Assembly: GCA_025455065.1 (NCBI GenBank)
Contig: JALONG010000003.1
Location: forward strand, 62,001-126,000
From: Candidatus Kapaibacterium sp.
Lineage (GTDB): Bacteria > Bacteroidota > Ignavibacteria > Kapaibacteriales > UBA4661
Reading direction: 5' to 3'
Length of the DNA: 64,000 bases
Below the pieces are notes generated by a model, which did no database searches, was not told the DNA's origin, and worked only from the letters and a program-made list of their open reading frames with translations. Both the position numbers and the translations under genes were made by a program. Below, piece by piece: positions 1 through 64,000 of the stretch. The stretch's first letter is position 1. Every line of letters begins with the position of its first letter.

Positions 1-20
1 CATGATGCAAACGACCTGCT

Positions 21-704
21 TTAGCGCGAGGATTTCCCGGCTGGTGCTGCCGGCTTTTCTTGGTACATTGACGCGCTTCCGCCCAATACTTCACCTAGAC
101 AAACCCAAATCTTGATGCCGATAGCACCGTAGATTGTTTGTGCTGTTGAGGTTGCGTAGTCAATGTTTGCACGCAATGTGTGAAGCGGCACACGACCTTC
201 GCGGTATTGCTCCATGCGAGACATATCCGCACCACCAAGACGACCATTGCAAACGACACGGATGCCTTCAGCACCCATGCGCATAGCAGAGCTAACTGCT
301 TGCTTCATTGCGCGGCGATAGGAAATACGACCTTCAAGCTGTTGCGCGATAGTATCGGCGATGAGTTGCGCATCAATTTCAGGGCGCTTGATTTCGCTGA
401 TAAGAATTTTTACTTCTTTGGAAGTAATCTTCTTCAACTCCTCTTCAAGCTGCGCAATCTCTTTGCCTGAGCGACCAATAACAACACCCGGACGAGATGT
501 TTTAATCGTCAAACGAATTTGTTTTGGTGTGCGCTCAACAACAATCCGTGAAATACCTGCTTTTTTGAGACGCTCATGCAAGTATTTACGAACCATCATA
601 TCTTCTGAGAGCTTACCGGCAAAGTTCTTATCGTCGAACCAGTTAGCATCCCATGCGCGAATGATTCCAAGACGGAAACCAATAGGGCTTGTTTTCTGAC
701 CCAA
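21..704 (-). CDS. rpsC: 30S ribosomal protein S3
   Basis: Binds 16S rRNA in the head of the small subunit and helps line the mRNA entry channel. The 227-aa product begins GQKTSPIGFRLG as expected for uS3, has the KH-domain GxxG loop as GRSG at residues 77-80, and has the C-terminal S3 domain at about 120-205. The start codon is TTG: it lies directly before the conserved GQKT, no ATG is available there, and AGGAG stands about 8 bases upstream. It is the last complete gene of the S10 run here. An ATG at bases 3-1 on this strand, 17 bases past the stop, could be the first codon of rplP, but only three bases are visible. Confidence 0.98.
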   Translation of the reverse strand: MGQKTSPIGFRLGIIRAWDANWFDDKNFAGKLSEDMMVRKYLHERLKKAGISRIVVERTPKQIRLTIKTSRPGVVIGRSGKEIAQLEEELKKITSKEVKILISEIKRPEIDAQLIADTIAQQLEGRISYRRAMKQAVSSAMRMGAEGIRVVCNGRLGGADMSRMEQYREGRVPLHTLRANIDYATSTAQTIYGAIGIKIWVCLGEVLGGSASMYQEKPAAPAGKSSR

Positions 705-749
705 AGCGAATCTCCTAGTCGAAATGATACGTTGAGTGAATAATCTTCG

Positions 750-1103
750 TTATTGATTGGAAGAAACAACGATTGTCAAATGATTCATGCGCTTGCGAAT
801 GCGATACGCACGCCCCATTGGAGCAGGACTGATACGGCGAAGCATCGGACCGCCATTGACAAATGCTGCTTTGACTGTTGCGCCATCCATATCGAAGCGA
901 ACACCTTCGTTCTTGTCTTCGAGATTGGCGTATGCGGAGCGCAGAACGAGTTCTGCTTCACGCGCAGCGTGTTTCGAGTTAAATTTCAGAATACCAATTG
1001 CTTCTGAAACGCTTTTGCCGCGAATCAAGTCCACGACGAGGCGCATCTTGCGGGGTGAGCCGGGCAGAAAACGCTTAGTTGCTTGTGCTTCAAACTTTTG
1101 CAT
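750..1103 (-). CDS. rplV: 50S ribosomal protein L22
   Basis: uL22, which lines the peptide exit tunnel with L4. The 117-aa protein has the family's N-terminal stretch (AQATKRFLPGSPRKMRLVVD) and the C-terminal beta-hairpin region ending in RIRKRMNHLTIVV, which carries the tunnel loop GPMLRRISPAPMGRAYRI. Length is typical. It sits between rpsS (20 bases upstream) and rpsC in the usual S10-operon order and is probably cotranscribed with them. Confidence 0.97.
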   Translation of the reverse strand: MQKFEAQATKRFLPGSPRKMRLVVDLIRGKSVSEAIGILKFNSKHAAREAELVLRSAYANLEDKNEGVRFDMDGATVKAAFVNGGPMLRRISPAPMGRAYRIRKRMNHLTIVVSSNQ

Positions 1104-1123
1104 CGGTGATACCTTTGAAAAAA

Positions 1124-1405
1124 TTATTTACCTTTAAGATCTTTTCTGTTGCCCGAATGACCTTTGAAGGTACGTGTCGGCGCGAATTCACCAAGTTTAT
1201 GACCAACCATGTTTTCCGATACATACACCGGAATAAACTTATTGCCGTTGTGTACAGCAAATGTATGACCAACAAACTCCGGTGCAATTGTCGAAGCACG
1301 CGACCACGTTTTAAGAACGACTTTTTTGTTGGATGCGTTCAATGCGCTGACTTTTTTTGCCAACTTAACGCTAATAAACGGTCCTTTTTTCAGTGAACGA
1401 GCCAT
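1124..1405 (-). CDS. rpsS: 30S ribosomal protein S19
   Basis: uS19 of the small-subunit head, which contacts S13 and the A-site tRNA region. The 93-aa product opens [19 protein letters not shown] and has the signature [19 protein letters not shown] followed by [18 protein letters not shown], close to the family consensus in length and sequence. It lies between rplB and rplV in conserved order with short gaps. Confidence 0.98.
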
Positions 1406-1439
1406 TGTACGGTATTGCTAATAATTCGTGGTAAGAATG

Positions 1440-2276
1440 TTACTTCACTCTGCGGCGAACAATATACTTATCGGACGGTTTACGCTTTTTACGTGTTTTC
1501 AAGCCTTTTGCAAGCTGACCCCACGGTGAACGCGGATGCAAACGACCACCACCGGACTTCGAGCGACCTTCACCGCCACCCATCGGGTGATCAACGGGGT
1601 TCATCGCCATACCGCGCGATTGCGGACGCACACCAAACCAAATCATGCGACCTGCTTTGCCATATGAAACGTTTTCGTGGTCTGCGTTGCCGATTGTTCC
1701 AAGCGTTGCAAGGCAATTTACGGGAACCATGCGAACTTCGCTGGAAGGCAATTTCACTTGAGCATATTTCTCATCACGTGCGACAAGAACGGCTGCATTA
1801 CCCGCACTACGAGCGATTTGACCGCCTTTGCCCGGCTTCATCTCAACATTATGGATGAATGAGCCGACAGGGATACGCGCAAGGGGAAGTGCATTTCCAT
1901 CACGGATTTCTGCACCTGCACCGGATTGAAGTACATCGCCAACTTTAATGGAATTGGGCGCGAGGATATAACGCAGTTCACCGTCATCATATTTCAAAAG
2001 AGCAATGCGAGCTGTACGATTCGGATCATATTCAATCGCTTCAACGCGAGCATTGATGCCGTGTTTATTGCGCTTAAAGTCAATGATACGGTAACGACGC
2101 TTGTGTCCGCCACCACGGTGACGCGAAGTAATGCGTCCCGTATTATTACGTCCGCCCGATTTTTTGAGCGGAGCAAGAAGACTTTTCTCAGGTTCGGATT
2201 TGGTAATCTCCTCAAACGAACTTACTGAGTAGAAGCGCGTTCCGGGCGTAATCGGTTTTAATTTGCGAAGAGCCAT
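1440..2276 (-). CDS. rplB: 50S ribosomal protein L2
   Basis: uL2, a primary 23S rRNA binder needed for subunit joining and peptidyl-transferase structure. The 278-aa protein has the N-terminal OB-fold region (residues about 40-125, with [13 protein letters not shown]) and the C-terminal SH3-like part with the conserved [14 protein letters not shown] segment, which holds the histidine linked to peptidyl-transferase function. It is complete and of normal length. It is preceded by rplW and followed by rpsS, in standard S10-operon order. Confidence 0.98.
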
Positions 2277-2353
2277 AATTCTAATTTCGTAGTTTTAAGC
2301 GAGGTTCGGAAAAACGTATTCCAAAGAAATAAGCCGCGGTATTGAGAGCGCAA

Positions 2354-2647
2354 TTACTCGTTTGCACCTGTAACGATGTCAATGATTTGACCTGCTTGCA
2401 AGGTTACATACGCTTTTTTCCGTGCGGCAGTTTTACCGACAAACCGTCCGCGACGAGTAAACTGCAATTTACGCTTTGGACGTACACGAACCGTGCGCAC
2501 ACTTGTTACTTCAACAGCAAACTGAGTTTCTACTGCTTTACGAATCTCAATCTTGTTCGCGTTAATATCAACTTCAAAAGCGTATTGACGAACAGCGTTC
2601 ATCTTCGTTGCCTTTTCGGTAATCAGGGGTCTTTTCAGAACTTGCAT
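2354..2647 (-). CDS. rplW: 50S ribosomal protein L23
   Basis: uL23 sits at the tunnel exit and is the docking site for trigger factor and SRP in bacteria. The 97-aa product starts MQVLKRPLITEKATKM, the family signature, and contains VEVTSVRTVRVRPKRKLQFTRRG, typical of the rRNA-binding extension. Length is normal. It lies 24 bases after rplD and 77 bases before rplB. Confidence 0.97.
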   Translation of the reverse strand: MQVLKRPLITEKATKMNAVRQYAFEVDINANKIEIRKAVETQFAVEVTSVRTVRVRPKRKLQFTRRGRFVGKTAARKKAYVTLQAGQIIDIVTGANE

Positions 2648-2671
2648 TGTAGTTTCCTTGGGTATTTGCCT

Positions 2672-3298
2672 TTACTCTGCAAAGGTTTTGATAAGGACAT
2701 CAACAGCGCTTTTGTGAACAAGAAGTTTCTTGTTGCTCAGGATGTCGTATGTTGAGATTTTATCAGCAACTTGTGTTGTCAAACGGTCAATGTTGCGGGA
2801 TGATAAATACACATTATCATTAGTTGCGGGAAGCAAGTGAAGCACTTTTTGTCCCGTGAGATTGAGTGCGCCAAGCACCTCGGTCATTTGCTTCGTTTTG
2901 ATAGAAGAGAAATTCAAATCTTCAACAATAACAAAGTTTTGTTCACGGACACGCAACGCCAAAGCTGATTTCCTCGCAAGGCGAGAAACTTTTTTCGGCA
3001 ATTTCAGCGTGTATTTGTGGGGCTTCGGACCAAAAACTGTTCCGCCACCTACCCAAAGCGGTGAGCGTGAGGAACCGGAACGAGCCGTACCGCGACCTTT
3101 TTGTCGCCATGGCTTTTTGCCGCCGCCGGAAACTTCTGCTTTTTCTTTGGATTTGTGTGTGCCTTGACGCTGGTGCGCAAGATACTGCCGCACGGCAAGA
3201 TACATTGCGTGTTCGTGCGGCTCAACGTTAAAGATTGCATCCGGCAGTTCAATTTGACCGGCTACTTTTCCGTCTTTTGAAAAAACATCAACTTTCAT
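2672..3298 (-). CDS. rplD: 50S ribosomal protein L4
   Basis: uL4, whose long loop reaches into the exit tunnel; in some bacteria it also represses its own S10 operon. The 208-aa protein has the conserved loop region (KPWRQKGRGTARSGSSRSP at about residues 63-81, then GGGTVFGPKPHKY). The ATG giving MKVDVFSKDG is chosen; an in-frame TTG two codons upstream would add only two residues. It lies between rplC and rplW in the normal order. Whether it autoregulates here is unknown. Confidence 0.97.
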   Translation of the reverse strand: MKVDVFSKDGKVAGQIELPDAIFNVEPHEHAMYLAVRQYLAHQRQGTHKSKEKAEVSGGGKKPWRQKGRGTARSGSSRSPLWVGGGTVFGPKPHKYTLKLPKKVSRLARKSALALRVREQNFVIVEDLNFSSIKTKQMTEVLGALNLTGQKVLHLLPATNDNVYLSSRNIDRLTTQVADKISTYDILSNKKLLVHKSAVDVLIKTFAE

Positions 3299-3357
3299 AG
3301 TCAAATTTCATTTAGAGGATTCCGTAAAGGAATTCTTAGTCGCTTCAAATACTACAA

Positions 3358-3978
3358 TTAGAGTTTTACAATTTCTACGATAGAATTTGGAGCGCCGGGA
3401 ATGCTACCTTTTACAATAAGAAGGTTAGATTCAGGTACAATACGCAACACTTTGAGATTGCGGACTGTTACTCGCTCACCGCCCATTCGCCCCGCCATAC
3501 GCATACCTTTGAATACACGCGAAGGGAACGATGATGAGCCGATAGAACCGGGAGCGCGAACGCGGTCGGATTGCCCGTGTGTAATCATACCGATACCACC
3601 GAAGTGATGACGTTTTACAACACCTTGAAATCCACGACCTTTGGATTCTCCGGAAATTTTCAACTTATCTCCAACGGTAAAATCAGCAACGGTAAATTCA
3701 TCACCGATTTTCACCTGCTTTTTCACATTACGGAATTCGCGGAGATAGCGCTTGAACTCAACTCTTGCCTTTGCAAAATGTCCTGCAAGCGGCTTATTAA
3801 CTTTACGAGCCGGAATCTGACCGAAGCCAATTTGCACGGCTTGATAACCGTCATCTTCTTTTGTGCGAACTTGCACAACTGGGCAAGGACCTGCTTCAAT
3901 AACGGTGCAGGGAACATAATCGCCTGTTTCCGTAAATATGCTTGTCATGCCGATTTTTCTGCCGAGTAATACACTCAT
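3358..3978 (-). CDS. rplC: 50S ribosomal protein L3
   Basis: uL3, an early 23S rRNA binder near the peptidyl-transferase centre. The 206-aa product starts MSVLLGRKIGMTSIFTETGD and contains the family signature around residues 118-150 (GRGFQGVVKRHHFGG, then THGQSDRVRAPGSIGSSS), including the central extension that points to the active site. Length is normal. It follows rpsJ by only 14 bases, so the two are very probably cotranscribed. Confidence 0.98.
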   Translation of the reverse strand: MSVLLGRKIGMTSIFTETGDYVPCTVIEAGPCPVVQVRTKEDDGYQAVQIGFGQIPARKVNKPLAGHFAKARVEFKRYLREFRNVKKQVKIGDEFTVADFTVGDKLKISGESKGRGFQGVVKRHHFGGIGMITHGQSDRVRAPGSIGSSSFPSRVFKGMRMAGRMGGERVTVRNLKVLRIVPESNLLIVKGSIPGAPNSIVEIVKL

Positions 3979-3992
3979 TGTTCTTTGGCTCC

Positions 3993-4301
3993 TTAAACTT
4001 TGATTTCAACATCTACGCCGGCAGGTAACTCCAAGCGCATAAGGGAATCCACTGTTTTGGGCGTGGAGTTCAGAATATCAATCAGACGCTTGTGCGTACG
4101 TGATTCAAACTGCTCACGCGATTTTTTATCGACGTGAGGAGAACGCAAGACCGTATAAACTTGCTTCTCAGTCGGAAGCGGAATCGGTCCGGAAATCACG
4201 GCACCGGTTTGCTTTACTGTGCGAATAATACGCTCTGCCGACTTATCAATCAAATTGTGGTCGTAGGACTTCAGTTTTATGCGAATTTTCTGACGTGCCA
4301 C
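3993..4301 (-). CDS. rpsJ: 30S ribosomal protein S10
   Basis: uS10 of the small-subunit head; its homologue NusE also joins antitermination complexes with NusB. The 102-aa product has the family features [19 protein letters not shown] at the N terminus and [19 protein letters not shown] in the middle. Translation starts at GTG, directly before ARQKIRI, with a purine-rich AAAGAGG stretch upstream. It heads the S10 cluster, separated from tuf by a 136-base gap that holds a strong inverted repeat. Confidence 0.97.
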
Positions 4302-4366
4302 TTTTGTGCCTCTTTCAGTGAAACTCTTGTAATGCGGAATTTATTAGTGGTTTATCAAAGAAAATC

Positions 4367-4416
4367 GGCGGCTTTATTATGCTTACTTAGCATCAGCCAT
4401 GCGACCAAAAGCCGCC
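4367..4416 (-). terminator. Hairpin between tuf and rpsJ, terminator or attenuator
   Basis: A perfect 9-bp inverted repeat (4367-4375 against 4408-4416, GGCGGCTTT/AAAGCCGCC) encloses 32 bases that contain a smaller dyad (ATGCT/AGCAT). On the minus strand it is followed by GATTTTCTTTG, moderately U-rich. It could be a partial terminator after tuf or an attenuation structure in the leader of the S10 genes. The T-tract is imperfect, so full termination is uncertain. Confidence 0.55.
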
Positions 4417-4437
4417 AACTTCTTTCAAAACTTGGAA

Positions 4438-5646
4438 TTACTCAAGAATCTTTGTAACAACGCCAGAGCCTACTGTACGACCACCTTCGCGGATAGCGAA
4501 GCGGAGTCCTTCTTCCATAGCGATTGTTGTAATCAATTCTACGCTGAGGTTGTCGAGGTTATCACCCGGCATAACCATTTCCGTACCGTTCGGAAGCGTT
4601 GCAACACCCGTTACATCTGTTGTACGGAAGTAGAACTGCGGACGGTAGCCATTAAAGAACGGCGTGTGGCGACCACCCTCTTCTTTAGAAAGAACATACA
4701 CCTGAGCGGTGAATTTTTTGTGCGGGGTGATAGAACCCGGCTTCGCGAGAACCATACCACGCTCAAGTTCATTTTTATCAACACCACGAAGAAGCAGACC
4801 TACGTTATCGCCAGCTTGACCTTCATCAAGAAGTTTACGAAACATCTCAATACCAGTTACGATGGTTTTCTTATTCAAACCGAGACCGATAATCTCAACT
4901 TCTTCGTTTACTTTTACGATACCGCGCTCAATACGACCTGTGCCTACAGTACCACGACCAGTAATAGAGAACACGTCTTCAATAGGCATCAAGAAAGGCT
5001 TATCTACGGCACGCTCAGGCATGGGAATATAGCTATCAACAGCGTCCATAAGATCGTAGATGCACTTCAAGCGCTCATCATCGGGCTTCACCGCCGGATC
5101 TGCACCAGCATCAAGAGCCTTCAAAGCGGAGCCTTTAACGATAGGCGTATCATCACCAGGAAAGTTATAGCGGCTCAAAAGTTCACGAATTTCCATTTCA
5201 ACGAGTTCGACCAACTCAGGGTCAGCAATATCAATTTTATTCATGAACACAACGATACGGGGAACGCCAACCTGACGAGCCAAAACGATATGCTCACGAG
5301 TTTGCGGCATCGGACCATCAGTTGCAGCTACAACGAGAACTGCACCATCCATTTGCGCAGCACCAGTAATCATGTTCTTCACATAATCCGCGTGACCGGG
5401 GCAATCTACGTGCGCGTAGTGACGCTTTTCTGTTTCGTATTCTACGTGAGCGGTTGCGATGGTGATTCCACGAGCCTTCTCTTCGGGCGCGTTGTCAATC
5501 GAATCATAACCACGGAACTGAGCATTACCTTTTTTTGCAAGGCCGGCGGTAATTGCAGCCGTCAAGGTTGTTTTGCCATGGTCAACGTGGCCGATTGTAC
5601 CGACGTTTACGTGCGGTTTATTACGCTCGAATTTTTCTTTAGCCAT
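4438..5646 (-). CDS. tuf: Translation elongation factor Tu
   Basis: GTPase that delivers aminoacyl-tRNA to the ribosomal A site. The 402-aa protein has G1 GHVDHGKT at residues 19-26, the switch I region with RGITI, G3 DCPGH at 81-85 and G4 NKID at 136-139, followed by the two beta-barrel domains and the C-terminal [13 protein letters not shown]. Length is typical. It lies in the str operon after fusA, as in many bacteria, and no second tuf copy is present in this window. Confidence 0.99.
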
Positions 5647-5703
5647 TGTAGTAGCTCCTCAATGCAAAGAATTGTGAAAAAGTGTTAGTGTATTGAATTT
5701 CAT

Positions 5704-7764
5704 TTAGTAGTACGACGGCGGATTAACCGCCTGTTCGTAATGCGAAAACTTCATTGTGTACGATGCACGACCTTGTGAGATTGAGCGCAGCCGAGTGACA
5801 TACCCGAACATTTCCGAAAGCGGGACAAACGCTTTAACAACCTGTATTTCTGGTCCTTGTTGAGCAATACTTTCGATTTTTCCGCGCCGCGCATTCAAAT
5901 CTCCTACAACATCACCCATATTTTTATCGGGCGTGATTACTTCTGCTTCAAAGACTGGCTCCAGCAAAACCGGAGCAGCGTTACGCATTGCCTCTCGGAC
6001 GGCGTTGGAGGCAGCGATTGTAAATGCGACATCTGTCGAATCAGTCTGATTATACGAACCACCAACTAGCTCTACTTTAACATCAAGAACCGGATAACTC
6101 ATTATCGGACCATTTTGCAATGCTTGCTTTGCGCCGATTTCGGCAGCCGAAACAAAGTTTTTCGGCAGCACTGAAGGCTGCACTTTGTTTTCAAAGACGA
6201 TGCCTTTGCCTGCTTCATTGGGAAGCACATTGACAACGACATGGGCAAACTGCGCCTTTCCGGCTGCTTGACGTTCTAAGACTTCTTCCTGCTTTACTGC
6301 CGAAGTAATTGTTTCGCGGTACGCCACTTGCGGCTTACCAACATTCACTTCTACATTAAATTCCCGCTTCATTCTATCAACCATAATTTCGAGCTGCAAC
6401 TCACCAACACCGCTAATGAGTATTTGCCCTGTCTCTTCGTCGGTTTTTGAACGAAACGTTGGGTCTTCGTCGCTAAGTTTTTGTAGTGCGTCTTGTAATT
6501 TTTCTTGGTCGGCTAGAGTTTTTGGTTCAACAGCTTGGTTAATAACTGGCTCTGCAAACTCTATTTTTTCGAGGAGGATGGGCTGGGATGCATCGCAAAT
6601 CGTATCACCTGTTCGAGCGCCCTTGAGTCCAACAACGGCTACGATCGAACCTGCATACTCTTCCTCAACTTCTTCGCGTTGATTTGCTTTTATCCGAAGC
6701 AACTTTCCGATACGCTCTTTTTTGCCAGTTGTCGTATTGAGCAAATACGCACCCGTTTTGAGCGTTCCAGAATACACACGCATAAAAGTCAGGCGACCAA
6801 CGAATTGGTCAGTAATAACTTTAAAGGCTAATGCCGCAAGCGGCTCAGTGTCCTTAAAGTTACGATACAACTCCTCGTGCGTATCAAGTTCATACCCTTT
6901 TACGCCGCCTATATCGTGTGGGGACGGCAGGTATTCGATAACAGCATCTAACAGATGCTGTACGCCTTTGTTCTTGAAAGAGGCACCACAGAAAACTGGA
7001 GTAATGTCTGCTTGAATTGTTCCTTTGCGAATTGCTTGCGTGATTTCTTGATTGGAGAGCGAGCCGTTTTCTAAATATGATGCAAGCAGGGCATCATCAA
7101 GCTCGGCAGCAGACTCGACAAGTTTTGACCGATATTCATCGGCTTTACCACGCATTTCTTCGGGAATCTCTTCCAACGAAAATTTCAAACCAAGTGATTC
7201 TTCATCAAAAAGAATTGCCTTCATTTGAACAAGGTCAATCATCCCACGAAAATCTTCGCCTGAACCAATCGGCAACTGCATCACCACAGGCTTGGCATGG
7301 AGTTTTTCTTTCATCATCTCAATCACACGCAGAAAATCTGCGCCGACGCGATCCATTTTATTGACGAAAGCTAGACGAGGAACTTTGTACTGCTCTGCTT
7401 GCCTCCAAACAGTTTCGGATTGCGGCTCTACACCGCTCACCGCACAATACAACGCAATCGCACCATCTAATACGCGAAGAGAGCGCTGCACTTCGACAGT
7501 AAAATCCACGTGACCGGGTGTATCAATCAAATTAATTTGACAATCGCGCCACTGGCAGTAGGTGGCAGCAGAACTAATCGTAATTCCGCGCTCTCGCTCC
7601 TGCTCCATAAAGTCCATTACAGCAGTACCATAATGCACTTCACCCATTTTATGAACAGCACCTGCATAAAACAAGATGCGCTCACTTGTTGTGGTTTTAC
7701 CTGCGTCAATGTGCGCCATAATGCCGATATTTCGTACCTTTTCTATCGGTGTTGAACGCGGCAT
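5704..7764 (-). CDS. fusA: Elongation factor G (str-operon copy)
   Basis: Ribosomal translocase/recycling GTPase. The 686-aa protein has G1 AHIDAGKT (17-24), G3 DTPGH (81-85) and G4 NKMD (135-138), then domains II-V ending near [11 protein letters not shown]. It sits between rpsG and tuf, the classical str position. A second EF-G of a different type is encoded at 59871-61985. Switch I and domain III-V sequences differ clearly between the two, so this is an old paralogy and not a recent duplication. This copy may be canonical or specialised for ribosome recycling; sequence alone does not decide. Confidence 0.97.
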
Positions 7765-7820
7765 ATCTTTTGACCTAACGCAAAGAAACTATTGTATCAA
7801 AGAACGAAAATTTAGTCTTA

Positions 7821-8288
7821 TTACCATTTGAAGTGCGCAAATGCTTTGTTGGCTTCTGCCATGCGGTGCATATCATCACGCTTTTTAATAGCAGAACCCT
7901 CTCCATTTGCGGCAGATGTCAATTCATTTGCCAATCGTTGCGCCATTGTCTTATCACGACGCTGACGAGCAGCACCTTTAATCCAACGAATAGCCAAAGC
8001 AACACGACGACTTTCCGGTACTTCGGAAGGAACTTGGTATGTAGCGCCACCTACGCGACGAGCACGAACCTCTACCGAAGGCGAAACGTTAGAAAGAGCC
8101 TTGCGAAAGATTTCTAATTCGTCTTGACCGGATTTTTCGCGGATAATATCAAGTGCGCCGTACATGATTTTCTGCGCTGCGGACTTTCTTCCGTCCAACA
8201 TGATATTGTTGATAAACCGAGTAATGATTACATCTTTGTATTTCGGGTCTGCCGAAGTTACACGTCGTCTTGCTCTTGATTTTCTCAT
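7821..8288 (-). CDS. rpsG: 30S ribosomal protein S7
   Basis: uS7, which organises the 3' major domain of 16S rRNA and contacts the E-site tRNA. The 155-aa protein has the signature DPKYKDVIITRFINNIMLDG near the N terminus and VEVRARRVGGATYQVPSEV at about residues 72-90, and ends with NKAFAHFKW. Size is normal. Order is rpsL, rpsG, fusA, with gaps of 47 and 56 bases, consistent with one transcript. Confidence 0.98.
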   Translation of the reverse strand: MRKSRARRRVTSADPKYKDVIITRFINNIMLDGRKSAAQKIMYGALDIIREKSGQDELEIFRKALSNVSPSVEVRARRVGGATYQVPSEVPESRRVALAIRWIKGAARQRRDKTMAQRLANELTSAANGEGSAIKKRDDMHRMAEANKAFAHFKW

Positions 8289-8335
8289 TGCTTCAGTGAA
8301 ATGAAATCGTATGAAGTAGATTCAAAACTGGAAGA

Positions 8336-8743
8336 TTACTTCTTTTTACCAGTAGCGGCAGGAGCAGCACCCGGCTTCGGACGCTTCGCACCATACTTGG
8401 AACGAGCCTGCTTACGGTCTTTTACGCCCTGCGTGTCGGCAGTACCACGAATAATGTGGTAACGCACACCCGGCAAGTCTTTCACACGACCACCTCGAAT
8501 CATAACGATTGAGTGTTCCTGCAAATTATGACCTTCACCCGGAATATAGGCAGTAACTTCGATTTGATTGGACAAACGCACACGCGCTACTTTGCGCAAA
8601 GCAGAGTTTGGCTTCTTTGGTGTTGTGGTGTACACACGAGTACAAACACCGCGCTTTTGCGGACAAGCATCAAGCGCCGGAGATTTACTCTTGTATTGAA
8701 CGGCTGTTCTACCTTTGCGAATAAGCTGGTTAATTGTAGGCAT
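8336..8743 (-). CDS. rpsL: 30S ribosomal protein S12
   Basis: uS12 at the decoding centre, a classic streptomycin-resistance locus. The 135-aa product has the conserved [18 protein letters not shown] (the loop with the lysine equivalent to Lys43), then [20 protein letters not shown] and [21 protein letters not shown] short Ala/Lys-rich tail ends the protein. It is the first gene of the str/S10 run, with a 311-base gene-free region upstream. Confidence 0.98.
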
Positions 8744-9054
8744 AACGTCCTATAATTCGTCGTTTGTTTTTGAATCGAAATTCGTGCGAAATGCAGCAGC
8801 AGATTTAAGTGAGCATCAAAACTACAACTCTTTTTTCTTCTACGCAAATTTTTTTTGAAAATATTCTCGCACTTTTACGACAATGGCATATTCAGCAGTA
8901 CATGGAAGCAAGCAAATAAGCACCATCTAGGCTATTTTTACTTTTCGTATTTTTTCTCAAAAAAATTTATGTAGATTGCTTGTGCAACCAATCATCACGA
9001 AAATATTGTTTGCGAATTGCCTTTTTCGTTACCACCACATTTTTTTTCAAAACT
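8744..9054. other. Intergenic region upstream of rpsL
   Basis: A 311-base, AT-rich region between the divergent rpsL and a small membrane-protein gene. It holds poly-A/T stretches and a candidate rpsL promoter at 8962-8992. No convincing coding sequence, tRNA or strong hairpin is visible. It is the likely control region of the whole 8.7-kb ribosomal run. Confidence 0.6.
8962..8992 (-). promoter_or_regulatory. Candidate promoter of the str/S10 run
   Basis: On the minus strand ATTG (8992-8989), 19 bases, then TAAATTTT (8969-8962) fits the Bacteroidota-type TTTG-N19-21-TAnnTTTG pattern with one mismatch in each box. This would give a leader of about 210 bases before rpsL. The region is A/T-rich, so chance matches are easy; confidence is low. 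Confidence 0.3.
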
Positions 9055-9363
9055 ATGACAATCCAACGTTTGGCGCTCCGCATAGCATTAATTCATTTTA
9101 TTGTGAGTTTGTTTGCACTTTACATTCTCGTTGCCTTCGAGATTCCGGACAGACCAATGCCAGCTATTGGCGTGTTTTTGGGCGGCGTGTGGGGTGTACT
9201 GAATCCACCTTTATATCTTATTCGCAGAGCAATGGAATGGTATAGCGGATTGGCTCTCGCTTTCTATGCGGTATTTTTTTTGCAGGTATGTATGTCAGTA
9301 GGCCTATATTTCGGAATTCTCTGGATTTACGACCTTCGTGCAAAAGCAACAAAACAATCCTAG
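9055..9363 (+). CDS. Small membrane protein of unknown function
   Basis: A 102-aa hydrophobic protein starting MTIQRLALRIALIHFIVS. Three membrane segments are visible: about residues 8-28, 36-50 (weaker, after PDRPMPAIG) and 67-95. The C terminus RAKATKQS is basic and probably cytoplasmic. An in-frame upstream start at 8980 would add a Cys/Phe-rich stretch without homology features, so the ATG at 9055 is preferred. It is divergent from rpsL and convergent with the chemotaxis receptor. I do not recognise the family. Confidence 0.6.
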   Translation: MTIQRLALRIALIHFIVSLFALYILVAFEIPDRPMPAIGVFLGGVWGVLNPPLYLIRRAMEWYSGLALAFYAVFFLQVCMSVGLYFGILWIYDLRAKATKQS

Positions 9364-9383
9364 GCATTACGCGCATCCAGATT

Positions 9384-11594
9384 TTACCATAATTCTATCG
9401 AAACTCCCAAGGAGGCAGCCTGATTTTTCTCCTTATCGTGCCTTTGTCCTAAATACAACCCCTTACGTGACGTTTCCTCATCATTTGTCATAATGACAGT
9501 GGAAGATATTGGTACATGATTTGACTCTTCTTCCAAGCGGAAGAAATCCAACAGCATCTGTAAATTTCCCATCAGACTGCTCAATTGCGTGATATGCCCC
9601 TGTATTTGACTCACATCCTGCCCTGCTTCCACAGCAATCGTCTGAATTGTTGAGATTGCTTTAACAATACCCAAACTTAACTCAACCTGTTCCTCGCTTG
9701 CCTCTGCGATATGGGTTACCACTCCTGCCACACTCCGTGTATGCTCAATAATTTGCTGCAATCGCGCTCCTGCCTCGCGTGTGATGCCCTCGCCGCGCTG
9801 AACGCGCTCTTTGCCGCCTTGCATTGCCGTAATTGCCCTGTCGGTATCATGTTGAATTTGACCAATCATTGCGGTAATCTGTTTTGTAGCTTGCTGCGTA
9901 CGCTCGGCAAGTTTCCGTACTTCGTCAGCAACAACGGCAAATCCGCGTCCCTGGTCGCCTGCACGTGCAGCTTCAATCGCAGCATTGAGCGCGAGTAAAT
10001 TTGTCTGGTCAGCGATTTCTTCAATCACCTGCACAATATCGCCAATAGCTTGACTGCTTGTTCCAAGCTGCATAATCACATTAGCGGAATTGCTTACCAC
10101 CGCACCAATAGCACTCATTTCCTGAATCATCTCGCGCACCGTTGTTTCGCTTGCTGCCGCATCCTTGCTTGCTAATTCTGCATCATGTGCTGCAAGCATG
10201 GTTTTTTGGGTGTTTTGTGTGATGGTCGTGTTCATATTATGAACGGTCATCGAAGCAGCTTCCATTTCGCCTGTCTGCTGCGCAATTCCTTCCACCATAT
10301 GGGAAGTTTTGTTCAAAATATCCTGCGTGGCTGCTGCCGTTTGCTCTGCTGCATCGGTTACTTTATCAACTATGAGGCGAATGTTCGATACAGCCGCATT
10401 AAATCCCGCGTAGAGCCGCGTTACTTCTTCGCTTTCATGCTGCGAAATGTCAATATATGCCGTTAAATCGCCTTCGGCAAAGGCACTCATATTGCGCAGA
10501 ATGGTTTCGACAGTTTGGGTTAAACGCTGCTTTTCGGCGGATATTTCCTCAACAGCCGCATCAACTTTGGCTTGCACACTCGCTTTTTCGGCTTGTAACT
10601 CAGCAATAGATTTTCGCACGTTTTCGGTCATCGCTTCAAATGACAGCGCTAAATCATGGATTTCGTCATTTGTACTGATTCGATCTGCTTTTATAGCGTA
10701 ATTTCCCTGCGCAATTTCTGAAGCCGCTTTTTGCAAAATATTTACGGGGCGAGTAATGATGCGGCTCAAGAACAAAGCAATAACGACACTGAGAATTATG
10801 GTCAGCAAAATCACTGCCCCCGTCGTAGCTTGATAAATCGTTGCACGAGTTGATTTTTCAGCTGCCATTTGCTTCAATATCGGACGCACGGCTTTCACAT
10901 ATTCCTTGAACCCAAGGCGGTTTAATTCCATTTGTTTTGCCAGCGCCGAAAGTGCTGAAATTTTAGTAGAACAATTCTCCAACGAGCGCATAAAATCTGC
11001 TTGCTGAGATGCGTCTAATATACTTGCTTTACCCTCGGCATAGCGCAGTGCTTCGGCAAATTCTGCCTCGACTTTTTTCGTTTTTTTGCCCAAAAGTGTC
11101 GCATCTACAACATCTCGAAACTTTGCTTGGCATAACTTCACAGAAACCTCCAAGTCCTGAGAATTTGCACCCGACGAAGCAAGAGCAGAAGCCTCAGAAA
11201 GCAGCGCCGATACTTCCCCCGAAATGCCTGTACTATCGTTCAAACCGATGCTTTTATACATCTGCACCGTAGAATCAAAACTGCGGCGATAGTTGTACAA
11301 GGCAGTATCCAAGCGCCTTCCTGTTGCTTCATGTCCAAATTCATTCACCAAAGAATCACACGTTTTCATCGTTGAATCCAGACGCAATGCGTATTTCATC
11401 TGCCGAAACGTTACAAAATCAAGGTCATGCTGACGTGCTTGCAAAAACTGAATTTCAATAAGCCGCACCGTTTCTCGGTCTTGCAAAGCACGATTCGACA
11501 GAAGCGCAAAAACGCTTACCACTAGCGTAAAGAGCAGCATAATTGCTGCCATTCCGAGAAGTTTGCGTGAAAGTGTCCAGCGAAATTGTTGCAT
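9384..11594 (-). CDS. Methyl-accepting chemotaxis protein
   Basis: Membrane chemoreceptor that signals to CheA/CheW. Visible parts: an N-terminal membrane segment (about residues 8-32), a roughly 220-residue helical periplasmic region, a second membrane segment ([19 protein letters not shown]), a HAMP domain, and a cytoplasmic signalling domain with the hairpin tip [20 protein letters not shown] and the adjoining [18 protein letters not shown]. The start giving [14 protein letters not shown] is chosen because the other receptor in this window begins similarly; in-frame starts up to 11642 are possible. The roughly 50-residue C-terminal tail shows no recognisable CheR-tether pentapeptide. No che genes are nearby. 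Confidence 0.92.
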
Positions 11595-11745
11595 AACGGT
11601 CTGAAAAGTAATTGTTGTGACGAATAGCATTTTTCCCTGCATTGTGGCGTATTTGCAAGTTATCCAATATCATGCGCCCTGAAGCGTTAGTACGAATACA
11701 GTCTTGCAAATTACAATCATTTTCGTTCACCACCAAGACCTCATT

Positions 11746-12426
11746 ATGTCCTCACGAACCCTGCTCCGCCCTGCATTATTCCTACTATTTCTCGGTGCTG
11801 CAATGCTTATCGTTGTACCTGCCGTGTACGCCGTTTCTCATTCCCAACAAGCGGATTCGCTCAATTCCTCACGGATTCACATCAATAAAACCGCTATGTT
11901 TACCCTTGGCGCTTGGGCAGTAAGCAATATGGCTGTCAATGGCACTCTGCTTGCTTTGCAAGGGAATACCTCGCCGCAAGACCGCTCATCTGCATATTAT
12001 TTTCAGCAAATGAATGTGTTTTGGAATGTTGTTAATCTCGGTTTGGCAGCTGGCGGTTTATACGGTGCATACACCGAAACACCTCATGGAATCTCGCTTT
12101 TCGAGACGATTGACAAACAAGCATCTATTGAACGTATTCTGCTTTTGAACGCCGGATTAGATGCCGCTTACATCGCCGCAGGTGCATGGATGCTGGAACG
12201 CAGCAAAAATTCCCGCGAACAGGCGAATCTTTGGCAAGGCTACGGTGAATCACTCATTTTGCAAGGCGCATTTTTGCTGGTCTTTGATGTTGCAGTCTAT
12301 TTCATTCACCACAACAGCGCCGAACCGCATTTGCGCGAGATTTTAAGCGGTGTTCGCGTCGGTGTATTGCCACAAATACTCTCTCCAGTAAGTGCGCTGG
12401 GTGTTGCGTTTTCATGGAAACTTTAG
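11746..12426 (+). CDS. Membrane protein resembling DUF6992
   Basis: A 226-aa protein with an N-terminal signal or membrane segment (residues 5-28) and about three further hydrophobic stretches. The segment LGAWAVSNMAVNG followed by YYFQQMNVFWNVVNLGLAAG resembles the DUF6992 family known from Bacteroidota, whose function is unknown. ATG at 11746 is chosen; in-frame starts back to 11704 would overlap the divergent promoter zone of the chemoreceptor. Followed by an intergenic inverted repeat. Confidence 0.6.
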   Translation: MSSRTLLRPALFLLFLGAAMLIVVPAVYAVSHSQQADSLNSSRIHINKTAMFTLGAWAVSNMAVNGTLLALQGNTSPQDRSSAYYFQQMNVFWNVVNLGLAAGGLYGAYTETPHGISLFETIDKQASIERILLLNAGLDAAYIAAGAWMLERSKNSREQANLWQGYGESLILQGAFLLVFDVAVYFIHHNSAEPHLREILSGVRVGVLPQILSPVSALGVAFSWKL

Positions 12427-12432
12427 CGTTTA

Positions 12433-12544
12433 TATCCACGAATCACACGAATCCTCACAAATACAGGAAATTCCTCATGCAGAAATCTCAACTTCATTAG
12501 GACTTTCGCAAAAGATTCGTGGTAATTCGTGTGATTCGTGGATA
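12433..12544. repeat. Inverted repeat with 20-bp perfect arms
   Basis: TATCCACGAATCACACGAAT at 12433-12452 is the exact reverse complement of 12525-12544, with 72 bases between. The right arm also carries internal direct copies of an ATTCGTG-like unit (ATTCGTGGTAATTCGTGTG, 12514-12532). It lies in the 264-base gap between two uncharacterised genes. It resembles the short dispersed ATTCGTG-type intergenic repeats seen in environmental genomes. No transposase is present and no second full copy was seen in the window. Confidence 0.8.
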
Positions 12545-12690
12545 AAATTTTTGCGAAATCAAGTGCAGATTTCTACGTGGAAAAATTTCCGAAAAGTTCT
12601 TTTGGGATGCAATTTGATTTGTGTAGATTATCTGCTCAATCGTTCTGTTTCTCAAACCAGCGCCAAAGCCGCACCAATACGGAGTTTGCT

Positions 12691-13167
12691 ATGAGTTTCC
12701 AGCACAAGTATCCGCTTGATGAACGCTCGTACATCGAAGTTTCCCGTGAACAGGAAAACGACAAATGGGCGGCGAAAATCATGCTCAATCTCTACGTGAG
12801 CGATTCGCCCGAAGCCGGAGAAGCTGGCTACACCGAAGTTGCGCGGATGATGCTGCGTTCGTTAGAGCCGCTTGTGGAACAATTTGGCGCGGATGATTTT
12901 GTGCAACATGGCTTAAAATCGGTGCTTCCGGGCAAAGGATATGCTCACAAACTGCATGAGTTTTTAATTTCGCACCACAACGGATTCCCCTTTCCCGTGG
13001 CAAATGTTTACTCCACCGACCCCAGCATTGATAATATCTACTTTGTTCAGCGCAATCAACCACGCTTGTATATTTCCGAAAGTGCCATAAAGTTCTGGAG
13101 CAAGCGTGTGGAACAAGGCAAAGCCGAATTTGTGCAAGACCTAAAACGTTATCGAATAACGTGGTAA
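12691..13167 (+). CDS. Uncharacterised 158-aa protein
   Basis: A soluble-looking protein starting MSFQHKYPLDERSYIEVSRE, with no signal peptide and no membrane segment. Mixed acidic and basic composition with a Trp at the C terminus (RYRITW). The reading frame is open further upstream to 12538, but that extension translates repeat-derived sequence, so the internal ATG is preferred. I do not recognise a domain. It is followed 84 bases later by the M20 amidohydrolase on the same strand. Confidence 0.6.
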   Translation: MSFQHKYPLDERSYIEVSREQENDKWAAKIMLNLYVSDSPEAGEAGYTEVARMMLRSLEPLVEQFGADDFVQHGLKSVLPGKGYAHKLHEFLISHHNGFPFPVANVYSTDPSIDNIYFVQRNQPRLYISESAIKFWSKRVEQGKAEFVQDLKRYRITW

Positions 13168-13251
13168 TGTTCGACAATATTATCATCTCATGTCATCATT
13201 ATCATTTTATTTCATCTCGCAAATTTTCCTCCTCAAGCCTGATTGTACGCT

Positions 13252-14448
13252 ATGTCCAGCCACGCAATTCTTCAAACCGCTCGCGCCGCGCACGAAACGA
13301 TGCGCCAAGCACGCCGCACACTCCACCGTAATCCCGAACTTTCTTTCCAAGAATACGAAACAAGTGCTTTTATTCAAAAGCGCCTTACGGAACTCGGCAT
13401 ACCCTTTCGCGTTATGGCGAATACAGGCGTTGTGGCACATATCGGCTCCGGCGACCGATGCGTAGCGCTTCGTGCCGATATTGATGCTCTGCCGATTCAG
13501 GAAGAATCCGGCGTGGAATACAGTTCCACCAAACAAGGTGTGATGCACGCTTGCGGACATGATGCGCATACAGCCATGCTTTTGGGTGCGGCACAAATAC
13601 TGAAAGAGCGTGAATCCGCAGAAGGCGCATCGTCGCTGGGCGGAGTGATAAAACTTATTTTTCAGCCCGGTGAAGAAATGTCTCCGGGTGGCGCATCCAT
13701 TATGATTCGGGAAGGTGTACTGGAAAATCCTCGCCCCGAAGCAATTTTCGGTCAGCACGTGAACCCTGATGCACCCTGCGGAACGGCTGCTTTTGTTGCC
13801 GGAACGATGATGGCTGCGACGGATGAACTTTATTGGACAATTCGCGGAAAAAGCGGACACGCTGCGCAGCCACATAAAGCCACTGACCCCGTACTTGCGG
13901 CAGCGCACCTCATCACACAAGTTCAAACCCTGATTTCACGTCGTCTCAATCCCTTTGAATCGGGCGTAATGTCTATTTGCACCATACACGGCGGTCATGC
14001 AACCAACGTCATTCCCGATGTTGTCGAAATGTCCGGCACACTTCGTTCCATGAATCTCGAATGGCGCGAAGCAGCATTACAAACGCTTCAAGACCACACG
14101 CGGATTCTGGGCGCATCGCCGCTGTACGGTGGAGGCAGCGCTGAACTCCGCATAGAACGCGGGTATCCGCCGCTTGTGAACAATACCGAAACAACATCTT
14201 TTGCCCGGAACGCCGCAGAAAATCTTATTGGAGTGGCAAATGTGGAAGATTTTGAACCTAAAATGTGGGGCGAAGATTTTGCGTATTACACCCACGAAAT
14301 TCCAGGCACTTTTTGGATGCTTGGTATTCGTCCGCCGCATCTTGATTTTACGCCGGGTTTGCACAATTCCAAGTTTATACTCGACGAAAATGCGTTGCCG
14401 ATTGGCGCGGCTCTGCTTGTCAATGCAGCATTGAAGCGCCTTGCCTAA
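13252..14448 (+). CDS. M20-family amidohydrolase (N-acyl amino acid hydrolase type)
   Basis: Zinc-type hydrolase that removes acyl groups from amino acids, of the hippurate hydrolase/AmiD-like group. The 398-aa protein has RRTLHRNPELSFQEYET at the N terminus, the metal-binding motif ACGHDAHTAM at about residues 99-108, and GEEMSPGGA at about 140, followed by the dimerisation domain (ELYWTIRGKSGHAAQPH) and a late metal ligand region (MWGEDFAYY). The ATG at 13252 is preferred over a TTG at 13243. The true substrate is unknown. It heads a same-strand run with arsA-like, purD and nucleoside phosphorylase genes. Confidence 0.9.
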   Translation: MSSHAILQTARAAHETMRQARRTLHRNPELSFQEYETSAFIQKRLTELGIPFRVMANTGVVAHIGSGDRCVALRADIDALPIQEESGVEYSSTKQGVMHACGHDAHTAMLLGAAQILKERESAEGASSLGGVIKLIFQPGEEMSPGGASIMIREGVLENPRPEAIFGQHVNPDAPCGTAAFVAGTMMAATDELYWTIRGKSGHAAQPHKATDPVLAAAHLITQVQTLISRRLNPFESGVMSICTIHGGHATNVIPDVVEMSGTLRSMNLEWREAALQTLQDHTRILGASPLYGGGSAELRIERGYPPLVNNTETTSFARNAAENLIGVANVEDFEPKMWGEDFAYYTHEIPGTFWMLGIRPPHLDFTPGLHNSKFILDENALPIGAALLVNAALKRLA

Positions 14449-14511
14449 TGCTTCACAGAATGCTTGCTCATCAACACCTGCTTTTCTCACCTCAAACATT
14501 CAACTACGACA

Positions 14512-15720
14512 ATGGCAGCCTCCACCGACCACAATGTACAAGACGCGCCGCGCATCATCCTTTTCACCGGCAAAGGCGGCGTAGGCAAGACCACGACTGC
14601 TGCCGCGACTGCTTTGCGCTGCGCGGAAATGGGCAAAAAAACACTGGTCATTTCCACAGACCCCGCACACAGTCTGGGCGACGCGCTCAATACCGAACTT
14701 TCACCCGAACCCAAAGAAATTGCGCCCAATCTTTTCGCACAAGAATTGGACGTGTATTATTCGATGAAAAAATACTGGGGCAACGTCAGAACGCTGCTTT
14801 TGACGGTCTTTCAGTGGCAGGGCGTGAGCAATATGGTCGCCGAAGAACTCGCCGCGCTGCCCGGAATGGAGGAAGCATCGGCGTTTCTCTGGCTTGATAA
14901 CTACGTCGAAGCGAAAGAGTACGAGTGCATCGTCATTGACAGCGCCCCGACGGGCGAGACACTGACGCTGCTCACGCTGCCACAGACGGTGCAGTGGTGG
15001 ATGACGCGGGCGTTTCCCTTTCAAAAAGCCGCCGTGCAGACCGTTGGCGCGGCAGTCCGCACCATTACTGGGATTCCGCTTGATAAAGGGTTTATGGAAC
15101 TCGACAATTTATTTGAAAAACTCCAGCGAATGCAGCGCCTGATGACCAACCCCGACGTGGCTTCTATTCGGCTTGTCATGAACCCTGAGCGCATGGTGAT
15201 TCAAGAGGCTCGCCGCGCTTACACGTATTTGCAGATGTACGGGTTTTCGGTAGATAGCGTCGTTGTAAACCGCATCATGCCTGAGGTTGCAACGAACAAT
15301 AGTTTTTTTGCCGAATATGTCGCTTCGCAAAAAAAATACCTTGGCGAAATCGAAGAATCCTTTGCGCCATTGCCGCTTTTGAAGGTGCAACACGCGGGAA
15401 AAGAAGTGTTTGGCTTGGATTTACTCCGAAAAATTGGCGAAAGCCTCTACGAAAACCACAATCCCATGGATTTTTACTACAAAGAAAAGCCTTTTGAACT
15501 TGCCCAAGACGGTAAAAACTACGTTCTCAAAACAAAGTTGCCCTTCACCAGCGAAGGAGAATTTGACGTAAAGCGCCTTGCGGACGAGGTAATTATTCAA
15601 GTCAAAAATCGGCGTAAAAACCTCTTTCTGCCGCGTTTTCTGGCTTATTACACCCTCGAAAAACACTCGCTCACGGACGGTTGGCTCACGATGACGTTTG
15701 CACCGAATAAAGACCAATAA
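14512..15720 (+). CDS. ArsA/Get3-family ATPase
   Basis: P-loop ATPase of the anion-transporting ATPase superfamily. The 402-aa protein has GKGGVGKTTTAAATALR near the N terminus, the A-motif partner TDPAHSLGDAL (switch I region), and DSAPTGETLTLLTLP (switch II). A small beta-rich C-terminal domain follows (from about residue 325), as in single-domain bacterial homologues. There is no arsenite pump or arsenic regulator nearby, so an arsenical role is not supported; membrane-protein targeting or another role is possible. ATG at 14512 is chosen over a TTG 48 bases upstream. Confidence 0.88.
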   Translation: MAASTDHNVQDAPRIILFTGKGGVGKTTTAAATALRCAEMGKKTLVISTDPAHSLGDALNTELSPEPKEIAPNLFAQELDVYYSMKKYWGNVRTLLLTVFQWQGVSNMVAEELAALPGMEEASAFLWLDNYVEAKEYECIVIDSAPTGETLTLLTLPQTVQWWMTRAFPFQKAAVQTVGAAVRTITGIPLDKGFMELDNLFEKLQRMQRLMTNPDVASIRLVMNPERMVIQEARRAYTYLQMYGFSVDSVVVNRIMPEVATNNSFFAEYVASQKKYLGEIEESFAPLPLLKVQHAGKEVFGLDLLRKIGESLYENHNPMDFYYKEKPFELAQDGKNYVLKTKLPFTSEGEFDVKRLADEVIIQVKNRRKNLFLPRFLAYYTLEKHSLTDGWLTMTFAPNKDQ

Positions 15721-15737
15721 TCAGCCCAACAATAACC

Positions 15738-17039
15738 ATGAACATCCTTCTTATCGGCTCCGGCGGACGTGAACACGCGCTTGCCAAGAAACTTAGCCAA
15801 TCGCCCAACGTCAAACTGTGCGCTGCGCCGGGCAATCCAGGCATTTTGCAGTTTGCGCACCACGCGCATATTGACATCACCGAACATGAGGAACTCCTTG
15901 ATTTTTGCGAAGAAGCAAGTATTGACCTTGTTGTCGTCGGTCCCGAAGCGCCCCTAGCGGCTGGTTTGGCAGACGACCTTCGTGCAAAAAATTTCGCCGT
16001 CTTCGGTCCCTCGCGTGATGCTGCACGTTTGGAATCCTCCAAAGCCTTCGCCAAAGATTTTATGCTGCGGCACGGCATCCCAACGGCACAATATCGGGTT
16101 TTTAACGAACATCAGCACCACGAAGCCCGTGAATACGTCGCTTCGCATCCGCTTCCTGTTGTGATTAAAGCCGACGGTCTGGCTGCCGGAAAAGGTGTAA
16201 CTGTTGCCGAAACGCACCGCCACGCGCTTGAAGCGCTGGATGCAGCATTTGACGGCAAGTTCGGCACAGCAGGGCGCAGCATCGTTGTCGAGGAGTTTAT
16301 GGACGGCGAAGAAGCCTCACTGTTTGCTATTTGCGACGGAGAGAATTTTCTCACTCTCGCTTCCGCGCAAGACCACAAGCGCATCGGCGACGGCGACACA
16401 GGCGAAAACACGGGTGGAATGGGCGCATATGCTCCGGCTCCGATTGTTACGACCGAAATTTTGCGCGAGGCGGAAGAACGCATTATTGCCCCAACCCTGC
16501 GTGGAATGAAGGCGGAAGGGCATCCGTTTGTCGGGTGTTTGTACGTGGGTTTGATGATTGACACAAGCGGCAATGCGCGTGTTGTGGAATTTAACGCCCG
16601 CTTTGGCGACCCCGAAACACAAGCCGTTTTGAACGTCTTGGACGGAGATTTAGCGCGGCTTCTGCACAGTGCCGCCATTGGTAATCTCGACAGAAGCACG
16701 GTTCAGAGCGTTGCAAGCGGCGTGTCGTGCTGCGTGGTGCTTGCAGCAAGCGGCTATCCGGGCGAAGTCCGCAGAGGCGATGAAATCACGGGTATTGAAG
16801 ATGCCGAAAAAACAAGTAACGGTGCGGTCAGCGTATTTCATGCCGGAACAATGCTCCATGACGATGTCGACGGCACACAAAGCCTCCGCACACACGGCGG
16901 GCGTGTTCTGGGCGTTACCGCAAAAGGAACAACGCTGGAAGACGCTATCGAACAAAGCTACAAAGCCATTAAACACATCCATTTTCGCGGCAAAACCTAT
17001 CGCACCGATATTGGGCAAAAGGGGATGAAGAAGGGATAA
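15738..17039 (+). CDS. purD: Phosphoribosylamine-glycine ligase
   Basis: Second step of purine synthesis: ATP-dependent ligation of glycine to phosphoribosylamine. The 433-aa ATP-grasp protein starts MNILLIGSGGREHALAKKL, has the lid segment VIKADGLAAGKGVTVAE and the signature FGDPETQAVL near residue 290. Length is normal. The next gene is a purine nucleoside phosphorylase, so two purine enzymes lie side by side, but their 50-base spacing does not prove cotranscription. Confidence 0.98.
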   Translation: MNILLIGSGGREHALAKKLSQSPNVKLCAAPGNPGILQFAHHAHIDITEHEELLDFCEEASIDLVVVGPEAPLAAGLADDLRAKNFAVFGPSRDAARLESSKAFAKDFMLRHGIPTAQYRVFNEHQHHEAREYVASHPLPVVIKADGLAAGKGVTVAETHRHALEALDAAFDGKFGTAGRSIVVEEFMDGEEASLFAICDGENFLTLASAQDHKRIGDGDTGENTGGMGAYAPAPIVTTEILREAEERIIAPTLRGMKAEGHPFVGCLYVGLMIDTSGNARVVEFNARFGDPETQAVLNVLDGDLARLLHSAAIGNLDRSTVQSVASGVSCCVVLAASGYPGEVRRGDEITGIEDAEKTSNGAVSVFHAGTMLHDDVDGTQSLRTHGGRVLGVTAKGTTLEDAIEQSYKAIKHIHFRGKTYRTDIGQKGMKKG

Positions 17040-17089
17040 GGGCAGGGAATAAGAGCAACATTGTAATCATTTATTTTTTTCTAAAGCGC

Positions 17090-17956
17090 ATGAATACTGC
17101 ACTTCAGCAAGCACTCGAGCAGCATTACGGCTCACTGTACAGCCAACTTCGCAGCAAAACCTCTGCCACCGTAGAAGGCATCGTTATTAGCGGAAGCGGC
17201 TTGAATAAAGCGCTGGAGCATTATGTGGCAGAGGAAGTGATAGACTTACACGAGATTGAGGGCTTTCCTCAGCCGACGGTGAAAGGTCATTCGTCGCTGC
17301 TGCGTATCATCACGATAGAGGGCAAGCGTGTTGCGCATTACACGGGGCGCTGCCATTTGTACGAAGGGTTTACGCTGCAACAGTCGTTGGCGCAAGTTGC
17401 GTTGGGAAAAATGCTCGGCGCGGGGTTTACGGTTTTAACGAACTCCGCAGGCGGTATGCACCATTCCTACGCTGCCGGAGACATCATGCTTATCACCGAT
17501 ACGCTTAATTTGATGCTGCGCCCCGTTCAACACACGTGGCTTGCAAGCCTGACGCAGAGCGCCCGTGAGCAAGCGCGGGAACTTGACTATGGACGCATCG
17601 CTTCAGGGGAAAATATTGTTTCAACCGAATGGCGCAAGCGCACCGCACAGGAACTCGCTTCGCGGGGTGTGCCGTTGCATCAGGGCGTGTACATCGGGCT
17701 GACGGGACCGACTTTTGAAACGCCAGCCGAGGCAAGAATGTATCGGAAGTTTGGGGAAGCAGTCGGGATGTCCACCGTTCACGAAGCAGAATTTGCGCGG
17801 ATTTGCGGTATGCAAGTGGCAGCCTGCTCGCTCATTACGAATATGCTCCCGGAAAGCGCGGCGGTGAATGTTTCGCACGATGAAGTCGTTCATGCGGCGG
17901 CTATTGGTGCGCCGCGTGTGGCGGAGTTTATTGCGGCAGCGTGTAAGGTGGCGTGA
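17090..17956 (+). CDS. Purine nucleoside phosphorylase (inosine/guanosine type)
   Basis: Phosphorolysis of purine nucleosides for salvage. The 288-aa protein belongs to the trimeric PNP/MTAP family: phosphate loop GSGLN at about residues 35-39, GHSSLLRI, GRCHLYEGF (family consensus GRxHxYEGY), LTNSAGGMHHSYAAGDIMLI, and the base-binding segment GLTGPTFETPAEARMYRKFG with the later VGMSTVHEAEFA. Length is typical. It is convergent with hicA, whose stop is 23 bases away. Confidence 0.94.
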   Translation: MNTALQQALEQHYGSLYSQLRSKTSATVEGIVISGSGLNKALEHYVAEEVIDLHEIEGFPQPTVKGHSSLLRIITIEGKRVAHYTGRCHLYEGFTLQQSLAQVALGKMLGAGFTVLTNSAGGMHHSYAAGDIMLITDTLNLMLRPVQHTWLASLTQSAREQARELDYGRIASGENIVSTEWRKRTAQELASRGVPLHQGVYIGLTGPTFETPAEARMYRKFGEAVGMSTVHEAEFARICGMQVAACSLITNMLPESAAVNVSHDEVVHAAAIGAPRVAEFIAAACKVA

Positions 17957-17979
17957 CCATGTTGATATTGCAGCAAACA

Positions 17980-18207
17980 CTACAACAACGATTTAAGCTG
18001 TTCTGTTGAAAGGTTTGCGTCACGTTGAATACTTTGCAGCGTTTTGGGGTGCAAAATAACCGAACTGTGCATTGGCACAACAACACGGCGACCATCTGCA
18101 TGACGATAAATTTTGTGACTACCGCTTTGTCGCTTGAATGTAAAACCAAGTTTTTCAAGAACCTGAATAATTTGTTTAGCAGTAATTCGGGGTGTTTTAT
18201 CGCTCAT
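17980..18207 (-). CDS. hicA: HicA-type toxin (mRNA interferase)
   Basis: Small double-stranded-RNA-binding-fold toxin that cleaves mRNA. The 75-aa protein has the HicA layout: ITAKQIIQVLEKLGFTFKRQ, then GSHKIYRHADGRRVVVPMHS with the catalytic histidine in GSHKIY, ending LSTEQLKSLL. Its start overlaps the hicB stop by 4 bases, so translation is probably coupled. The order is antitoxin first. Confidence 0.93.
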   Translation of the reverse strand: MSDKTPRITAKQIIQVLEKLGFTFKRQSGSHKIYRHADGRRVVVPMHSSVILHPKTLQSIQRDANLSTEQLKSLL

Positions 18208-18428
18208 GCCGCTATTTCTAATGTCGTGAGAGAAACAGCCCCAATCTCAGGCACAGAGCCACCTTCAGCAAGTATATCTTCAATGTAAAGATGTATTGCA
18301 TCAGCGATATTCGTCATTACTTCTTCGTATGTTGCACCTTGCGTATAGCAGCCTTGTAGCGCCGGACACGAAGCAAAATACCCATCTGAGTCATGTTCAA
18401 TGATAATTGGGAAGTGATACGGTTTCAT
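18204..18428 (-). CDS. hicB: HicB-family antitoxin
   Basis: Neutralises HicA. The 74-aa protein has the partial RNase H-like fold of short HicB proteins: FPIIIEHDSDGYFASCPALQ, then GCYTQGATYEEVMTNIADAI. It has no visible C-terminal helix-turn-helix or ribbon-helix-helix domain, so how the operon is autoregulated is unclear. It lies upstream of hicA, the reverse of the E. coli order. A palindrome at 18476-18492 lies 48 bases upstream of the start. Confidence 0.92.
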   Translation of the reverse strand: MKPYHFPIIIEHDSDGYFASCPALQGCYTQGATYEEVMTNIADAIHLYIEDILAEGGSVPEIGAVSLTTLEIAA

Positions 18429-18475
18429 CAGGGTTTGAAGGGAATGTGTAACGAGTGAAATTGTAGCAATTTACG

Positions 18476-18492
18476 GAAAGCATTATGCTTTC
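18476..18492. promoter_or_regulatory. Palindrome, possible hicBA operator
   Basis: GAAAGCAT T ATGCTTTC is a perfect 8-bp dyad with a one-base centre. It lies between the divergent hicB (start at 18428) and the M15 peptidase gene (start at 18496), just four bases from the latter's start codon. Toxin-antitoxin operons are commonly repressed through such dyads. The assignment is by position only, and the short HicB lacks an obvious DNA-binding domain. Confidence 0.45.
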
Positions 18493-18495
18493 GGA

Positions 18496-19344
18496 ATGAA
18501 AAAATATATGCTCATCTTCCGCAGCGACTTACAAATTCTTTGCAAAACAGTTCTTTGCTTCGTGATGTGTTGTTACTGTATTACGCATAGTTACTGCCAG
18601 AGCATACGCGACTATCACCCGCTTATCCGTGCTTATCCGGCGCATATTCTCCGCGTTTCCGACGATACCGTTTATTGGAAAAACGGCGCAACAATGCCAC
18701 TTGGTACAAGCCACAAAGCCACGCTTACGCCCACACTCACCACTGCCGAACTCGAAGAATGGCTGAACAATGCCACCTTGCGCGACCAAATAGAACAGCC
18801 TTACGCCGCCCTTGATACCATTCTTCCACCGAAACCCAATGACGATGCGGGGCGCTGCCGCTTTGAGCCGTTTTTTGAGATGATGTACGGCACTTCGGAG
18901 GAGACGGTTCGTACAAATCTTGTTCCTGTGCAGTGGCTTCGCGGTACGCCGGACAGCACACGGCTTCTTTTTTCACGGGTCAATGGCGCGGCGGATGCGT
19001 TGCAGCGTGTTTCGGATGCACTAGCAAGGCTGGGTGCGGAATACAGACCATTTCTCGCTAAACCCGCCGGAACCTTCAAATGGCGCACGATTGCCCGCAC
19101 AAATCGCCGCAGTACGCATAGTTACGGGATTGCGATAGACATTCACCTTGCCGCAACGGACTATTGGCAGTGGAATCATTCACCCGAAGCAGCACTGCGA
19201 CGCGAAGCAATTCCCTTCAAAAACCGCATACCACTTGCGATTGTGCGCATATTCGAGAAGCACGGTTTTATCTGGGGTGGCAGGTGGTATCATTACGACA
19301 CGATGCACTTTGAGTTTCGTCCGGAGTTGGTGGGAAGCGAGTAA
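18496..19344 (+). CDS. Exported M15-type peptidoglycan peptidase
   Basis: Zinc D,D- or L,D-peptidase-like enzyme acting on peptidoglycan stem peptides. The 282-aa protein has an N-terminal signal segment (about residues 10-35, ending near ITHSYCQS) and a C-terminal Peptidase_M15_4-like domain with RRSTHSYGIAIDIHLAA (zinc His and Asp) and GGRWYHYDTMHFEFRPEL (last zinc His). The catalytic acid is probably Asp in YHYDTMH. About 140 residues between signal and domain show no known motif. The gene begins next to the palindrome shared with hicB. Confidence 0.85.
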   Translation: MKKYMLIFRSDLQILCKTVLCFVMCCYCITHSYCQSIRDYHPLIRAYPAHILRVSDDTVYWKNGATMPLGTSHKATLTPTLTTAELEEWLNNATLRDQIEQPYAALDTILPPKPNDDAGRCRFEPFFEMMYGTSEETVRTNLVPVQWLRGTPDSTRLLFSRVNGAADALQRVSDALARLGAEYRPFLAKPAGTFKWRTIARTNRRSTHSYGIAIDIHLAATDYWQWNHSPEAALRREAIPFKNRIPLAIVRIFEKHGFIWGGRWYHYDTMHFEFRPELVGSE

Positions 19345-19373
19345 TTATTAGCCCTTGGGAACATTTATTGACA

Positions 19374-21014
19374 ATGCAAATGCTTGTTTTGATGACGGTC
19401 ATCTTGCTTGCGGGACTTGGAAAAACCTTGTCCCAAACGCAACAATCTGTGCGCTACATCGCGCCCGAAATTCAGTGCGAACACGTTGGTACTGCCCGCA
19501 CACAACCTTCCCTGCTTCCAATGCGGCAATTTGACCTGATTGCAACGGGTTTGCGCGTGGACAGTCTTGCCTTGCGCGTCGCAGACACATCTGTTCAGCG
19601 ATTGTATTTGCCTCCTTATGCTTTTTCGTTGGTGAGCGCCGCTATTGACTACAATTCAGCATATACCCAACTTCGCGTGTTCCGCAATTCCAAAGTAGAT
19701 AAACGCTCAATTTGGATACCAAACATGAGCGCATTTTTCCTTGCACACGCCGCATTAGATTCGCTTAATGGCAATATCGCTCTGCATTTTACGGCGAAGG
19801 GTTTGCCTTTGACCGAAGACACCAATACCAGAGAAATACGCGGTACTGTGGCTGTTCGATGCTCCGTCATTGCTGTTGCGCCGCAAACACAGGATACAAT
19901 AAAGGCTACATCGCTTTGTATTATTCCTATTCAAGCGAGGTACAAGCCTCAGCGCGGTAAAATGCCGTATTGGTGCATATCACAAGCATCCGTGCTGTGC
20001 AAGGACTGTTCGGAAGAAGAAGCAAAGCACATTTCGTGGATCGTTAAAAGCGCACCATTACGCAAAGAATTGTACGATTGGTTTTGTTACAGAGGGCGCA
20101 TAAATCCTCGTGTGCAAGGGCTTTCTTCGCTACCCCTTGTCGTTAATGCTACGTCAAAATGCAATGGCACGTTTCACATCAACACCATTCGTTTGGGCAA
20201 TGCCGTTGCAACACGCTCCGACCTCTTTTATCGAATCCCACAAACATTGCACCAAGCCATTTCCGAGCCACTTTCGCGGAGTCACAAACCGCTTTATGCT
20301 TTTCAAGTGCTTTCTGCACAACAACAAACCGAAGAACGGAAAGCCGCACAAAGCCTTGCTTTGGAGCAAAGTTTGTATGAAGGTGAAGAAGTCATTCGCA
20401 ATATTGATAATTACTCCCACGCCGGATATGCTTTGTACCTTGCCGATAGCGCCCTGACGCGATTTCTCAGTGACATCATTACGCCGACATATCCCCGTAA
20501 CAGCGCACTGGAGAGCGCCGAAAAAAACTGCCCCGAATCGAACGAAATTATCCGCCGAGCTTCTCAAAGGCTTGCTATTCCTGATGTTGTCGCTTTCAAA
20601 AGCGGCAATGTGAGCGATTGTGAACGTGTGCGAAAATATTATTCGGAATATGCAGAAGTAATTCGGATTGGGCAAGTTTATGTCGTTGTCAATCATCAAG
20701 ATACTATTCCCAAAATAGTCGGATTAGCTGGTATTTGCGCTCCGAGCGGTAATCAACTTCGCGACGAAGATTTTCTCAAAAACTCGTTAAATGTACCAAT
20801 CTCATTGAGCGTGTTCGACGCTTATCGTTTAGTGCAATTTCCTATCAAAACCCTCGCCATTCCGACAAATGCTGCCAACGCTGCACACCGCATCAAAACT
20901 CGTAACCTATACGAATACTGCCTTGAAGCCCTGAAACACGGCTTGTTTACGGATTGTACGGCATCGGTAATGCCCTTTCCCGCAACGGGCATTGGTACGC
21001 ACTCTTCACGGTGA
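19374..21014 (+). CDS. Uncharacterised exported protein
   Basis: A 546-aa protein with an N-terminal signal peptide (MLVLMTVILLAGLGKTLSQ). The rest is hydrophilic with about 14 scattered cysteines, including CKDC and several paired positions, which suggests disulfides outside the cytoplasm. No T9SS sorting domain is visible at the C terminus (it ends PATGIGTHSSR). I do not recognise a family. ATG at 19374 is chosen; a TTG two codons upstream is the alternative. It follows the M15 peptidase by 29 bases, so the two are likely expressed together. Confidence 0.65.
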   Translation: MQMLVLMTVILLAGLGKTLSQTQQSVRYIAPEIQCEHVGTARTQPSLLPMRQFDLIATGLRVDSLALRVADTSVQRLYLPPYAFSLVSAAIDYNSAYTQLRVFRNSKVDKRSIWIPNMSAFFLAHAALDSLNGNIALHFTAKGLPLTEDTNTREIRGTVAVRCSVIAVAPQTQDTIKATSLCIIPIQARYKPQRGKMPYWCISQASVLCKDCSEEEAKHISWIVKSAPLRKELYDWFCYRGRINPRVQGLSSLPLVVNATSKCNGTFHINTIRLGNAVATRSDLFYRIPQTLHQAISEPLSRSHKPLYAFQVLSAQQQTEERKAAQSLALEQSLYEGEEVIRNIDNYSHAGYALYLADSALTRFLSDIITPTYPRNSALESAEKNCPESNEIIRRASQRLAIPDVVAFKSGNVSDCERVRKYYSEYAEVIRIGQVYVVVNHQDTIPKIVGLAGICAPSGNQLRDEDFLKNSLNVPISLSVFDAYRLVQFPIKTLAIPTNAANAAHRIKTRNLYEYCLEALKHGLFTDCTASVMPFPATGIGTHSSR

Positions 21015-21119
21015 ACCGTACCGAATTTTCAACGCGAGATTACTTGCTTACGTGAGCGCTAATGCGTAGTTTGGGGGAATCTTAATTGTTCTCACTAACA
21101 CTTTTCCATTTTTTTGACT

Positions 21120-21575
21120 ATGCAGCACCGCATTGCTGTTGGAGCGCTTGTTGAACACGAACGAAAAATTCTCATGGTACGCCATTACAAAGCAGGTGCT
21201 TATGATTTTTGGGTTGCGCCAGGAGGAGGCGTTCAGGGAACAGAAGACCTTCGTGATGCTGTCCGCCGTGAGGTCTTAGAAGAATGTGGATTATACGTTG
21301 AACCGCAGACGGTTGCTTATATTGAAGAATTTTACAAGCCTGAAACACGGGAGTGCAAATTCTGGTTTACGGCTCGTTTGCTCGGAGGAGCGCTCAATGC
21401 AACAGCGCCGGAGGCTGTGCAAGAATATATCGTCGAAGCAGCGTTTCTTTCACGAGAAGAATTTGAGGGAAAAATTATTTTTCCACCGATGCTGCACGAT
21501 GAATATTGGACTGATATGGCTGCTGGTGGTCAATTTCCCAAATATGTTGGCATAAGGGAAATGAAATTTTACTAA
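21120..21575 (+). CDS. Nudix hydrolase
   Basis: Hydrolyses a nucleoside diphosphate linked to another moiety; the substrate is not evident. The 151-aa protein carries a complete Nudix box, GGVQGTEDLRDAVRREVLEE followed by CGL, at about residues 38-60 (consensus GX5EX7REUXEEXGU). The N-terminal strand HRIAVGALVEHERKILMVRH is typical. No signal peptide. It is on the same strand as queE, 47 bases upstream of it. Confidence 0.9.
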   Translation: MQHRIAVGALVEHERKILMVRHYKAGAYDFWVAPGGGVQGTEDLRDAVRREVLEECGLYVEPQTVAYIEEFYKPETRECKFWFTARLLGGALNATAPEAVQEYIVEAAFLSREEFEGKIIFPPMLHDEYWTDMAAGGQFPKYVGIREMKFY

Positions 21576-21622
21576 AATTGTCAAATTGAATCCGGTTTCG
21601 ATTCCACTTTTTTCGTTCCACC

Positions 21623-22342
21623 ATGCAACCCGTTCTCACCCTCACCCCCGAAGAACACCGACACATTCTCGCTTCTAACCCGCTTTTGCTGCCTTTCGAC
21701 CTCAACGAAATTTTCTTTTCCGTGCAGGGCGAAGGCACTCGTGCGGGGCTGCCATGTGTGTTTGTGCGGCTGCACGGCTGCAAACTGCGCTGCTCTTACT
21801 GCGACACGAAATATGCCATAGACCGCAGAAGTGGCGGGCTTTCGGTAACGGGAGCAGAAATTGATGAGCGTGTACGCGGCTTTGGATGCCGCTTTGTGGA
21901 GTTTACCGGTGGCGAACCTCTGGAGCAACCGAATGTGTTCGGCTTGATGAAATATTACTGCGACGAAGGTTTTACGGTGGCAGTGGAGACCGGCGGACAT
22001 GTGGATACAAGTCTTGTAGATGAGCGCGTGATTCGGATTATTGACATGAAAACGCCAAGTTCCAAGATGATGCCGAAAAACAATTATCACAATTTGGACA
22101 CACTGCGCCCACACGACGAAGTGAAATTTGTGATTGGTTCGCGGGAAGATTACGAATGGTCGCGGGAATTAACCACCAAATACGACTTACCCCGCAAGAC
22201 CGCAGCCGTGCTTTTTTCGCCTGTATTCGGAACGGTGGAGTACAAACAAATTGTGGAATGGATTTTGGAAGACCGCTTGGATGTGCGCTTTCAACTTCAG
22301 ATGCACAAATTTATTTGGCATCCTGACACACGGGGCGTGTGA
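21623..22342 (+). CDS. queE: 7-carboxy-7-deazaguanine synthase
   Basis: Radical-SAM enzyme that ring-contracts 6-carboxytetrahydropterin in queuosine precursor synthesis. The 239-aa protein has the typical start NEIFFSVQGEGTRAGLPCVF, then the radical-SAM cluster motif CKLRCSYC (CX3CX2C) at about residues 50-57, and FTGGEPLEQPN. Size fits. No other queuosine genes (queC, queD, queF) are in the window. It is convergent with the first T9SS cargo gene, 12 bases away. Confidence 0.93.
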   Translation: MQPVLTLTPEEHRHILASNPLLLPFDLNEIFFSVQGEGTRAGLPCVFVRLHGCKLRCSYCDTKYAIDRRSGGLSVTGAEIDERVRGFGCRFVEFTGGEPLEQPNVFGLMKYYCDEGFTVAVETGGHVDTSLVDERVIRIIDMKTPSSKMMPKNNYHNLDTLRPHDEVKFVIGSREDYEWSRELTTKYDLPRKTAAVLFSPVFGTVEYKQIVEWILEDRLDVRFQLQMHKFIWHPDTRGV

Positions 22343-22354
22343 TTCCAAGTTGCA

Positions 22355-23776
22355 TCACCGCACCACCGCCAAACGCCGCATAAATACTTGTCCGCCCACA
22401 CTACACCGCACAAAATAGATACCCGATGGCAAGCCCTCTACACTAACCGATGTTTCATATAAACTTGGCGAAACAATGCCATTTGTGATGGTCCGTATCT
22501 CACGACCTAAAGCGTCATGTAATGCTAAATGCAAAATAGAACTTGACGGCATTGAAACAAGAATAGTGAATCTATCTGATGCCAGCGAAGGCTGAATTGT
22601 TAGACTACTGTTTGGCGTATTTGCTGTTTGAGATTGAACACTTGTGGCGATGAAATTGCTGTATGACCGTAGATAGGGGCAATCACAATCATTAGCCCAA
22701 ACCCATGCACTATTGTTAAATCCAAATGATTGCATTCGACTGTTTGGTCGTCGTAGTTTAACGATAATTTCTGATGGAACTGTTATTCCGCGGCAGTTCA
22801 GATTTGCTTGTGAATACGCTTCTTCAAGCGGTATTCCACCGACAAGGAGAGTATTAAGAATGGAATCAATTTGCCGTAGGGCTAAGTTTTGTGATGGGAA
22901 ATAACGATAGAATGTCGAATCAACACGACTACTAATGTTAATGAGTGTTGGTCGAAAGATAGCCAGTTGCCGAGCTTGTAAATTGGAGCTAGGTAAAGTG
23001 AGTTCTTGTCCAATACGTGAATATGTTGAAGTACGCTGATTATCCGTGCTGCGAATTCGATAAAAATATCGTGTAGCAGGTTGTAAGTTTGTTATGAGGA
23101 ATTGAGTATCTCTCGCCACAGCGTTTGTATATGATGGTAACATGGTACGAAATGAGCTATCAAGGCTAACATCCACAAGAAAATGTGTGGGAGAACCCAG
23201 AGTAGAATCCCATGTAATACGAAACCCTTTATCCGAAATATCACTGTTTTGTTGAGGTATCGGCGGAGTAAGCGGTGATACTAAGGAAGTAGGCAATTGT
23301 ATCGTTTGTGTTCTTGAGTAGAGAGAAAGTATTGAAAAATCATTGAGCCTTCCTAAGTAGTTCGCTCGAAAATAGTATCGCGTACCGGGTAAAAGCCGCG
23401 AGACGGTAAAATTATTGCGAATAACAGAATCAATAACTCTGGGGTTGCAATCTGCTGTGCCACAGCCGCTTGGGAGCAGACAAATACAGCTAATCGGCTG
23501 CCGAACAGCACTTCTTGCCTGAACTATTTGCTGAAATGCACTATCCAATGCAATATCATAGCCGATACAGACAGAAAGCCAAAGTTGAGTAGATTGCGGC
23601 GGAAATTTTCTGAGTTGAATGACGGTTTGAACGCGAAAACTTGTTGCTGTCGCCGAATCAAGCGGCAAAACCGAGATAGAATCCAAAGTAGAAGGAATCT
23701 GGCTCCATATCGGGGATGTAGCAACCATTAGGAGTATCATCGCCGATAAGAATGTGTTTTTTATTGTACGATTCAT
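22355..23776 (-). CDS. T9SS-sorted fibronectin type III protein
   Basis: Secreted or surface protein of unknown role. The 473-aa product has a signal peptide (FLSAMILLMVATSPIWSQ), two fibronectin type III-like domains (the second around ITWDSTLGSPTHFLVDVSLD and LQPATRYFYRIRS), a region with six or more cysteines, and a type IX C-terminal sorting domain ending in GLPSGIYFVRCSVGGQVFMR. The ATG giving MNRTIKN is preferred over an upstream in-frame ATG at 23818. It is the downstream member of a tandem pair of paralogues. Confidence 0.85.
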   Translation of the reverse strand: MNRTIKNTFLSAMILLMVATSPIWSQIPSTLDSISVLPLDSATATSFRVQTVIQLRKFPPQSTQLWLSVCIGYDIALDSAFQQIVQARSAVRQPISCICLLPSGCGTADCNPRVIDSVIRNNFTVSRLLPGTRYYFRANYLGRLNDFSILSLYSRTQTIQLPTSLVSPLTPPIPQQNSDISDKGFRITWDSTLGSPTHFLVDVSLDSSFRTMLPSYTNAVARDTQFLITNLQPATRYFYRIRSTDNQRTSTYSRIGQELTLPSSNLQARQLAIFRPTLINISSRVDSTFYRYFPSQNLALRQIDSILNTLLVGGIPLEEAYSQANLNCRGITVPSEIIVKLRRPNSRMQSFGFNNSAWVWANDCDCPYLRSYSNFIATSVQSQTANTPNSSLTIQPSLASDRFTILVSMPSSSILHLALHDALGREIRTITNGIVSPSLYETSVSVEGLPSGIYFVRCSVGGQVFMRRLAVVR

Positions 23777-23819
23777 TGCTTTACCTTTTTTTGTCCAACT
23801 TTTTAGGGGTCTGTCCACT

Positions 23820-25205
23820 CTACCTCACCACCGCCAAACGCCGCACAAACACTTGCCCACCAACACTACACCGCACAAAATACATACCCGACGGCAGCCC
23901 TTCCGTGCTGAACGAAAGTGTGTTTTGCCCCGCACGGGAAAAACCCTCGGACACGGCGCGGACTTCCTGCCCTAACGCATCAAAAACACTAATGCGAAGC
24001 GGTAATGACGACGGTAGCGTAACGCTGACACTCACTGCGTCTGTCGTGGGATTGGGTGAAATGGTGAATGGTGCTGCTTCATCGCTGGTGATTCCGGTAG
24101 AAGTGGGGAATTTACCGTACACACGGAATGTTTTGCAAGAACAGCTGTCCGCCCAAATAGGTGCGGTTTGTGTGTAACCCAGATTTGCTATTGTCGGAAA
24201 AACTTCGCGTAGGCGCACAACGAGTTCAGAACCTGATTGCTGATTTGGTGAACACGTGTTGTTGTCTTGCGCCCAGGCTTCAACGATAGGAATATCCCGT
24301 TGTACCAATGCGGCAAGAAAAGAATCCAAGGTTTGGAGATTTGCCAAGCCTGTACCCAGCCGATAGAACGGTGAACCGCTCCGAACCGAAAAGGCATTTG
24401 GAAATCCCAAAGCCGAAGAGCGATTTTCCGCCGAGAACCGTGTAGCAGTGGCAGCCAGCGTTTGAAAGCGCAAGGTCTGAGAAAATGCGCTTGTTCCTAC
24501 ATTGTTTACTGCTCGTACGCGCACGAAGTAGAGCGTTTCTGCTTGTAGCCCCGTGAGAGCAAGAGAAGTTGTCATCAAACGCACATCGGCATACTGCGGA
24601 AGCAGATTTTGAAAGGTGGAATCCGTCGCCACCGAAAGGCGGTATTCTGTCGGCATACCCTCAACATTTGCCCAACGAATCACGGCGGAAGTCGTTGTGA
24701 TTGATTGCGCCGCTACAAGCACAGGAGATGCTGGAGGAGCATTTTGTGGCAGTGTGATTGAAAAATAAACGTAGAGTGAACCAATGTAAGCATCAGAATA
24801 CAGTGAACGACTTTCAATACGAAAAAAATATCGTGTATTTGGTAATAAACGAGCTATTTCTATACTAAATTGTACCGCAGAGTCTAAATAATCCCGTCCT
24901 AAGCAATTAGGAATAGGAGGCATACAGTTACTCATAATTGCTCTGCGAATGATGCTACTTCCTGAAAAATTTGAATCTAGTGCAATATCATAATCCAGGC
25001 ACACACGAGAGCGACGCGGTCCAATGGAACGAATGAGTGTATTTAGGACGAAACTTGTCGAGGTTGTAGATTCTATCGAAAGAATTCTCGGTTGTAAATA
25101 CTGAGCCATGGCATTGCCATTTGTAAAACTTGGAAACGGTGCCTGGCATAATATTCTTGAATGAGCAATTATCAGAATACCCAAGGCAATAATGATGATT
25201 TTCAT
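23820..25205 (-). CDS. T9SS-sorted fibronectin type III protein, paralogue
   Basis: A 461-aa paralogue of the next gene on this strand: signal peptide (IIIALGILIIAHSRILCQ), fibronectin type III-like domains (VIRWANVEGMPTEYRLSVAT, then LQAETLYFVRVRAVNNVG), the same DSFLAALVQRDIPIVEAWAQ segment, and a sorting domain ending GLPSGMYFVRCSVGGQVFVR. The sorting domain is nearly identical in both genes, while the rest has diverged. The two genes are 43 bases apart if the downstream one starts at 23776. Function is unknown. Confidence 0.85.
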   Translation of the reverse strand: MKIIIIALGILIIAHSRILCQAPFPSFTNGNAMAQYLQPRILSIESTTSTSFVLNTLIRSIGPRRSRVCLDYDIALDSNFSGSSIIRRAIMSNCMPPIPNCLGRDYLDSAVQFSIEIARLLPNTRYFFRIESRSLYSDAYIGSLYVYFSITLPQNAPPASPVLVAAQSITTTSAVIRWANVEGMPTEYRLSVATDSTFQNLLPQYADVRLMTTSLALTGLQAETLYFVRVRAVNNVGTSAFSQTLRFQTLAATATRFSAENRSSALGFPNAFSVRSGSPFYRLGTGLANLQTLDSFLAALVQRDIPIVEAWAQDNNTCSPNQQSGSELVVRLREVFPTIANLGYTQTAPIWADSCSCKTFRVYGKFPTSTGITSDEAAPFTISPNPTTDAVSVSVTLPSSLPLRISVFDALGQEVRAVSEGFSRAGQNTLSFSTEGLPSGMYFVRCSVGGQVFVRRLAVVR

Positions 25206-25367
25206 AAGGCGACCTCTTTTTCTGTATGAAGATAGATTTTATCACATCGCACCTCGAATGTTTTTCCTCGACACTTCAAGCCTGTCCAAAGTAATATTCA
25301 ACTGCTCTTCCGCCTCAAAACGAACATACTCGCGCAGCGCTTCAGCGCTAAGATTTACCGCACTTGC

Positions 25368-26048
25368 TCACACGGTCATAGACTCGCCAATGCCCAAAAG
25401 CGTAAGGTTTTTCCCCGTTTTGGCGAATATCGCTTTCGCTTCGTCGTGATTGATTTTGATAAAACCGAATGTGTCGTAATGCAATCCCACAATGTTGTTG
25501 CACTTGATAAAATCTGCCGCAATCGCCGCGTCACTTGCATCCATCGTGAAATTATCGCCAATCGGCAAGAGCGCAACATCCGGTTTGTGATAATCCCCAA
25601 TGAGTTTCATATCCATCGTGAGCGCCGTGTCGCCGGAATAATAGAGCGTTCCTTCGCTTGTTTTCACCAAAAAGCCCATCGGATTTCCGCCATAGCTGCC
25701 GTCCGGCATACCGCTTGAATGCTGGGCTGCTGTGCATTTGACCATGCCAAAATCAAAGTTCCATTTCCCACCCGTGTTCATCGGATGCACTTTTTCGATG
25801 CCTTGCTTATTCAGCCAGCCCATCACTTCCCATGCACAAACAGCCGTAGCACCGGATTGCTGAAGAATACCGACGGCATCTTCGATGTGGTCAAAATGCC
25901 CGTGCGAGATAAACACATAATCCGGCTTCAGCGCTGAAACCTGAATGTGTGATGCAAGCGGGTTTGCAGTGATATACGGGTCGAACAGCAAGTGTTTTCC
26001 GACTGTTTCAACCATAAAGCACGAGTGTCCGTAGTAGGTAATGGTCAT
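25368..26048 (-). CDS. Metal-dependent hydrolase, UPF0173/YtkL-like
   Basis: Metallo-beta-lactamase-fold hydrolase of unknown substrate. The 226-aa protein has YYGHSCFMVE and LLFDPYITANPLA at the N terminus, the metal motif SHGHFDHIED, then CTAAQHSSG, YYSGDTALTMDMKLIG and LLPIGDNFTMDA, all typical of UPF0173, and ends in GIGESMTV, the usual end for the family. The ATG at 26048 is preferred over an in-frame start at 26129, which would overlap the preceding gene. After the TGA stop the same frame stays open for 41 more codons. Confidence 0.92.
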   Translation of the reverse strand: MTITYYGHSCFMVETVGKHLLFDPYITANPLASHIQVSALKPDYVFISHGHFDHIEDAVGILQQSGATAVCAWEVMGWLNKQGIEKVHPMNTGGKWNFDFGMVKCTAAQHSSGMPDGSYGGNPMGFLVKTSEGTLYYSGDTALTMDMKLIGDYHKPDVALLPIGDNFTMDASDAAIAADFIKCNNIVGLHYDTFGFIKINHDEAKAIFAKTGKNLTLLGIGESMTV

Positions 26049-26112
26049 GGTGATTACTCCAAAAATTGTGGAAGGCTGATAAAATCTGGTTTGCAGGGGT
26101 GTTACAACATTG

Positions 26113-26886
26113 TTAGGCTTTTTGCACAAAGCCCTCTACACCGCGCTTGAAATCGTCTGTTGTGCGGGCAATGGCGTTCATAGCACAGGCATAATCCAAT
26201 GCAGCATCCAACGACATTCCCGATAAATTTCCGAGAATTTCTTTGGTGAGCGCCATAGCGGAAGCGCTGTTTGTAGCAAGCATTGTAGCGATTCCCGCAA
26301 CGGTTGCGTCTAAAGCGGTATCATCGGCAACGTGCGTGGCAAATCCCAAGCGGTATGCTTCGTCGGCATTGACATTTTCTGCGGTCAGCAAAAGGCGCTG
26401 CGCCTGCGTTCCACCAATACGCCGCACCAAATAGACCGACACAATCGCAGGAATGAAGCCAATCTTGACTTCCGAATATCCAAAGAGTGCTTTTTCCCGT
26501 GAAGCAACGACGATATCACACACCGACGCAATCCCGCATCCTCCCGCAATCGCAGCGCCCTGAACACGAGCAATAACGGGCTTCGGGCAGGAGTAAATTG
26601 CCGTGAGCATATCGTGAAAACGCCGTGAATCGGCTTTGTTTTGCATGACGGAATTGTGCGAAATTTCCAGCAAATACGCCAAGTCCATACCCGCGCAGAA
26701 CACCTTCCCATTCGCTGCCAGCACGATGACCTTCACTGATTCATCCGCGCCAAGCGTGGTAAAAGCGTGGGTGATTTCGCTAATGAGTGTCGGGTTGAGC
26801 GCATTGCGCTTGTCGGGGCGGTTGAGGGTGATAGTGGCAACGGGAGACGCAGGGGAATGGTCGAGGAGTAGCGAAGTGTAATTCAT
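26113..26886 (-). CDS. Enoyl-CoA hydratase/isomerase family protein
   Basis: Crotonase-fold enzyme, probably acting on an acyl-CoA in fatty acid or branched-chain degradation. The 257-aa protein has LNRPDKRNALNPTLISEI, the oxyanion-hole segment FCAGMDLAYL, GGCGIASVCDIVVAS and FGYSEVKIGFIPAIV. The catalytic Glu of the second motif is present (SEVKIG), while the first Glu position of classic hydratases is Gly (GGCGIA). This pattern is seen in methylglutaconyl-CoA hydratase-like members. Reaction specificity cannot be assigned. Confidence 0.88.
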   Translation of the reverse strand: MNYTSLLLDHSPASPVATITLNRPDKRNALNPTLISEITHAFTTLGADESVKVIVLAANGKVFCAGMDLAYLLEISHNSVMQNKADSRRFHDMLTAIYSCPKPVIARVQGAAIAGGCGIASVCDIVVASREKALFGYSEVKIGFIPAIVSVYLVRRIGGTQAQRLLLTAENVNADEAYRLGFATHVADDTALDATVAGIATMLATNSASAMALTKEILGNLSGMSLDAALDYACAMNAIARTTDDFKRGVEGFVQKA

Positions 26887-26940
26887 ACGCTGAACACAAA
26901 AACTAATCAGTGGGAAACAAATTCAAATGTTCTTCAGAAA

Positions 26941-26999
26941 TTGTATCGTTATCATTTGTATCGTTATCATTTGTATCGTTATCATTTGTATCCTAATCA
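26941..26999. repeat. 15-bp tandem repeat, about four copies
   Basis: Three exact copies and one decayed copy of a 15-base unit (TTTGTATCGTTATCA; the last copy reads CCTAATCA at its end). It lies in the 106-base gap between the start of the enoyl-CoA hydratase gene and the stop of the metallo-hydrolase gene, overlapping the latter's last codons. It may vary in copy number by slippage. It would lie in the upstream region of the hydratase gene. Confidence 0.85.
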
Positions 27000-27841
27000 A
27001 AAATATAGCGATAACCTTGCTGCGCATATCCCGCAAAATCATCAACGGGATGCTGCTGCCAATTATCGGAATAATGGATGAGATACATTTTCTTTTTCAC
27101 ATCATCGGGAAGCGCCTGAAGGTCGCTAAGGGGGGTATGGACTGCGCCGGAGAAGAACTGCACATCGTGAAACATGACTTCGGAAATCGGTGCATAGTGG
27201 TTCAAAAGCTCAATATCCATGCGGGTATCAGCCGAAATAAAGACGCGACGATTCACATAAACGCCGTAAGAAATGAAGGAATCTTGCCATGTTGCGGCTT
27301 GTTCGGGAACGTGTTTGGTGCGGAACATTTCGATATGAATATCGCCTACCTGAACTTCAAACGTCTCGCGGTCGTGTCCGCCTTTCCACTGCGGACGAAT
27401 GGGGTCGAAATAATCGTAGAAAGAAAGTTTTTTCCCTGCATCGTCTTGTTCGTTCCATTCTAAGCCGCCTCTAAGCGTCATATCCCACAAAATACGCTCA
27501 TATTCTTCGGTAATTATCATTTTGAGTTTCGGCTTACCCATAATGCGACGCGCAATATAGCGGTTTGCCAGCGCCAAGGATTCCATGCCACCAACGTGGT
27601 CTGCGTGGCTGTGCGTCGGTAAAATCACCTCCAGCCCTGACATTTCCAAGCCTGCGAGATTATGCAGAGCCATCGGACCGGTCATACCAAAATCCACAAC
27701 GACGTGCGTATCACCTTGAACAATAATAAAATTCGTCTGAAACAAAGTCTTGGCAAAAGCAGAACCGACACCAAGGAAAAATACTTCCAACGTGCCATCG
27801 TTTTTCAGGCTAAATTTACCGTTTGCGGGTACTATACGCAT
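26993..27841 (-). CDS. Metallo-beta-lactamase-fold hydrolase
   Basis: A 282-aa enzyme of the beta-lactamase superfamily related to the ribonuclease Z/phosphodiesterase-like branch. Key residues: LPTHSHADHVGGMESLAL (HxHxDH), a later His in FRTKHVPEQ, an Asp in VFISADTRMD, and a terminal His in YLIHYSDN. No signal peptide, so cytoplasmic. The substrate is unknown. Its gene is divergent from polX, and its stop codon touches the 15-bp repeats. Confidence 0.85.
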   Translation of the reverse strand: MRIVPANGKFSLKNDGTLEVFFLGVGSAFAKTLFQTNFIIVQGDTHVVVDFGMTGPMALHNLAGLEMSGLEVILPTHSHADHVGGMESLALANRYIARRIMGKPKLKMIITEEYERILWDMTLRGGLEWNEQDDAGKKLSFYDYFDPIRPQWKGGHDRETFEVQVGDIHIEMFRTKHVPEQAATWQDSFISYGVYVNRRVFISADTRMDIELLNHYAPISEVMFHDVQFFSGAVHTPLSDLQALPDDVKKKMYLIHYSDNWQQHPVDDFAGYAQQGYRYIFD

Positions 27842-28039
27842 ATTGTGGCTACAAAAGGAGTTAGGGCAAAGTCTTCACAAAATGAGATGATTTTTTACAG
27901 CATAAAAACAGGCTGTCAATCTACGATAAATGCAGGAATCTACAAAAAAAATTCACGTTCCGGCAAGAACTTATCGTAATTTGTGGTGCGAAAATTCCAG
28001 TTTTGATTTTTCAATGCTTCACAGTATGAGAACTGCACT

Positions 28040-29698
28040 ATGGAACCATTAGTTTCACTATTATACGACATTGCTACATTGTTGGAATTATGCGATGAGA
28101 ATTCCTTCAAAATCCGTGCCATTCAAAGCGCCGCTCGAGCGCTTGAGGATGCCGACACAGCCCAAATGACGCTTCAGGACTTGCTTGCGCTGCCCGGTGT
28201 TGGCAAAGGAACAGGCGAACTTATTGCAGAATTTTTGGAAACAGGCTCTATTGCCCAATACCACGCCCTGCTGGAAAAAGTGCCGGAATCGGTGCTTGAA
28301 ATTACGCGCCTTCGAGGGTTGGGAGCCAAGAAAGTACGCGCTTTGTGGCAAGATTTAGGCGTACAATCCATCAATGATGTGCAAACAGCCGCAGAAGCAG
28401 GAAAAATAGCCGCTTTGAAAGGATTTGGAGCAAAAACACAAGCGAATATTGTGGAAGCAATAGCTCAATACCGCAGCGCACAGAGCCGTTTTCATCAACA
28501 CAAAGCAATGCGAGAGGCAGAGCGCCTTGCCGAGAAATTACGCTCATTCGCTGATGTGCAACACGTCGAAATTGCCGGAGAACTACGCCAAGGCGAAGAG
28601 ACCATTTCACAAATTGTGTTGGTCGCAACGACGCAAAACCTTCCTGCCCTTCAAGAGCATTGCCGGCGTGAACCGGAAGAGTTTGGTCAAGGAGCATGGG
28701 AACAAGCAACAATGAGCTTTACAAGCCAAAACGGTATTCCGGTTTTTATCGAATGTGTTCCGCCGGAGCAAGCAATTATGCGGCTTCATGAACTTTCTTC
28801 CTCCGCACTTTTTCATGCAGCTATGCTTGAACGCTTTGCTGCAAACAGCGCTTCCACTCTTGATTTGGCAGATGAAACCGAGGTGTATCGCCGTGCAAAC
28901 CTGCCTTATTTCCCGCCTGAACTCCGCATCAAACCTGCGCATTTGCAAAAGGAGCAATTTCACGAGAAACTACAAAACCTTATTGAACTTCAGCATTTAC
29001 GAGGCACTGTCCATGTTCATACAGCGTGGAGCGACGGGAAACACACCGTTCGGCAAATGGCGGAACGCGCTAAAGCACTTGGCTATGAATACATCGGCAT
29101 TTGCGACCATAGCAAAACTGCTGTGTATGCTAATGGTCTCAGCGAAGAGCGCCTCAAGCGTCAGCATGAGGAAATAGATTCGCTTAATGCGGAAAATCTC
29201 GGTATTCGCATTTTGAAGGGCATAGAATCCGATATTTTGACCGATGGTTCGCTGGATTATTCCGACAGCGTTTTGGAGACATTCGATTTTGTTGTTGCCT
29301 CTGTTCACTCTGCCTTTACGCTTAGTTCAGAAGCCATGACCGCACGGCTTATTCGCGCACTGGAGCATCCTGCAACGATGATATTGGGGCATCCCACAGG
29401 GCGTTTATTGCTCAAACGGAAAGGCTATACGTTTGACTGGGATGCTGTGTTGGAAACAGCGAAACAGCACAAGAAAATTCTTGAAATCAACGCGAATCCG
29501 TATAGACTGGATATTACGCCCGAAATCGCCGACAGAGCTCATGAAATGGGCATTTTGCTTTCCATCAACACCGATGCGCATAATTGCGATGATTTGGAAC
29601 TCATGCGGTATGGCGTACAAGTGGCTCGTAGAGCGGCTCTGCCGAAAGAGGCATTTGCCAATCAGCGTTCTTGCGAGGAATTTCTTGCGCTTGCTTGA
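28040..29698 (+). CDS. PolX-family protein with PHP domain, polymerase site lost
   Basis: The 552-aa protein has the bacterial PolX layout: helix-hairpin-helix segments (LPGVGKGTGELIAEFLE at about 51-67; LKGFGAKTQANIVEAI), a shortened palm region, and a C-terminal PHP nuclease domain (HVHTAWSDG, ICDHSK, KGIESDIL, SVHSAF, LGHPTGRLL, INTDAHN). The usual catalytic motif GS-RR-DID is degenerate, with GELRQ at 180-184 and Gln191 and Val193 where aspartates stand. The later GSKxHN motif is also missing. It is therefore probably a nuclease or DNA-binding protein without polymerase activity. Confidence 0.88.
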   Translation: MEPLVSLLYDIATLLELCDENSFKIRAIQSAARALEDADTAQMTLQDLLALPGVGKGTGELIAEFLETGSIAQYHALLEKVPESVLEITRLRGLGAKKVRALWQDLGVQSINDVQTAAEAGKIAALKGFGAKTQANIVEAIAQYRSAQSRFHQHKAMREAERLAEKLRSFADVQHVEIAGELRQGEETISQIVLVATTQNLPALQEHCRREPEEFGQGAWEQATMSFTSQNGIPVFIECVPPEQAIMRLHELSSSALFHAAMLERFAANSASTLDLADETEVYRRANLPYFPPELRIKPAHLQKEQFHEKLQNLIELQHLRGTVHVHTAWSDGKHTVRQMAERAKALGYEYIGICDHSKTAVYANGLSEERLKRQHEEIDSLNAENLGIRILKGIESDILTDGSLDYSDSVLETFDFVVASVHSAFTLSSEAMTARLIRALEHPATMILGHPTGRLLLKRKGYTFDWDAVLETAKQHKKILEINANPYRLDITPEIADRAHEMGILLSINTDAHNCDDLELMRYGVQVARRAALPKEAFANQRSCEEFLALA

Positions 29699-29768
29699 GA
29701 CTGATACGTGAGGTTTTTTGACACGGAAAGCGCGGACTTTGGCGGGAATAGAAACGGGCATAAAATCT

Positions 29769-29808
29769 GAGCGCCTTGTTCCTCAATGATGTAAGGAACA
29801 AGGCGCTC
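29769..29808 (-). terminator. Terminator between polX and cytochrome c genes
   Basis: A perfect 15-bp stem (29769-29783 with 29794-29808, GAGCGCCTTGTTCCT and complement) with a 10-base loop. On the minus strand it is followed by AGATTTTAT, so it best serves the cytochrome c gene. As it lies between convergent genes it may act in both directions, although the plus side lacks a T-run. Confidence 0.75.
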
Positions 29809-29866
29809 AAGAAGCAAGTAGGGGAATAGGCAAATTCTCACTATTGCGTTTTACTGTTGCTTTCGA

Positions 29867-30274
29867 TTATTTCCCGCGAACAGCCTTGACTTCTGCAACT
29901 GTTACCGTTCCGCCCGGATTACCCCAAGAGTTATAGACGTATGTTAGAACATCGGCAGCATCTTGGTCAGTGTAATTTTTTGGCAGTGCAACCATTACTC
30001 CGTTAAATTTTTTTCCATTGACGGTGATTTCACCTTTCAAGCCATTAGCGACACTTTTAATGATTTCTTTTTTGGGCTTGTTTTTGATGTAATCCGAACC
30101 TGCAAGCGGTGGATACACAGTCGAAAGACCTTGACCGTTGGCTTGGTGGCAAGTTGCGCAATATGCTTTATAGACTTTTTCGCCTTTTGCTTTATCTTGT
30201 GCAAGAAGCGACCCAGAATTGCCCAGCATCAGCACTACTGCGCAGCAGGACACTGTTTTGAGAAATGTTTTCAT
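29867..30274 (-). CDS. Class I c-type cytochrome
   Basis: Exported electron carrier. The 135-aa protein has a signal peptide (MKTFLKTVSCCAVVLMLGNS to LLAQ), the haem motif CATCH at about residues 39-43, and a methionine probably serving as the distal ligand in NGVMVALPKN. One haem only, with the typical YTDQDAADVLTYVYNSWG helix. The ATG at 30274 is preferred over an upstream in-frame start at 30337, which would place residues before the signal peptide. It follows the universal stress protein gene on the same strand. Confidence 0.92.
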   Translation of the reverse strand: MKTFLKTVSCCAVVLMLGNSGSLLAQDKAKGEKVYKAYCATCHQANGQGLSTVYPPLAGSDYIKNKPKKEIIKSVANGLKGEITVNGKKFNGVMVALPKNYTDQDAADVLTYVYNSWGNPGGTVTVAEVKAVRGK

Positions 30275-30373
30275 AACAAGAAAAATGGTGAATGAATGAA
30301 AATAACACAAGTACAAAATTAACACAATTTCGGACAAATGCCACCTATTTGATGAGTATTTGTCAAAAAAAGT

Positions 30374-30862
30374 TTAATTCTGAGCAAACGCGGGAGCGCC
30401 TTTTGATGCGCTACTTTGCGCTTCTTTGGGCAAACGAACAGCCAAAATAGAACACGGTGCCGTGCGCAATACTTTTTCGGTTGTGCTGCCGAAAAGTAAG
30501 TATTCAAGACCTCTTCGCCCATGTGTACCCATCGTGATAATATCAATCTTGTACTGCTCCGCATAACCGTTAATGGCAAGGTCAGGATGTCCCTCCATGA
30601 CTTTTATCCGCACTTCGTACCCCTCATTTATAAGGTCTGCGGAAACTTTTTGGAGTTTTTCTTCTGCTTGCTCAAACGCCCGCCCGACAAGGTCGGTCAT
30701 CGGCACACCTTCCCACGAACCGTAGGTTGTAAGAGGCTCCAAGACGTGCAGCAGGTGTATCGTGGCTTTGAGCGGTCCGCCGATTTCCTTTGCATATTCA
30801 AGCGCCTGTTCAGCGTGCTTCGAGAAATCATGCGGGACAAGGATGTGTTGAATCGGTAACAT
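30374..30862 (-). CDS. Universal stress protein (UspA family)
   Basis: A 162-aa UspA-fold protein: HILVPHDFSKHAEQALEYAK at the N terminus, a long helix, and the ATP-loop type motif ITMGTHGRRGLEYLLFGSTT (GxxGxxx9G-S/T pattern), which suggests nucleotide binding. The C-terminal tail is short and Ala-rich. AGGAGG lies about 8 bases before the ATG, one of the few clear Shine-Dalgarno sequences in the window. It lies 99 bases upstream of the cytochrome c gene. Confidence 0.93.
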   Translation of the reverse strand: MLPIQHILVPHDFSKHAEQALEYAKEIGGPLKATIHLLHVLEPLTTYGSWEGVPMTDLVGRAFEQAEEKLQKVSADLINEGYEVRIKVMEGHPDLAINGYAEQYKIDIITMGTHGRRGLEYLLFGSTTEKVLRTAPCSILAVRLPKEAQSSASKGAPAFAQN

Positions 30863-31348
30863 CGTCTAAACCTCCTACAAAAAAATATACGTCAATATTT
30901 CGTGAATTGGCTTTCTATCTTTTACTATTTATCTCTTTTTGCTGTTTTCGTTTACATTTTGGGTATAAAGTTTTTCATAGTGCAAAAAGTGCAAAAACCG
31001 TCCTCTCTGAAAAAACACGGCGGCTGCAGCCCTGCCTATTCCCCTTGTATAATCTTCCGCGTCATAGATATAAACAGGGCTTACAGCAGCCATTTTCGGG
31101 TGATTTCTGAAAGCATTTCTCTTCTCCCCTTTATCCACCCTTTGATGATGAGAATTTCCATAGTGCTTTTCGGCTTTTTTCTCTCCGCATCACCATATAT
31201 CACAACAATATATGGAAAACGGTATCAATAATTTACACCTTTCAGACTATTTTGTCTTATTTTTACGAACACCACCCTAAAGATGGCTTTAACACACGCG
31301 GTTTGTGTTGTTTTTTCGTATCCTCAAGCGAAAATGATGTCAGACTTT
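30863..31348. other. Gene-poor stretch
   Basis: 486 AT-rich bases between the universal stress protein gene and the Rrf2 gene stop. An 8-bp dyad CCATATAT/ATATATGG (31193-31215) is present. A 109-codon open frame (GTG at 30902) encodes a hydrophobic, unrecognised sequence that I do not accept as a gene. No tRNA or clear promoter was seen. Confidence 0.5.
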
Positions 31349-31849
31349 TTACACGGCAGTCGCATCAACGTTACCATTCATTGTGGCAAGTAATTTTGCC
31401 GGATTCATTGGTCCGTGCGCATTTGCAAGACGTACATTGAGTTGATTTGCGCGTTTGCCGAGTTCTTCCAACGTCAGCGTTGAACAAAGATGATGCAGGC
31501 GTGAACGCATCGTTGTCCAGTGTTCGTGCGCCGGACAGGGGTCTGCAACACCGCATCCGGGCAAACCGAAAAGACATTCTTTGAACACATCCGAACCATC
31601 TATGGAGTCAATAACATCAGCCAAGCTAATTGCAGAAGAATGACGAGCCAGCGCTACGCCGCCGTTTGGACCCCTGTACGATACAAGTAATCCAGCTTGT
31701 GTGAGATTTTGCAATACTTTCGTCAAAAAGTGAAACGAGATGTTGAGCTTTCCGGCGATTTCTTGAATAGATACATATTCGTTGCGTGGCAAAGAAGCCA
31801 TATAAATAGCGGCTTGTACGCCATAAACACAACTTTTTGAGAGCAGCAT
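31349..31849 (-). CDS. Rrf2-family transcriptional regulator
   Basis: Winged-helix regulator of the IscR/NsrR type. The 166-aa protein has the N-terminal winged helix (MLLSKSCVYGVQAAIYMA, VSIQEIAGKLNISFHFLTK, then the wing SYRGPNGGVALAR) and a cysteine cluster C-x6-C-x5-C (CLFGLPGCGVADPCPAHEHW) fitting an iron-sulfur cluster sensor. A good Shine-Dalgarno (GGAGG) precedes the ATG. Upstream lies a strong promoter at 31965-31996 with a 5' leader of roughly 100 bases. The targets are unknown. Confidence 0.93.
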   Translation of the reverse strand: MLLSKSCVYGVQAAIYMASLPRNEYVSIQEIAGKLNISFHFLTKVLQNLTQAGLLVSYRGPNGGVALARHSSAISLADVIDSIDGSDVFKECLFGLPGCGVADPCPAHEHWTTMRSRLHHLCSTLTLEELGKRANQLNVRLANAHGPMNPAKLLATMNGNVDATAV

Positions 31850-31964
31850 AATTCCTCCGTAATGCTTGGTGAAGTAATTCGTTCCTATTTGTGGTGTTCT
31901 GTCTTTACAGAATTGTGCTGGTTGTTTGCAGAGTGTTCAAATTTCAGATAAACTACTCTTAATA

Positions 31965-31996
31965 CAAAAATACACAATCCATCTTTACTTGTCAAA
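31965..31996 (-). promoter_or_regulatory. Promoter of the Rrf2 gene
   Basis: On the minus strand TTTGACA, then 17 bases after TTGACA, then TATTTT; read as the Bacteroidota pattern it is TTTG-N20-TATTTTTG, a full match to TTTG-N19-21-TAnnTTTG. The -35/-33 box overlaps the stop codon of the upstream YjbR-like gene, so the regulator gene can be transcribed on its own. Confidence 0.75.
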
Positions 31997-32390
31997 TTAT
32001 TTCTGAATTATTCGATATTTTTTCTTGTGCTTCCAGTGCGGAAGCGACTTCCAGACGTTTTGCTTTGGGCAATCCTGCAACCACAAGAAGGTAAGAATCA
32101 TCAATCCACGAGTAAACAAGCGGTGTTGGTACTGAACCGTCAAGCGGAACCGTTATCCAGTGTTTTTTACTCATATGATAGCCGGGCTGTACGCTATCGT
32201 GTTCTGCACGGCGCTCTATTGCCACATCGGGATTGCATTTTAGGTTAATATGTCCCCAATCATCGGTTGCAGCAATAGCAAAAATTTTCCCTTGCACTTT
32301 GTACACAAGTGTCACTTCATCAAAGGGAAGTTCTTCTGTGGTAAAAGGCTTTTGAAGGCAGTAATGGCGCAGAGTTTCGAGCGTTATCAT
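31992..32390 (-). CDS. MmcQ/YjbR-family protein
   Basis: A 132-aa protein of the CyaY-like-fold MmcQ/YjbR family, of uncertain role (some members are called DNA-binding). It begins MITLETLRHYCLQKP and has the typical GKIFAIAATDD and LKCNPDVAIERRAEHDSVQP, HMSKKHWITVPLDG and the closing DDSYLLVVAGLPK. The ATG at 32390 is chosen because it starts the family-like sequence and lies 19 bases after the deacetylase gene. It is the last gene of a long minus-strand run. Confidence 0.88.
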   Translation of the reverse strand: MITLETLRHYCLQKPFTTEELPFDEVTLVYKVQGKIFAIAATDDWGHINLKCNPDVAIERRAEHDSVQPGYHMSKKHWITVPLDGSVPTPLVYSWIDDSYLLVVAGLPKAKRLEVASALEAQEKISNNSEII

Positions 32391-32409
32391 GCGTAGTGGT
32401 GGAAGATTA

Positions 32410-33513
32410 TTACAAACCGCCAATGGCGACAAGTTCTTCAATGAGTTGGATATACGTGGCGATGCCTTGCTCAATTTCGGAACATCGGATAAACTCATTT
32501 GCTGTGTGAGAACGTTCCGAAAAGCCGGGACCAATTTTTACCGACGGAAAGGGCATCACTGCTTGGTCGGAAAGAGTTGCCGAAGCAAACGTTATACTGG
32601 AAAGCCGCTTTGCTGCTCGCACAATCGGATGCTGAAGGTCAATACTCGACGGGCGCAAGCGTGTAGAACGAGGCGTAACATCGCAATCCACATTTGCCCC
32701 AATAATCGCTAACACCTCCTCGTGCGTGTAAGCATCGGTTGTCCTGACATCTACCACAAACGTACACCGCTCAGGAATCACGTTATGCTGCGTTCCGGCA
32801 TTGATAAGCGTAACGGTCATTTTTATAGGACCAAGATGCGACGAAACCTCTGGAAATTGAAACGAATGAAACCACGATATATTGTGTATTGCTTTATCAA
32901 TAGCATTAACTCCTGTATTTCTCGCTGCGTGTCCCGATACGCCGTGCGCAGTGCAATCCAGCACCATTAAGCCCTTTTCGGCAATGGCAAGTTCGCAATT
33001 TGTCGGCTCGCCAACGATTGCCGCATGAATAGTGCCAAGTTCCGGCAAGATAGATTCTATGCCGTTTTTGCCGATAATTTCCTCTTCCGCACTTGGCGCA
33101 AGAATCAGATTAAACGGCAAATCCGTGCGCTCATAAAAATGCACAAACGTTGCAATCAAGCCGACAAGCGCCCCTCCGGCATCATTGCTCCCCAAACCAA
33201 ACAGCGTCTTGCCTTCGGGCAGTTCTGCTATTGTCGGGGTAAATGGGTCTCGTGTCCAATCAGTATTAGGTTTGACCGTATCGTGGTGAGAATTGAGCAA
33301 CAGCGTAGGTTTTGTGCTGTCAAAATACCGATTACACGTCCAAACGTTATTCATCCGCCGCTCCGTCGGTATGCCCCGTTCATGCAGGAACTCTTGAATG
33401 AGCATTGCCGTTGCATCTTCTTCACGGCTAAAAGACGGCGTTGCTATCAAGCGCTGCAAAAGAGCAATAGCATCAGAAACAAGTTGTGGTGAGGCTTGAG
33501 AGGATGTCGGCAT
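32410..33513 (-). CDS. argE: Acetylornithine deacetylase-like M20 peptidase
   Basis: Zinc enzyme that probably removes an acetyl (or succinyl) group from an ornithine or citrulline intermediate in arginine synthesis. The 367-aa protein has LNSHHDTVKP, GSNDAGGALVG, APSAEEEIIG, VGEPTN and the C-terminal SERSHTANEFI metal-ligand region. Bacteroidota use related deacetylases on acylated citrulline, so the exact substrate is open. The next gene upstream is argB, 49 bases away, which supports an arginine role. ATG at 33513 chosen; the frame is open to 33627. Confidence 0.85.
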   Translation of the reverse strand: MPTSSQASPQLVSDAIALLQRLIATPSFSREEDATAMLIQEFLHERGIPTERRMNNVWTCNRYFDSTKPTLLLNSHHDTVKPNTDWTRDPFTPTIAELPEGKTLFGLGSNDAGGALVGLIATFVHFYERTDLPFNLILAPSAEEEIIGKNGIESILPELGTIHAAIVGEPTNCELAIAEKGLMVLDCTAHGVSGHAARNTGVNAIDKAIHNISWFHSFQFPEVSSHLGPIKMTVTLINAGTQHNVIPERCTFVVDVRTTDAYTHEEVLAIIGANVDCDVTPRSTRLRPSSIDLQHPIVRAAKRLSSITFASATLSDQAVMPFPSVKIGPGFSERSHTANEFIRCSEIEQGIATYIQLIEELVAIGGL

Positions 33514-33562
33514 AGAATTGCGATAAAAAACATTGAGAAAAAAAATCGTGTTCGAAAACTCC

Positions 33563-34363
33563 CTACGAAAGGACAATCCTTGTGCCACCAATATCATCCT
33601 GCTCCAAACGCCCGATGGAATCTGCATTGGTAATAACTACCGACGACACGCTCCGCCGCAATGCCGCAAACGCATTATCCATTTTCGGAATCATTCCTTT
33701 GGCAATAATGCCCTGTTCGCGTAAACCCTCGTAATCATGCGCCGTAATGCGGGAAATAACGGATGTTTCATCCTCTACATCCCGCAGCACACCTTGTTTC
33801 TCGAAACAATAGACCAAATGCACAGCACTTTCGGCAATACGGTACGAAGCAAGCGCTGAAGCGACTTCGGAGGCAATCGTGTCGGCATTGGTGTTGAGCA
33901 TTATTCCTTGACCGTCGTGCGAAAGTGGCGCAATCACGGGCAGAAAGCCGCTCTGTATCAGGCTCAAAAGCCGCTCCACGCCTACACGCTCTACATCGCC
34001 AACAAAACCGTAATCTGTTGTGGGATGCTCGCGTTTTCGCGCACGAATACAATCCCCGTCAGCACCCGTCAAACCAAGCGCATTCAAGCCTCGTGCTTGC
34101 AATGCAGCAACAATGCGCTTATTGACTAAACCGCCATAAACCATCGTCACCACATCCAAGGTGGCTTGGTCGGTGACGCGCCGCCCTTCCACCATTTGCG
34201 TTTCGATGCCCAAGCGAGCGCTGAGTTCAGTGGCAAGTTTTCCTCCGCCATGCACAAGTATCCATGCGCTTTTCAGGCTTGCAAGGCGGTCTAAAAATGA
34301 AGCAAGTGCAGCATCGTTATCAATAACATTGCCACCAATTTTTATCACGAACAAGGATTTCAT
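33563..34363 (-). CDS. argB: Acetylglutamate kinase
   Basis: Phosphorylates N-acetylglutamate (or N-succinylglutamate in some Bacteroidota), the second step to ornithine. The 266-aa amino-acid-kinase-fold protein has FVIKIGGNVID, LVHGGGKLATEL, TGADGDCIRARK and LNTNADTIASEVA, then GIIAKGMIPKMDNAFAAL. Length is typical. It sits between fabZ and the deacetylase gene in one same-strand run. No other arginine genes are in the window. Confidence 0.95.
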   Translation of the reverse strand: MKSLFVIKIGGNVIDNDAALASFLDRLASLKSAWILVHGGGKLATELSARLGIETQMVEGRRVTDQATLDVVTMVYGGLVNKRIVAALQARGLNALGLTGADGDCIRARKREHPTTDYGFVGDVERVGVERLLSLIQSGFLPVIAPLSHDGQGIMLNTNADTIASEVASALASYRIAESAVHLVYCFEKQGVLRDVEDETSVISRITAHDYEGLREQGIIAKGMIPKMDNAFAALRRSVSSVVITNADSIGRLEQDDIGGTRIVLS

Positions 34364-34391
34364 GCAATTCTGAGAGAATAACGGTTAGATA

Positions 34392-34850
34392 TTATTTATC
34401 CACAATCGCCGCCATAAGTTCCGCTTCTGCAACGAGTTCACCCATCACCAGCGCTTTTGCTTCCATTTGAAACGTATTCATGCGCTGACGCAGCATTTTG
34501 ACTTCAAATACAAGTTGGTCGCCCGGCACAACGGGTTTGCGGAATTTTGCGTTATTGATGCCCATAAAAAAGACCAGTTTGTTTGCGGGGTCGAACCCTT
34601 TACCATCGTCCGTCTTCCCCATGAGCAACAAACCTCCTGTTTGCGCCATTGCTTCGATGATAAGCACACCCGGCATAATCGGTTTTCCGGGGAAATGCCC
34701 TTGAAAAAACTGCTCATTAAACGTGACATTTTTGTAACCGACGATTCGCTTTTCGTCGTGGTTAATTTCGGTAATTCTGTCCACGAGCAAAAACGGATAC
34801 CGATGCGGCATCGCCTCTAAAATGGCGGAAATATCAAGAACTGCGTTCAT
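34392..34850 (-). CDS. fabZ: 3-hydroxyacyl-ACP dehydratase
   Basis: Hot-dog-fold dehydratase of fatty acid synthesis. The 152-aa protein has EAMPHRYPFLLVDRI (catalytic His) and the signature GHFPGKPIMPGVLIIEAMAQ (catalytic acid region), followed by GGLLLMGKT. The ATG at 34850 is chosen over an upstream in-frame start at 34889. It is a single-domain FabZ, not the LpxC-FabZ fusion of many Bacteroidota. It lies 45 bases after murF. Confidence 0.95.
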   Translation of the reverse strand: MNAVLDISAILEAMPHRYPFLLVDRITEINHDEKRIVGYKNVTFNEQFFQGHFPGKPIMPGVLIIEAMAQTGGLLLMGKTDDGKGFDPANKLVFFMGINNAKFRKPVVPGDQLVFEVKMLRQRMNTFQMEAKALVMGELVAEAELMAAIVDK

Positions 34851-34895
34851 AATGCAAAATGAAAAATGAAGAAAAAAGATAATTGACAAGGGTTG

Positions 34896-36356
34896 TTACT
34901 GCCCCAAAAGCCGCGCTACTGCTTCTTCCAAGCGCACACCACGCGAACCTTTCACTAACAACACATCGCCCGATTTCAGCCGCGAAGCAAGTATTTCCGC
35001 GGCTTCTACGGTGCTTTGCGAATAAACAATTTTTGATGATTCGCTGTGTTCCATGACGAAGCGCGTATGGGCTTGGAGCATTTCCGTTCCCGTTAAAATG
35101 ACAAAATCCAGCCACAAAGCCTTGCGCAAGGCAGCAAGCAGCGCATCGTGTTCTGTGGCGGACGATGCGCCGAGTTCACGCATATCCCCCAACAGCGCTA
35201 TTTTACGCGCATTTTGCGTTGTTTGTAGCGTTTCCAAGGCGGCATACATCGAAGTCGGATTCGCGTTGTAACAATCGTTCAGCAAGGTAATTGTGCGGTT
35301 TTCCGGCAGCACGAGCGTTTCTGCGACCATTCGCCCATAACCCGCTTCCGAAGCAGCAGGGCGAAAACCCTCCAAGCCGCGCTGAATCTCATCGGAATTC
35401 ATTCCCAAGCCAACACCGACTGCCGCCGCTGCCAGCGCGTTCCGTGCGCCTGTTGCTCCGACGCTTTGTAAATTTGCACGTATCACTGTTGATTCCATGC
35501 TTTGCGCCGAAAGGTTGTTCTGTATTTGCAACACCGCATGAGTGCTGGGCTGCAAACGAAAAGTAGCGCTAATATCCATCGGCACTTCAGGTTCTTCCAA
35601 ACCATAATGCACCCAGCCGGAGCGCCGATATTTCCTGAGTCTCTGGTCGTTCATATTGATAAATGCCATGCCACCGTGTTCTGCCAAATAGCGAAAAAGC
35701 GCCGTTTCTTCGCGCTCTACGCCGTCCTCATCTATTAATTTTTCGAGATGCTCTTTGCCAACATTCGTGATAATACCGTGCGTTGGGGCGACCATTGCCG
35801 ATAAAATCTCAATTTCACCCGGTTCATTGGTACCAATTTCAATCACCGCTACGGTATGCTCTGCGCTCAAACGCAAGAGTGTAAGCGGTACTCCGACTTG
35901 ATTGTTAAAATTTCCCTCTGTTTTCAGCACGTGGAATTTCTCGCTGAGAAGCCGCGCCGTCATATCTTTCGTCGTGGTTTTCCCTGCCGAACCCGCCACA
36001 GCTATCACGGGACACAAAAAACGCTTGCGATGCAGATGCGCCAGTGCGCCCAATGCGTGAAGTGTACTCGGCACAAGCACAAGCGGCGCTGAAAGGTCTG
36101 CAATACCTGTTTTGATGCGGTCTTCCACGATTGCCAGCGCTGCGCCTTTGTCCAATGCTTCTTTCACCAACGTATGAGCATCGAAGCGCTCCCCGCGTAG
36201 GGCAACAAAAATGTTCCCTTGACTAACCGTACGAGAATCCGTTGAAACACCTTTTACAACGAGGCTTTCAGGCAAATGAGCGCAAGCACGCTCTCCGAAG
36301 AGGGTGATAAGGTCAGAACAGTTGAATGTGGCTTGGTTACTGGTGGTGTGGCTCAT
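34896..36356 (-). CDS. murF: UDP-MurNAc-tripeptide-D-Ala-D-Ala ligase
   Basis: Adds D-Ala-D-Ala to the UDP-MurNAc tripeptide in the cytoplasm, the last cytoplasmic stem-peptide step. The 486-aa Mur ligase has the N-terminal domain (DSRTVSQGNIFVALRGERFD), the ATP loop GSAGKTTTKDMTARLL, EIGTNEPGEIEIL, and the C-terminal domain with LNDCYNANPTSM. The usual length is about 450-480. It follows the giant T9SS gene by 17 bases. No other mur genes are present. Confidence 0.95.
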   Translation of the reverse strand: MSHTTSNQATFNCSDLITLFGERACAHLPESLVVKGVSTDSRTVSQGNIFVALRGERFDAHTLVKEALDKGAALAIVEDRIKTGIADLSAPLVLVPSTLHALGALAHLHRKRFLCPVIAVAGSAGKTTTKDMTARLLSEKFHVLKTEGNFNNQVGVPLTLLRLSAEHTVAVIEIGTNEPGEIEILSAMVAPTHGIITNVGKEHLEKLIDEDGVEREETALFRYLAEHGGMAFINMNDQRLRKYRRSGWVHYGLEEPEVPMDISATFRLQPSTHAVLQIQNNLSAQSMESTVIRANLQSVGATGARNALAAAAVGVGLGMNSDEIQRGLEGFRPAASEAGYGRMVAETLVLPENRTITLLNDCYNANPTSMYAALETLQTTQNARKIALLGDMRELGASSATEHDALLAALRKALWLDFVILTGTEMLQAHTRFVMEHSESSKIVYSQSTVEAAEILASRLKSGDVLLVKGSRGVRLEEAVARLLGQ

Positions 36357-36373
36357 GAATCAAAAAATGTGCA

Positions 36374-39300
36374 TTATCGAACAAGTAAAATTTTTCTCAT
36401 CGTCGTAAAGCGCTCTGCTTTCATGCGGCAAAAATACACGCCTGGTGCGAGATGTGCTGTGCTAACCTCACCCTGATACGCGCCTTCGGGGAAAAAACCC
36501 TCCGTAACGGTAGCTTTTACTTGCCCCAAGGCATCCAAAATTTCCACCGTCACAAGCGACGGATAGGCAACCTCAAAATCCACGCGCATATTGTCGGTAA
36601 CGGGGTTTGGGGCAATTTCACTCAGCAAAAACGTACCATTGCCGACTGCACTCACTTTTGCCTGCACACCGCAAACAGAATCCAGTGCAAATGTTCCCGT
36701 TGTTGTTGCGCTTTCCAACACGCGCACACGCACACATCCGCCCGAATCGCCGATATTATCAAAGCGGACATTCGTTAAACGCAAAGGAGTAGCCGAAACA
36801 CGCCGCCCCAAATATGCCCGGAAATTCAACCAAAGCAGAATTTCATTCGCGGGAATAAGCTGCGGTTCACGGGCGGTAATGGTAAAACGTAATGTCGAAT
36901 CATCGTTAAAACTCAGTAACCGTGCGGGTGGCAGGATATTCGCATTAGCACTTGCCGTGCGGTTTGCCTCGAATCCCGTGTACTGAAGCAGTGTGCGGTT
37001 GTAGGTAAAATCAAACGTTGCGCGTTGTGCGTAGCTGAGTGCCGTTTGATTGAGTGCAATATCACCCGAAGGCGAAGGGCGCACAAACACAGGAATACTG
37101 ACCGTTTCGCCCGGCGAAGCCTGCACCGTTGCTGCTGAAACGGTAATGGTTGGTTGCCCGATTGCTTCACCGACAAGCACGATGCGCCGCACACTGTCAA
37201 TGGCATCACTCGTAATGCGCAAGGTGTCGGTAAATACGCCAACCGAAAGTGGGCGAAACGTAGCGAGAATGGTCATCTGCTCACCCGCTTGAATTGTGCC
37301 TGTCGTCGGATTTATGCTCAGTTGAAAAAGTCCACCACCGCGCACCAATTCTGCACGGTAGGTAAGCGGTGTTCCGCAGTTGGCTCTGTTCGGCGGATTT
37401 TCGATAACAATAGGAATGGTGCTGTTTACAGGGCAACCTGTTCCAAGCGAATTGCGGGGAAATTCCACACGCAAAGGCGTAGTGATGTTCGGGCGAATAC
37501 CTTCGGCGCGAAGTTCAAGAATAATTTGCTCAACGCTATCGGGGGCAGTCGGAATACGCCCCGCACGTTTGATGTCGCTAAAAAGAATGTACTGAAATGT
37601 TTTCACCCCTAAGTCCGTCGGGCGAAACTGCACCGTAAGCGAGGAATCGCGCCCTCCGGCGGTAACGGCGCTATTGGTGATAAACTGCCGAAGCACCGTA
37701 AATGCGGCATCATTACTGGTGTTTCCACTGAGTATGCGGTCTTGTCTCCATACGGCAAATGGCAAATTTCCGTTATTTTGAAATGCAATGCGTACATCTC
37801 GCGTTAGCCCAACCCGCACACAGCCTAAATCAATCGTAAATTTGCGATACCCGTTTTGGGCGAACGATGCCACAGGGCGCTGAATTTGGCTGTTGCTCAT
37901 AGCATCTGAGGTAGCGCTAACGACATCAAATTGCTGCTCCACACCCACACCTCGAAGCCTGAGTGCAAGCGTTTCTCTGCCTTGTGTGGAATCTATGAGG
38001 CTTGTGAGAATATAGTTTGCGCTGTCTGCGCCGCGTGTGCGAGGGCGAAATGTTGCAGCAAGTTGTCCGCTTGCTCCCACACTGTAACGCCGTGCTGTTC
38101 GCGCCGTGTCAATAGCCTCAGCACTGAAGGCACGAGATGAGGTCAGCGCGTCAATGCTTGGTTGCGCTTGAAGCGTTGCAGAAAATGTCGGAGAAATATT
38201 GCGCAAAAGTGTGGTATCACGCCGCTCTGAGCCAACATACACCGAATCAAAACCCAACGTTTGCCGTGCCGGAGCAAGGATATTCGGCAGCCGATTCACA
38301 CGCAAAATAAATGGTCTTGTGGCAATTTCCGTGCCTGTTGCGGGGTTGCGGACACGCACCGTGAGCGTCGCTTCTTTGCGCCCGGAAGGGAAGGACGTTT
38401 CGGCTGTATAGCGCACGGTTGCGAGAAATGTTCCGCCTGTGGTGCTGTCTAAATTTCCTGTCGGCTGCAAAAGCGTAAATTCACTTGCATCCCGCGAAGC
38501 ACCACCAATGCTTGTTTCTAAGGAGTTTGCCATTGTAAGCGGTAAATTACCGGCATTACGCACAACGACGGTTTGTGTTGTTGTTTGCCCTGTTACGACT
38601 GTTCCAAAATCCAGCATTTCTCCGTCCACAGGCGCTTGTAGGCGTTCGATTGTGGCATCGGCGAGTTCTGCACGACCGCGTAAATAAAGCGTGTAATCAT
38701 CCAAATTTCGTCCTCGAAGCGTTATAGAATCGAGGAAATCACCGAATCGTATCGGGCGAAAAACTATTGTCGGATTAAACATTGCACCCGAAGTGGCTTC
38801 AATTTCAGACGGCAAAACTGTTAATACATCCGGCGAATTGCTCACAAAAGGGCTACCGGGAGTGCGCACGGCGGAGTCAATCCAAAAATTTGTTCTTACG
38901 TCGCTGGCACGAGAAAACGTAAACGAGCGCACATCAAAACGAAAATCTCTCGTTGGTGCTTCGGCTCGCAGCGTGTTAAAAACCAGCGTATTAGCGGCAT
39001 CCAATCCCGTTACATTGAGCGAACCTCCCACACCTGCACCCTGCAAACGCAAACGGAAAATTTCTGTGCCACCCGCACTGGCAGCAAAGGTCGGGTCATT
39101 CGTAAAAATCTGTACATCCAGCGTGTGAGCGGCTTGCACTCTGGGCTGGTAGCTCAAAAAAATCGGCAAGGAATCACCACGATTGATGATTCGCTGCACA
39201 CGCACATCGCCCACAGGGGACGAAATGAGAAAAAAACTATTTGGGTCAGTATCAACATCAAAACGCACCGTAAGCGGCTCTGTACCTCGATTGTAAATGA

Positions 39301-40108
39301 CAAAACGCCGCGTTTGTTGCGGCGAACCTACGCGGTACGAACCAAAATCCAACACCATATCACGAAAAGGCTGGCGTGGGCGGTCATCATTCAGTATTCG
39401 TGCGGGTTGCACGGAATTGACTGCAAAACTGGGTCGTGCAGAAATCGCAAGTTCAGGACTGATGCGCTCGACGCGCATGGTGAGTGTGTCACTGTTGTCG
39501 TTGTAAGAAGCGTTATTGCCGAAACCAAGCCTATCCACAAACACCGTTTGCAACGGCAGATTACCGCCTTGAACAGTCGCAAAATAGGCATTATTCGGGT
39601 CGTAGGCATCGTTTTGCCTGTCGGGGATAAACGCAAAACGGCGTAGTTGCTGGGCATTTTGGACGGCGAATTGATTGCTTTGCGTGGCTGGCAGCGCCGG
39701 ATTTGGTCTAAGAGCGTTCCAAGCAAGAAACACGAGACACGGTGAAGCGGCAGGATTTGCTGCAAACGTGGTGCAAAACTGTTCTGCGGCAGTGCCATTA
39801 GCATCAAGCGGCATTTGAGGGCGCTGAATCATCTGAAACGGCAGATTGTTCACGAAAAACCGTGCGTCCACCTCAGTTTGTGCGTTAATCACCTGCCCCA
39901 CCGAACCGCGTCCGCGCACAACGATGTTATAGAGCGCATTTTGAAACAGCGTGATGGAGGATTGCGTTGCAACCGCACTCCGAAGCGGGATGCGAAGCGT
40001 TTCAGGGGCTTGTGAGTGGAGTGAGGAAATACTCGCAAACAACAGCGCTAACACGCATAAAATCTTGCGAAACGATAGTAAAATTCTTTGCAACAAAGCG
40101 GTGAGCAT
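36374..40108 (-). CDS. Large T9SS-exported multidomain protein
   Basis: A 1244-aa secreted protein: signal peptide (RKILCVLALLFASISSLHS), repeated immunoglobulin-like modules of the ASH/choice-of-anchor type (recurring FGSVVTGQTTTQTVVVRNAG-like motifs; at least five), a cohesin-like segment near residues 990-1140 (GETVSIPVFVRPSP), then a type IX sorting domain (LGQVKATVTEGFFPEG to MRKILLVR). The role is unknown; it could be an adhesin or surface scaffold. The ATG giving MLTALLQRI is chosen, 46 bases after the LexA-like gene; the upstream frame overlaps that gene. Confidence 0.88.
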   Translation of the reverse strand: MLTALLQRILLSFRKILCVLALLFASISSLHSQAPETLRIPLRSAVATQSSITLFQNALYNIVVRGRGSVGQVINAQTEVDARFFVNNLPFQMIQRPQMPLDANGTAAEQFCTTFAANPAASPCLVFLAWNALRPNPALPATQSNQFAVQNAQQLRRFAFIPDRQNDAYDPNNAYFATVQGGNLPLQTVFVDRLGFGNNASYNDNSDTLTMRVERISPELAISARPSFAVNSVQPARILNDDRPRQPFRDMVLDFGSYRVGSPQQTRRFVIYNRGTEPLTVRFDVDTDPNSFFLISSPVGDVRVQRIINRGDSLPIFLSYQPRVQAAHTLDVQIFTNDPTFAASAGGTEIFRLRLQGAGVGGSLNVTGLDAANTLVFNTLRAEAPTRDFRFDVRSFTFSRASDVRTNFWIDSAVRTPGSPFVSNSPDVLTVLPSEIEATSGAMFNPTIVFRPIRFGDFLDSITLRGRNLDDYTLYLRGRAELADATIERLQAPVDGEMLDFGTVVTGQTTTQTVVVRNAGNLPLTMANSLETSIGGASRDASEFTLLQPTGNLDSTTGGTFLATVRYTAETSFPSGRKEATLTVRVRNPATGTEIATRPFILRVNRLPNILAPARQTLGFDSVYVGSERRDTTLLRNISPTFSATLQAQPSIDALTSSRAFSAEAIDTARTARRYSVGASGQLAATFRPRTRGADSANYILTSLIDSTQGRETLALRLRGVGVEQQFDVVSATSDAMSNSQIQRPVASFAQNGYRKFTIDLGCVRVGLTRDVRIAFQNNGNLPFAVWRQDRILSGNTSNDAAFTVLRQFITNSAVTAGGRDSSLTVQFRPTDLGVKTFQYILFSDIKRAGRIPTAPDSVEQIILELRAEGIRPNITTPLRVEFPRNSLGTGCPVNSTIPIVIENPPNRANCGTPLTYRAELVRGGGLFQLSINPTTGTIQAGEQMTILATFRPLSVGVFTDTLRITSDAIDSVRRIVLVGEAIGQPTITVSAATVQASPGETVSIPVFVRPSPSGDIALNQTALSYAQRATFDFTYNRTLLQYTGFEANRTASANANILPPARLLSFNDDSTLRFTITAREPQLIPANEILLWLNFRAYLGRRVSATPLRLTNVRFDNIGDSGGCVRVRVLESATTTGTFALDSVCGVQAKVSAVGNGTFLLSEIAPNPVTDNMRVDFEVAYPSLVTVEILDALGQVKATVTEGFFPEGAYQGEVSTAHLAPGVYFCRMKAERFTTMRKILLVR

Positions 40109-40154
40109 AGAATAATCCCTACGAAAACAATGAAAAAGAATACACGAGGGGAAT

Positions 40155-40913
40155 TTACACACGGCGCATTTGCCCAATAACCACGCCGATAATTGCCACA
40201 ACGCCCGCGCCTTCGTGAAAGGGAATTGACGGAAAGGTTTTTGTAGCCGCTTCTAACTCGGCGAGCGCACCAAGCCTTGCGAGGCGGCGCACTATAATCG
40301 AATCATGGAACAATGCCACAACCATATCACCTTCGGCGGCGCTAAATTGCTGCTTCGCTATAACCACATCGCCTTCACGCAGACTTTCGGCGCTCATGCC
40401 GTCGTCGCTGACGATTGCCGCAAAAAGCTGTGGTGGTGCGCTTTCGGCGGCGAGTTGTGAAAATTCGGGAAGAAAAAAATCGGTATCAATTTTGATCTGC
40501 CCACGCGGTGAAAGAAAGGCAGAGAGCGGGTTTTGAGCAATACCGTCACCGACAATGACCACATTTTTTACGCTCTGAAACTGGTGATTCAGCATCGGCA
40601 CAACACTGCGCTGCACCGACGGAGCGAGTGTTGGTGCGCTCTGCGCGATTTGTTTTGGCTGCGGTGTAAAATCCACAATTTGTATTCCCCGCGACGCACC
40701 TTTGGTGGAACGCCGAATATGCCCTTTGCGCTCCAAAGCTACCAAATACTGCGTTACGGCGTTGGTGGAAGCAAACGAAAACTTATCCCCGATTTCTTTC
40801 ATCGTTGGCGGGAAGCCGTGTTCTTCGGTGTACTGCTGCAAAAAGCGCAAAACATCGTGTTGCTTTGTGGTTAAAGGTTGTTTTGCCGTGTCAGTGTGAA
40901 TTGTTGCTTTCAT
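40155..40913 (-). CDS. lexA: LexA-like repressor with altered cleavage residues
   Basis: S24-family repressor with a winged-helix DNA-binding domain (residues 13-72: TTKQHDVLRFLQQYTEEHG, FPPTMKEIGDKF, ASTNAVTQYLVALERKGHI) and a C-terminal peptidase-like domain. The serine of the dyad is present (DGMS, Ser174). The lysine partner position is Arg209 (SIIVRRLAR, LexA consensus VKRL). The cleavage-site segment reads VGDGIAQNPL, so the scissile bond would be Ala126-Gln127 instead of Ala-Gly. Length 252 is above the usual 200-210, with a linker of about 40 residues. No clear SOS-type dyad is visible upstream. Whether it still self-cleaves is uncertain. Confidence 0.85.
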   Translation of the reverse strand: MKATIHTDTAKQPLTTKQHDVLRFLQQYTEEHGFPPTMKEIGDKFSFASTNAVTQYLVALERKGHIRRSTKGASRGIQIVDFTPQPKQIAQSAPTLAPSVQRSVVPMLNHQFQSVKNVVIVGDGIAQNPLSAFLSPRGQIKIDTDFFLPEFSQLAAESAPPQLFAAIVSDDGMSAESLREGDVVIAKQQFSAAEGDMVVALFHDSIIVRRLARLGALAELEAATKTFPSIPFHEGAGVVAIIGVVIGQMRRV

Positions 40914-40964
40914 AGTGTCGTTTGGTCAAGCATTTATGCGGTTTTTCGGTTCATTGCACATTCA

Positions 40965-42899
40965 TTACAAGAGCAATTTTGTCGGCGAATTATTTTGGGA
41001 AAGTGTGTGCGATTGTGAAAAATGCGCACTATGCACAGTAAATTGCGCCGTTAAACGCTGAAGCGCATCTGCCATGGAGCGCAATGATTCTGCGGTTTTG
41101 GCGACATCCCGCACAGAATATGCCGACTGTTCGGACACATTACGAATCTGCTCCATGCGCTGTGCGATATCATCGCTGGCTTTGGCTTGCTCTTCGCTTG
41201 CGGCGGCGACTTGCGTTATGGTGTCGGACACGGTTGATGTACGGCGAATAATGGTTTCAAGCGCCTGGGCAGCATTTGCCGCAGAACGTTTTCCGGTTTC
41301 GACCTGCTCACGTCCGCCGTGCATTGCCGCGACAGCGCGTCCGGTCTCTTCTTGGATGCGCTGAATGGTGTGCGCAATTTCTTTCGTCGCTTTGGTGGTG
41401 CGCTCGGCAAGTTTGCGCACTTCGTCGGCAACCACCGCAAAGCCGCGTCCTTGCTCACCTGCGCGGGCAGCTTCGATTGCGGCATTAAGCGCCAAAAGAT
41501 TAGTTTGGTCGGCAATTTCCTCAATGGTTTGAATAACTTCACCAATTTGTTCGCTGGATTTACCAAGTTCTTCAATCGTTTTTGCCGAACTCATCACCAC
41601 TTCTGCCACAGCATTCATGCCTTGAATCGTCTCGCGGACGATAGTGCCGCCGTGCAGCGCGTCTTTGCTGGTCTGCGCGGCTTCATTCGCCGCAAGCGCG
41701 ATTTGGTGCGTATTTTCGGCAATCGTTTGTGTCATTTCCTCAACGGCGGCGGCTACTTGCGCCGTTTCTGCGGATTGAACACTCAAACCGGAGGCAAGTT
41801 CTTCCGATGCAGCAGAAATCTGTCCGGCGGCGGCGGCGGTGGTATCTACGGCGCTGACAACCTTACCGACAAGATTGCCCATCGTACTGACGGCGTTGTT
41901 AAAGCCCTCGAAGAGCCGCCCAATCGTATCACGCGCTTCGATGCTGAGTTGTGTCGTGAGGTCGCCCTTTGCCAAACGCTGCATTTCATAGAGAATTTCT
42001 TCCACTTTTTTCGAGAGATATTCTTGCTGACGGACGGCTTCGGTGCGAGCGTGTTCGGCTTCTTGGGCTGCGGATTCTGCGATGACGGTCTTTGCGCGAA
42101 CCTCTGCCAAAAGGTCATTGATATTTGCAGACATCGTGTTAAACGATGTTCCCAGCAAGCCAAGTTCATCGTTATTGCGTACGGTTGCTTTTGCATCGGT
42201 TTTGCCGGAAGCAAGTAATTCTGCGGCGTTTTTGAGGCTGTTAATCGGCTTCAAAAGACTGCGTAAGGTCAGCCAAGCAATAAGCACACCAAAGACTAAA
42301 CCGACTGTTCCCAAAAAGAGCAACAGTGTTTTTAAGCGATTTCCTTGCGCGGCGGAATCATCATACAAGTGCTGTCCGACGGTATCTTGGATATTCACAA
42401 TTTCCGTGATAGATTTTGCAACCCTTGTAAGCGCTTGTGTTTCTTCGTTGAGGTGGATTTGTTCTGCGCTCGCGGGCTGACCGTTGCGGCTTAAATCCAT
42501 TTTTTGATTGAAAATTCGGCGAAAATCACTCAAATCTATTTTGAGCTGTTTCAGCGCAACTTCTTCCGCAGGAACAAGATACGTTGCGGAATAATCACTG
42601 ATTTGTTTATCAACATCGGCATTTAATTCCGTCAATTTAAGTTCAATGTCTTTCACATCCCCCATGCCGCTTATTTTCACGTGCGCAAGCGAGTATTCGT
42701 GCATTTCTACGAGGTTTTTGGAAGCACGATACATCTGAATTGACGGAATAAGGCGGTCTTTGTACATCGAATCAAAGTTCGGAATAATGGCGTTTACCGC
42801 CCTGTATCCGGCAAATGCGGAGAGTATTATCACCAACAGCAGCGCACCAAAACCGATTCGGAGTTTTGTTCTGATGCTTAAATCATAGAACCATTGCAT
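40965..42899 (-). CDS. Methyl-accepting chemotaxis protein, second copy
   Basis: A 644-aa chemoreceptor with an N-terminal membrane segment (about residues 13-35), a four-helix-bundle periplasmic domain ([19 protein letters not shown]), a second membrane segment ([20 protein letters not shown]), HAMP ([15 protein letters not shown]), and a signalling domain with the tip [20 protein letters not shown]. The sensing domain differs from the receptor at 9384-11594, so the ligands differ. The ATG giving [17 protein letters not shown] is chosen; two in-frame starts lie just upstream. No C-terminal methylation-enzyme tether is visible. Confidence 0.92.
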
Positions 42900-43017
42900 A
42901 ATCATCGAAAAAAGAAAGTGAGAGGAATTACAACGGGAATTATCCCGCAAACACAGGTGATAGAGCCACACAAACTACATTTCACCTCAAATATCATCAA
43001 TAGCTGGTCATGTCTTT

Positions 43018-43269
43018 TTACTCATGCAATCGTACAGCTTTCACATCACGAATTTCTTTCCGCAAAATCCGTTCCACACCGGATTTGAGCGTAATATTCG
43101 AGGCAGAACAGGTCGTACAAGCGCCGCTTAACTGCACGAATACAGTGCCGTTTTCGATGCTGTGAAAGGTAATTTTTCCGCCGTCGCGTTCAATAAACGG
43201 GCGGATTTTTTCGTCTATTATCATGGTTACGCGCTCCAAAAGCGCTTCGTTGCTGAGTTCTTGCGTCAT
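43018..43269 (-). CDS. NifU C-terminal-domain protein (Nfu type)
   Basis: An 83-aa iron-sulfur scaffold/carrier domain: RPFIERDGGKITFHSIENG and the CxxC motif SGACTTCSASNITLKSGVE at about residues 50-68, which binds the cluster. It is a stand-alone Nfu domain with no other domains, as in many bacteria. The ATG at 43269 is chosen; the open frame begins at 43362, inside the start region of the photolyase gene. It is divergent from the photolyase gene, 85 bases apart. Confidence 0.9.
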   Translation of the reverse strand: MTQELSNEALLERVTMIIDEKIRPFIERDGGKITFHSIENGTVFVQLSGACTTCSASNITLKSGVERILRKEIRDVKAVRLHE

Positions 43270-43354
43270 AGCGGGAAGAGAAGGAAAGAGGCGAAGAATG
43301 TCGGTGAAAGGGCGTAAACTAACTGTATTTTTGTTCACGTCAAAGCCTTTTTTT

Positions 43355-44914
43355 ATGCACATTCGGGCGGTAAAACTCGTGCTGGGAGACCAGCTTTATA
43401 GCGGTCATTCGTGGTTTCAAACGCCCGACGACCAAACCCTGTACGTGATGATGGAACTGCGCCAAGAGACAGACTACGTGCGGCATCACATTCAAAAAGT
43501 GCTGGGCTTTTTTGCTGCCATGCGGGAATTTGCCCGTGAACTCCGCGCACAAGGGCACACCGTCCGCTACATCACACTTGATGACAAGCAGAATACGAAC
43601 AATCTTTGCGATAATCTCGAACAAATCCTCAATGAAACAGGCGCACGACGCTTTGAGTATCAACTCCCCGACGAATACCGTTTAGACAAGCAATTATCGG
43701 AGTTTGCAGCACATTTACAGCAACGCGGCATAGAAACACACGCCGCCGATACTGAACATTTTCTCAGTTCGCGCACCGATGTTGCGGAAATTTTTCGTGG
43801 CAAAAAAACGTATTTGCTGGAAACATTTTACCGCGCAATGCGGCGTAAATACGGCGTTCTCATGGATGGCTCCGGACCTAAGGCAATTCCTCATACGGGG
43901 CAGTGGAATTACGATGCGGAGAATCGAAAAAAACTTCCCAAAACGCAGACCATTCCTGAGCCGATTGTTTTTCGGCATGATGTGAGTGATTTGCTGGAAA
44001 TGCTGACACAAAGCGGCGTTCAGACCTTCGGGCGCGTGAATCCACAAGAATTTTTCTGGTGCATCAATAGAGCCGAAGCGTTGGAAATCTTGGAATTTTT
44101 TGCAAGCGAGTGTTTACCGAACTTTGGCACTTATCAAGACGCAATGACCGTGCGGGGTTGGTCGCTCTTTCATGCGCGACTTTCTTTTGCGATGAACACG
44201 AAAATGCTGCATCCTTTGGAGGTTGTCGAACGCTGCATACACGAGTGGCAGAGCCGCCCGGAAGAAATTTCTTACGCACAAATTGAAGGTTTTGTGCGGC
44301 AAATTATCGGCTGGCGCGAATATATGCGCGGTGTGTATTGGGCGAAAATGCCCGAATACGCAACGCTGAACGCACTCAATCACACAGCCACGCTGCCTGC
44401 ATGGTATTGGACGGGCGAAACCGATATGAACTGCCTCAAACACGCCGTTAATCAATCGTTGGACTATTCCTACGCGCACCACATTCAGCGCCTGATGGTT
44501 ACAGGAAATTTTGCGCTGCTGCTTGGAGTGCATCCCGATGAGGTGGATGCGTGGTATCTGGGCGTGTATATGGACGCAATCGAATGGGTGGAAATCACCA
44601 ACACACGCGGCATGAGCCAATTTGCCGACGGCGGAATTGTCGGAACAAAACCGTATATTTCGAGTGCAAATTACATTGACAAAATGAGTGATTATTGCGC
44701 GGGCTGCAAGTACGACAAATCCAAGCGACACGGCGAAAATGCTTGCCCCTTCAATAGTCTGTATTGGGATTTTTACGACCGTCACCGCGACAAATTTGCC
44801 AAAAATCCCCGCATTGCCGTTATGTACAAAACGCTTGATGCCATGAGCGCCGAAGAGCGTACGGCAACGCTCAAACACGCAGCACACCTTAAACAACACG
44901 CAAACGAACTATGA
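43355..44914 (+). CDS. FeS-containing photolyase/cryptochrome (FeS-BCP, PhrB-like)
   Basis: Blue-light enzyme for DNA photorepair. The 519-aa protein resembles the deoxyribodipyrimidine photolyase-related family with an iron-sulfur cluster ((6-4) type): VKLVLGDQLYSGHSWF start, MTVRGWSLFHARLSFAMNTK, then GWREYMRGVYWAKMPEY, and the C-terminal MSDYCAGCKYDKSKRH and ENACPFNSLYWDFYDRH. Together with CLPNF upstream, these give four Cys ligands. FAD and cluster are therefore expected. Lesion specificity is inferred from the family only. Followed by a glycosyltransferase gene with a 4-base overlap. Confidence 0.92.
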   Translation: MHIRAVKLVLGDQLYSGHSWFQTPDDQTLYVMMELRQETDYVRHHIQKVLGFFAAMREFARELRAQGHTVRYITLDDKQNTNNLCDNLEQILNETGARRFEYQLPDEYRLDKQLSEFAAHLQQRGIETHAADTEHFLSSRTDVAEIFRGKKTYLLETFYRAMRRKYGVLMDGSGPKAIPHTGQWNYDAENRKKLPKTQTIPEPIVFRHDVSDLLEMLTQSGVQTFGRVNPQEFFWCINRAEALEILEFFASECLPNFGTYQDAMTVRGWSLFHARLSFAMNTKMLHPLEVVERCIHEWQSRPEEISYAQIEGFVRQIIGWREYMRGVYWAKMPEYATLNALNHTATLPAWYWTGETDMNCLKHAVNQSLDYSYAHHIQRLMVTGNFALLLGVHPDEVDAWYLGVYMDAIEWVEITNTRGMSQFADGGIVGTKPYISSANYIDKMSDYCAGCKYDKSKRHGENACPFNSLYWDFYDRHRDKFAKNPRIAVMYKTLDAMSAEERTATLKHAAHLKQHANEL

Positions 44915-45558
44915 ACAATCCCAACGCAGCACCATTTTTTTCGGTAATTATCTGCACCTACAACCGCGCACATCTGCTCCCCAGAGCTCTTGATTCCTTG
45001 CTTGCACAAACGGAAACGGATTGGGAGGCGATAATTGTGGATGACGGGAGTACCGATGGGACGGAGGAGGTTATTCAGCATTATTGCCCTCGCTATCCCA
45101 ACTTTTCTACTGTATATCACACTAATCATGGCTTAGTATATTCCCGCAATGTTGGTATTAATTTAGCTAAAGGGCGCTTTGTAACTATCTTGGATTCAGA
45201 TGATTACTATCTACTAAATCATTTGGAATTACGAAAAAATATCTTAACGAAGAATCACACCATTGATTTCCTACACGGAGGGGTAGAAATTATTGGCGAT
45301 CCTTTTGTGCCAGATAGACATAACCCTCGGAATATGATTCATTTGCAAGACTGTGTTGTAGGAGGAACTTTTTGCATCAAGCGACAAGTATTATTATCTT
45401 TGGGTGGCTTTCCTAACGGTGATTACGGTACAGATGCTGCATTGTTTGAACAGGCATTACAGCAAAATAATATTATTATTGAACATACTAATTTATCAAC
45501 ATACGTTTATGTTAGAACTGAACCCGATTCGATGTGTAACCTTGCGACTGCTTCTTAG
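44911..45558 (+). CDS. Family 2 glycosyltransferase, short
   Basis: A 215-aa GT-A-fold sugar transferase: FSVIICTYNRAHLLPRALDS, the nucleotide site VDDGSTDGTEEV, and the metal-binding DxD as ILDSDDYY, then DCVVGGTFCIKR. It is short for the family but ends in a plausible position (TYVYVRTEPDSMCN). From about codon 60 onward codon use becomes AT-rich, unlike the first part. The acceptor is unknown. Its last 50 bases overlap the best ATG of the next gene in another frame. Confidence 0.85.
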   Translation: MNNPNAAPFFSVIICTYNRAHLLPRALDSLLAQTETDWEAIIVDDGSTDGTEEVIQHYCPRYPNFSTVYHTNHGLVYSRNVGINLAKGRFVTILDSDDYYLLNHLELRKNILTKNHTIDFLHGGVEIIGDPFVPDRHNPRNMIHLQDCVVGGTFCIKRQVLLSLGGFPNGDYGTDAALFEQALQQNNIIIEHTNLSTYVYVRTEPDSMCNLATAS

Positions 45559-47311
45559 CCATTTGGCAGTAATTTTGGTAGATCTAATCAATCCTTATCC
45601 TATTGTTTCTCAGCACCTTATTGTGAAAGATACCGCGCTTAGTTTTGCACAAGTGTTTGATTATCTTCTTAGTAATGAGCCTAAAATTGAGTTTAACAAT
45701 GTGATTGTACGTTATGATGTAAAAACAGACAGAGAAGCAATGGACCAACGATGGTTGAATAAGAATGAGCCTATTAAACGTACCGCAAGTCCAATTATTG
45801 TTTTTAATAAGTGCGTTTTTGATAACAGATACTGGTTTGTTTTCAGAAATATTGACTTCCAACAACTATACGTTGATGGCTGCGAAGGTACAGTGAGGTT
45901 CAAAGGCTGTAATTTTACTACCTTTCGCACCATTGCAAGTACTTTTCAGTTTTTGCGATTCGAGCGGTGCAATTTTAATGGTGGCTTTGAATCCCTACGT
46001 TCTTCATTTTTAGATGATATAGGTTTTAAGAATTGTCGTTTTGTTAATCAAGATAGTATTTATCAAGAAATTAGTCCTGACGGCTTTGAAGAACCTATCG
46101 GGCTATTTCGTATTGTGTCCAAAAATACAGCTATTGAAGTGAATATTGAAGGATGTTACTTTGATACGAAAACTGACTCAATGCGTAATAAAGAAAGAAA
46201 TTTTATACGATTAACAGGCTCTAATTTTACCAACCTTAAATGTGTTTCCAGCACGATAAACACTGCCCTTGATTTGTCTGGTTCATCTGTTACAACTTCT
46301 GTAACATTTTACGATAACCAAGTGAATGCACCATTCCTCATTGATGCTTTTAGCCCGAATCCTGCTAATTTTCGTTTAGAATGGTCATCAATTTCAGAAG
46401 GGAAAATTGCTGCTTTTGATGTTAAGTCTCAAAAATTTTATAATCGTTTTTCAGCTACAACTACTTCCGATACGCTCTCAATTTATTGGCTGAATATATT
46501 GCAAAGTTGTTATTCTACTATATTCAAAGGCTTGCGTTCTCATAATCTTAGCATGGCAAATGCCGCTTACATTGAATGGAAAAATATTGAAACAGCTAAT
46601 AAAGGTCTCCAAGATTGGTCACTTCAACATCCCCGCATCTTCTTCGAGTATTACACAAACCGCCTCCTACGCTGGTTCTGTGATTACGGCACAAACTATC
46701 TCAAAGCCTTGAAGGTATCTGGAGAAGTTATTCTTATTTTTGCTTGCCTGTATTTCTTCATCCCTAATCGCTTTCTCGACCCCGATGTTAAAAGAATAGA
46801 TTTTTTCGAGCGTTTAACATCGTATCTACGTTATTTTTCAGAACACACATCGCTTGTGAGTATTCATCGGCAGTTGGTTGAGAGCAAAAACGTTCGAGGC
46901 TCTTTAGATGAATATCGTCAACAGTATGAAGCACATAAATCGAATATTCCCCCATACTTCGGTTTTTTCGCCAAGCCTCATAATTGGGGGAGAGCTTTTT
47001 GGCAGAATATCCGCGAAAGAATCTATGGTCGTATTGATCAATTTCCAGCAAAATGGGTTGTTTTAAGCAAAAAAGAACGACAGCGTGCCGCGCTCATGTT
47101 TGCATTCGTTATTAGTTTTGCCGCTATTGTCTCGCTCCTACGCCGTTTTCTTGAGGCATTAACCTTGAGCCTGAATGTCTTTTCCACACTTGGCTTTGGA
47201 GCAAATCCAGCGACTGGTATTCCTCGTTACTTGTGTGTCTTGGAAGGGTTTGTCGGGTGGCTCCTTTTGAGTTTATTTAGTGTCTCGTTGATTAGCCAGA
47301 TTATTCAATAG
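45509..47311 (+). CDS. Pentapeptide-repeat/beta-helix ion-channel fusion protein
   Basis: A 600-aa protein. Residues about 60-290 hold repeats of a Phe/Cys pattern (VFNKCVFDN, RFKGCNFTT, RFERCNFNG, GFKNCRFVN, NIEGCYFDT), suggesting a right-handed beta-helix. The C-terminal third has a membrane segment (about 405-422) and a two-helix pore unit with the filter-like VFSTLGFG (about 557-564), followed by RYLCVLEGFVGWLLLSLFSV, as in Ion_trans_2 potassium channels. The gene is AT-rich over most of its length. The start is uncertain; ATG at 45509 overlaps the glycosyltransferase gene by 50 bases, and upstream in-frame starts exist. Confidence 0.75.
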   Translation: MLELNPIRCVTLRLLLSHLAVILVDLINPYPIVSQHLIVKDTALSFAQVFDYLLSNEPKIEFNNVIVRYDVKTDREAMDQRWLNKNEPIKRTASPIIVFNKCVFDNRYWFVFRNIDFQQLYVDGCEGTVRFKGCNFTTFRTIASTFQFLRFERCNFNGGFESLRSSFLDDIGFKNCRFVNQDSIYQEISPDGFEEPIGLFRIVSKNTAIEVNIEGCYFDTKTDSMRNKERNFIRLTGSNFTNLKCVSSTINTALDLSGSSVTTSVTFYDNQVNAPFLIDAFSPNPANFRLEWSSISEGKIAAFDVKSQKFYNRFSATTTSDTLSIYWLNILQSCYSTIFKGLRSHNLSMANAAYIEWKNIETANKGLQDWSLQHPRIFFEYYTNRLLRWFCDYGTNYLKALKVSGEVILIFACLYFFIPNRFLDPDVKRIDFFERLTSYLRYFSEHTSLVSIHRQLVESKNVRGSLDEYRQQYEAHKSNIPPYFGFFAKPHNWGRAFWQNIRERIYGRIDQFPAKWVVLSKKERQRAALMFAFVISFAAIVSLLRRFLEALTLSLNVFSTLGFGANPATGIPRYLCVLEGFVGWLLLSLFSVSLISQIIQ

Positions 47312-47319
47312 AGAAACCC

Positions 47320-48561
47320 ATGAATAATCCGCTCAACAGCACGACACCGCTCGATTACTGGCTTTCCAAACAAGGCTACCAAACTCTTGCTCAAACCCAT
47401 GAACTACTCGAAGCCACACGGAATGACATACTCCGCACCACAACTCTTTTGCGCAGGGCGCTGGGCTGCACGGCAGAAATAGCCTCCGAAGCGCTTGAAA
47501 TCACGCTCTGCCGCGAAAAAGCAGCGCCATTCGGCGAGTGGACGCAGCACGGCTTTTTTACCCGGCAATCACTCGAACAAGCAACCGCGCCGCATATAGC
47601 CCAGCACCATGCCAAACGCTTCAAAGGATGTCGGCACGTTCTGGAAATTTGCACCGGTGCGGGGTTCGACACTGCGGCACTTGCGCACAATGCAGCGCGG
47701 GTAACGACCATTGAAGCAAATGAGCGCCTTGCAGCTATGGCACGGCACAATCTATCCTTGCAGGGTATAACGAATGTTGAGGTTGTATGCGGTCTTGCGG
47801 AGAACGTTATGGCGGGACTTGCTTTGCATGAATTTGACGGCTTGTGGTCTGACCCCTCGCGCCGCACCACAACAGGGGCGCGTATTCACTCGCCGGACGA
47901 TTATGCACCTTCTCTTCAATGGCTGCAACGCTTGAACGTGCGCGGTGTGCGGGGAATAAAAATTGCTCCGGCAGTGAACTGCGAAGCGCACCATTTGGGA
48001 AATTCTTGGCTGCGCGAATGGATTGGGTACGAGGATGAGTGCCGTGAACAGGTCTTGTGGAGCGGCTTGGAGGGTTTTTCTGATAATACGGCAACACTTG
48101 TGTACGCAAATGGGGAGATTGAACAATGGAGACCGCAAGAGCAAAGCGTAATACCAAACCTCTGGAATGGCGATGAAACCTTGCTTGCAGGAATGTTTGT
48201 GCTTGAGCCGCATCCGGCACTTATCCGCACGGGGCATTTAGCAGAGTTTGCTGCCGAACAAGGTTTTATGCTGCTTGACAGGCAGATTGCGTATCTTATT
48301 TCTCCAACTTTGCCCCCCAAAAGCGCTTGGTATGAGACGTTTGCTATTCTTGAAGCAATGCCGTTTCACTATGCACGGCTCAAAGAGCGCTTACAATCTC
48401 GTTTGTGGGGGAATCGTTTGGAAATAAAAAAGCGCGGCTTTCCCGAAACTCCCGAAGAAATCCGAAAAAAACTGAAGTTAGCACCAAGCCCCCAAGAAGG
48501 CGTTCTTATCTGCACTCGCAAACAAGAACGCCACTGGGCAATTCTCGCACAACGATTGTAA
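47320..48561 (+). CDS. SAM-dependent methyltransferase with THUMP-like domain
   Basis: A 413-aa class I methyltransferase: motif I LEICTGAGFDTAALA at about residues 110-124, the acidic strand end TTIEANERLAAMARHN, and the NPPY-like position as SDPSRRTTTG. The C-terminal part (RLEIKKRGFPETPEEIRKKL) resembles the THUMP-like domain, which suggests an RNA or nucleotide substrate. The exact substrate is unknown. It follows the channel gene by 8 bases and is convergent with the DsbA-family gene. GC content is back to normal here. Confidence 0.88.
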   Translation: MNNPLNSTTPLDYWLSKQGYQTLAQTHELLEATRNDILRTTTLLRRALGCTAEIASEALEITLCREKAAPFGEWTQHGFFTRQSLEQATAPHIAQHHAKRFKGCRHVLEICTGAGFDTAALAHNAARVTTIEANERLAAMARHNLSLQGITNVEVVCGLAENVMAGLALHEFDGLWSDPSRRTTTGARIHSPDDYAPSLQWLQRLNVRGVRGIKIAPAVNCEAHHLGNSWLREWIGYEDECREQVLWSGLEGFSDNTATLVYANGEIEQWRPQEQSVIPNLWNGDETLLAGMFVLEPHPALIRTGHLAEFAAEQGFMLLDRQIAYLISPTLPPKSAWYETFAILEAMPFHYARLKERLQSRLWGNRLEIKKRGFPETPEEIRKKLKLAPSPQEGVLICTRKQERHWAILAQRL

Positions 48562-48586
48562 TGCTCACACAATGCTTGCAAACCCG

Positions 48587-49366
48587 TTATGCGCAGACAC
48601 CTTCGGGAGTACAAACCTCGCCTTGTACAACACTCTGCGTAGTATCCATAAGGCTTGTAGCGTCTTCTTGTTCCCATTCTTCAAAGGATTGCTGCAAAAC
48701 TTCAGCAAATACGCTTGCCTCTTGAGCGCCGGAGACTGCATACTGCCTATTAAACACGAAAAACGGCACTCCTTGAACCCCCAAATGCTGCGCTTCATGA
48801 ATATCCCCCGCCACAGCACCCTCAAAAGTACCATCTCGCAAAGCCTTCTCTACGGCTTTTTGGGGTAATCCGACCTGTGCGGCGAGTTGTTGGAGTATTT
48901 CCGCGTCGCCTATGTCCAGCCCATCCGTAAAATGTGCTTTCAACAGTGCTTCTTTCATTGCATCTTGCAAACCGTGTTCGGATGCCAGATGCAAGATTTG
49001 ATGCGCCTTGTGGGAATTAGCAATTACGGCTTTCCCGAAATCCAGCGTTAATCCCACACTTGCTCCCATTGCCGCAACATGAGAAAACATCTGCTCTACA
49101 CGCTCAAGCGACATTCCTTTGCTGTTAGCGAGGTATTGTGCGTATTTGCCATGCTGTGAGCCGGAAATAGTCGGGTCAAGTTGGAAACTTTTCCACGTAA
49201 TGGCAACGCGGTTTGACTGCGGAAAATGCTGTAACGCCTCTTCAAATCGGCGTTTGCCGATATAACAGAAAGGACACATCACGTCTGACCAAATTTCAAC
49301 GTGCATTTGGGGCAGGGATTCATTTATTCGAGATTGCCTGTGAGCAAGGTTTTGTGCGGTATTCAT
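48587..49366 (-). CDS. DsbA-family oxidoreductase, FrnE-like
   Basis: A 259-aa thioredoxin-fold protein with the core MHVEIWSDVMCPFCYIGKRR, that is, the dithiol CPFC, as in FrnE-type DsbA-family proteins. The helical insertion (residues about 85-190) and the cis-Pro region (GVQGVPFFVFNRQYAVSG) are present. No signal peptide, so cytoplasmic. Two starts are possible: 49366 (MNTAQN) and 49306 (MHVEIW), and neither has a clear ribosome site. Function in redox or an isomerase-like role is not known. Confidence 0.87.
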   Translation of the reverse strand: MNTAQNLAHRQSRINESLPQMHVEIWSDVMCPFCYIGKRRFEEALQHFPQSNRVAITWKSFQLDPTISGSQHGKYAQYLANSKGMSLERVEQMFSHVAAMGASVGLTLDFGKAVIANSHKAHQILHLASEHGLQDAMKEALLKAHFTDGLDIGDAEILQQLAAQVGLPQKAVEKALRDGTFEGAVAGDIHEAQHLGVQGVPFFVFNRQYAVSGAQEASVFAEVLQQSFEEWEQEDATSLMDTTQSVVQGEVCTPEGVCA

Positions 49367-49475
49367 AGCAAAAGTGTCTATGTGGTGAAAAATCATTGTT
49401 GGCTGCTTCCACAAAACTACATAATTTTTTTCACCTGCAATTTTTCCTCTTGTTCAACCTATTTCACAAACAACC

Positions 49476-49817
49476 ATGATACAAGGACTGCGCACCGTTA
49501 TCTACGCCGCACCAAACCTTGCAGAGGCAAAATCTTGGTATGCAAAAGCATTTGGCATACAACCATATTTTGACGAACCGTTTTATGTCGGGTTTAGCAT
49601 TAACGGCTTCGAGCTTGGTCTCGACCCGAATATTCCTTTGCTTGACGGCTCTACGGTTACTTATTGGAGCGTTGATGACATTACCACTGCGCACCGACAC
49701 TTTTTAGCACACGGCGCGAAACCTCGCTCTGAACCGGAAAACGTTGGTGGTGATATTTGGACGGCAACGGTGTTTGACCCCTTTGGAAATGCGATTGGAC
49801 TTATTGCGGAGCCGTAA
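49476..49817 (+). CDS. VOC-family protein (glyoxalase/bleomycin-resistance fold)
   Basis: A 113-aa single-module protein of the vicinal oxygen chelate family: RTVIYAAPNLAEAKSWYAKA and FYVGFSINGFELGLDP in the first half, and YWSVDDITTAHRHFLAHGAK plus TVFDPFGNAIGLIAEP in the second. Possible metal ligands are Glu and His at the usual strand positions. The substrate is unknown. It lies between the divergent DsbA-family gene and the rpmE operon. Confidence 0.88.
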   Translation: MIQGLRTVIYAAPNLAEAKSWYAKAFGIQPYFDEPFYVGFSINGFELGLDPNIPLLDGSTVTYWSVDDITTAHRHFLAHGAKPRSEPENVGGDIWTATVFDPFGNAIGLIAEP

Positions 49818-49876
49818 TTTTTGCTTTATCGTCACCATAACGACGGAGCATTTTGAGGCAAGGGCAAAGAAAAAAA

Positions 49877-49908
49877 ATTGGCAGAGAAAAAAAAAAGTCG
49901 TATTTTAG
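49877..49908 (+). promoter_or_regulatory. Promoter of the small ribosomal operon
   Basis: TTGGCA, 17 bases, TATTTT; also readable as ATTG-N20-TATTTTAG, one mismatch from each box of the TTTG-N19-21-TAnnTTTG pattern. It lies 52 bases before the start of the 56-aa protein gene, after an A-rich stretch. The position and spacing make this one of the best promoters in the window. Confidence 0.7.
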
Positions 49909-49959
49909 CCGTCTGCACTCAAAAAACTAAAGTACCACGTAACTTGTTGAAAAACCGTC

Positions 49960-50130
49960 ATGGCTAAAACGCAGACCTTTGGCGATAAGTCCAAAAAAGC
50001 AAAAGACACGAGTTTGAATGTCAAAGTCGTGAAAGGCTATCGTTCCGAAAAAGGAACAACCAAATATGTAACACGCTTTGTGCGTGTTGCCGATGTAGGT
50101 CAAGTTGATAAAATTGATATTTCTAAGTAA
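49960..50130 (+). CDS. Small basic protein in ribosomal operon
   Basis: A 56-aa protein starting MAKTQTFGDKSKKAKDTSLN and ending in VDKIDISK, Lys-rich at the N terminus. It is preceded by a good promoter, has an ATG 52 bases after it, and is followed 23 bases later by rpmE on the same strand. Codon use matches the neighbours. I do not recognise a named family, although small lysine-rich proteins of this kind accompany ribosomal genes in Bacteroidota. Probably ribosome-associated. Confidence 0.7.
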   Translation: MAKTQTFGDKSKKAKDTSLNVKVVKGYRSEKGTTKYVTRFVRVADVGQVDKIDISK

Positions 50131-50153
50131 TTTCTCACTGAGGTTTCAGAACC

Positions 50154-50381
50154 ATGAAAAAAGGTATTCACCCCAATTATCGCACCGTTGAAGTCGTTAT
50201 GACCGACGGCTCAACGTTTACAACACGCTCTTGCTTCAAAAGTGACCGTATGGTGCTGGAGATTGACTCCAAATCGCACCCGTTCTACACCGGAAAGCAA
50301 GTGCTTGTGGATACTGCTGGTCGTGTAGATCGCTTTAACAAGCGCTTCCAAAAGACACAGCAGTTGAAAGAAACAAAATAA
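50154..50381 (+). CDS. rpmE: 50S ribosomal protein L31, zinc-free type
   Basis: bL31 at the subunit bridge. The 75-aa protein has the family features MKKGIHPNYRTVEV and HPFYTGKQVLVDTAGRVDRF, but lacks the four zinc cysteines of the C+ form (the second pair's position reads DSKSHPF). It is thus a C-minus L31. It forms an operon with a 56-aa protein and rpsR. No second L31 gene is in this window. Confidence 0.93.
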   Translation: MKKGIHPNYRTVEVVMTDGSTFTTRSCFKSDRMVLEIDSKSHPFYTGKQVLVDTAGRVDRFNKRFQKTQQLKETK

Positions 50382-50417
50382 TCACCCGCATTTTTTCACG
50401 TACTTATACCATTCCCC

Positions 50418-50702
50418 ATGCGCAATCAGCAGCAAAATAATCAAAGCGCGGTATATGTCGGAGCGCGTACCAAGCGCAACGAACCGCAGCAAAAACGTAA
50501 GCGCCGCAACCCGCTCAAAGACTCGCGCTACGTTGATTATTTAGACGTAAAATTCCTTGACCGTTTTATCAACGACCAGGGTAAAATTCTTCCCCGCCGT
50601 ATTACTGGCGCAAATGCTCACCAGCAGCGCCTTTTGGCAAATGCTATCAAGCACGCACGCCACTTGGCTCTTATTACCTTCGTTGAGCAGGATGTTGCGT
50701 AA
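50418..50702 (+). CDS. rpsR: 30S ribosomal protein S18
   Basis: bS18 next to S6 on the platform. The 94-aa protein has the core [40 protein letters not shown] and ARHLALITF. The N terminus is longer than in E. coli and Lys/Arg/Gln-rich. It ends the small ribosomal operon, 26 bases before a strong terminator hairpin. No rpsF or rplI lies next to it, unlike the usual order. Confidence 0.97.
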
Positions 50703-50727
50703 TAGCAACAGTTTGGCACAATAGTTT

Positions 50728-50768
50728 CAACGCCGTGTTTAGCACTTCTAAACACGGCGTTGTTCGTT
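50728..50768 (+). terminator. Terminator after rpsR
   Basis: A perfect 15-bp stem (50728-50742 with 50748-50762, CAACGCCGTGTTTAG and complement) with a 5-base loop CACTT, followed by TTCGTTTTCC. It lies 26 bases after the rpsR stop and is the best-formed rho-independent terminator in the window. The downstream pdxB start is at 50810. Confidence 0.9.
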
Positions 50769-50809
50769 TTCCGGTATTTGCCAACCCATTTGCAATCCAC
50801 AAAAACACT

Positions 50810-51925
50810 ATGGTTATCGCTATTGACGAAAATATCCCTTTGCTTGCCGAAGCGCTTGAACACAACGAGAATAGGCGTTATGAGATTATGCGCTTTAGCG
50901 GTCGGTCGCTCACACGGGATGCACTCAAAGACTGCGTTGCGCTGTGTGTACGCTCGACAACGCGCGTGGATGAACACTTGCTTACCGGAACGCCCGTGCG
51001 CTTTGTCGGTACGGCAACAAGCGGCGCGGAGCATATTGACGAAGAGTATTTGCGCCGCGAAGGTATTGTGTTTCGAGATGCGAAAGGCAGCAATGCAAAT
51101 TCTGTTGCGGAGTACGTCATGTTTGCGATGCTGCTTTGGGCTGAAAAGCAAGGTTTCATGCGAGACAAACAAGCGTTGCGCGGAAAAACGCTTGGTGTTG
51201 TTGGGTATGGGCATATCGGGCGACGTGTTGCAAAATCAGCTCTGCGTCTGGGTTTGCGGGTAATCGTTTCAGACCCGCCATTTGTGGCATCGGGTGGAAT
51301 ATTACCCCATACGGTAGATTCCAAGCCGCTTTTGGAACTTGTGCGTGAGTGCGACATTCTCACCAATCATGTTCCGTACACACTTGGCGGGAAATACGAA
51401 ACAGTCGGAATGTTTGATAACAATGTTCTAAACGCTCTTCAGCCCGAAGCCTTGTTTATTCACGCATCACGGGGCGGAATTGTCGTCGAAAGCTCTTTAT
51501 TGGCGGTGATTGACAAAAAAAACATTACGGCTGCTGTGGATGTATGGCACTCAGAGCCAAGCGTTTATGCGCCCTTGGCGAAACAATGCCTACTTGCCAC
51601 GCCCCACATTGCGGGGTATTCTTTTGAGGGCAAAATTAATGGAACGATGATGATAGCACAAGCCTTGGAGCGCTTTACGGCAGATGTTCTCGGAAAGCCC
51701 TTGGTAATTGATTGGGACAAAATCGCACAAGCACTTGAAAACAGCAGAAACCCCTTCACACCTAACGTTACTGACCATTCGGAATTGCTAAAAGCACTCA
51801 GAGAATCACGGCAACTGGAAGCAGATACCGCACAATTCCTTGCTTCGTTGGAGGAAAGATCCCCAGAAGCAGCATTTGACTTCTTACGGAAAACATATCC
51901 AAAGCGGCATGAAATCTTGCATTAA
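50810..51925 (+). CDS. pdxB: Erythronate-4-phosphate dehydrogenase
   Basis: NAD-dependent 2-hydroxyacid dehydrogenase of pyridoxal phosphate synthesis. The 371-aa protein starts MVIAIDENIPLLAEALEHNE, has RSTTRVDEHLLTGTPVRFVG, GSNANSVAEYVMFAMLLWAE, the Rossmann glycine motif TLGVVGYGHIGRRVAKSALR at about residues 115-134, HASRGGIVVE and the catalytic His region VWHSEP...TPHIAGYS. The extra C-terminal dimerisation segment is present. Sequence favours PdxB over plain SerA, but the assignment rests on memory of the family. It begins 48 bases after the rpsR terminator. Confidence 0.85.
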   Translation: MVIAIDENIPLLAEALEHNENRRYEIMRFSGRSLTRDALKDCVALCVRSTTRVDEHLLTGTPVRFVGTATSGAEHIDEEYLRREGIVFRDAKGSNANSVAEYVMFAMLLWAEKQGFMRDKQALRGKTLGVVGYGHIGRRVAKSALRLGLRVIVSDPPFVASGGILPHTVDSKPLLELVRECDILTNHVPYTLGGKYETVGMFDNNVLNALQPEALFIHASRGGIVVESSLLAVIDKKNITAAVDVWHSEPSVYAPLAKQCLLATPHIAGYSFEGKINGTMMIAQALERFTADVLGKPLVIDWDKIAQALENSRNPFTPNVTDHSELLKALRESRQLEADTAQFLASLEERSPEAAFDFLRKTYPKRHEILH

Positions 51926-51931
51926 AGCGAT

Positions 51932-53356
51932 TTACCAGCGCAAGAAAAAGAACGAGGCACACCCCGTCAACACAAGAGCTAATGACCATAAGGCGACACG
52001 GGGCTGTTTCGTCATTTCGCCCCACCAACCTGCGCCCACCGCGCTAATAAATAAGAGCAGCGTCAAAACATAGAAGCGAGGCGGTTCAGGAGGCGTAACG
52101 ACGTGAAAAAGATAAATACTGCTTTTGCTTTCCAAGCCTATAGAATCAATACCTGCAAGCCGCACATACCATTCCCCCTCGCTCAGAAGAACATGAGCAG
52201 AATCTTTAGTGCTGAGGCTTGCGTAAAGTGGTTTATCAAAGGTGATAGTTTGCGAAACCTCAAACCGCGCTCGTGGCGAGTATTTCCGCCAAATAAAAAT
52301 AAGATTTCCGGCTGAAAGCGAATCAATTCCCAGTGGTTCAAGCAGTTGCGGCACGAGGGGAAGCGGGCGAGGTTTTTCAGGCGCAGAATGAGCTGCCATG
52401 CGGGTTCCGAAATTTTCGGGAACGGTCATTGCTCCTGCTGCCGAGTCTGCAGAATTTTTCAGCGATACGTTGCCGCTATGCACCGAAAGAAGCGCTTGCG
52501 CTGCCGAATCTACCTCAATTTTTGCGCTGCTTTTTCCCAGTGCAAACTCCCCCGTATTTGTGCTAATGCGGAGTGCTTCGGTTTGCTGCAAAGATTGTAT
52601 ATTCACCCACAAACCGCCTTGCACCAAACGAAGTTGCTCGTTGGGCTTGCCCGCCAGAGGGGACGCACCTTTGCCGTAAATCACCACTTGGGACTGTTCT
52701 GCGATTTGAATACGATGTTTGTTTGAGAAAGTAATTTCAGCACGTGCTTTTACGCCTGTTTCAAGGCGATGATATTCATAGATAGATTCTCCTAAGCGCG
52801 TTGGCATCCATTCCGTTTCCCAAGGCGTTAATGAGCGAACAGGCGGTAACATAGCAGTAATGCGCCCTTCAGGGGTAAGGGCTTTTCCGTTCGCATTTGT
52901 GAGTGGTCGCTCTGTAAAGGGGCTTGTCGCAATAATCTCTACGCGGCGGTTCAGCGCACGCCCTTCGTCGGTTTCATTACTTGCAATCGGGGATTCTGAG
53001 CCTTTGCCAAAGGTTTTGAGCCGCGCAGCATCAATTCCGTTCCGTATCAAATACTCCTGCACAGATTTTGCCCGCGCTTCCGATAAACGCTTATTTGCGA
53101 GAGAATCGCCTTGATTATCGGTGTAACCTGTGATGACGAGGTACAAGTTAGGACGCTCTACCAAATAGTCAGCAAACTCTTTTAACCATACTATCTCGCT
53201 TGCAGCCAGCACAGCACTTCCAGCACCAAACATATTGCCTTTGACAGTCAATTTTTTTCCGGGGCGCAAATCAAAACGTGGTGGCGCTTGTAGCCCAACC
53301 ACAAGCGTTACAGCGCAAATGGCGCAGCAACACATTAACAGTAAACGCTGTTTCAT
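51932..53356 (-). CDS. OmpA-domain/FecR-domain membrane protein
   Basis: A 474-aa envelope protein. A signal or membrane segment (about residues 5-22) is followed by an OmpA-like peptidoglycan-binding domain (VITGYTDNQGDSLANKRLSE, then RALNRRVEII) at about 60-140, a FecR-like beta region (about 215-315), a fibronectin-like segment, and two C-terminal hydrophobic helices (RFYVLTLLLFISAVGAGWWG and ALWSLALVLTGCASFFFLRW). The unusual layout has the OmpA domain at the N terminus and membrane helices at the C terminus. It is convergent with pdxB, with 6 bases between stops. Confidence 0.85.
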   Translation of the reverse strand: MKQRLLLMCCCAICAVTLVVGLQAPPRFDLRPGKKLTVKGNMFGAGSAVLAASEIVWLKEFADYLVERPNLYLVITGYTDNQGDSLANKRLSEARAKSVQEYLIRNGIDAARLKTFGKGSESPIASNETDEGRALNRRVEIIATSPFTERPLTNANGKALTPEGRITAMLPPVRSLTPWETEWMPTRLGESIYEYHRLETGVKARAEITFSNKHRIQIAEQSQVVIYGKGASPLAGKPNEQLRLVQGGLWVNIQSLQQTEALRISTNTGEFALGKSSAKIEVDSAAQALLSVHSGNVSLKNSADSAAGAMTVPENFGTRMAAHSAPEKPRPLPLVPQLLEPLGIDSLSAGNLIFIWRKYSPRARFEVSQTITFDKPLYASLSTKDSAHVLLSEGEWYVRLAGIDSIGLESKSSIYLFHVVTPPEPPRFYVLTLLLFISAVGAGWWGEMTKQPRVALWSLALVLTGCASFFFLRW

Positions 53357-53638
53357 GGATTAACGTGCAGACAAACGGAACATTCAATAAAAAGACAGAT
53401 TATCGGTGAGGTATCTTTGTCAAGCAAGTATTTATCTGCTCTTTCGGTTTGAGCCTTACACAAAGAGCGGATGCTTGAAGAATAGGTGCTTTCGGCAAAC
53501 CTCTCGTAGAAGGTATAACGATACGGAGCTTACCGAAAAAATACAGAGCAATTTGTGCAATAGGCTTTACGCACCACCAACTTTTAAACCTTGATGCGTT
53601 GAGCTTTTATGCTAAAGGTAGCTAAGACGCGTACTTGC

Positions 53639-54856
53639 TTATTCCGGCAAGGCAGGGAATTCCAAGATAAAGGTTGAACCTTCGCCCGGTGCCGATTGGC
53701 AAGAAATGACACCATTCATAGCTTGTGTGAATTTTTGAGCAATATACAAACCCAACCCGGTTGAAGCCTCGTCTCCGGTTGGCTTCACCGACAGTTTTGC
53801 AAATTTGGTAAACATCGTTTGTATATCTTCATCGGTCAAGCCTTCCCCTTCGTTATGAATTTCACAACGCAATCGGTTGTTTTGCTTGGACAGTGTTAAC
53901 GTAACGGTTGTTCCCGGCGGCGAGTATTTGAGGGCGTTAGAAATAAGATTATCAAACACTTGCAACAAACTGTCGGAATTACCTTTCATTTTTGCAGAAA
54001 AGTTCTCTTGTACATTCAGCGCAAAACGAATATTTTTTATATCGGCTGAATAGTGTGAATGAATGTCTATCAAGTCCAGCAACATCGCCTCAACATCAAC
54101 AGGCGTGGTATCAAAACGGAAATTTCCTTCTTCAATAACACTCACATCCAACAAATTCCGAATGATGGAAAACATTCGTTCCGACGAGCGAACAATATTC
54201 CACAACATCACCTTCATACTCTCTACGGGCAGTTCGCTGTCTCTCCGCAAAAATTCTGCCAGCCCTTTAATAGTAGAAAGCGGGCTTTTTAAGTCGTGTG
54301 CGGCGATTTCGATAAACGTGTTTTTTTCGTTATTCAGCTTTGTCAGCCCATTGGTAATGACTTCTAAATATTTATTCTTTGCGGTTAGTAAATCTCGTGC
54401 GTGTTTAAGTTCGAGATGTGTGTGAACGCGGGCAAGGAGTTCCAGCGTATTGAATGGTTTGGTGATATAATCCACCGCTCCAAGTTTAAAACCATCAACG
54501 ACATCATAACTCTCTACTTTTGCTGTCAGAAAAATAATCGGAACATCACGAAACTGCGGATTTGCTTTGAGTTGCCGACACGCATCGAAACCGTTCATTT
54601 CGGGCATTTGAATATCCAGCAAAATCAAGTGGGGAACACGCTTTGCAGCTTGCTCCAACACTTGTTTCCCATTTTTTGCCGTTTCGACATTATAGCCCTT
54701 GTAACCAAGCACAGCTTTGACAATATTCAAATTGTCTTGTAAATCGTCAGCAATGAGAATCCATGTGTCTTTTGGATCAACCAGCGATTGTGGCATTTCC
54801 ACTGCGACAGGTGGTGCTGAACTTTGTGATGATAGCGATGGTGAAGTGGATTCCAT
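53639..54856 (-). CDS. Response regulator-histidine kinase hybrid
   Basis: A 405-aa two-component protein. An N-terminal receiver domain (residues 31-150: ILIADDLQDN, phosphorylatable Asp in LILLDIQMPEMNG, Lys in ITKPF) is fused to a coiled-coil linker, a HisKA domain (AAHDLKSPLSTIKGLAEF) and a HATPase (N-box DNLISNALKYSPPGTT, G-boxes GEGLTDED and STGLGLYIA). No membrane segment, so cytoplasmic. The receiver sits before the kinase, as in soluble sensors receiving signals from a partner. No cognate partner is adjacent. Confidence 0.93.
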   Translation of the reverse strand: MESTSPSLSSQSSAPPVAVEMPQSLVDPKDTWILIADDLQDNLNIVKAVLGYKGYNVETAKNGKQVLEQAAKRVPHLILLDIQMPEMNGFDACRQLKANPQFRDVPIIFLTAKVESYDVVDGFKLGAVDYITKPFNTLELLARVHTHLELKHARDLLTAKNKYLEVITNGLTKLNNEKNTFIEIAAHDLKSPLSTIKGLAEFLRRDSELPVESMKVMLWNIVRSSERMFSIIRNLLDVSVIEEGNFRFDTTPVDVEAMLLDLIDIHSHYSADIKNIRFALNVQENFSAKMKGNSDSLLQVFDNLISNALKYSPPGTTVTLTLSKQNNRLRCEIHNEGEGLTDEDIQTMFTKFAKLSVKPTGDEASTGLGLYIAQKFTQAMNGVISCQSAPGEGSTFILEFPALPE

Positions 54857-54938
54857 AAAAGCGTGCTGTATAAGGCGGGAATGAGAAGGTCACAGAACCT
54901 ATCAAATAAATTATTGGATTACCGAGTGTGCGATTTAA

Positions 54939-56807
54939 TTATCGAAAAATACTTATCATCTTCGTTGCAAATTGGGTTTGCTGCCCATTCACAAGTTCAA
55001 GATAGCAATAATAAATGCCACTTGCAAGATTATCTTCACGAAATGTGATGTTATACTCACCGCTTGCAAGCGTCTGTTGCAAAGGCTGCCCGACAACAAT
55101 TCCACGCACATCGCGTATAAGTATGCGCACGTGGCTTGTTGCAGCAACAGTAAAGCGAAACTGCATTTCGCCTTGACTTGGATTCGGCGAAACACTCAGC
55201 ATAATTCTATCTGCGCTGTTTTGCAAAGCGCTTCCGGTCGAAGCTGGCGTGGTAAAAATTCCGAATACAGATTGGGCAGAAGTATCGGAATTTTGTGCAA
55301 CAAATCGGTATATAAATGGACTATTGGGCTGAAGCCCCGTTAGTGTGGCTGTCACTGTTGTAGCAGTATCTTGCGCTGTAAATTGGCGTACTAAACGGCG
55401 ATTTTGTGGAGGCATGAGGGAAGAGAGCGCACTGCCCCACTCGACAAACACCTGCGTTGCAGAACCGTTCGGACGAACAAACGCAGAAACTGTCGCAGAT
55501 TGTGCGGATTCTACGGTAGCGGTGGGGGGGGCAATCACGGGCGGATTCATGTACGCAAAGACGCGGTTTCGATATGTTGCCAGCAAAGGATATTGCATAT
55601 TCCCCGGACAATCCGTTGCGCAGCCGTCACGGTGTCCCGAAATGTTGTTCAACGTGCGATTAGAATTTGCATGAAAACTTATCGCACGAGGATCTATACC
55701 GTTTACCGATGCCCTGTATGCCAAAAGCCGTACCAAACTTCGCTGCGCTGCTTCTGTTGGCGTGATGCTGTTAAAATCACCCAGCATACACACACCCATC
55801 GTTGCACGATTAAAGCCGCAAAAGTGCGCTCCTTGTGCATTGTCCATCGAATCAATCCACGCTCTGCCTTGGTAAATCACGCCTTGCGGGTCAATGAGCC
55901 AATTATAGCCAATGTCCGACCAACCATTGGAATTTACGTGAAAATTCCATACACCGCGCACTGCTGCTGCCCAATCAGTTATGTCGTTGCCCGGACTGAA
56001 GGAATGATGCACGATAAGGTGCGTTGGAATAGTTGGCGTAAGTGTGTTTGGACCGCTTGTTTGCCCCCAGGGGCAGCCCCATTGAGTGCGCGTAAGGAAG
56101 ACAGGGCGAGGGATACGAGAATTTTGCAAGGTAGCCGAATTTTTCTCTGTCCACGAAAATACCGTCAAAGCCTCGCGCATACGTGCCTGTTCCTCTGCGC
56201 TTGTTTTTCCCGGATTATGGAGCAAACATTGATAGTGCCGAATCACAGGCGCAATGCGTGTTGCAGAGCGTTGAAGTTCAATTTTTACCTCAACCGAGCG
56301 CGTAGTAGCAGGAAGTGTTGCGACGTGAGTGCGTAGCGTGAGATGTCCCAACAATGCCCCAAACGCCTCTTCCGGCGTAATGCCTTCGGTTTCGTCTTCG
56401 GTGTGTGTGTCGAAAGGGAGAAGTTGCCATGCGCTTTCCGGCATCGAAACTTCGGTATTCGAGGTTGATTCTTGCCTTGCACGAACGAACACGCGGACAT
56501 TTTCTGCATTTGCGTTGTCGAGTTTAAGCGTAATACCACACATCACAAAAGGTGCTTCGTTGCTGCGTTGCACGTCCTCCTGAAAAACAATGACCCCACG
56601 CGAGAGTTTCTGAGACACTATCGCCAAACCTCGTTTTGCTACGTTTATATCCAGCAACGTTTTGTCAAGCAAACGCACATTTTCAAGCCCTGCATTATGT
56701 TCAAAGTCCCGAACAATGCGCTGTGAACTTGGTTGCGCTTGCAGCATCGTGCCCCAAATCACCATCGCAACAACAGCCGACAGCAGGGATTTGATGTGGT
56801 TTTTCAT
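54939..56807 (-). CDS. T9SS-exported peptidoglycan amidase (PGRP type)
   Basis: Secreted N-acetylmuramoyl-L-alanine amidase. The 622-aa protein has a signal peptide (LLSAVVAMVIWGTMLQAQ), an N-terminal unknown region, a peptidoglycan-recognition amidase domain at about residues 235-415 (THLIVHHSF with zinc His, IGYNWLIDPQGVIYQGR, and HRDGCATDCPG for the last zinc ligands), a fibronectin type III-like module (LTGLQPNSPFIYRFVAQ), and a type IX sorting domain (GLVVGQPLQ-like region to SGIYYCYLELVNG). Expected outside the outer membrane or surface-bound; it could act on other bacteria's wall or its own. Confidence 0.9.
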   Translation of the reverse strand: MKNHIKSLLSAVVAMVIWGTMLQAQPSSQRIVRDFEHNAGLENVRLLDKTLLDINVAKRGLAIVSQKLSRGVIVFQEDVQRSNEAPFVMCGITLKLDNANAENVRVFVRARQESTSNTEVSMPESAWQLLPFDTHTEDETEGITPEEAFGALLGHLTLRTHVATLPATTRSVEVKIELQRSATRIAPVIRHYQCLLHNPGKTSAEEQARMREALTVFSWTEKNSATLQNSRIPRPVFLTRTQWGCPWGQTSGPNTLTPTIPTHLIVHHSFSPGNDITDWAAAVRGVWNFHVNSNGWSDIGYNWLIDPQGVIYQGRAWIDSMDNAQGAHFCGFNRATMGVCMLGDFNSITPTEAAQRSLVRLLAYRASVNGIDPRAISFHANSNRTLNNISGHRDGCATDCPGNMQYPLLATYRNRVFAYMNPPVIAPPTATVESAQSATVSAFVRPNGSATQVFVEWGSALSSLMPPQNRRLVRQFTAQDTATTVTATLTGLQPNSPFIYRFVAQNSDTSAQSVFGIFTTPASTGSALQNSADRIMLSVSPNPSQGEMQFRFTVAATSHVRILIRDVRGIVVGQPLQQTLASGEYNITFREDNLASGIYYCYLELVNGQQTQFATKMISIFR

Positions 56808-56865
56808 ACATTTGCCTCAGAAAAAAATATCGAATTGCGCTCAAGTTTTGCGTATGAGTTCACAT

Positions 56866-57501
56866 TTACATTGCTTTTTTCAATTCGCCCAAGAAGCCTT
56901 CTTTGTTGGTCGAACCGTCAATTCGCTGAACAATTTTGCCGTCTTTGCCGAAAATAAATGTGGTCGGAATCGCTTGAACTTCGCCATACAAGCCGGAAAG
57001 CGGCTGAATGAGTTTTGCGTCGCCCACAAGATTGATGTAGTTGATATTGCTTTTGTTAGCGTACGCAGAAACAAGTTTTTCTGCGGCAGAGGCTTTGTCT
57101 TCATTTTCCAGCGCAATGCCGATAAATACAACCTTGTCGCCATGTTCTTTGGCAAGTTCGATAATGTCGGGAATCTCACGGCGGCAGGGCGGACACCAAG
57201 TAGCCCAATAATTCAAAAAGACGGTTTTGCCTTTGGTATATTCGGAAAATTTCACCTCCTTGCCGTCCATTGTCCATGAAAAATCAGGCATCACGGGAGA
57301 TTTTGCCATCTGGACATTTTTGAGCGTATAAACTTTCGCCCCGGAAAGTACTGTTGAAGCGGCTTGGTTACTTGTTGTTTGCGACGGTGCTACCTTTTTT
57401 TTCTGTTGTGCTTCTGCGTCATTGTTGGTGCAACCGAGCAGAATAAATGCGCTCAAAGCGGCTATGGAAGCAGTTTTGCGAAGTGTGGAGGAGAAGAACA
57501 T
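56866..57501 (-). CDS. TlpA-like thioredoxin lipoprotein
   Basis: A 211-aa periplasmic thiol-disulfide protein. Lipobox LLGC (Cys at about residue 24) follows a signal peptide, so it is probably lipid-anchored. After a linker comes a thioredoxin fold with LNYWATWCPPCRREIPDIIE (WCPPC) and the cis-Pro region AIPTTFIFGKDGK. It is likely a reductase for apocytochrome or cysteine pairs. The next gene on the strand is the T9SS amidase, 58 bases away. Confidence 0.93.
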   Translation of the reverse strand: MFFSSTLRKTASIAALSAFILLGCTNNDAEAQQKKKVAPSQTTSNQAASTVLSGAKVYTLKNVQMAKSPVMPDFSWTMDGKEVKFSEYTKGKTVFLNYWATWCPPCRREIPDIIELAKEHGDKVVFIGIALENEDKASAAEKLVSAYANKSNINYINLVGDAKLIQPLSGLYGEVQAIPTTFIFGKDGKIVQRIDGSTNKEGFLGELKKAM

Positions 57502-57649
57502 AAACAGGAAAAAGAGTAAAAAAAGAACGATTTTTTGTGTAACGAATTTAGCAAAAAAATAGCGTAAACAGGTGAAAAAAGAGGCATGAGCAATAATTCT
57601 CCAAAAGGAGGCGCAAGGTCACAGACAGTTTACCACAAAAGCGATTTAT

Positions 57650-58582
57650 TTATTGAAATTCCCCGTGAATATCCCCTCGAAAGCCCCGTAAAAACTCGCT
57701 CGCAGCCATAACACGTTTTCCTTCCGGCTGTATTTCGCCAAGTTGAACAGCGCCTTGCAAGCAGCCTACAAGCCATTCTCCGCTTTCGATGCGATATTCT
57801 CCCACCTTCAAATTTGCTGCACCTTCGTGGTCTGCTAGGCTACAACGTATGATTTTAAGCGTCTTTCCGTCAGGTAACGTCGTCCATGCGCCCGGGTGAG
57901 GCGATAAACCGTGAATCTGATTTCGCACTGCACGTGCCGATTTGTTCCAATCTATATGACAGTTTTCGCGGAAAAGTTTCGGCGCTTTGGTGGCTTCGCT
58001 GTCATTTTGCGGCAAAGGCTTGGCAGTGCCGGACGCAAGCATTTGACAGGTCTCTAGGGCAAGTTCCGCACCAAGCAGCATGAGAACATCGTGAAGTTCT
58101 CCCGTTGTCATGCCGTCGGTGATAGGTGTGGTGCGCCTTCCCAGCATTGCTCCTGTATCCACGCCGTCCGCAAGCAAAAATGACGTTACGCCGGATTCCG
58201 TTTCGCCACTCATAATTGCCCAATGAATCGGCGCTGCACCGCGATATTTCGGCAATAAACTCCCATGAATGTTAAAGGCACCAAGTCGCGCTGCGGTATA
58301 GACTTCTCGCGGTAAAATACGAAAAGCAACAACAGCGATAATGTCAGGATTGAGCACTTTAAGTTCCTCCTGAAATGCAGCATCGTTCAACGATTCGGGC
58401 TGTAAGATAGTGGTAATACCAAGTTCCAGCGCTGCTTTTTTTACCGCCGAGGGCTGCACTTCCAAACCGCGCCCTTTCGGTTTGTCCGGCACCGTTACAA
58501 CCGCCTTCACGGGAAATTGTGCGTGAATTGCTCGCAGCGAAGCAACGGCAAAATCCGGTGTTCCCATAAAAACAATGTTCAT
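57650..58582 (-). CDS. fmt: Methionyl-tRNA formyltransferase
   Basis: Formylates initiator Met-tRNA. The 310-aa protein has MNIVFMGTPDFAVASL, the formyltransferase core with NIHGSLLPKYRGAAPIHWAI, GETESGVTSFLLADGVDTG, and the C-terminal OB-fold domain (RNQIHGLSPHPGAWTTL). Catalytic Asn-His-Asp are present (NIHGSLLP and GVDTG). Length is typical. It lies 26 bases downstream of trpS on the same strand; def is not present in the window. Confidence 0.96.
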   Translation of the reverse strand: MNIVFMGTPDFAVASLRAIHAQFPVKAVVTVPDKPKGRGLEVQPSAVKKAALELGITTILQPESLNDAAFQEELKVLNPDIIAVVAFRILPREVYTAARLGAFNIHGSLLPKYRGAAPIHWAIMSGETESGVTSFLLADGVDTGAMLGRRTTPITDGMTTGELHDVLMLLGAELALETCQMLASGTAKPLPQNDSEATKAPKLFRENCHIDWNKSARAVRNQIHGLSPHPGAWTTLPDGKTLKIIRCSLADHEGAANLKVGEYRIESGEWLVGCLQGAVQLGEIQPEGKRVMAASEFLRGFRGDIHGEFQ

Positions 58583-58608
58583 CCCAAACGGCTCCTTTAC
58601 CTATTTTT

Positions 58609-59640
58609 TTACTCAAGTTCAACAATGCCCATTTTTTTATACGCTTTTCTGAGCGTCCGCATAGCACGGCGATTTGCTTCTTCTGCACCTTTTTTCAGAA
58701 TGGTATTGAGCGTAGTTTTGTCGTTACGAATCTCGTGGAAACGTTTGCCGATTGGCTCTACCATTGCCACCATCGCATCGGCAAGTTCCGCCTTAAATTC
58801 CGCATAACCTTTTCCTGCGAAATGCTGCTCTGCCGCTTCCACACTTGTTTCTGTGGCAACACCGTAAAGTTCCAGCAAGTTCGTCAATGCGGGGCGGTCG
58901 TCTCCGGCGCGAACTTCCGAGCCGGAATCCGTAACGGCGCGTTTGATTTTGTTGCGAATTTCGTCGGCTGTATCGGTCAGAAAAATCGTTGCTTTCGGAT
59001 TGTCGTCCGACTTCGACATTTTTTTCGACGGGTCTTGCAAACTCATCACTCGTGCGCCAACTTTGGGAATAAAGACTTCCGGCACCGTGAAAGTGTTGGA
59101 ATAGTAATGGTTAAAGCGCTCTGCGAGATTGCGCGTGAGTTCCAAATGCTGCTTTTGGTCTTCACCGACGGGAACAAGATTTGCCTGATAAAGAAGAATA
59201 TCTGCTGCTTGCAAGACAGGATAGGTGAATAGACCAACTGTCGCGCTGTGTTTTTCCGATTTCTCTTTGAACTGCGTCATTTTCTGACATTCACCCATGG
59301 ATGCAAAGCAATTCAGTAACCATGCGCACTGTGCGTGTGCCGGAACGTGCGATTGAACGAACACAACACTTTTTTCGGGGTCAATGCCGCTTGCAACATA
59401 CATTGCAGCGACATCCAGCGTTTGTTTCCGCAAAGCCGCCGGCTCAGGGCGAATAGTCAATGCGTGCATATCCACAACACCATAGACACAATCATAATCT
59501 CGTTGCAGTTCCACCCAGTTTTTCAGCGCTCCGATGTAATTACCAATCGTTAGACCACCTCCCGCGCCGCTTGTCGGCTGCATTGCACTAAAAATGACGG
59601 GGCGTTTTGGGGTTTGTTCTTGTTGTGCTGGTATAGTCAT
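58609..59640 (-). CDS. trpS: Tryptophanyl-tRNA synthetase
   Basis: Charges tRNA-Trp. The 343-aa class I synthetase starts with RPVIFSAMQPTSGAGGGLTIGN (HIGH-like position reads LTIGNYIG) and has VFVQSHVPAHAQCAWLLNCF, NLVPVGEDQKQHLELTRNLA and the KMSKS motif (SKKMSKSDDNPKATI) near residue 198. ATG at 59640 preferred over one at 59655. A promoter lies at 59715-59745. It heads the trpS-fmt pair. Confidence 0.96.
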   Translation of the reverse strand: MTIPAQQEQTPKRPVIFSAMQPTSGAGGGLTIGNYIGALKNWVELQRDYDCVYGVVDMHALTIRPEPAALRKQTLDVAAMYVASGIDPEKSVVFVQSHVPAHAQCAWLLNCFASMGECQKMTQFKEKSEKHSATVGLFTYPVLQAADILLYQANLVPVGEDQKQHLELTRNLAERFNHYYSNTFTVPEVFIPKVGARVMSLQDPSKKMSKSDDNPKATIFLTDTADEIRNKIKRAVTDSGSEVRAGDDRPALTNLLELYGVATETSVEAAEQHFAGKGYAEFKAELADAMVAMVEPIGKRFHEIRNDKTTLNTILKKGAEEANRRAMRTLRKAYKKMGIVELE

Positions 59641-59714
59641 GAAAAAAATGCTCAACAGGAAAATTTTTTGATATTTTGAACATCGTCAATGATGCACAAA
59701 CGTTATTGAAAGTG

Positions 59715-59745
59715 CTAAGATACTACATTTTACGCCGAGTTCAAA
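59715..59745 (-). promoter_or_regulatory. Promoter of trpS
   Basis: On the minus strand TTTG (59745-59742), 19 bases, TATCTTAG (59722-59715): one mismatch to TTTG-N19-21-TAnnTTTG. Also readable as TTGAAC-N16-TATCTT. It gives a leader of about 70 bases before trpS. The spacing agrees with the promoters of rpsR, topA and the Rrf2 gene. Confidence 0.6.
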
Positions 59746-59792
59746 GTCTATCAGTTTTTTCAAACAGTGTGACTCCATCGTAATAATTCTTC

Positions 59793-59832
59793 AACAAAAA
59801 AAGCGGCAAGGCTTATGAAACCTTGCCGCTTT
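59793..59832 (-). terminator. Terminator after the second EF-G gene
   Basis: A 12-bp stem (59800-59811 with 59821-59832, AAAGCGGCAAGG and complement) with a 9-base loop. On the minus strand it is followed by TTTTTTTGTTG, a real T-run. It lies about 40 bases after the EF-G stop at 59871, and before trpS. Confidence 0.88.
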
Positions 59833-59870
59833 GTGTTTTTGCAGAATGCCCCGAGCAGGAACAATAACGA

Positions 59871-61985
59871 TTATGCGTTACCTTCCGAGCGGCGTTTTTG
59901 ATATTCTTTTGTCATTTCTTCCTGAATGGATTTCGGTACTTGCGAGTATTTCGCAAATTCCATCGAAAACTCGCCTTTGCCCTGTGTTGCAGAGCGGAGG
60001 TCGGTGGAATAACCGAACATCTCGGAAAGCGGTACTTCCGCATTGACAACAACGTAGTTGCCGTCGGTGTCTGTACCCATGATCACTCCGCGACGCTGGT
60101 TCAACTGACCGATAACCTGACCTTGGAACTCGTCCGGTACAGAAATTTCTACGTTCATAATCGGTTCCAAAATCACCGGACCGGCATCTTTGTAGAACTC
60201 ACGGACAGCAGTCATCGCTGCAACTTTGAACGCCATTTCCGAAGAATCCACCGAGTGATATGCACCGTCGTTCAAGACAACGCGCACACCCATTACCGGC
60301 TGACCGATGAGCTGACCGGTCAAGAACTGCTCGGCAAAACCTTTGTCGCAAGCAGGGATGTATTCACGCGGAATAACACCACCAACGATTTCATCAACAA
60401 ATTCATAGTTTTTATCGCCTTCAAGTTCCGCAGGCTCGAAGTATCCAGCAACACGACCAAATTGACCAGAGCCACCGGTTTGTTTTTTGTGGGTATAGTT
60501 GAAGTCTGCACGTTTGGTGAGCGCTTCGCGGAAAGCTACTTTCGGCTTACCAACGTTTACTTCGCAGTTGTATTCTCGCTTGATACGCTCAATGTAAATT
60601 TCCAAGTGCAGTTCGCCCATACCTTTGATGATGGTTTCGCCGCTCTCTTCGTCGCGGTACACGCGGAAGGTAGGGTCTTCTTTGGTAAAGCGGTTGAGCG
60701 CTTTGGAGAAGTTCACCTGACCGGATTTATCTTTCGGCGAAACAGCCAATTCAATAACCGGATTCGGTACAAACATGGAGGACATTGTTACGTTTTGCTT
60801 GCCGTCGGTGAAAGTGTCGCCCGAAGCGCAATCCACACCGAAGAGCGCCACGATGTCACCTGCTTGCGCAGAATCAATCTCGTTCATCTCGGCAGAGTGC
60901 ATCCGCACAAGGCGCGGAACTTTCACTTTTTTGTCATTGACCATGTTAATAATTGTGTCGCCTTTGCTCACTTTGCCTTGATAAATGCGCATATAGGTTA
61001 GCTGACCGTATTTGCCGTCTTCAAGTTTGAAAGCAAGCATAACGAGCGGCTTCGACGGGTCGGATTTAAGCTCGATTTTTGCTTCGTTGTTATCTTGGTC
61101 AAGTGCTTCGATTTTGGTTTCCGGTGGGCTGGGAAGATAGCTGATAACACCGTCGAGCAAGGTTTGAACGCCTTTGTTTTTGTATGCCGAACCAACGAAC
61201 ACCGGTGTAAGTTTCAGCGAAAGCGTACCTTTGCGAATAGCAGCTGTGATTTCCGCTTCGGTGATTGCATCTTCTTGTTCACCCAAGAATTTTTCCATGA
61301 TTGCGTCATCAAAATCAGAAACTGCTTCGACAAGTTTGTGACGGCGCTCTTTTGCGTCAGCAAGGAGGTCTGCCGGAATGTCGGTGTAGCGGATGTTTTC
61401 GCCGGATTCGCCGTCGAAGTAAACCGCTTTCATTTTCACAAGGTCAATAATGCCACCAAAATCAGCCTCACGACCGATAGGTGCTGTTACCATGACCGCA
61501 TTGTGATTAAGTTTTTCACGGAGTTGGCTGACAACTTTATCAGCATTTGCGCCCGCTCTATCCATTTTGTTGATGAATGCAACACGCGGAACGCTGTAAC
61601 GGCGCATTTGGCGATCTACCGTGATAGATTGGCTCTGAACGCCCGAAACAGAACAAAGTACCAACACTGCACCATCAAGAACGCGCAAAGCACGTTCTAC
61701 CTCAACCGTAAAGTCCACGTGACCGGGAGTGTCAATGAGGTTGATGTTGTAATCGCCCCACATACAGTAGGTAGCTGCGGATTGAATCGTAATACCTTTT
61801 TCGCGCTCCAAATCCATGGAGTCCATTTTCGCACCAACGCCGTCTTTTCCACGAACTTCGTGGATAGCGTGAATACGACCTGTGTAAAACAGGATGCGCT
61901 CGGAAAGGGTGGTTTTGCCGGAGTCAATGTGCGCAGAAATACCGATATTGCGCACCTTCTCAAGGGGAACTGCGGTGGAGGACAT
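59871..61985 (-). CDS. Elongation factor G, second type (mtEFG1/spdEFG1-like)
   Basis: A 704-aa translational GTPase with G1 AHIDSGKT (18-25), switch I segment [17 protein letters not shown] (42-58), DTPGH (85-89) and NKMD (139-142), then domains II-V ([12 protein letters not shown] for domain IV start). The Ser-containing P-loop neighbourhood, [13 protein letters not shown] and [13 protein letters not shown] resemble mitochondrial EF-G1 and the spirochaete-planctomycete spdEFG1 group, where it does translocation while the partner recycles ribosomes. It is monocistronic with its own terminator. Role here inferred. Confidence 0.93.
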
Positions 61986-62311
61986 GATACTTGCTCTAAA
62001 AAACGTAAAAAAAGAAAAATGAATGAGTTATTTGCATTGAAATTTTCTCGCCGCACCGGACGGAAAAGATTACTAAATTACAATTTTTCTTTGACAAAAC
62101 CTAATTTTCCACAGTTTTAGTTCCAAACCGCATCGTTGGTACACTTCTTGATGTGCCTTCTGAAGCGGAGGAGGGATTTTTTTATGTTCTTCCCTGCCTT
62201 TCGCAAGAAAAGCCTTTGACGAAATCGGAAAAGGTTTGTAGATTTATTTCCAAGCAATTTTTTATTTTCGGCTTTCCCAAACTTTGCAGACAAGACTTTT
62301 TTCACTTCATT
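61986..62311. other. Divergent intergenic region between second EF-G and topA
   Basis: 326 bases, AT-rich, between the start codons of two divergent genes. It contains the topA promoter at 62216-62244 and a weaker candidate for the EF-G gene on the minus strand (TTGTCA near 62096, then TAGTAA about 16 bases on). No ORF, tRNA or long hairpin was seen. A near-dyad of GGAGGAGGG type lies near 62165-62175. Confidence 0.55.
62216..62244 (+). promoter_or_regulatory. Promoter of topA
   Basis: TTGACG (62216-62221), 17 bases, TAGATT (62239-62244): a sigma-70-like promoter with standard spacing. As the Bacteroidota pattern it reads TTTG-N20-TAGATTTA, one mismatch. The predicted start of transcription is near 62251, about 60 bases before the topA ATG. 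Confidence 0.6.
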
Positions 62312-64000
62312 ATGGTTAAAAACCTCGTCATCGTTGAATCTCCCGCTAAAGCGAAAACGATTGAAAAATTTTTAGGTCAGGATTTTACCGTAAAATCCTG
62401 CTTTGGTCATATCCGCGACCTTGTGAAAGGCGATGATGCGATAGATGTTCGCAATGGCTTTTTGCCCCGCTACGAAGTTACGCCCGACAAACGCGAAGTG
62501 GTCAGCAACCTCACCAAACTTGCCAAAGAAGCAGAAACTGTCTGGCTTGCGTCGGACGAAGACCGCGAAGGTGAAGCTATTTCGTGGCATTTGTTTGAAG
62601 CGCTGAACTTGCGTAAAGACAAGACCAAACGCATTGTTTTTCATGAAATTACCAAACCTGCCATTTTGAAGGCAGTGCAGAACCCGCGCAGCATTGACGA
62701 AGACCTTGTAAATGCCCAGCAGGCGCGGCGTGTGCTTGACCGCCTCGTGGGATTTGAACTTTCTCCGGTGCTTTGGAAAAAAGTTCGTCCGAGTCTGTCC
62801 GCAGGGCGCGTACAGTCAGTCGCGGTGCGGCTTATCGTCGAGCGAGAGCGTGAAGTGATGAACTTTGCCGCTACGTCGTCATACCGCCTCAGCGCTGAAT
62901 TTGAGCCGCCTGCGGGCGGACGCACCTTCAAAGCCGAACTGCCCAAACGCTTTGAAAACGCCGCCGATGCCGAAAAACTCCTCAACGCCTGCAAAGGTGC
63001 GGCTTTCACAGTCAAAAACCTCGAAACCAAACCCGCAAAAAAATCTCCTGCCGCCCCCTTTACTACTTCCACACTTCAACAGGAAGCAAGCCGTAAACTT
63101 GGTTATTCTATTACTCAAACGATGCTCTTGGCGCAGCGTCTTTACGAAGCGGGGCATATTACCTATATGCGTACCGATTCGGTGAATTTGTCGGATTTGG
63201 CGATAGATGCAGCAAAAGAAGCAATTTCCAACGCTTTCGGTGCAGAATACAGCAACCCGCAAAAGTACGTTACCAAAAACGATTCCGCCCAAGAAGCGCA
63301 CGAAGCTATTCGCCCCACCGATTTCACGCGGCGCGTCATTGCGCCAAGCGGTGATGTGGACGCAAGCGCTGTCAGGCTCTACGAACTGATTTGGAAACGC
63401 GCCGTTGCTTCACAAATGGCAGATGCGCAGTTGGAACGCACTATTGCGACGATTGGTATTTCGACCGTGCCGGAAACGCTCACCGCCACGGGCGAAGTGA
63501 TTAAATTCGACGGCTTTTTGAAACTTTATCTCGAATCCACCGACGACGAAAGCGACGGCGATGATGAAGGAATTTTGCCGCCTTTGAAGCAAGGCGAGAC
63601 CGTGCGTTTGAAGCAAATGACCGCCACAGAGCGCTTCACCAAACCCTCGCCGCGTTACACGGAAGCAAGTTTGGTGAAAAAGCTGGAGGAACTCGGCATT
63701 GGTCGCCCTTCCACCTACGCGCCAACGATTTCCACCGTACAGAAACGCGGCTATGTCGTCAAAGAAGAACGCGAAGGAAAGAAGCGGGATGTAACGATTT
63801 TTACGCTCAAAGACAACGCCGTTACCAAACGCACTGAAAATGAAAATTACGGTGCAGAAAAAAACAAACTCTTCCCCAGCGACGTAGGGATGCTGGTTAC
63901 AGACTTTTTGGTGAAACATTTTGACCAAATTTTGGACTACAATTTCACTGCAACTGTCGAAAAAGAATTTGACGAAATTGCGCGTGGTGAAAAAGTGTGG
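62312..64000 (+). CDS. topA: DNA topoisomerase I (3' end outside window)
   Basis: Type IA topoisomerase that relaxes negative supercoils. The visible 563 codons start MVKNLVIVESPAKAKTIEKF, with the TOPRIM acidic residues in VESPAK and LASDEDREGEAISWH, then the decatenation/gate region (VNAQQARRVLDRLVGFELSP) and the active tyrosine region MRTDSVNLSD with the catalytic Tyr in HITYMRTDS. Continues with EELGIGRPSTYAPTI. The C-terminal zinc or tail region lies beyond the window. No stop within the window; frame exact to base 64000. Confidence 0.97.
   Translation, partial: MVKNLVIVESPAKAKTIEKFLGQDFTVKSCFGHIRDLVKGDDAIDVRNGFLPRYEVTPDKREVVSNLTKLAKEAETVWLASDEDREGEAISWHLFEALNLRKDKTKRIVFHEITKPAILKAVQNPRSIDEDLVNAQQARRVLDRLVGFELSPVLWKKVRPSLSAGRVQSVAVRLIVEREREVMNFAATSSYRLSAEFEPPAGGRTFKAELPKRFENAADAEKLLNACKGAAFTVKNLETKPAKKSPAAPFTTSTLQQEASRKLGYSITQTMLLAQRLYEAGHITYMRTDSVNLSDLAIDAAKEAISNAFGAEYSNPQKYVTKNDSAQEAHEAIRPTDFTRRVIAPSGDVDASAVRLYELIWKRAVASQMADAQLERTIATIGISTVPETLTATGEVIKFDGFLKLYLESTDDESDGDDEGILPPLKQGETVRLKQMTATERFTKPSPRYTEASLVKKLEELGIGRPSTYAPTISTVQKRGYVVKEEREGKKRDVTIFTLKDNAVTKRTENENYGAEKNKLFPSDVGMLVTDFLVKHFDQILDYNFTATVEKEFDEIARGEKVW

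Follow-up and report, generated by a model that had tools for sequence, protein, structure and literature searches.

Introduction

LexA is the textbook example of an autoproteolytic switch, and mraZ is the gene at the head of the division and cell-wall (dcw) cluster. The LexA of Synechocystis sp. PCC 6803 has Gly-Gly where Ala-Gly is canonical and Asp in place of the Ser, and it regulates non-SOS genes, the reported targets being salt-stress and other cellular genes (PMC3091678, PMC7567884). The non-canonical SOS LexAs of the Bacteroidetes are S24 regulators that stand in for LexA and control SOS genes, and they combine a phage-type HTH (PF01381) with an intact Ala-Gly and an intact Ser-Lys pair (PMC8565304). 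PdhR is a regulator reported to act at the mra/dcw promoter of E. coli (PMC3265435). The sole report of a LexA site at mraZ found in the open-access literature concerns an mraZ homologue of the human gut metagenome, where B. subtilis LexA bound in vitro (PMC3998124), and no description of a module that joins a cleavage-deficient LexA to mraZ was found in the open-access papers.

The present work concerns a lexA-like gene in a 64,000-nucleotide stretch of the genome of a Candidatus Kapaibacterium sp.; the whole of this stretch is referred to below as the window. The gene probably encodes a LexA-fold factor that is dead for self-cleavage and that regulates its own expression and controls mraZ and the dcw cluster through tandem operators, outside the SOS response. 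The sequence comparisons presented here suggest that a DNA-damage switch has been rebuilt into a permanent controller of cell division.

The lexA-like gene and its neighbourhood

The lexA-like gene occupies positions 40155..40913 on the minus strand and, as the original prediction stated, it is a real open reading frame of 252 amino acids, the LexA itself being encoded by 40158-40913; it was characterized using the ORF list, Pfam, phmmer, MAFFT, AlphaFold and Foldseek. A LexA-type winged HTH at residues 12-76 is followed by a linker and an S24-type dimerisation domain. Pfam recognizes both PF01726 (LexA_DNA_bind) at 72.2 bits against a cut-off of 23.7 and PF00717 (Peptidase_S24) at 46.2 bits against a cut-off of 23.3, and the NCBIfam lexA equivalog TIGR00498 is passed by about 1 bit (111.9 against 110.95). 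The AlphaFold model has a mean pLDDT of 84; both terminal domains are modelled with confidence and the linker between them is disordered. Its top Foldseek matches in the PDB are all LexA (T. maritima LexA and the S119A and G85D mutants of E. coli LexA). The TM score is low over the full length and good over the C-terminal domain, as is expected if the orientation of the domains differs between the structures; the LexA fold is kept.

A profile search of the 5.6-Mb genome gives one PF01726 protein and three S24 proteins, and the window protein is the sole LexA with both PF01726 and PF00717. The remaining two S24 proteins (L001 and L002) are UmuD-like, so that the search for a second, canonical lexA proposed in the original prediction was negative, and these matches include no phage-type SOS LexA either. 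Since the window protein is the only LexA in this genome, there should be no cleavable SOS repressor of the LexA type in the cell. L001 has both GNSM and VKRL intact. L002 (L002:1474-2046, on contig C51 of G000) adjoins a UmuC-type polymerase and is without both catalytic residues, having GERL for GDSM and LRRY for VKRL, yet it keeps Pro-Ala-Gly.

Upstream of lexA, and on the same minus strand, Pfam identifies a methyl-accepting chemotaxis protein (MCP) gene (40965..42971) and, beyond it, a NifU-like gene with an Fe-S scaffold domain (43018..43269), which, as the upstream sequences of relatives show, normally stands next to lexA on its upstream side in the window's family. The MCP gene is missing between these two genes in the upstream sequences of the relatives L007-L009, and it is possible that nifU, the MCP gene where present, and lexA form one transcription unit. 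The intergenic region at 43270..43354 separates the NifU-like gene from a divergent photolyase-related gene (PF04244; 43355-44914, plus strand), and it contains a conserved block, GTGAACAAAAATACAG, which has 8 of the 10 bases of the operator described below. This block was set aside as a LexA operator. Because a similar sequence, GTGAACAAAAAATA, stands upstream of mraZ apart from the operators there, the block is more readily taken for a promoter or another kind of element, and a promoter is more likely than an operator.

No SOS-type site was found in the 51-base gap before lexA, in agreement with the original prediction. Within the window, 9 of the 10 consensus bases are matched only at 16691, 43752, 52447 and 58683, which is about the number expected by chance. 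The next gene (36374-40201, minus strand) encodes, again as had been proposed, a T9SS-sorted protein; it has 1275 amino acids, a Por_Secre_tail sorting domain, and Ig-like domains of the ASH/HYDIN/Cep192 type, families which are familiar mainly from the cilia and centrosomes of eukaryotes.

Loss of the self-cleavage apparatus

The positions corresponding to the scissile bond and the catalytic residues were located with two alignments, one produced by phmmer against solved LexA structures and the other by MAFFT with an E. coli LexA sequence in which the catalytic positions fell at Ala84, Gly85, Ser119 and Lys156. Both alignments place Ala126-Gln127 (40533..40538, minus strand) at the scissile Ala84-Gly85 and Arg209 (codon CGC, 40287..40289, minus strand) at the column of Lys156; these two replacements had been recognized in the original prediction. 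That prediction also took Ser174 for a retained catalytic Ser, which was wrong: both alignments pair Ser119 with Gly172 of SDDGM (codon GGC, 40398..40400, minus strand), and Ser174, two residues beyond at the column of E. coli Lys121, is ruled out. Since Ser119 is also replaced, the loss of the cleavage elements is complete, and neither a scissile Ala-Gly nor the Ser and Lys of the catalytic dyad are retained in the aligned sequences. A sequencing or alignment error is ruled out by the presence of the same residues in the separate assemblies of relatives. In the structural model, a new contact at the former active site may involve Arg209 and Asp170, the latter being near-invariant, and the invariant Arg and the Asp-rich surroundings may form a fixed or ligand-reading pocket.

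A clade of LexA proteins without the cleavage residues

The same loss of the cleavage elements is shared by 44 sequences, which come from 12 families and group together in a single clade as against the canonical LexAs. A class, “dead LexA paralogue linked to mraZ”, is defined here by an Arg at the Lys156 column and the absence of Ala-Gly from the cleavage site, together with either a gene divergent from mraZ or tandem operators upstream of mraZ. The window protein has both residue features, and its genome has the tandem operators. Relatives with the same dead LexA occur in eight families of the window's order and class. In the alignment of 40 homologues to the window protein, the Lys156 column is occupied by Arg in 40 of 40 rows, and because this residue is invariant where only 13 columns are, Arg209 reflects more than chance. 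Asp182, Asp143 and several residues of the DNA-binding domain are also invariant across the 40 homologues. The Ser column has Gly, Ala or Thr in 39 of the 40 dead rows, and the one row with a Ser (L040) still has the Arg; the canonical LexAs of the sister lineages in the same alignment have Ala-Gly, Ser and Lys in every case.

In the corresponding tree a single branch with support 100/99 separates the 40 dead rows from 21 canonical ones. The dead clade is recovered, again at 100/99, when four families from outside the class are added, and the dead rows still form one clade (SH-aLRT 92) when the cleavage, Ser and Lys segments are masked. The four additional families were reached through a dead sequence, L225, in a 296-genome sample of the phylum; the ten best matches in this sample (226-281 bits) all come from genomes already known to hold a dead LexA, and the next 20 loci (about 193-176 bits) comprise 19 canonical LexAs and L225. 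Dead and canonical LexA occur together in families f16, f42 and f53 (the genomes of f16, and G343 and G225, have both), and because some genomes hold both kinds, the dead kind is a separate, maintained paralogue and not a recent ruin. Family f3, which is otherwise mostly LexA-less, has a lone canonical LexA (L046, in G095) on a long branch, which was possibly acquired or is a contaminant.

If the gene were instead a decaying SOS LexA, a degenerate remnant that is either stuck as a super-repressor or functionless, the disappearance of every cleavage residue would be accounted for, as would the lack of an operator at recA described below. This explanation is barely credible, however, given the invariance of Arg209, Asp182, Asp143 and the DNA-binding residues over the 40 homologues, the retention of the fold and the operators, and the coexistence of the dead paralogue with a canonical LexA in f16, f42 and f53. 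The original prediction had proposed that the protein may be a stable repressor, may be cut poorly, or may respond to a different trigger. The sequence evidence supports this and allows the stronger proposal that the protein would not cleave itself, because every residue of the cleavage chemistry is gone and the loss is ancient and clade-wide.

Linkage to mraZ

The positions of LexA and MraZ matches show the dead lexA next to mraZ and in divergent orientation in 26 genomes, which belong to eight families; several of these genomes have a canonical LexA as well. By family, the arrangement is present in four genomes of f4, five of f6, eight of ten in f16 and all five in f23, and the remaining two cases in f16 are at contig ends. 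Outside the class, G343, G225, G360 and G376, which represent four families, show the arrangement too. The gene order in f16 and f23, with dcw gene names assigned by eye from the translations, is mraZ, rsmH, FtsI-like, murE, murF, mraY, murD, ftsW, murG, murC. In the window genome mraZ is paired with rsmH, and lexA is on another contig, behind the NifU-like and MCP genes. A VWA-domain gene is divergent from mraZ in the window genome and in several others of its genus, and this gene, not mraZ, could be the target there. MraZ and the LexA DNA-binding domain were both not found in eight f2 genomes of high completeness (G010, G019, G026, G033, G038, G043, G048 and G052); related families have both.

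Predicted operators

A palindrome, CTGAA-N6-TTCAG, occurs one to two times upstream of lexA in the genomes of f4 and f6, in which an own-gene operator is clear, and its half-site spacing (CTG-N10-CAG) is that of the E. coli SOS box. The sites described in this section are predicted operators, inferred from their conservation. Among the LexA-positive genomes of the order, a site with at least 9 of 10 bases lies upstream of mraZ in 21 of 26, and a site with all 10 in 13 of 26, while the best site upstream of mraZ in eight LexA-negative genomes has at most 7 of 10. Shuffled sequences reach 9 of 10 in 2.4% of cases and 10 of 10 in 0.1%. The scores of the two groups at mraZ differ with a Mann-Whitney p of 2e-5, in a comparison of genomes which are related by descent and whose counts are therefore not independent.

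The operators usually occur as tandem copies 31 bp apart in f6, or 40-42 bp apart, spacings which correspond to three or four helical turns. A search of 41 genomes for such tandems gave exactly one match in the 5.6 Mb of the window genome, at C99:101810-101863, where the two copies stand 40 bp apart upstream of mraZ-rsmH; the window genome thus has tandem operators upstream of mraZ, lexA itself having moved away. In the window's genus, too, in which lexA now belongs to a nifU-like operon, the palindromes are kept in front of mraZ-rsmH. The LexA-negative genomes in this search gave three stray matches, none of which is at mraZ. In the f6 genomes G023, G036 and G041, all exact operators sit between lexA and mraZ.

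The pattern is not uniform across the clade. In the window's family, in which lexA stands behind the NifU-like gene, the best site upstream has just 8 of 10 bases, and the operators at mraZ are weak or absent in the LexA-positive genomes G001 and G004 of this family and in G017, G051 and G025 of f9. CTGAA-N6-TTCAG was not found in f16, where the dead LexA adjoins mraZ and where the recognition helix reads STRAV as against STNAV elsewhere. Outside the class the sites have the form (G)TGAAA-N4-TTTCA(C), and they likewise lie in the lexA-mraZ gap. Single operators with up to 2 mismatches occur in numbers close to the control in some genomes of the window's genus, and they give no clear further regulon among the matches listed, which leave out the window genome's own sites. 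Clusters of operator-like palindromes such as TACTAAACGTTCGTTCAATA occur a few kb apart at G005:C110:128169, 130146 and 133122, at G003:C332:246 and 1637, and at G007:C387:3223.

The promoters of recA have no operator above background in the genomes where the recA start is readable. This result bears on the possibility of a diverged SOS repressor which is released by another trigger, such as host proteases or a partner, and which controls repair genes through unrecognized sites. The photolyase-related gene on the far side of the NifU-like gene, in divergent orientation, would fit such a role, and LexA control without self-cleavage is reported in Synechocystis (PMC7567884), but with recA free of operators, and with exact operators few and in some genomes limited to the lexA/mraZ region, this possibility is very improbable.

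A second conserved block, TGTRAAC-N5-ATAAY-NN-C, lies between the operators and the mraZ start, and MraZ-box-like TGGG repeats lie nearer to mraZ than this block. The fuller form TGTGAAC-N5-ATAAY-NN-CAATA (e.g. L180, and L110 on C99 of G000) is seen in most LexA-positive genomes and in essentially none of the LexA-negative ones read. The distances from operator to ATAAY fall into the classes 69-70, 78-80 and 89-90, with steps of one helical turn, and the phasing gives a Rayleigh p of about 7e-4 for eight lineages and a period of 10.5, uncorrected for ancestry.

The distance from the operators to the mraZ start codon downstream of them is about 270-430 bp, so that they stand well above the MraZ-box-like repeats. 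This is far for simple repression of mraZ, and in the divergent genomes the sites could serve lexA alone; activation, long-range repression and pure autoregulation are all possible because of this distance. If autoregulation were the whole function, the protein would act on its own promoter beside mraZ and the link to division would be one of passive neighbourhood, as is consistent with the position of the tandem sites in f4 and f6, where lexA is nearer to them than are the mraZ start and the MraZ-box-like repeats. In f1, f5 and f10, however, lexA is elsewhere and paired operators are still kept upstream of mraZ, which argues against pure autoregulation. The flanking gene in f5 has the same direction, so mraZ has the sole promoter there, and the helical spacing to the conserved mraZ-side element is maintained in f1, f5 and f10. 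An autoregulator without further targets is therefore unlikely.

Discussion

In the favoured reading, which assigns to the dead LexA both its own gene and mraZ, two protein dimers would bind the tandem SOS-box-like operators on the same face of the helix, lexA would be autoregulated where it is divergent from mraZ, and the dead LexA would set how strongly mraZ and the genes that follow it are expressed. RecA-triggered cleavage would have no role, so that activity would depend on the amount of protein, on ordinary proteolysis, on modification or on a ligand. We lean somewhat towards a broader proposal, namely that these proteins constitute a new LexA branch, found in several classes of a single phylum, and that its members are pseudoproteases which serve the mraZ/dcw promoter exclusively, an SOS repressor having become a housekeeping regulator of division and wall synthesis. 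Some lineages would have it beside a normal LexA, and in others, including the window genome, it would be the only LexA, leaving no cleavable one.

If this is true, a deep clade in which the switch is gone but the operators, the fold and the place at the division operon are kept would show a DNA-damage regulator turned into a division regulator, and it would provide a testable answer to the question of what controls mraZ and the dcw cluster in this part of the Bacteroidota. There is also a bearing on annotation. The dead genes reach, or almost reach, the threshold for annotation as “transcriptional repressor LexA”, and genomes with only the dead copy would consequently be misread as having a LexA-controlled SOS system.

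The dead LexA resembles canonical LexA (E. coli, T. maritima; TIGR00498) in its winged HTH, its S24-type C-terminal fold, the CTG-N10-CAG operator geometry of the E. coli SOS box and its proposed autoregulation. It differs in being without Ala-Gly, Ser119 and Lys156, in the lack of a recA operator, and in its linkage to mraZ and the dcw cluster. Unlike the Bacteroidetes non-canonical LexAs, the window protein has the PF01726 winged HTH and is without the catalytic triad. The mraZ site from the gut metagenome belongs to a canonical, cleavable LexA and an SOS network, with neither a dead paralogue nor tandem operators. PdhR, as reported, and MraZ act at the mraZ promoter as is proposed here for the dead LexA, but they are unrelated proteins. 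The Synechocystis LexA shares the absence of cleavage residues; there, however, the reported loss is limited to Ala-Gly and the Ser and to a single cyanobacterial LexA on a long branch, whereas the dead LexA has lost the Lys as well, throughout a whole clade, and has a conserved linkage to mraZ.
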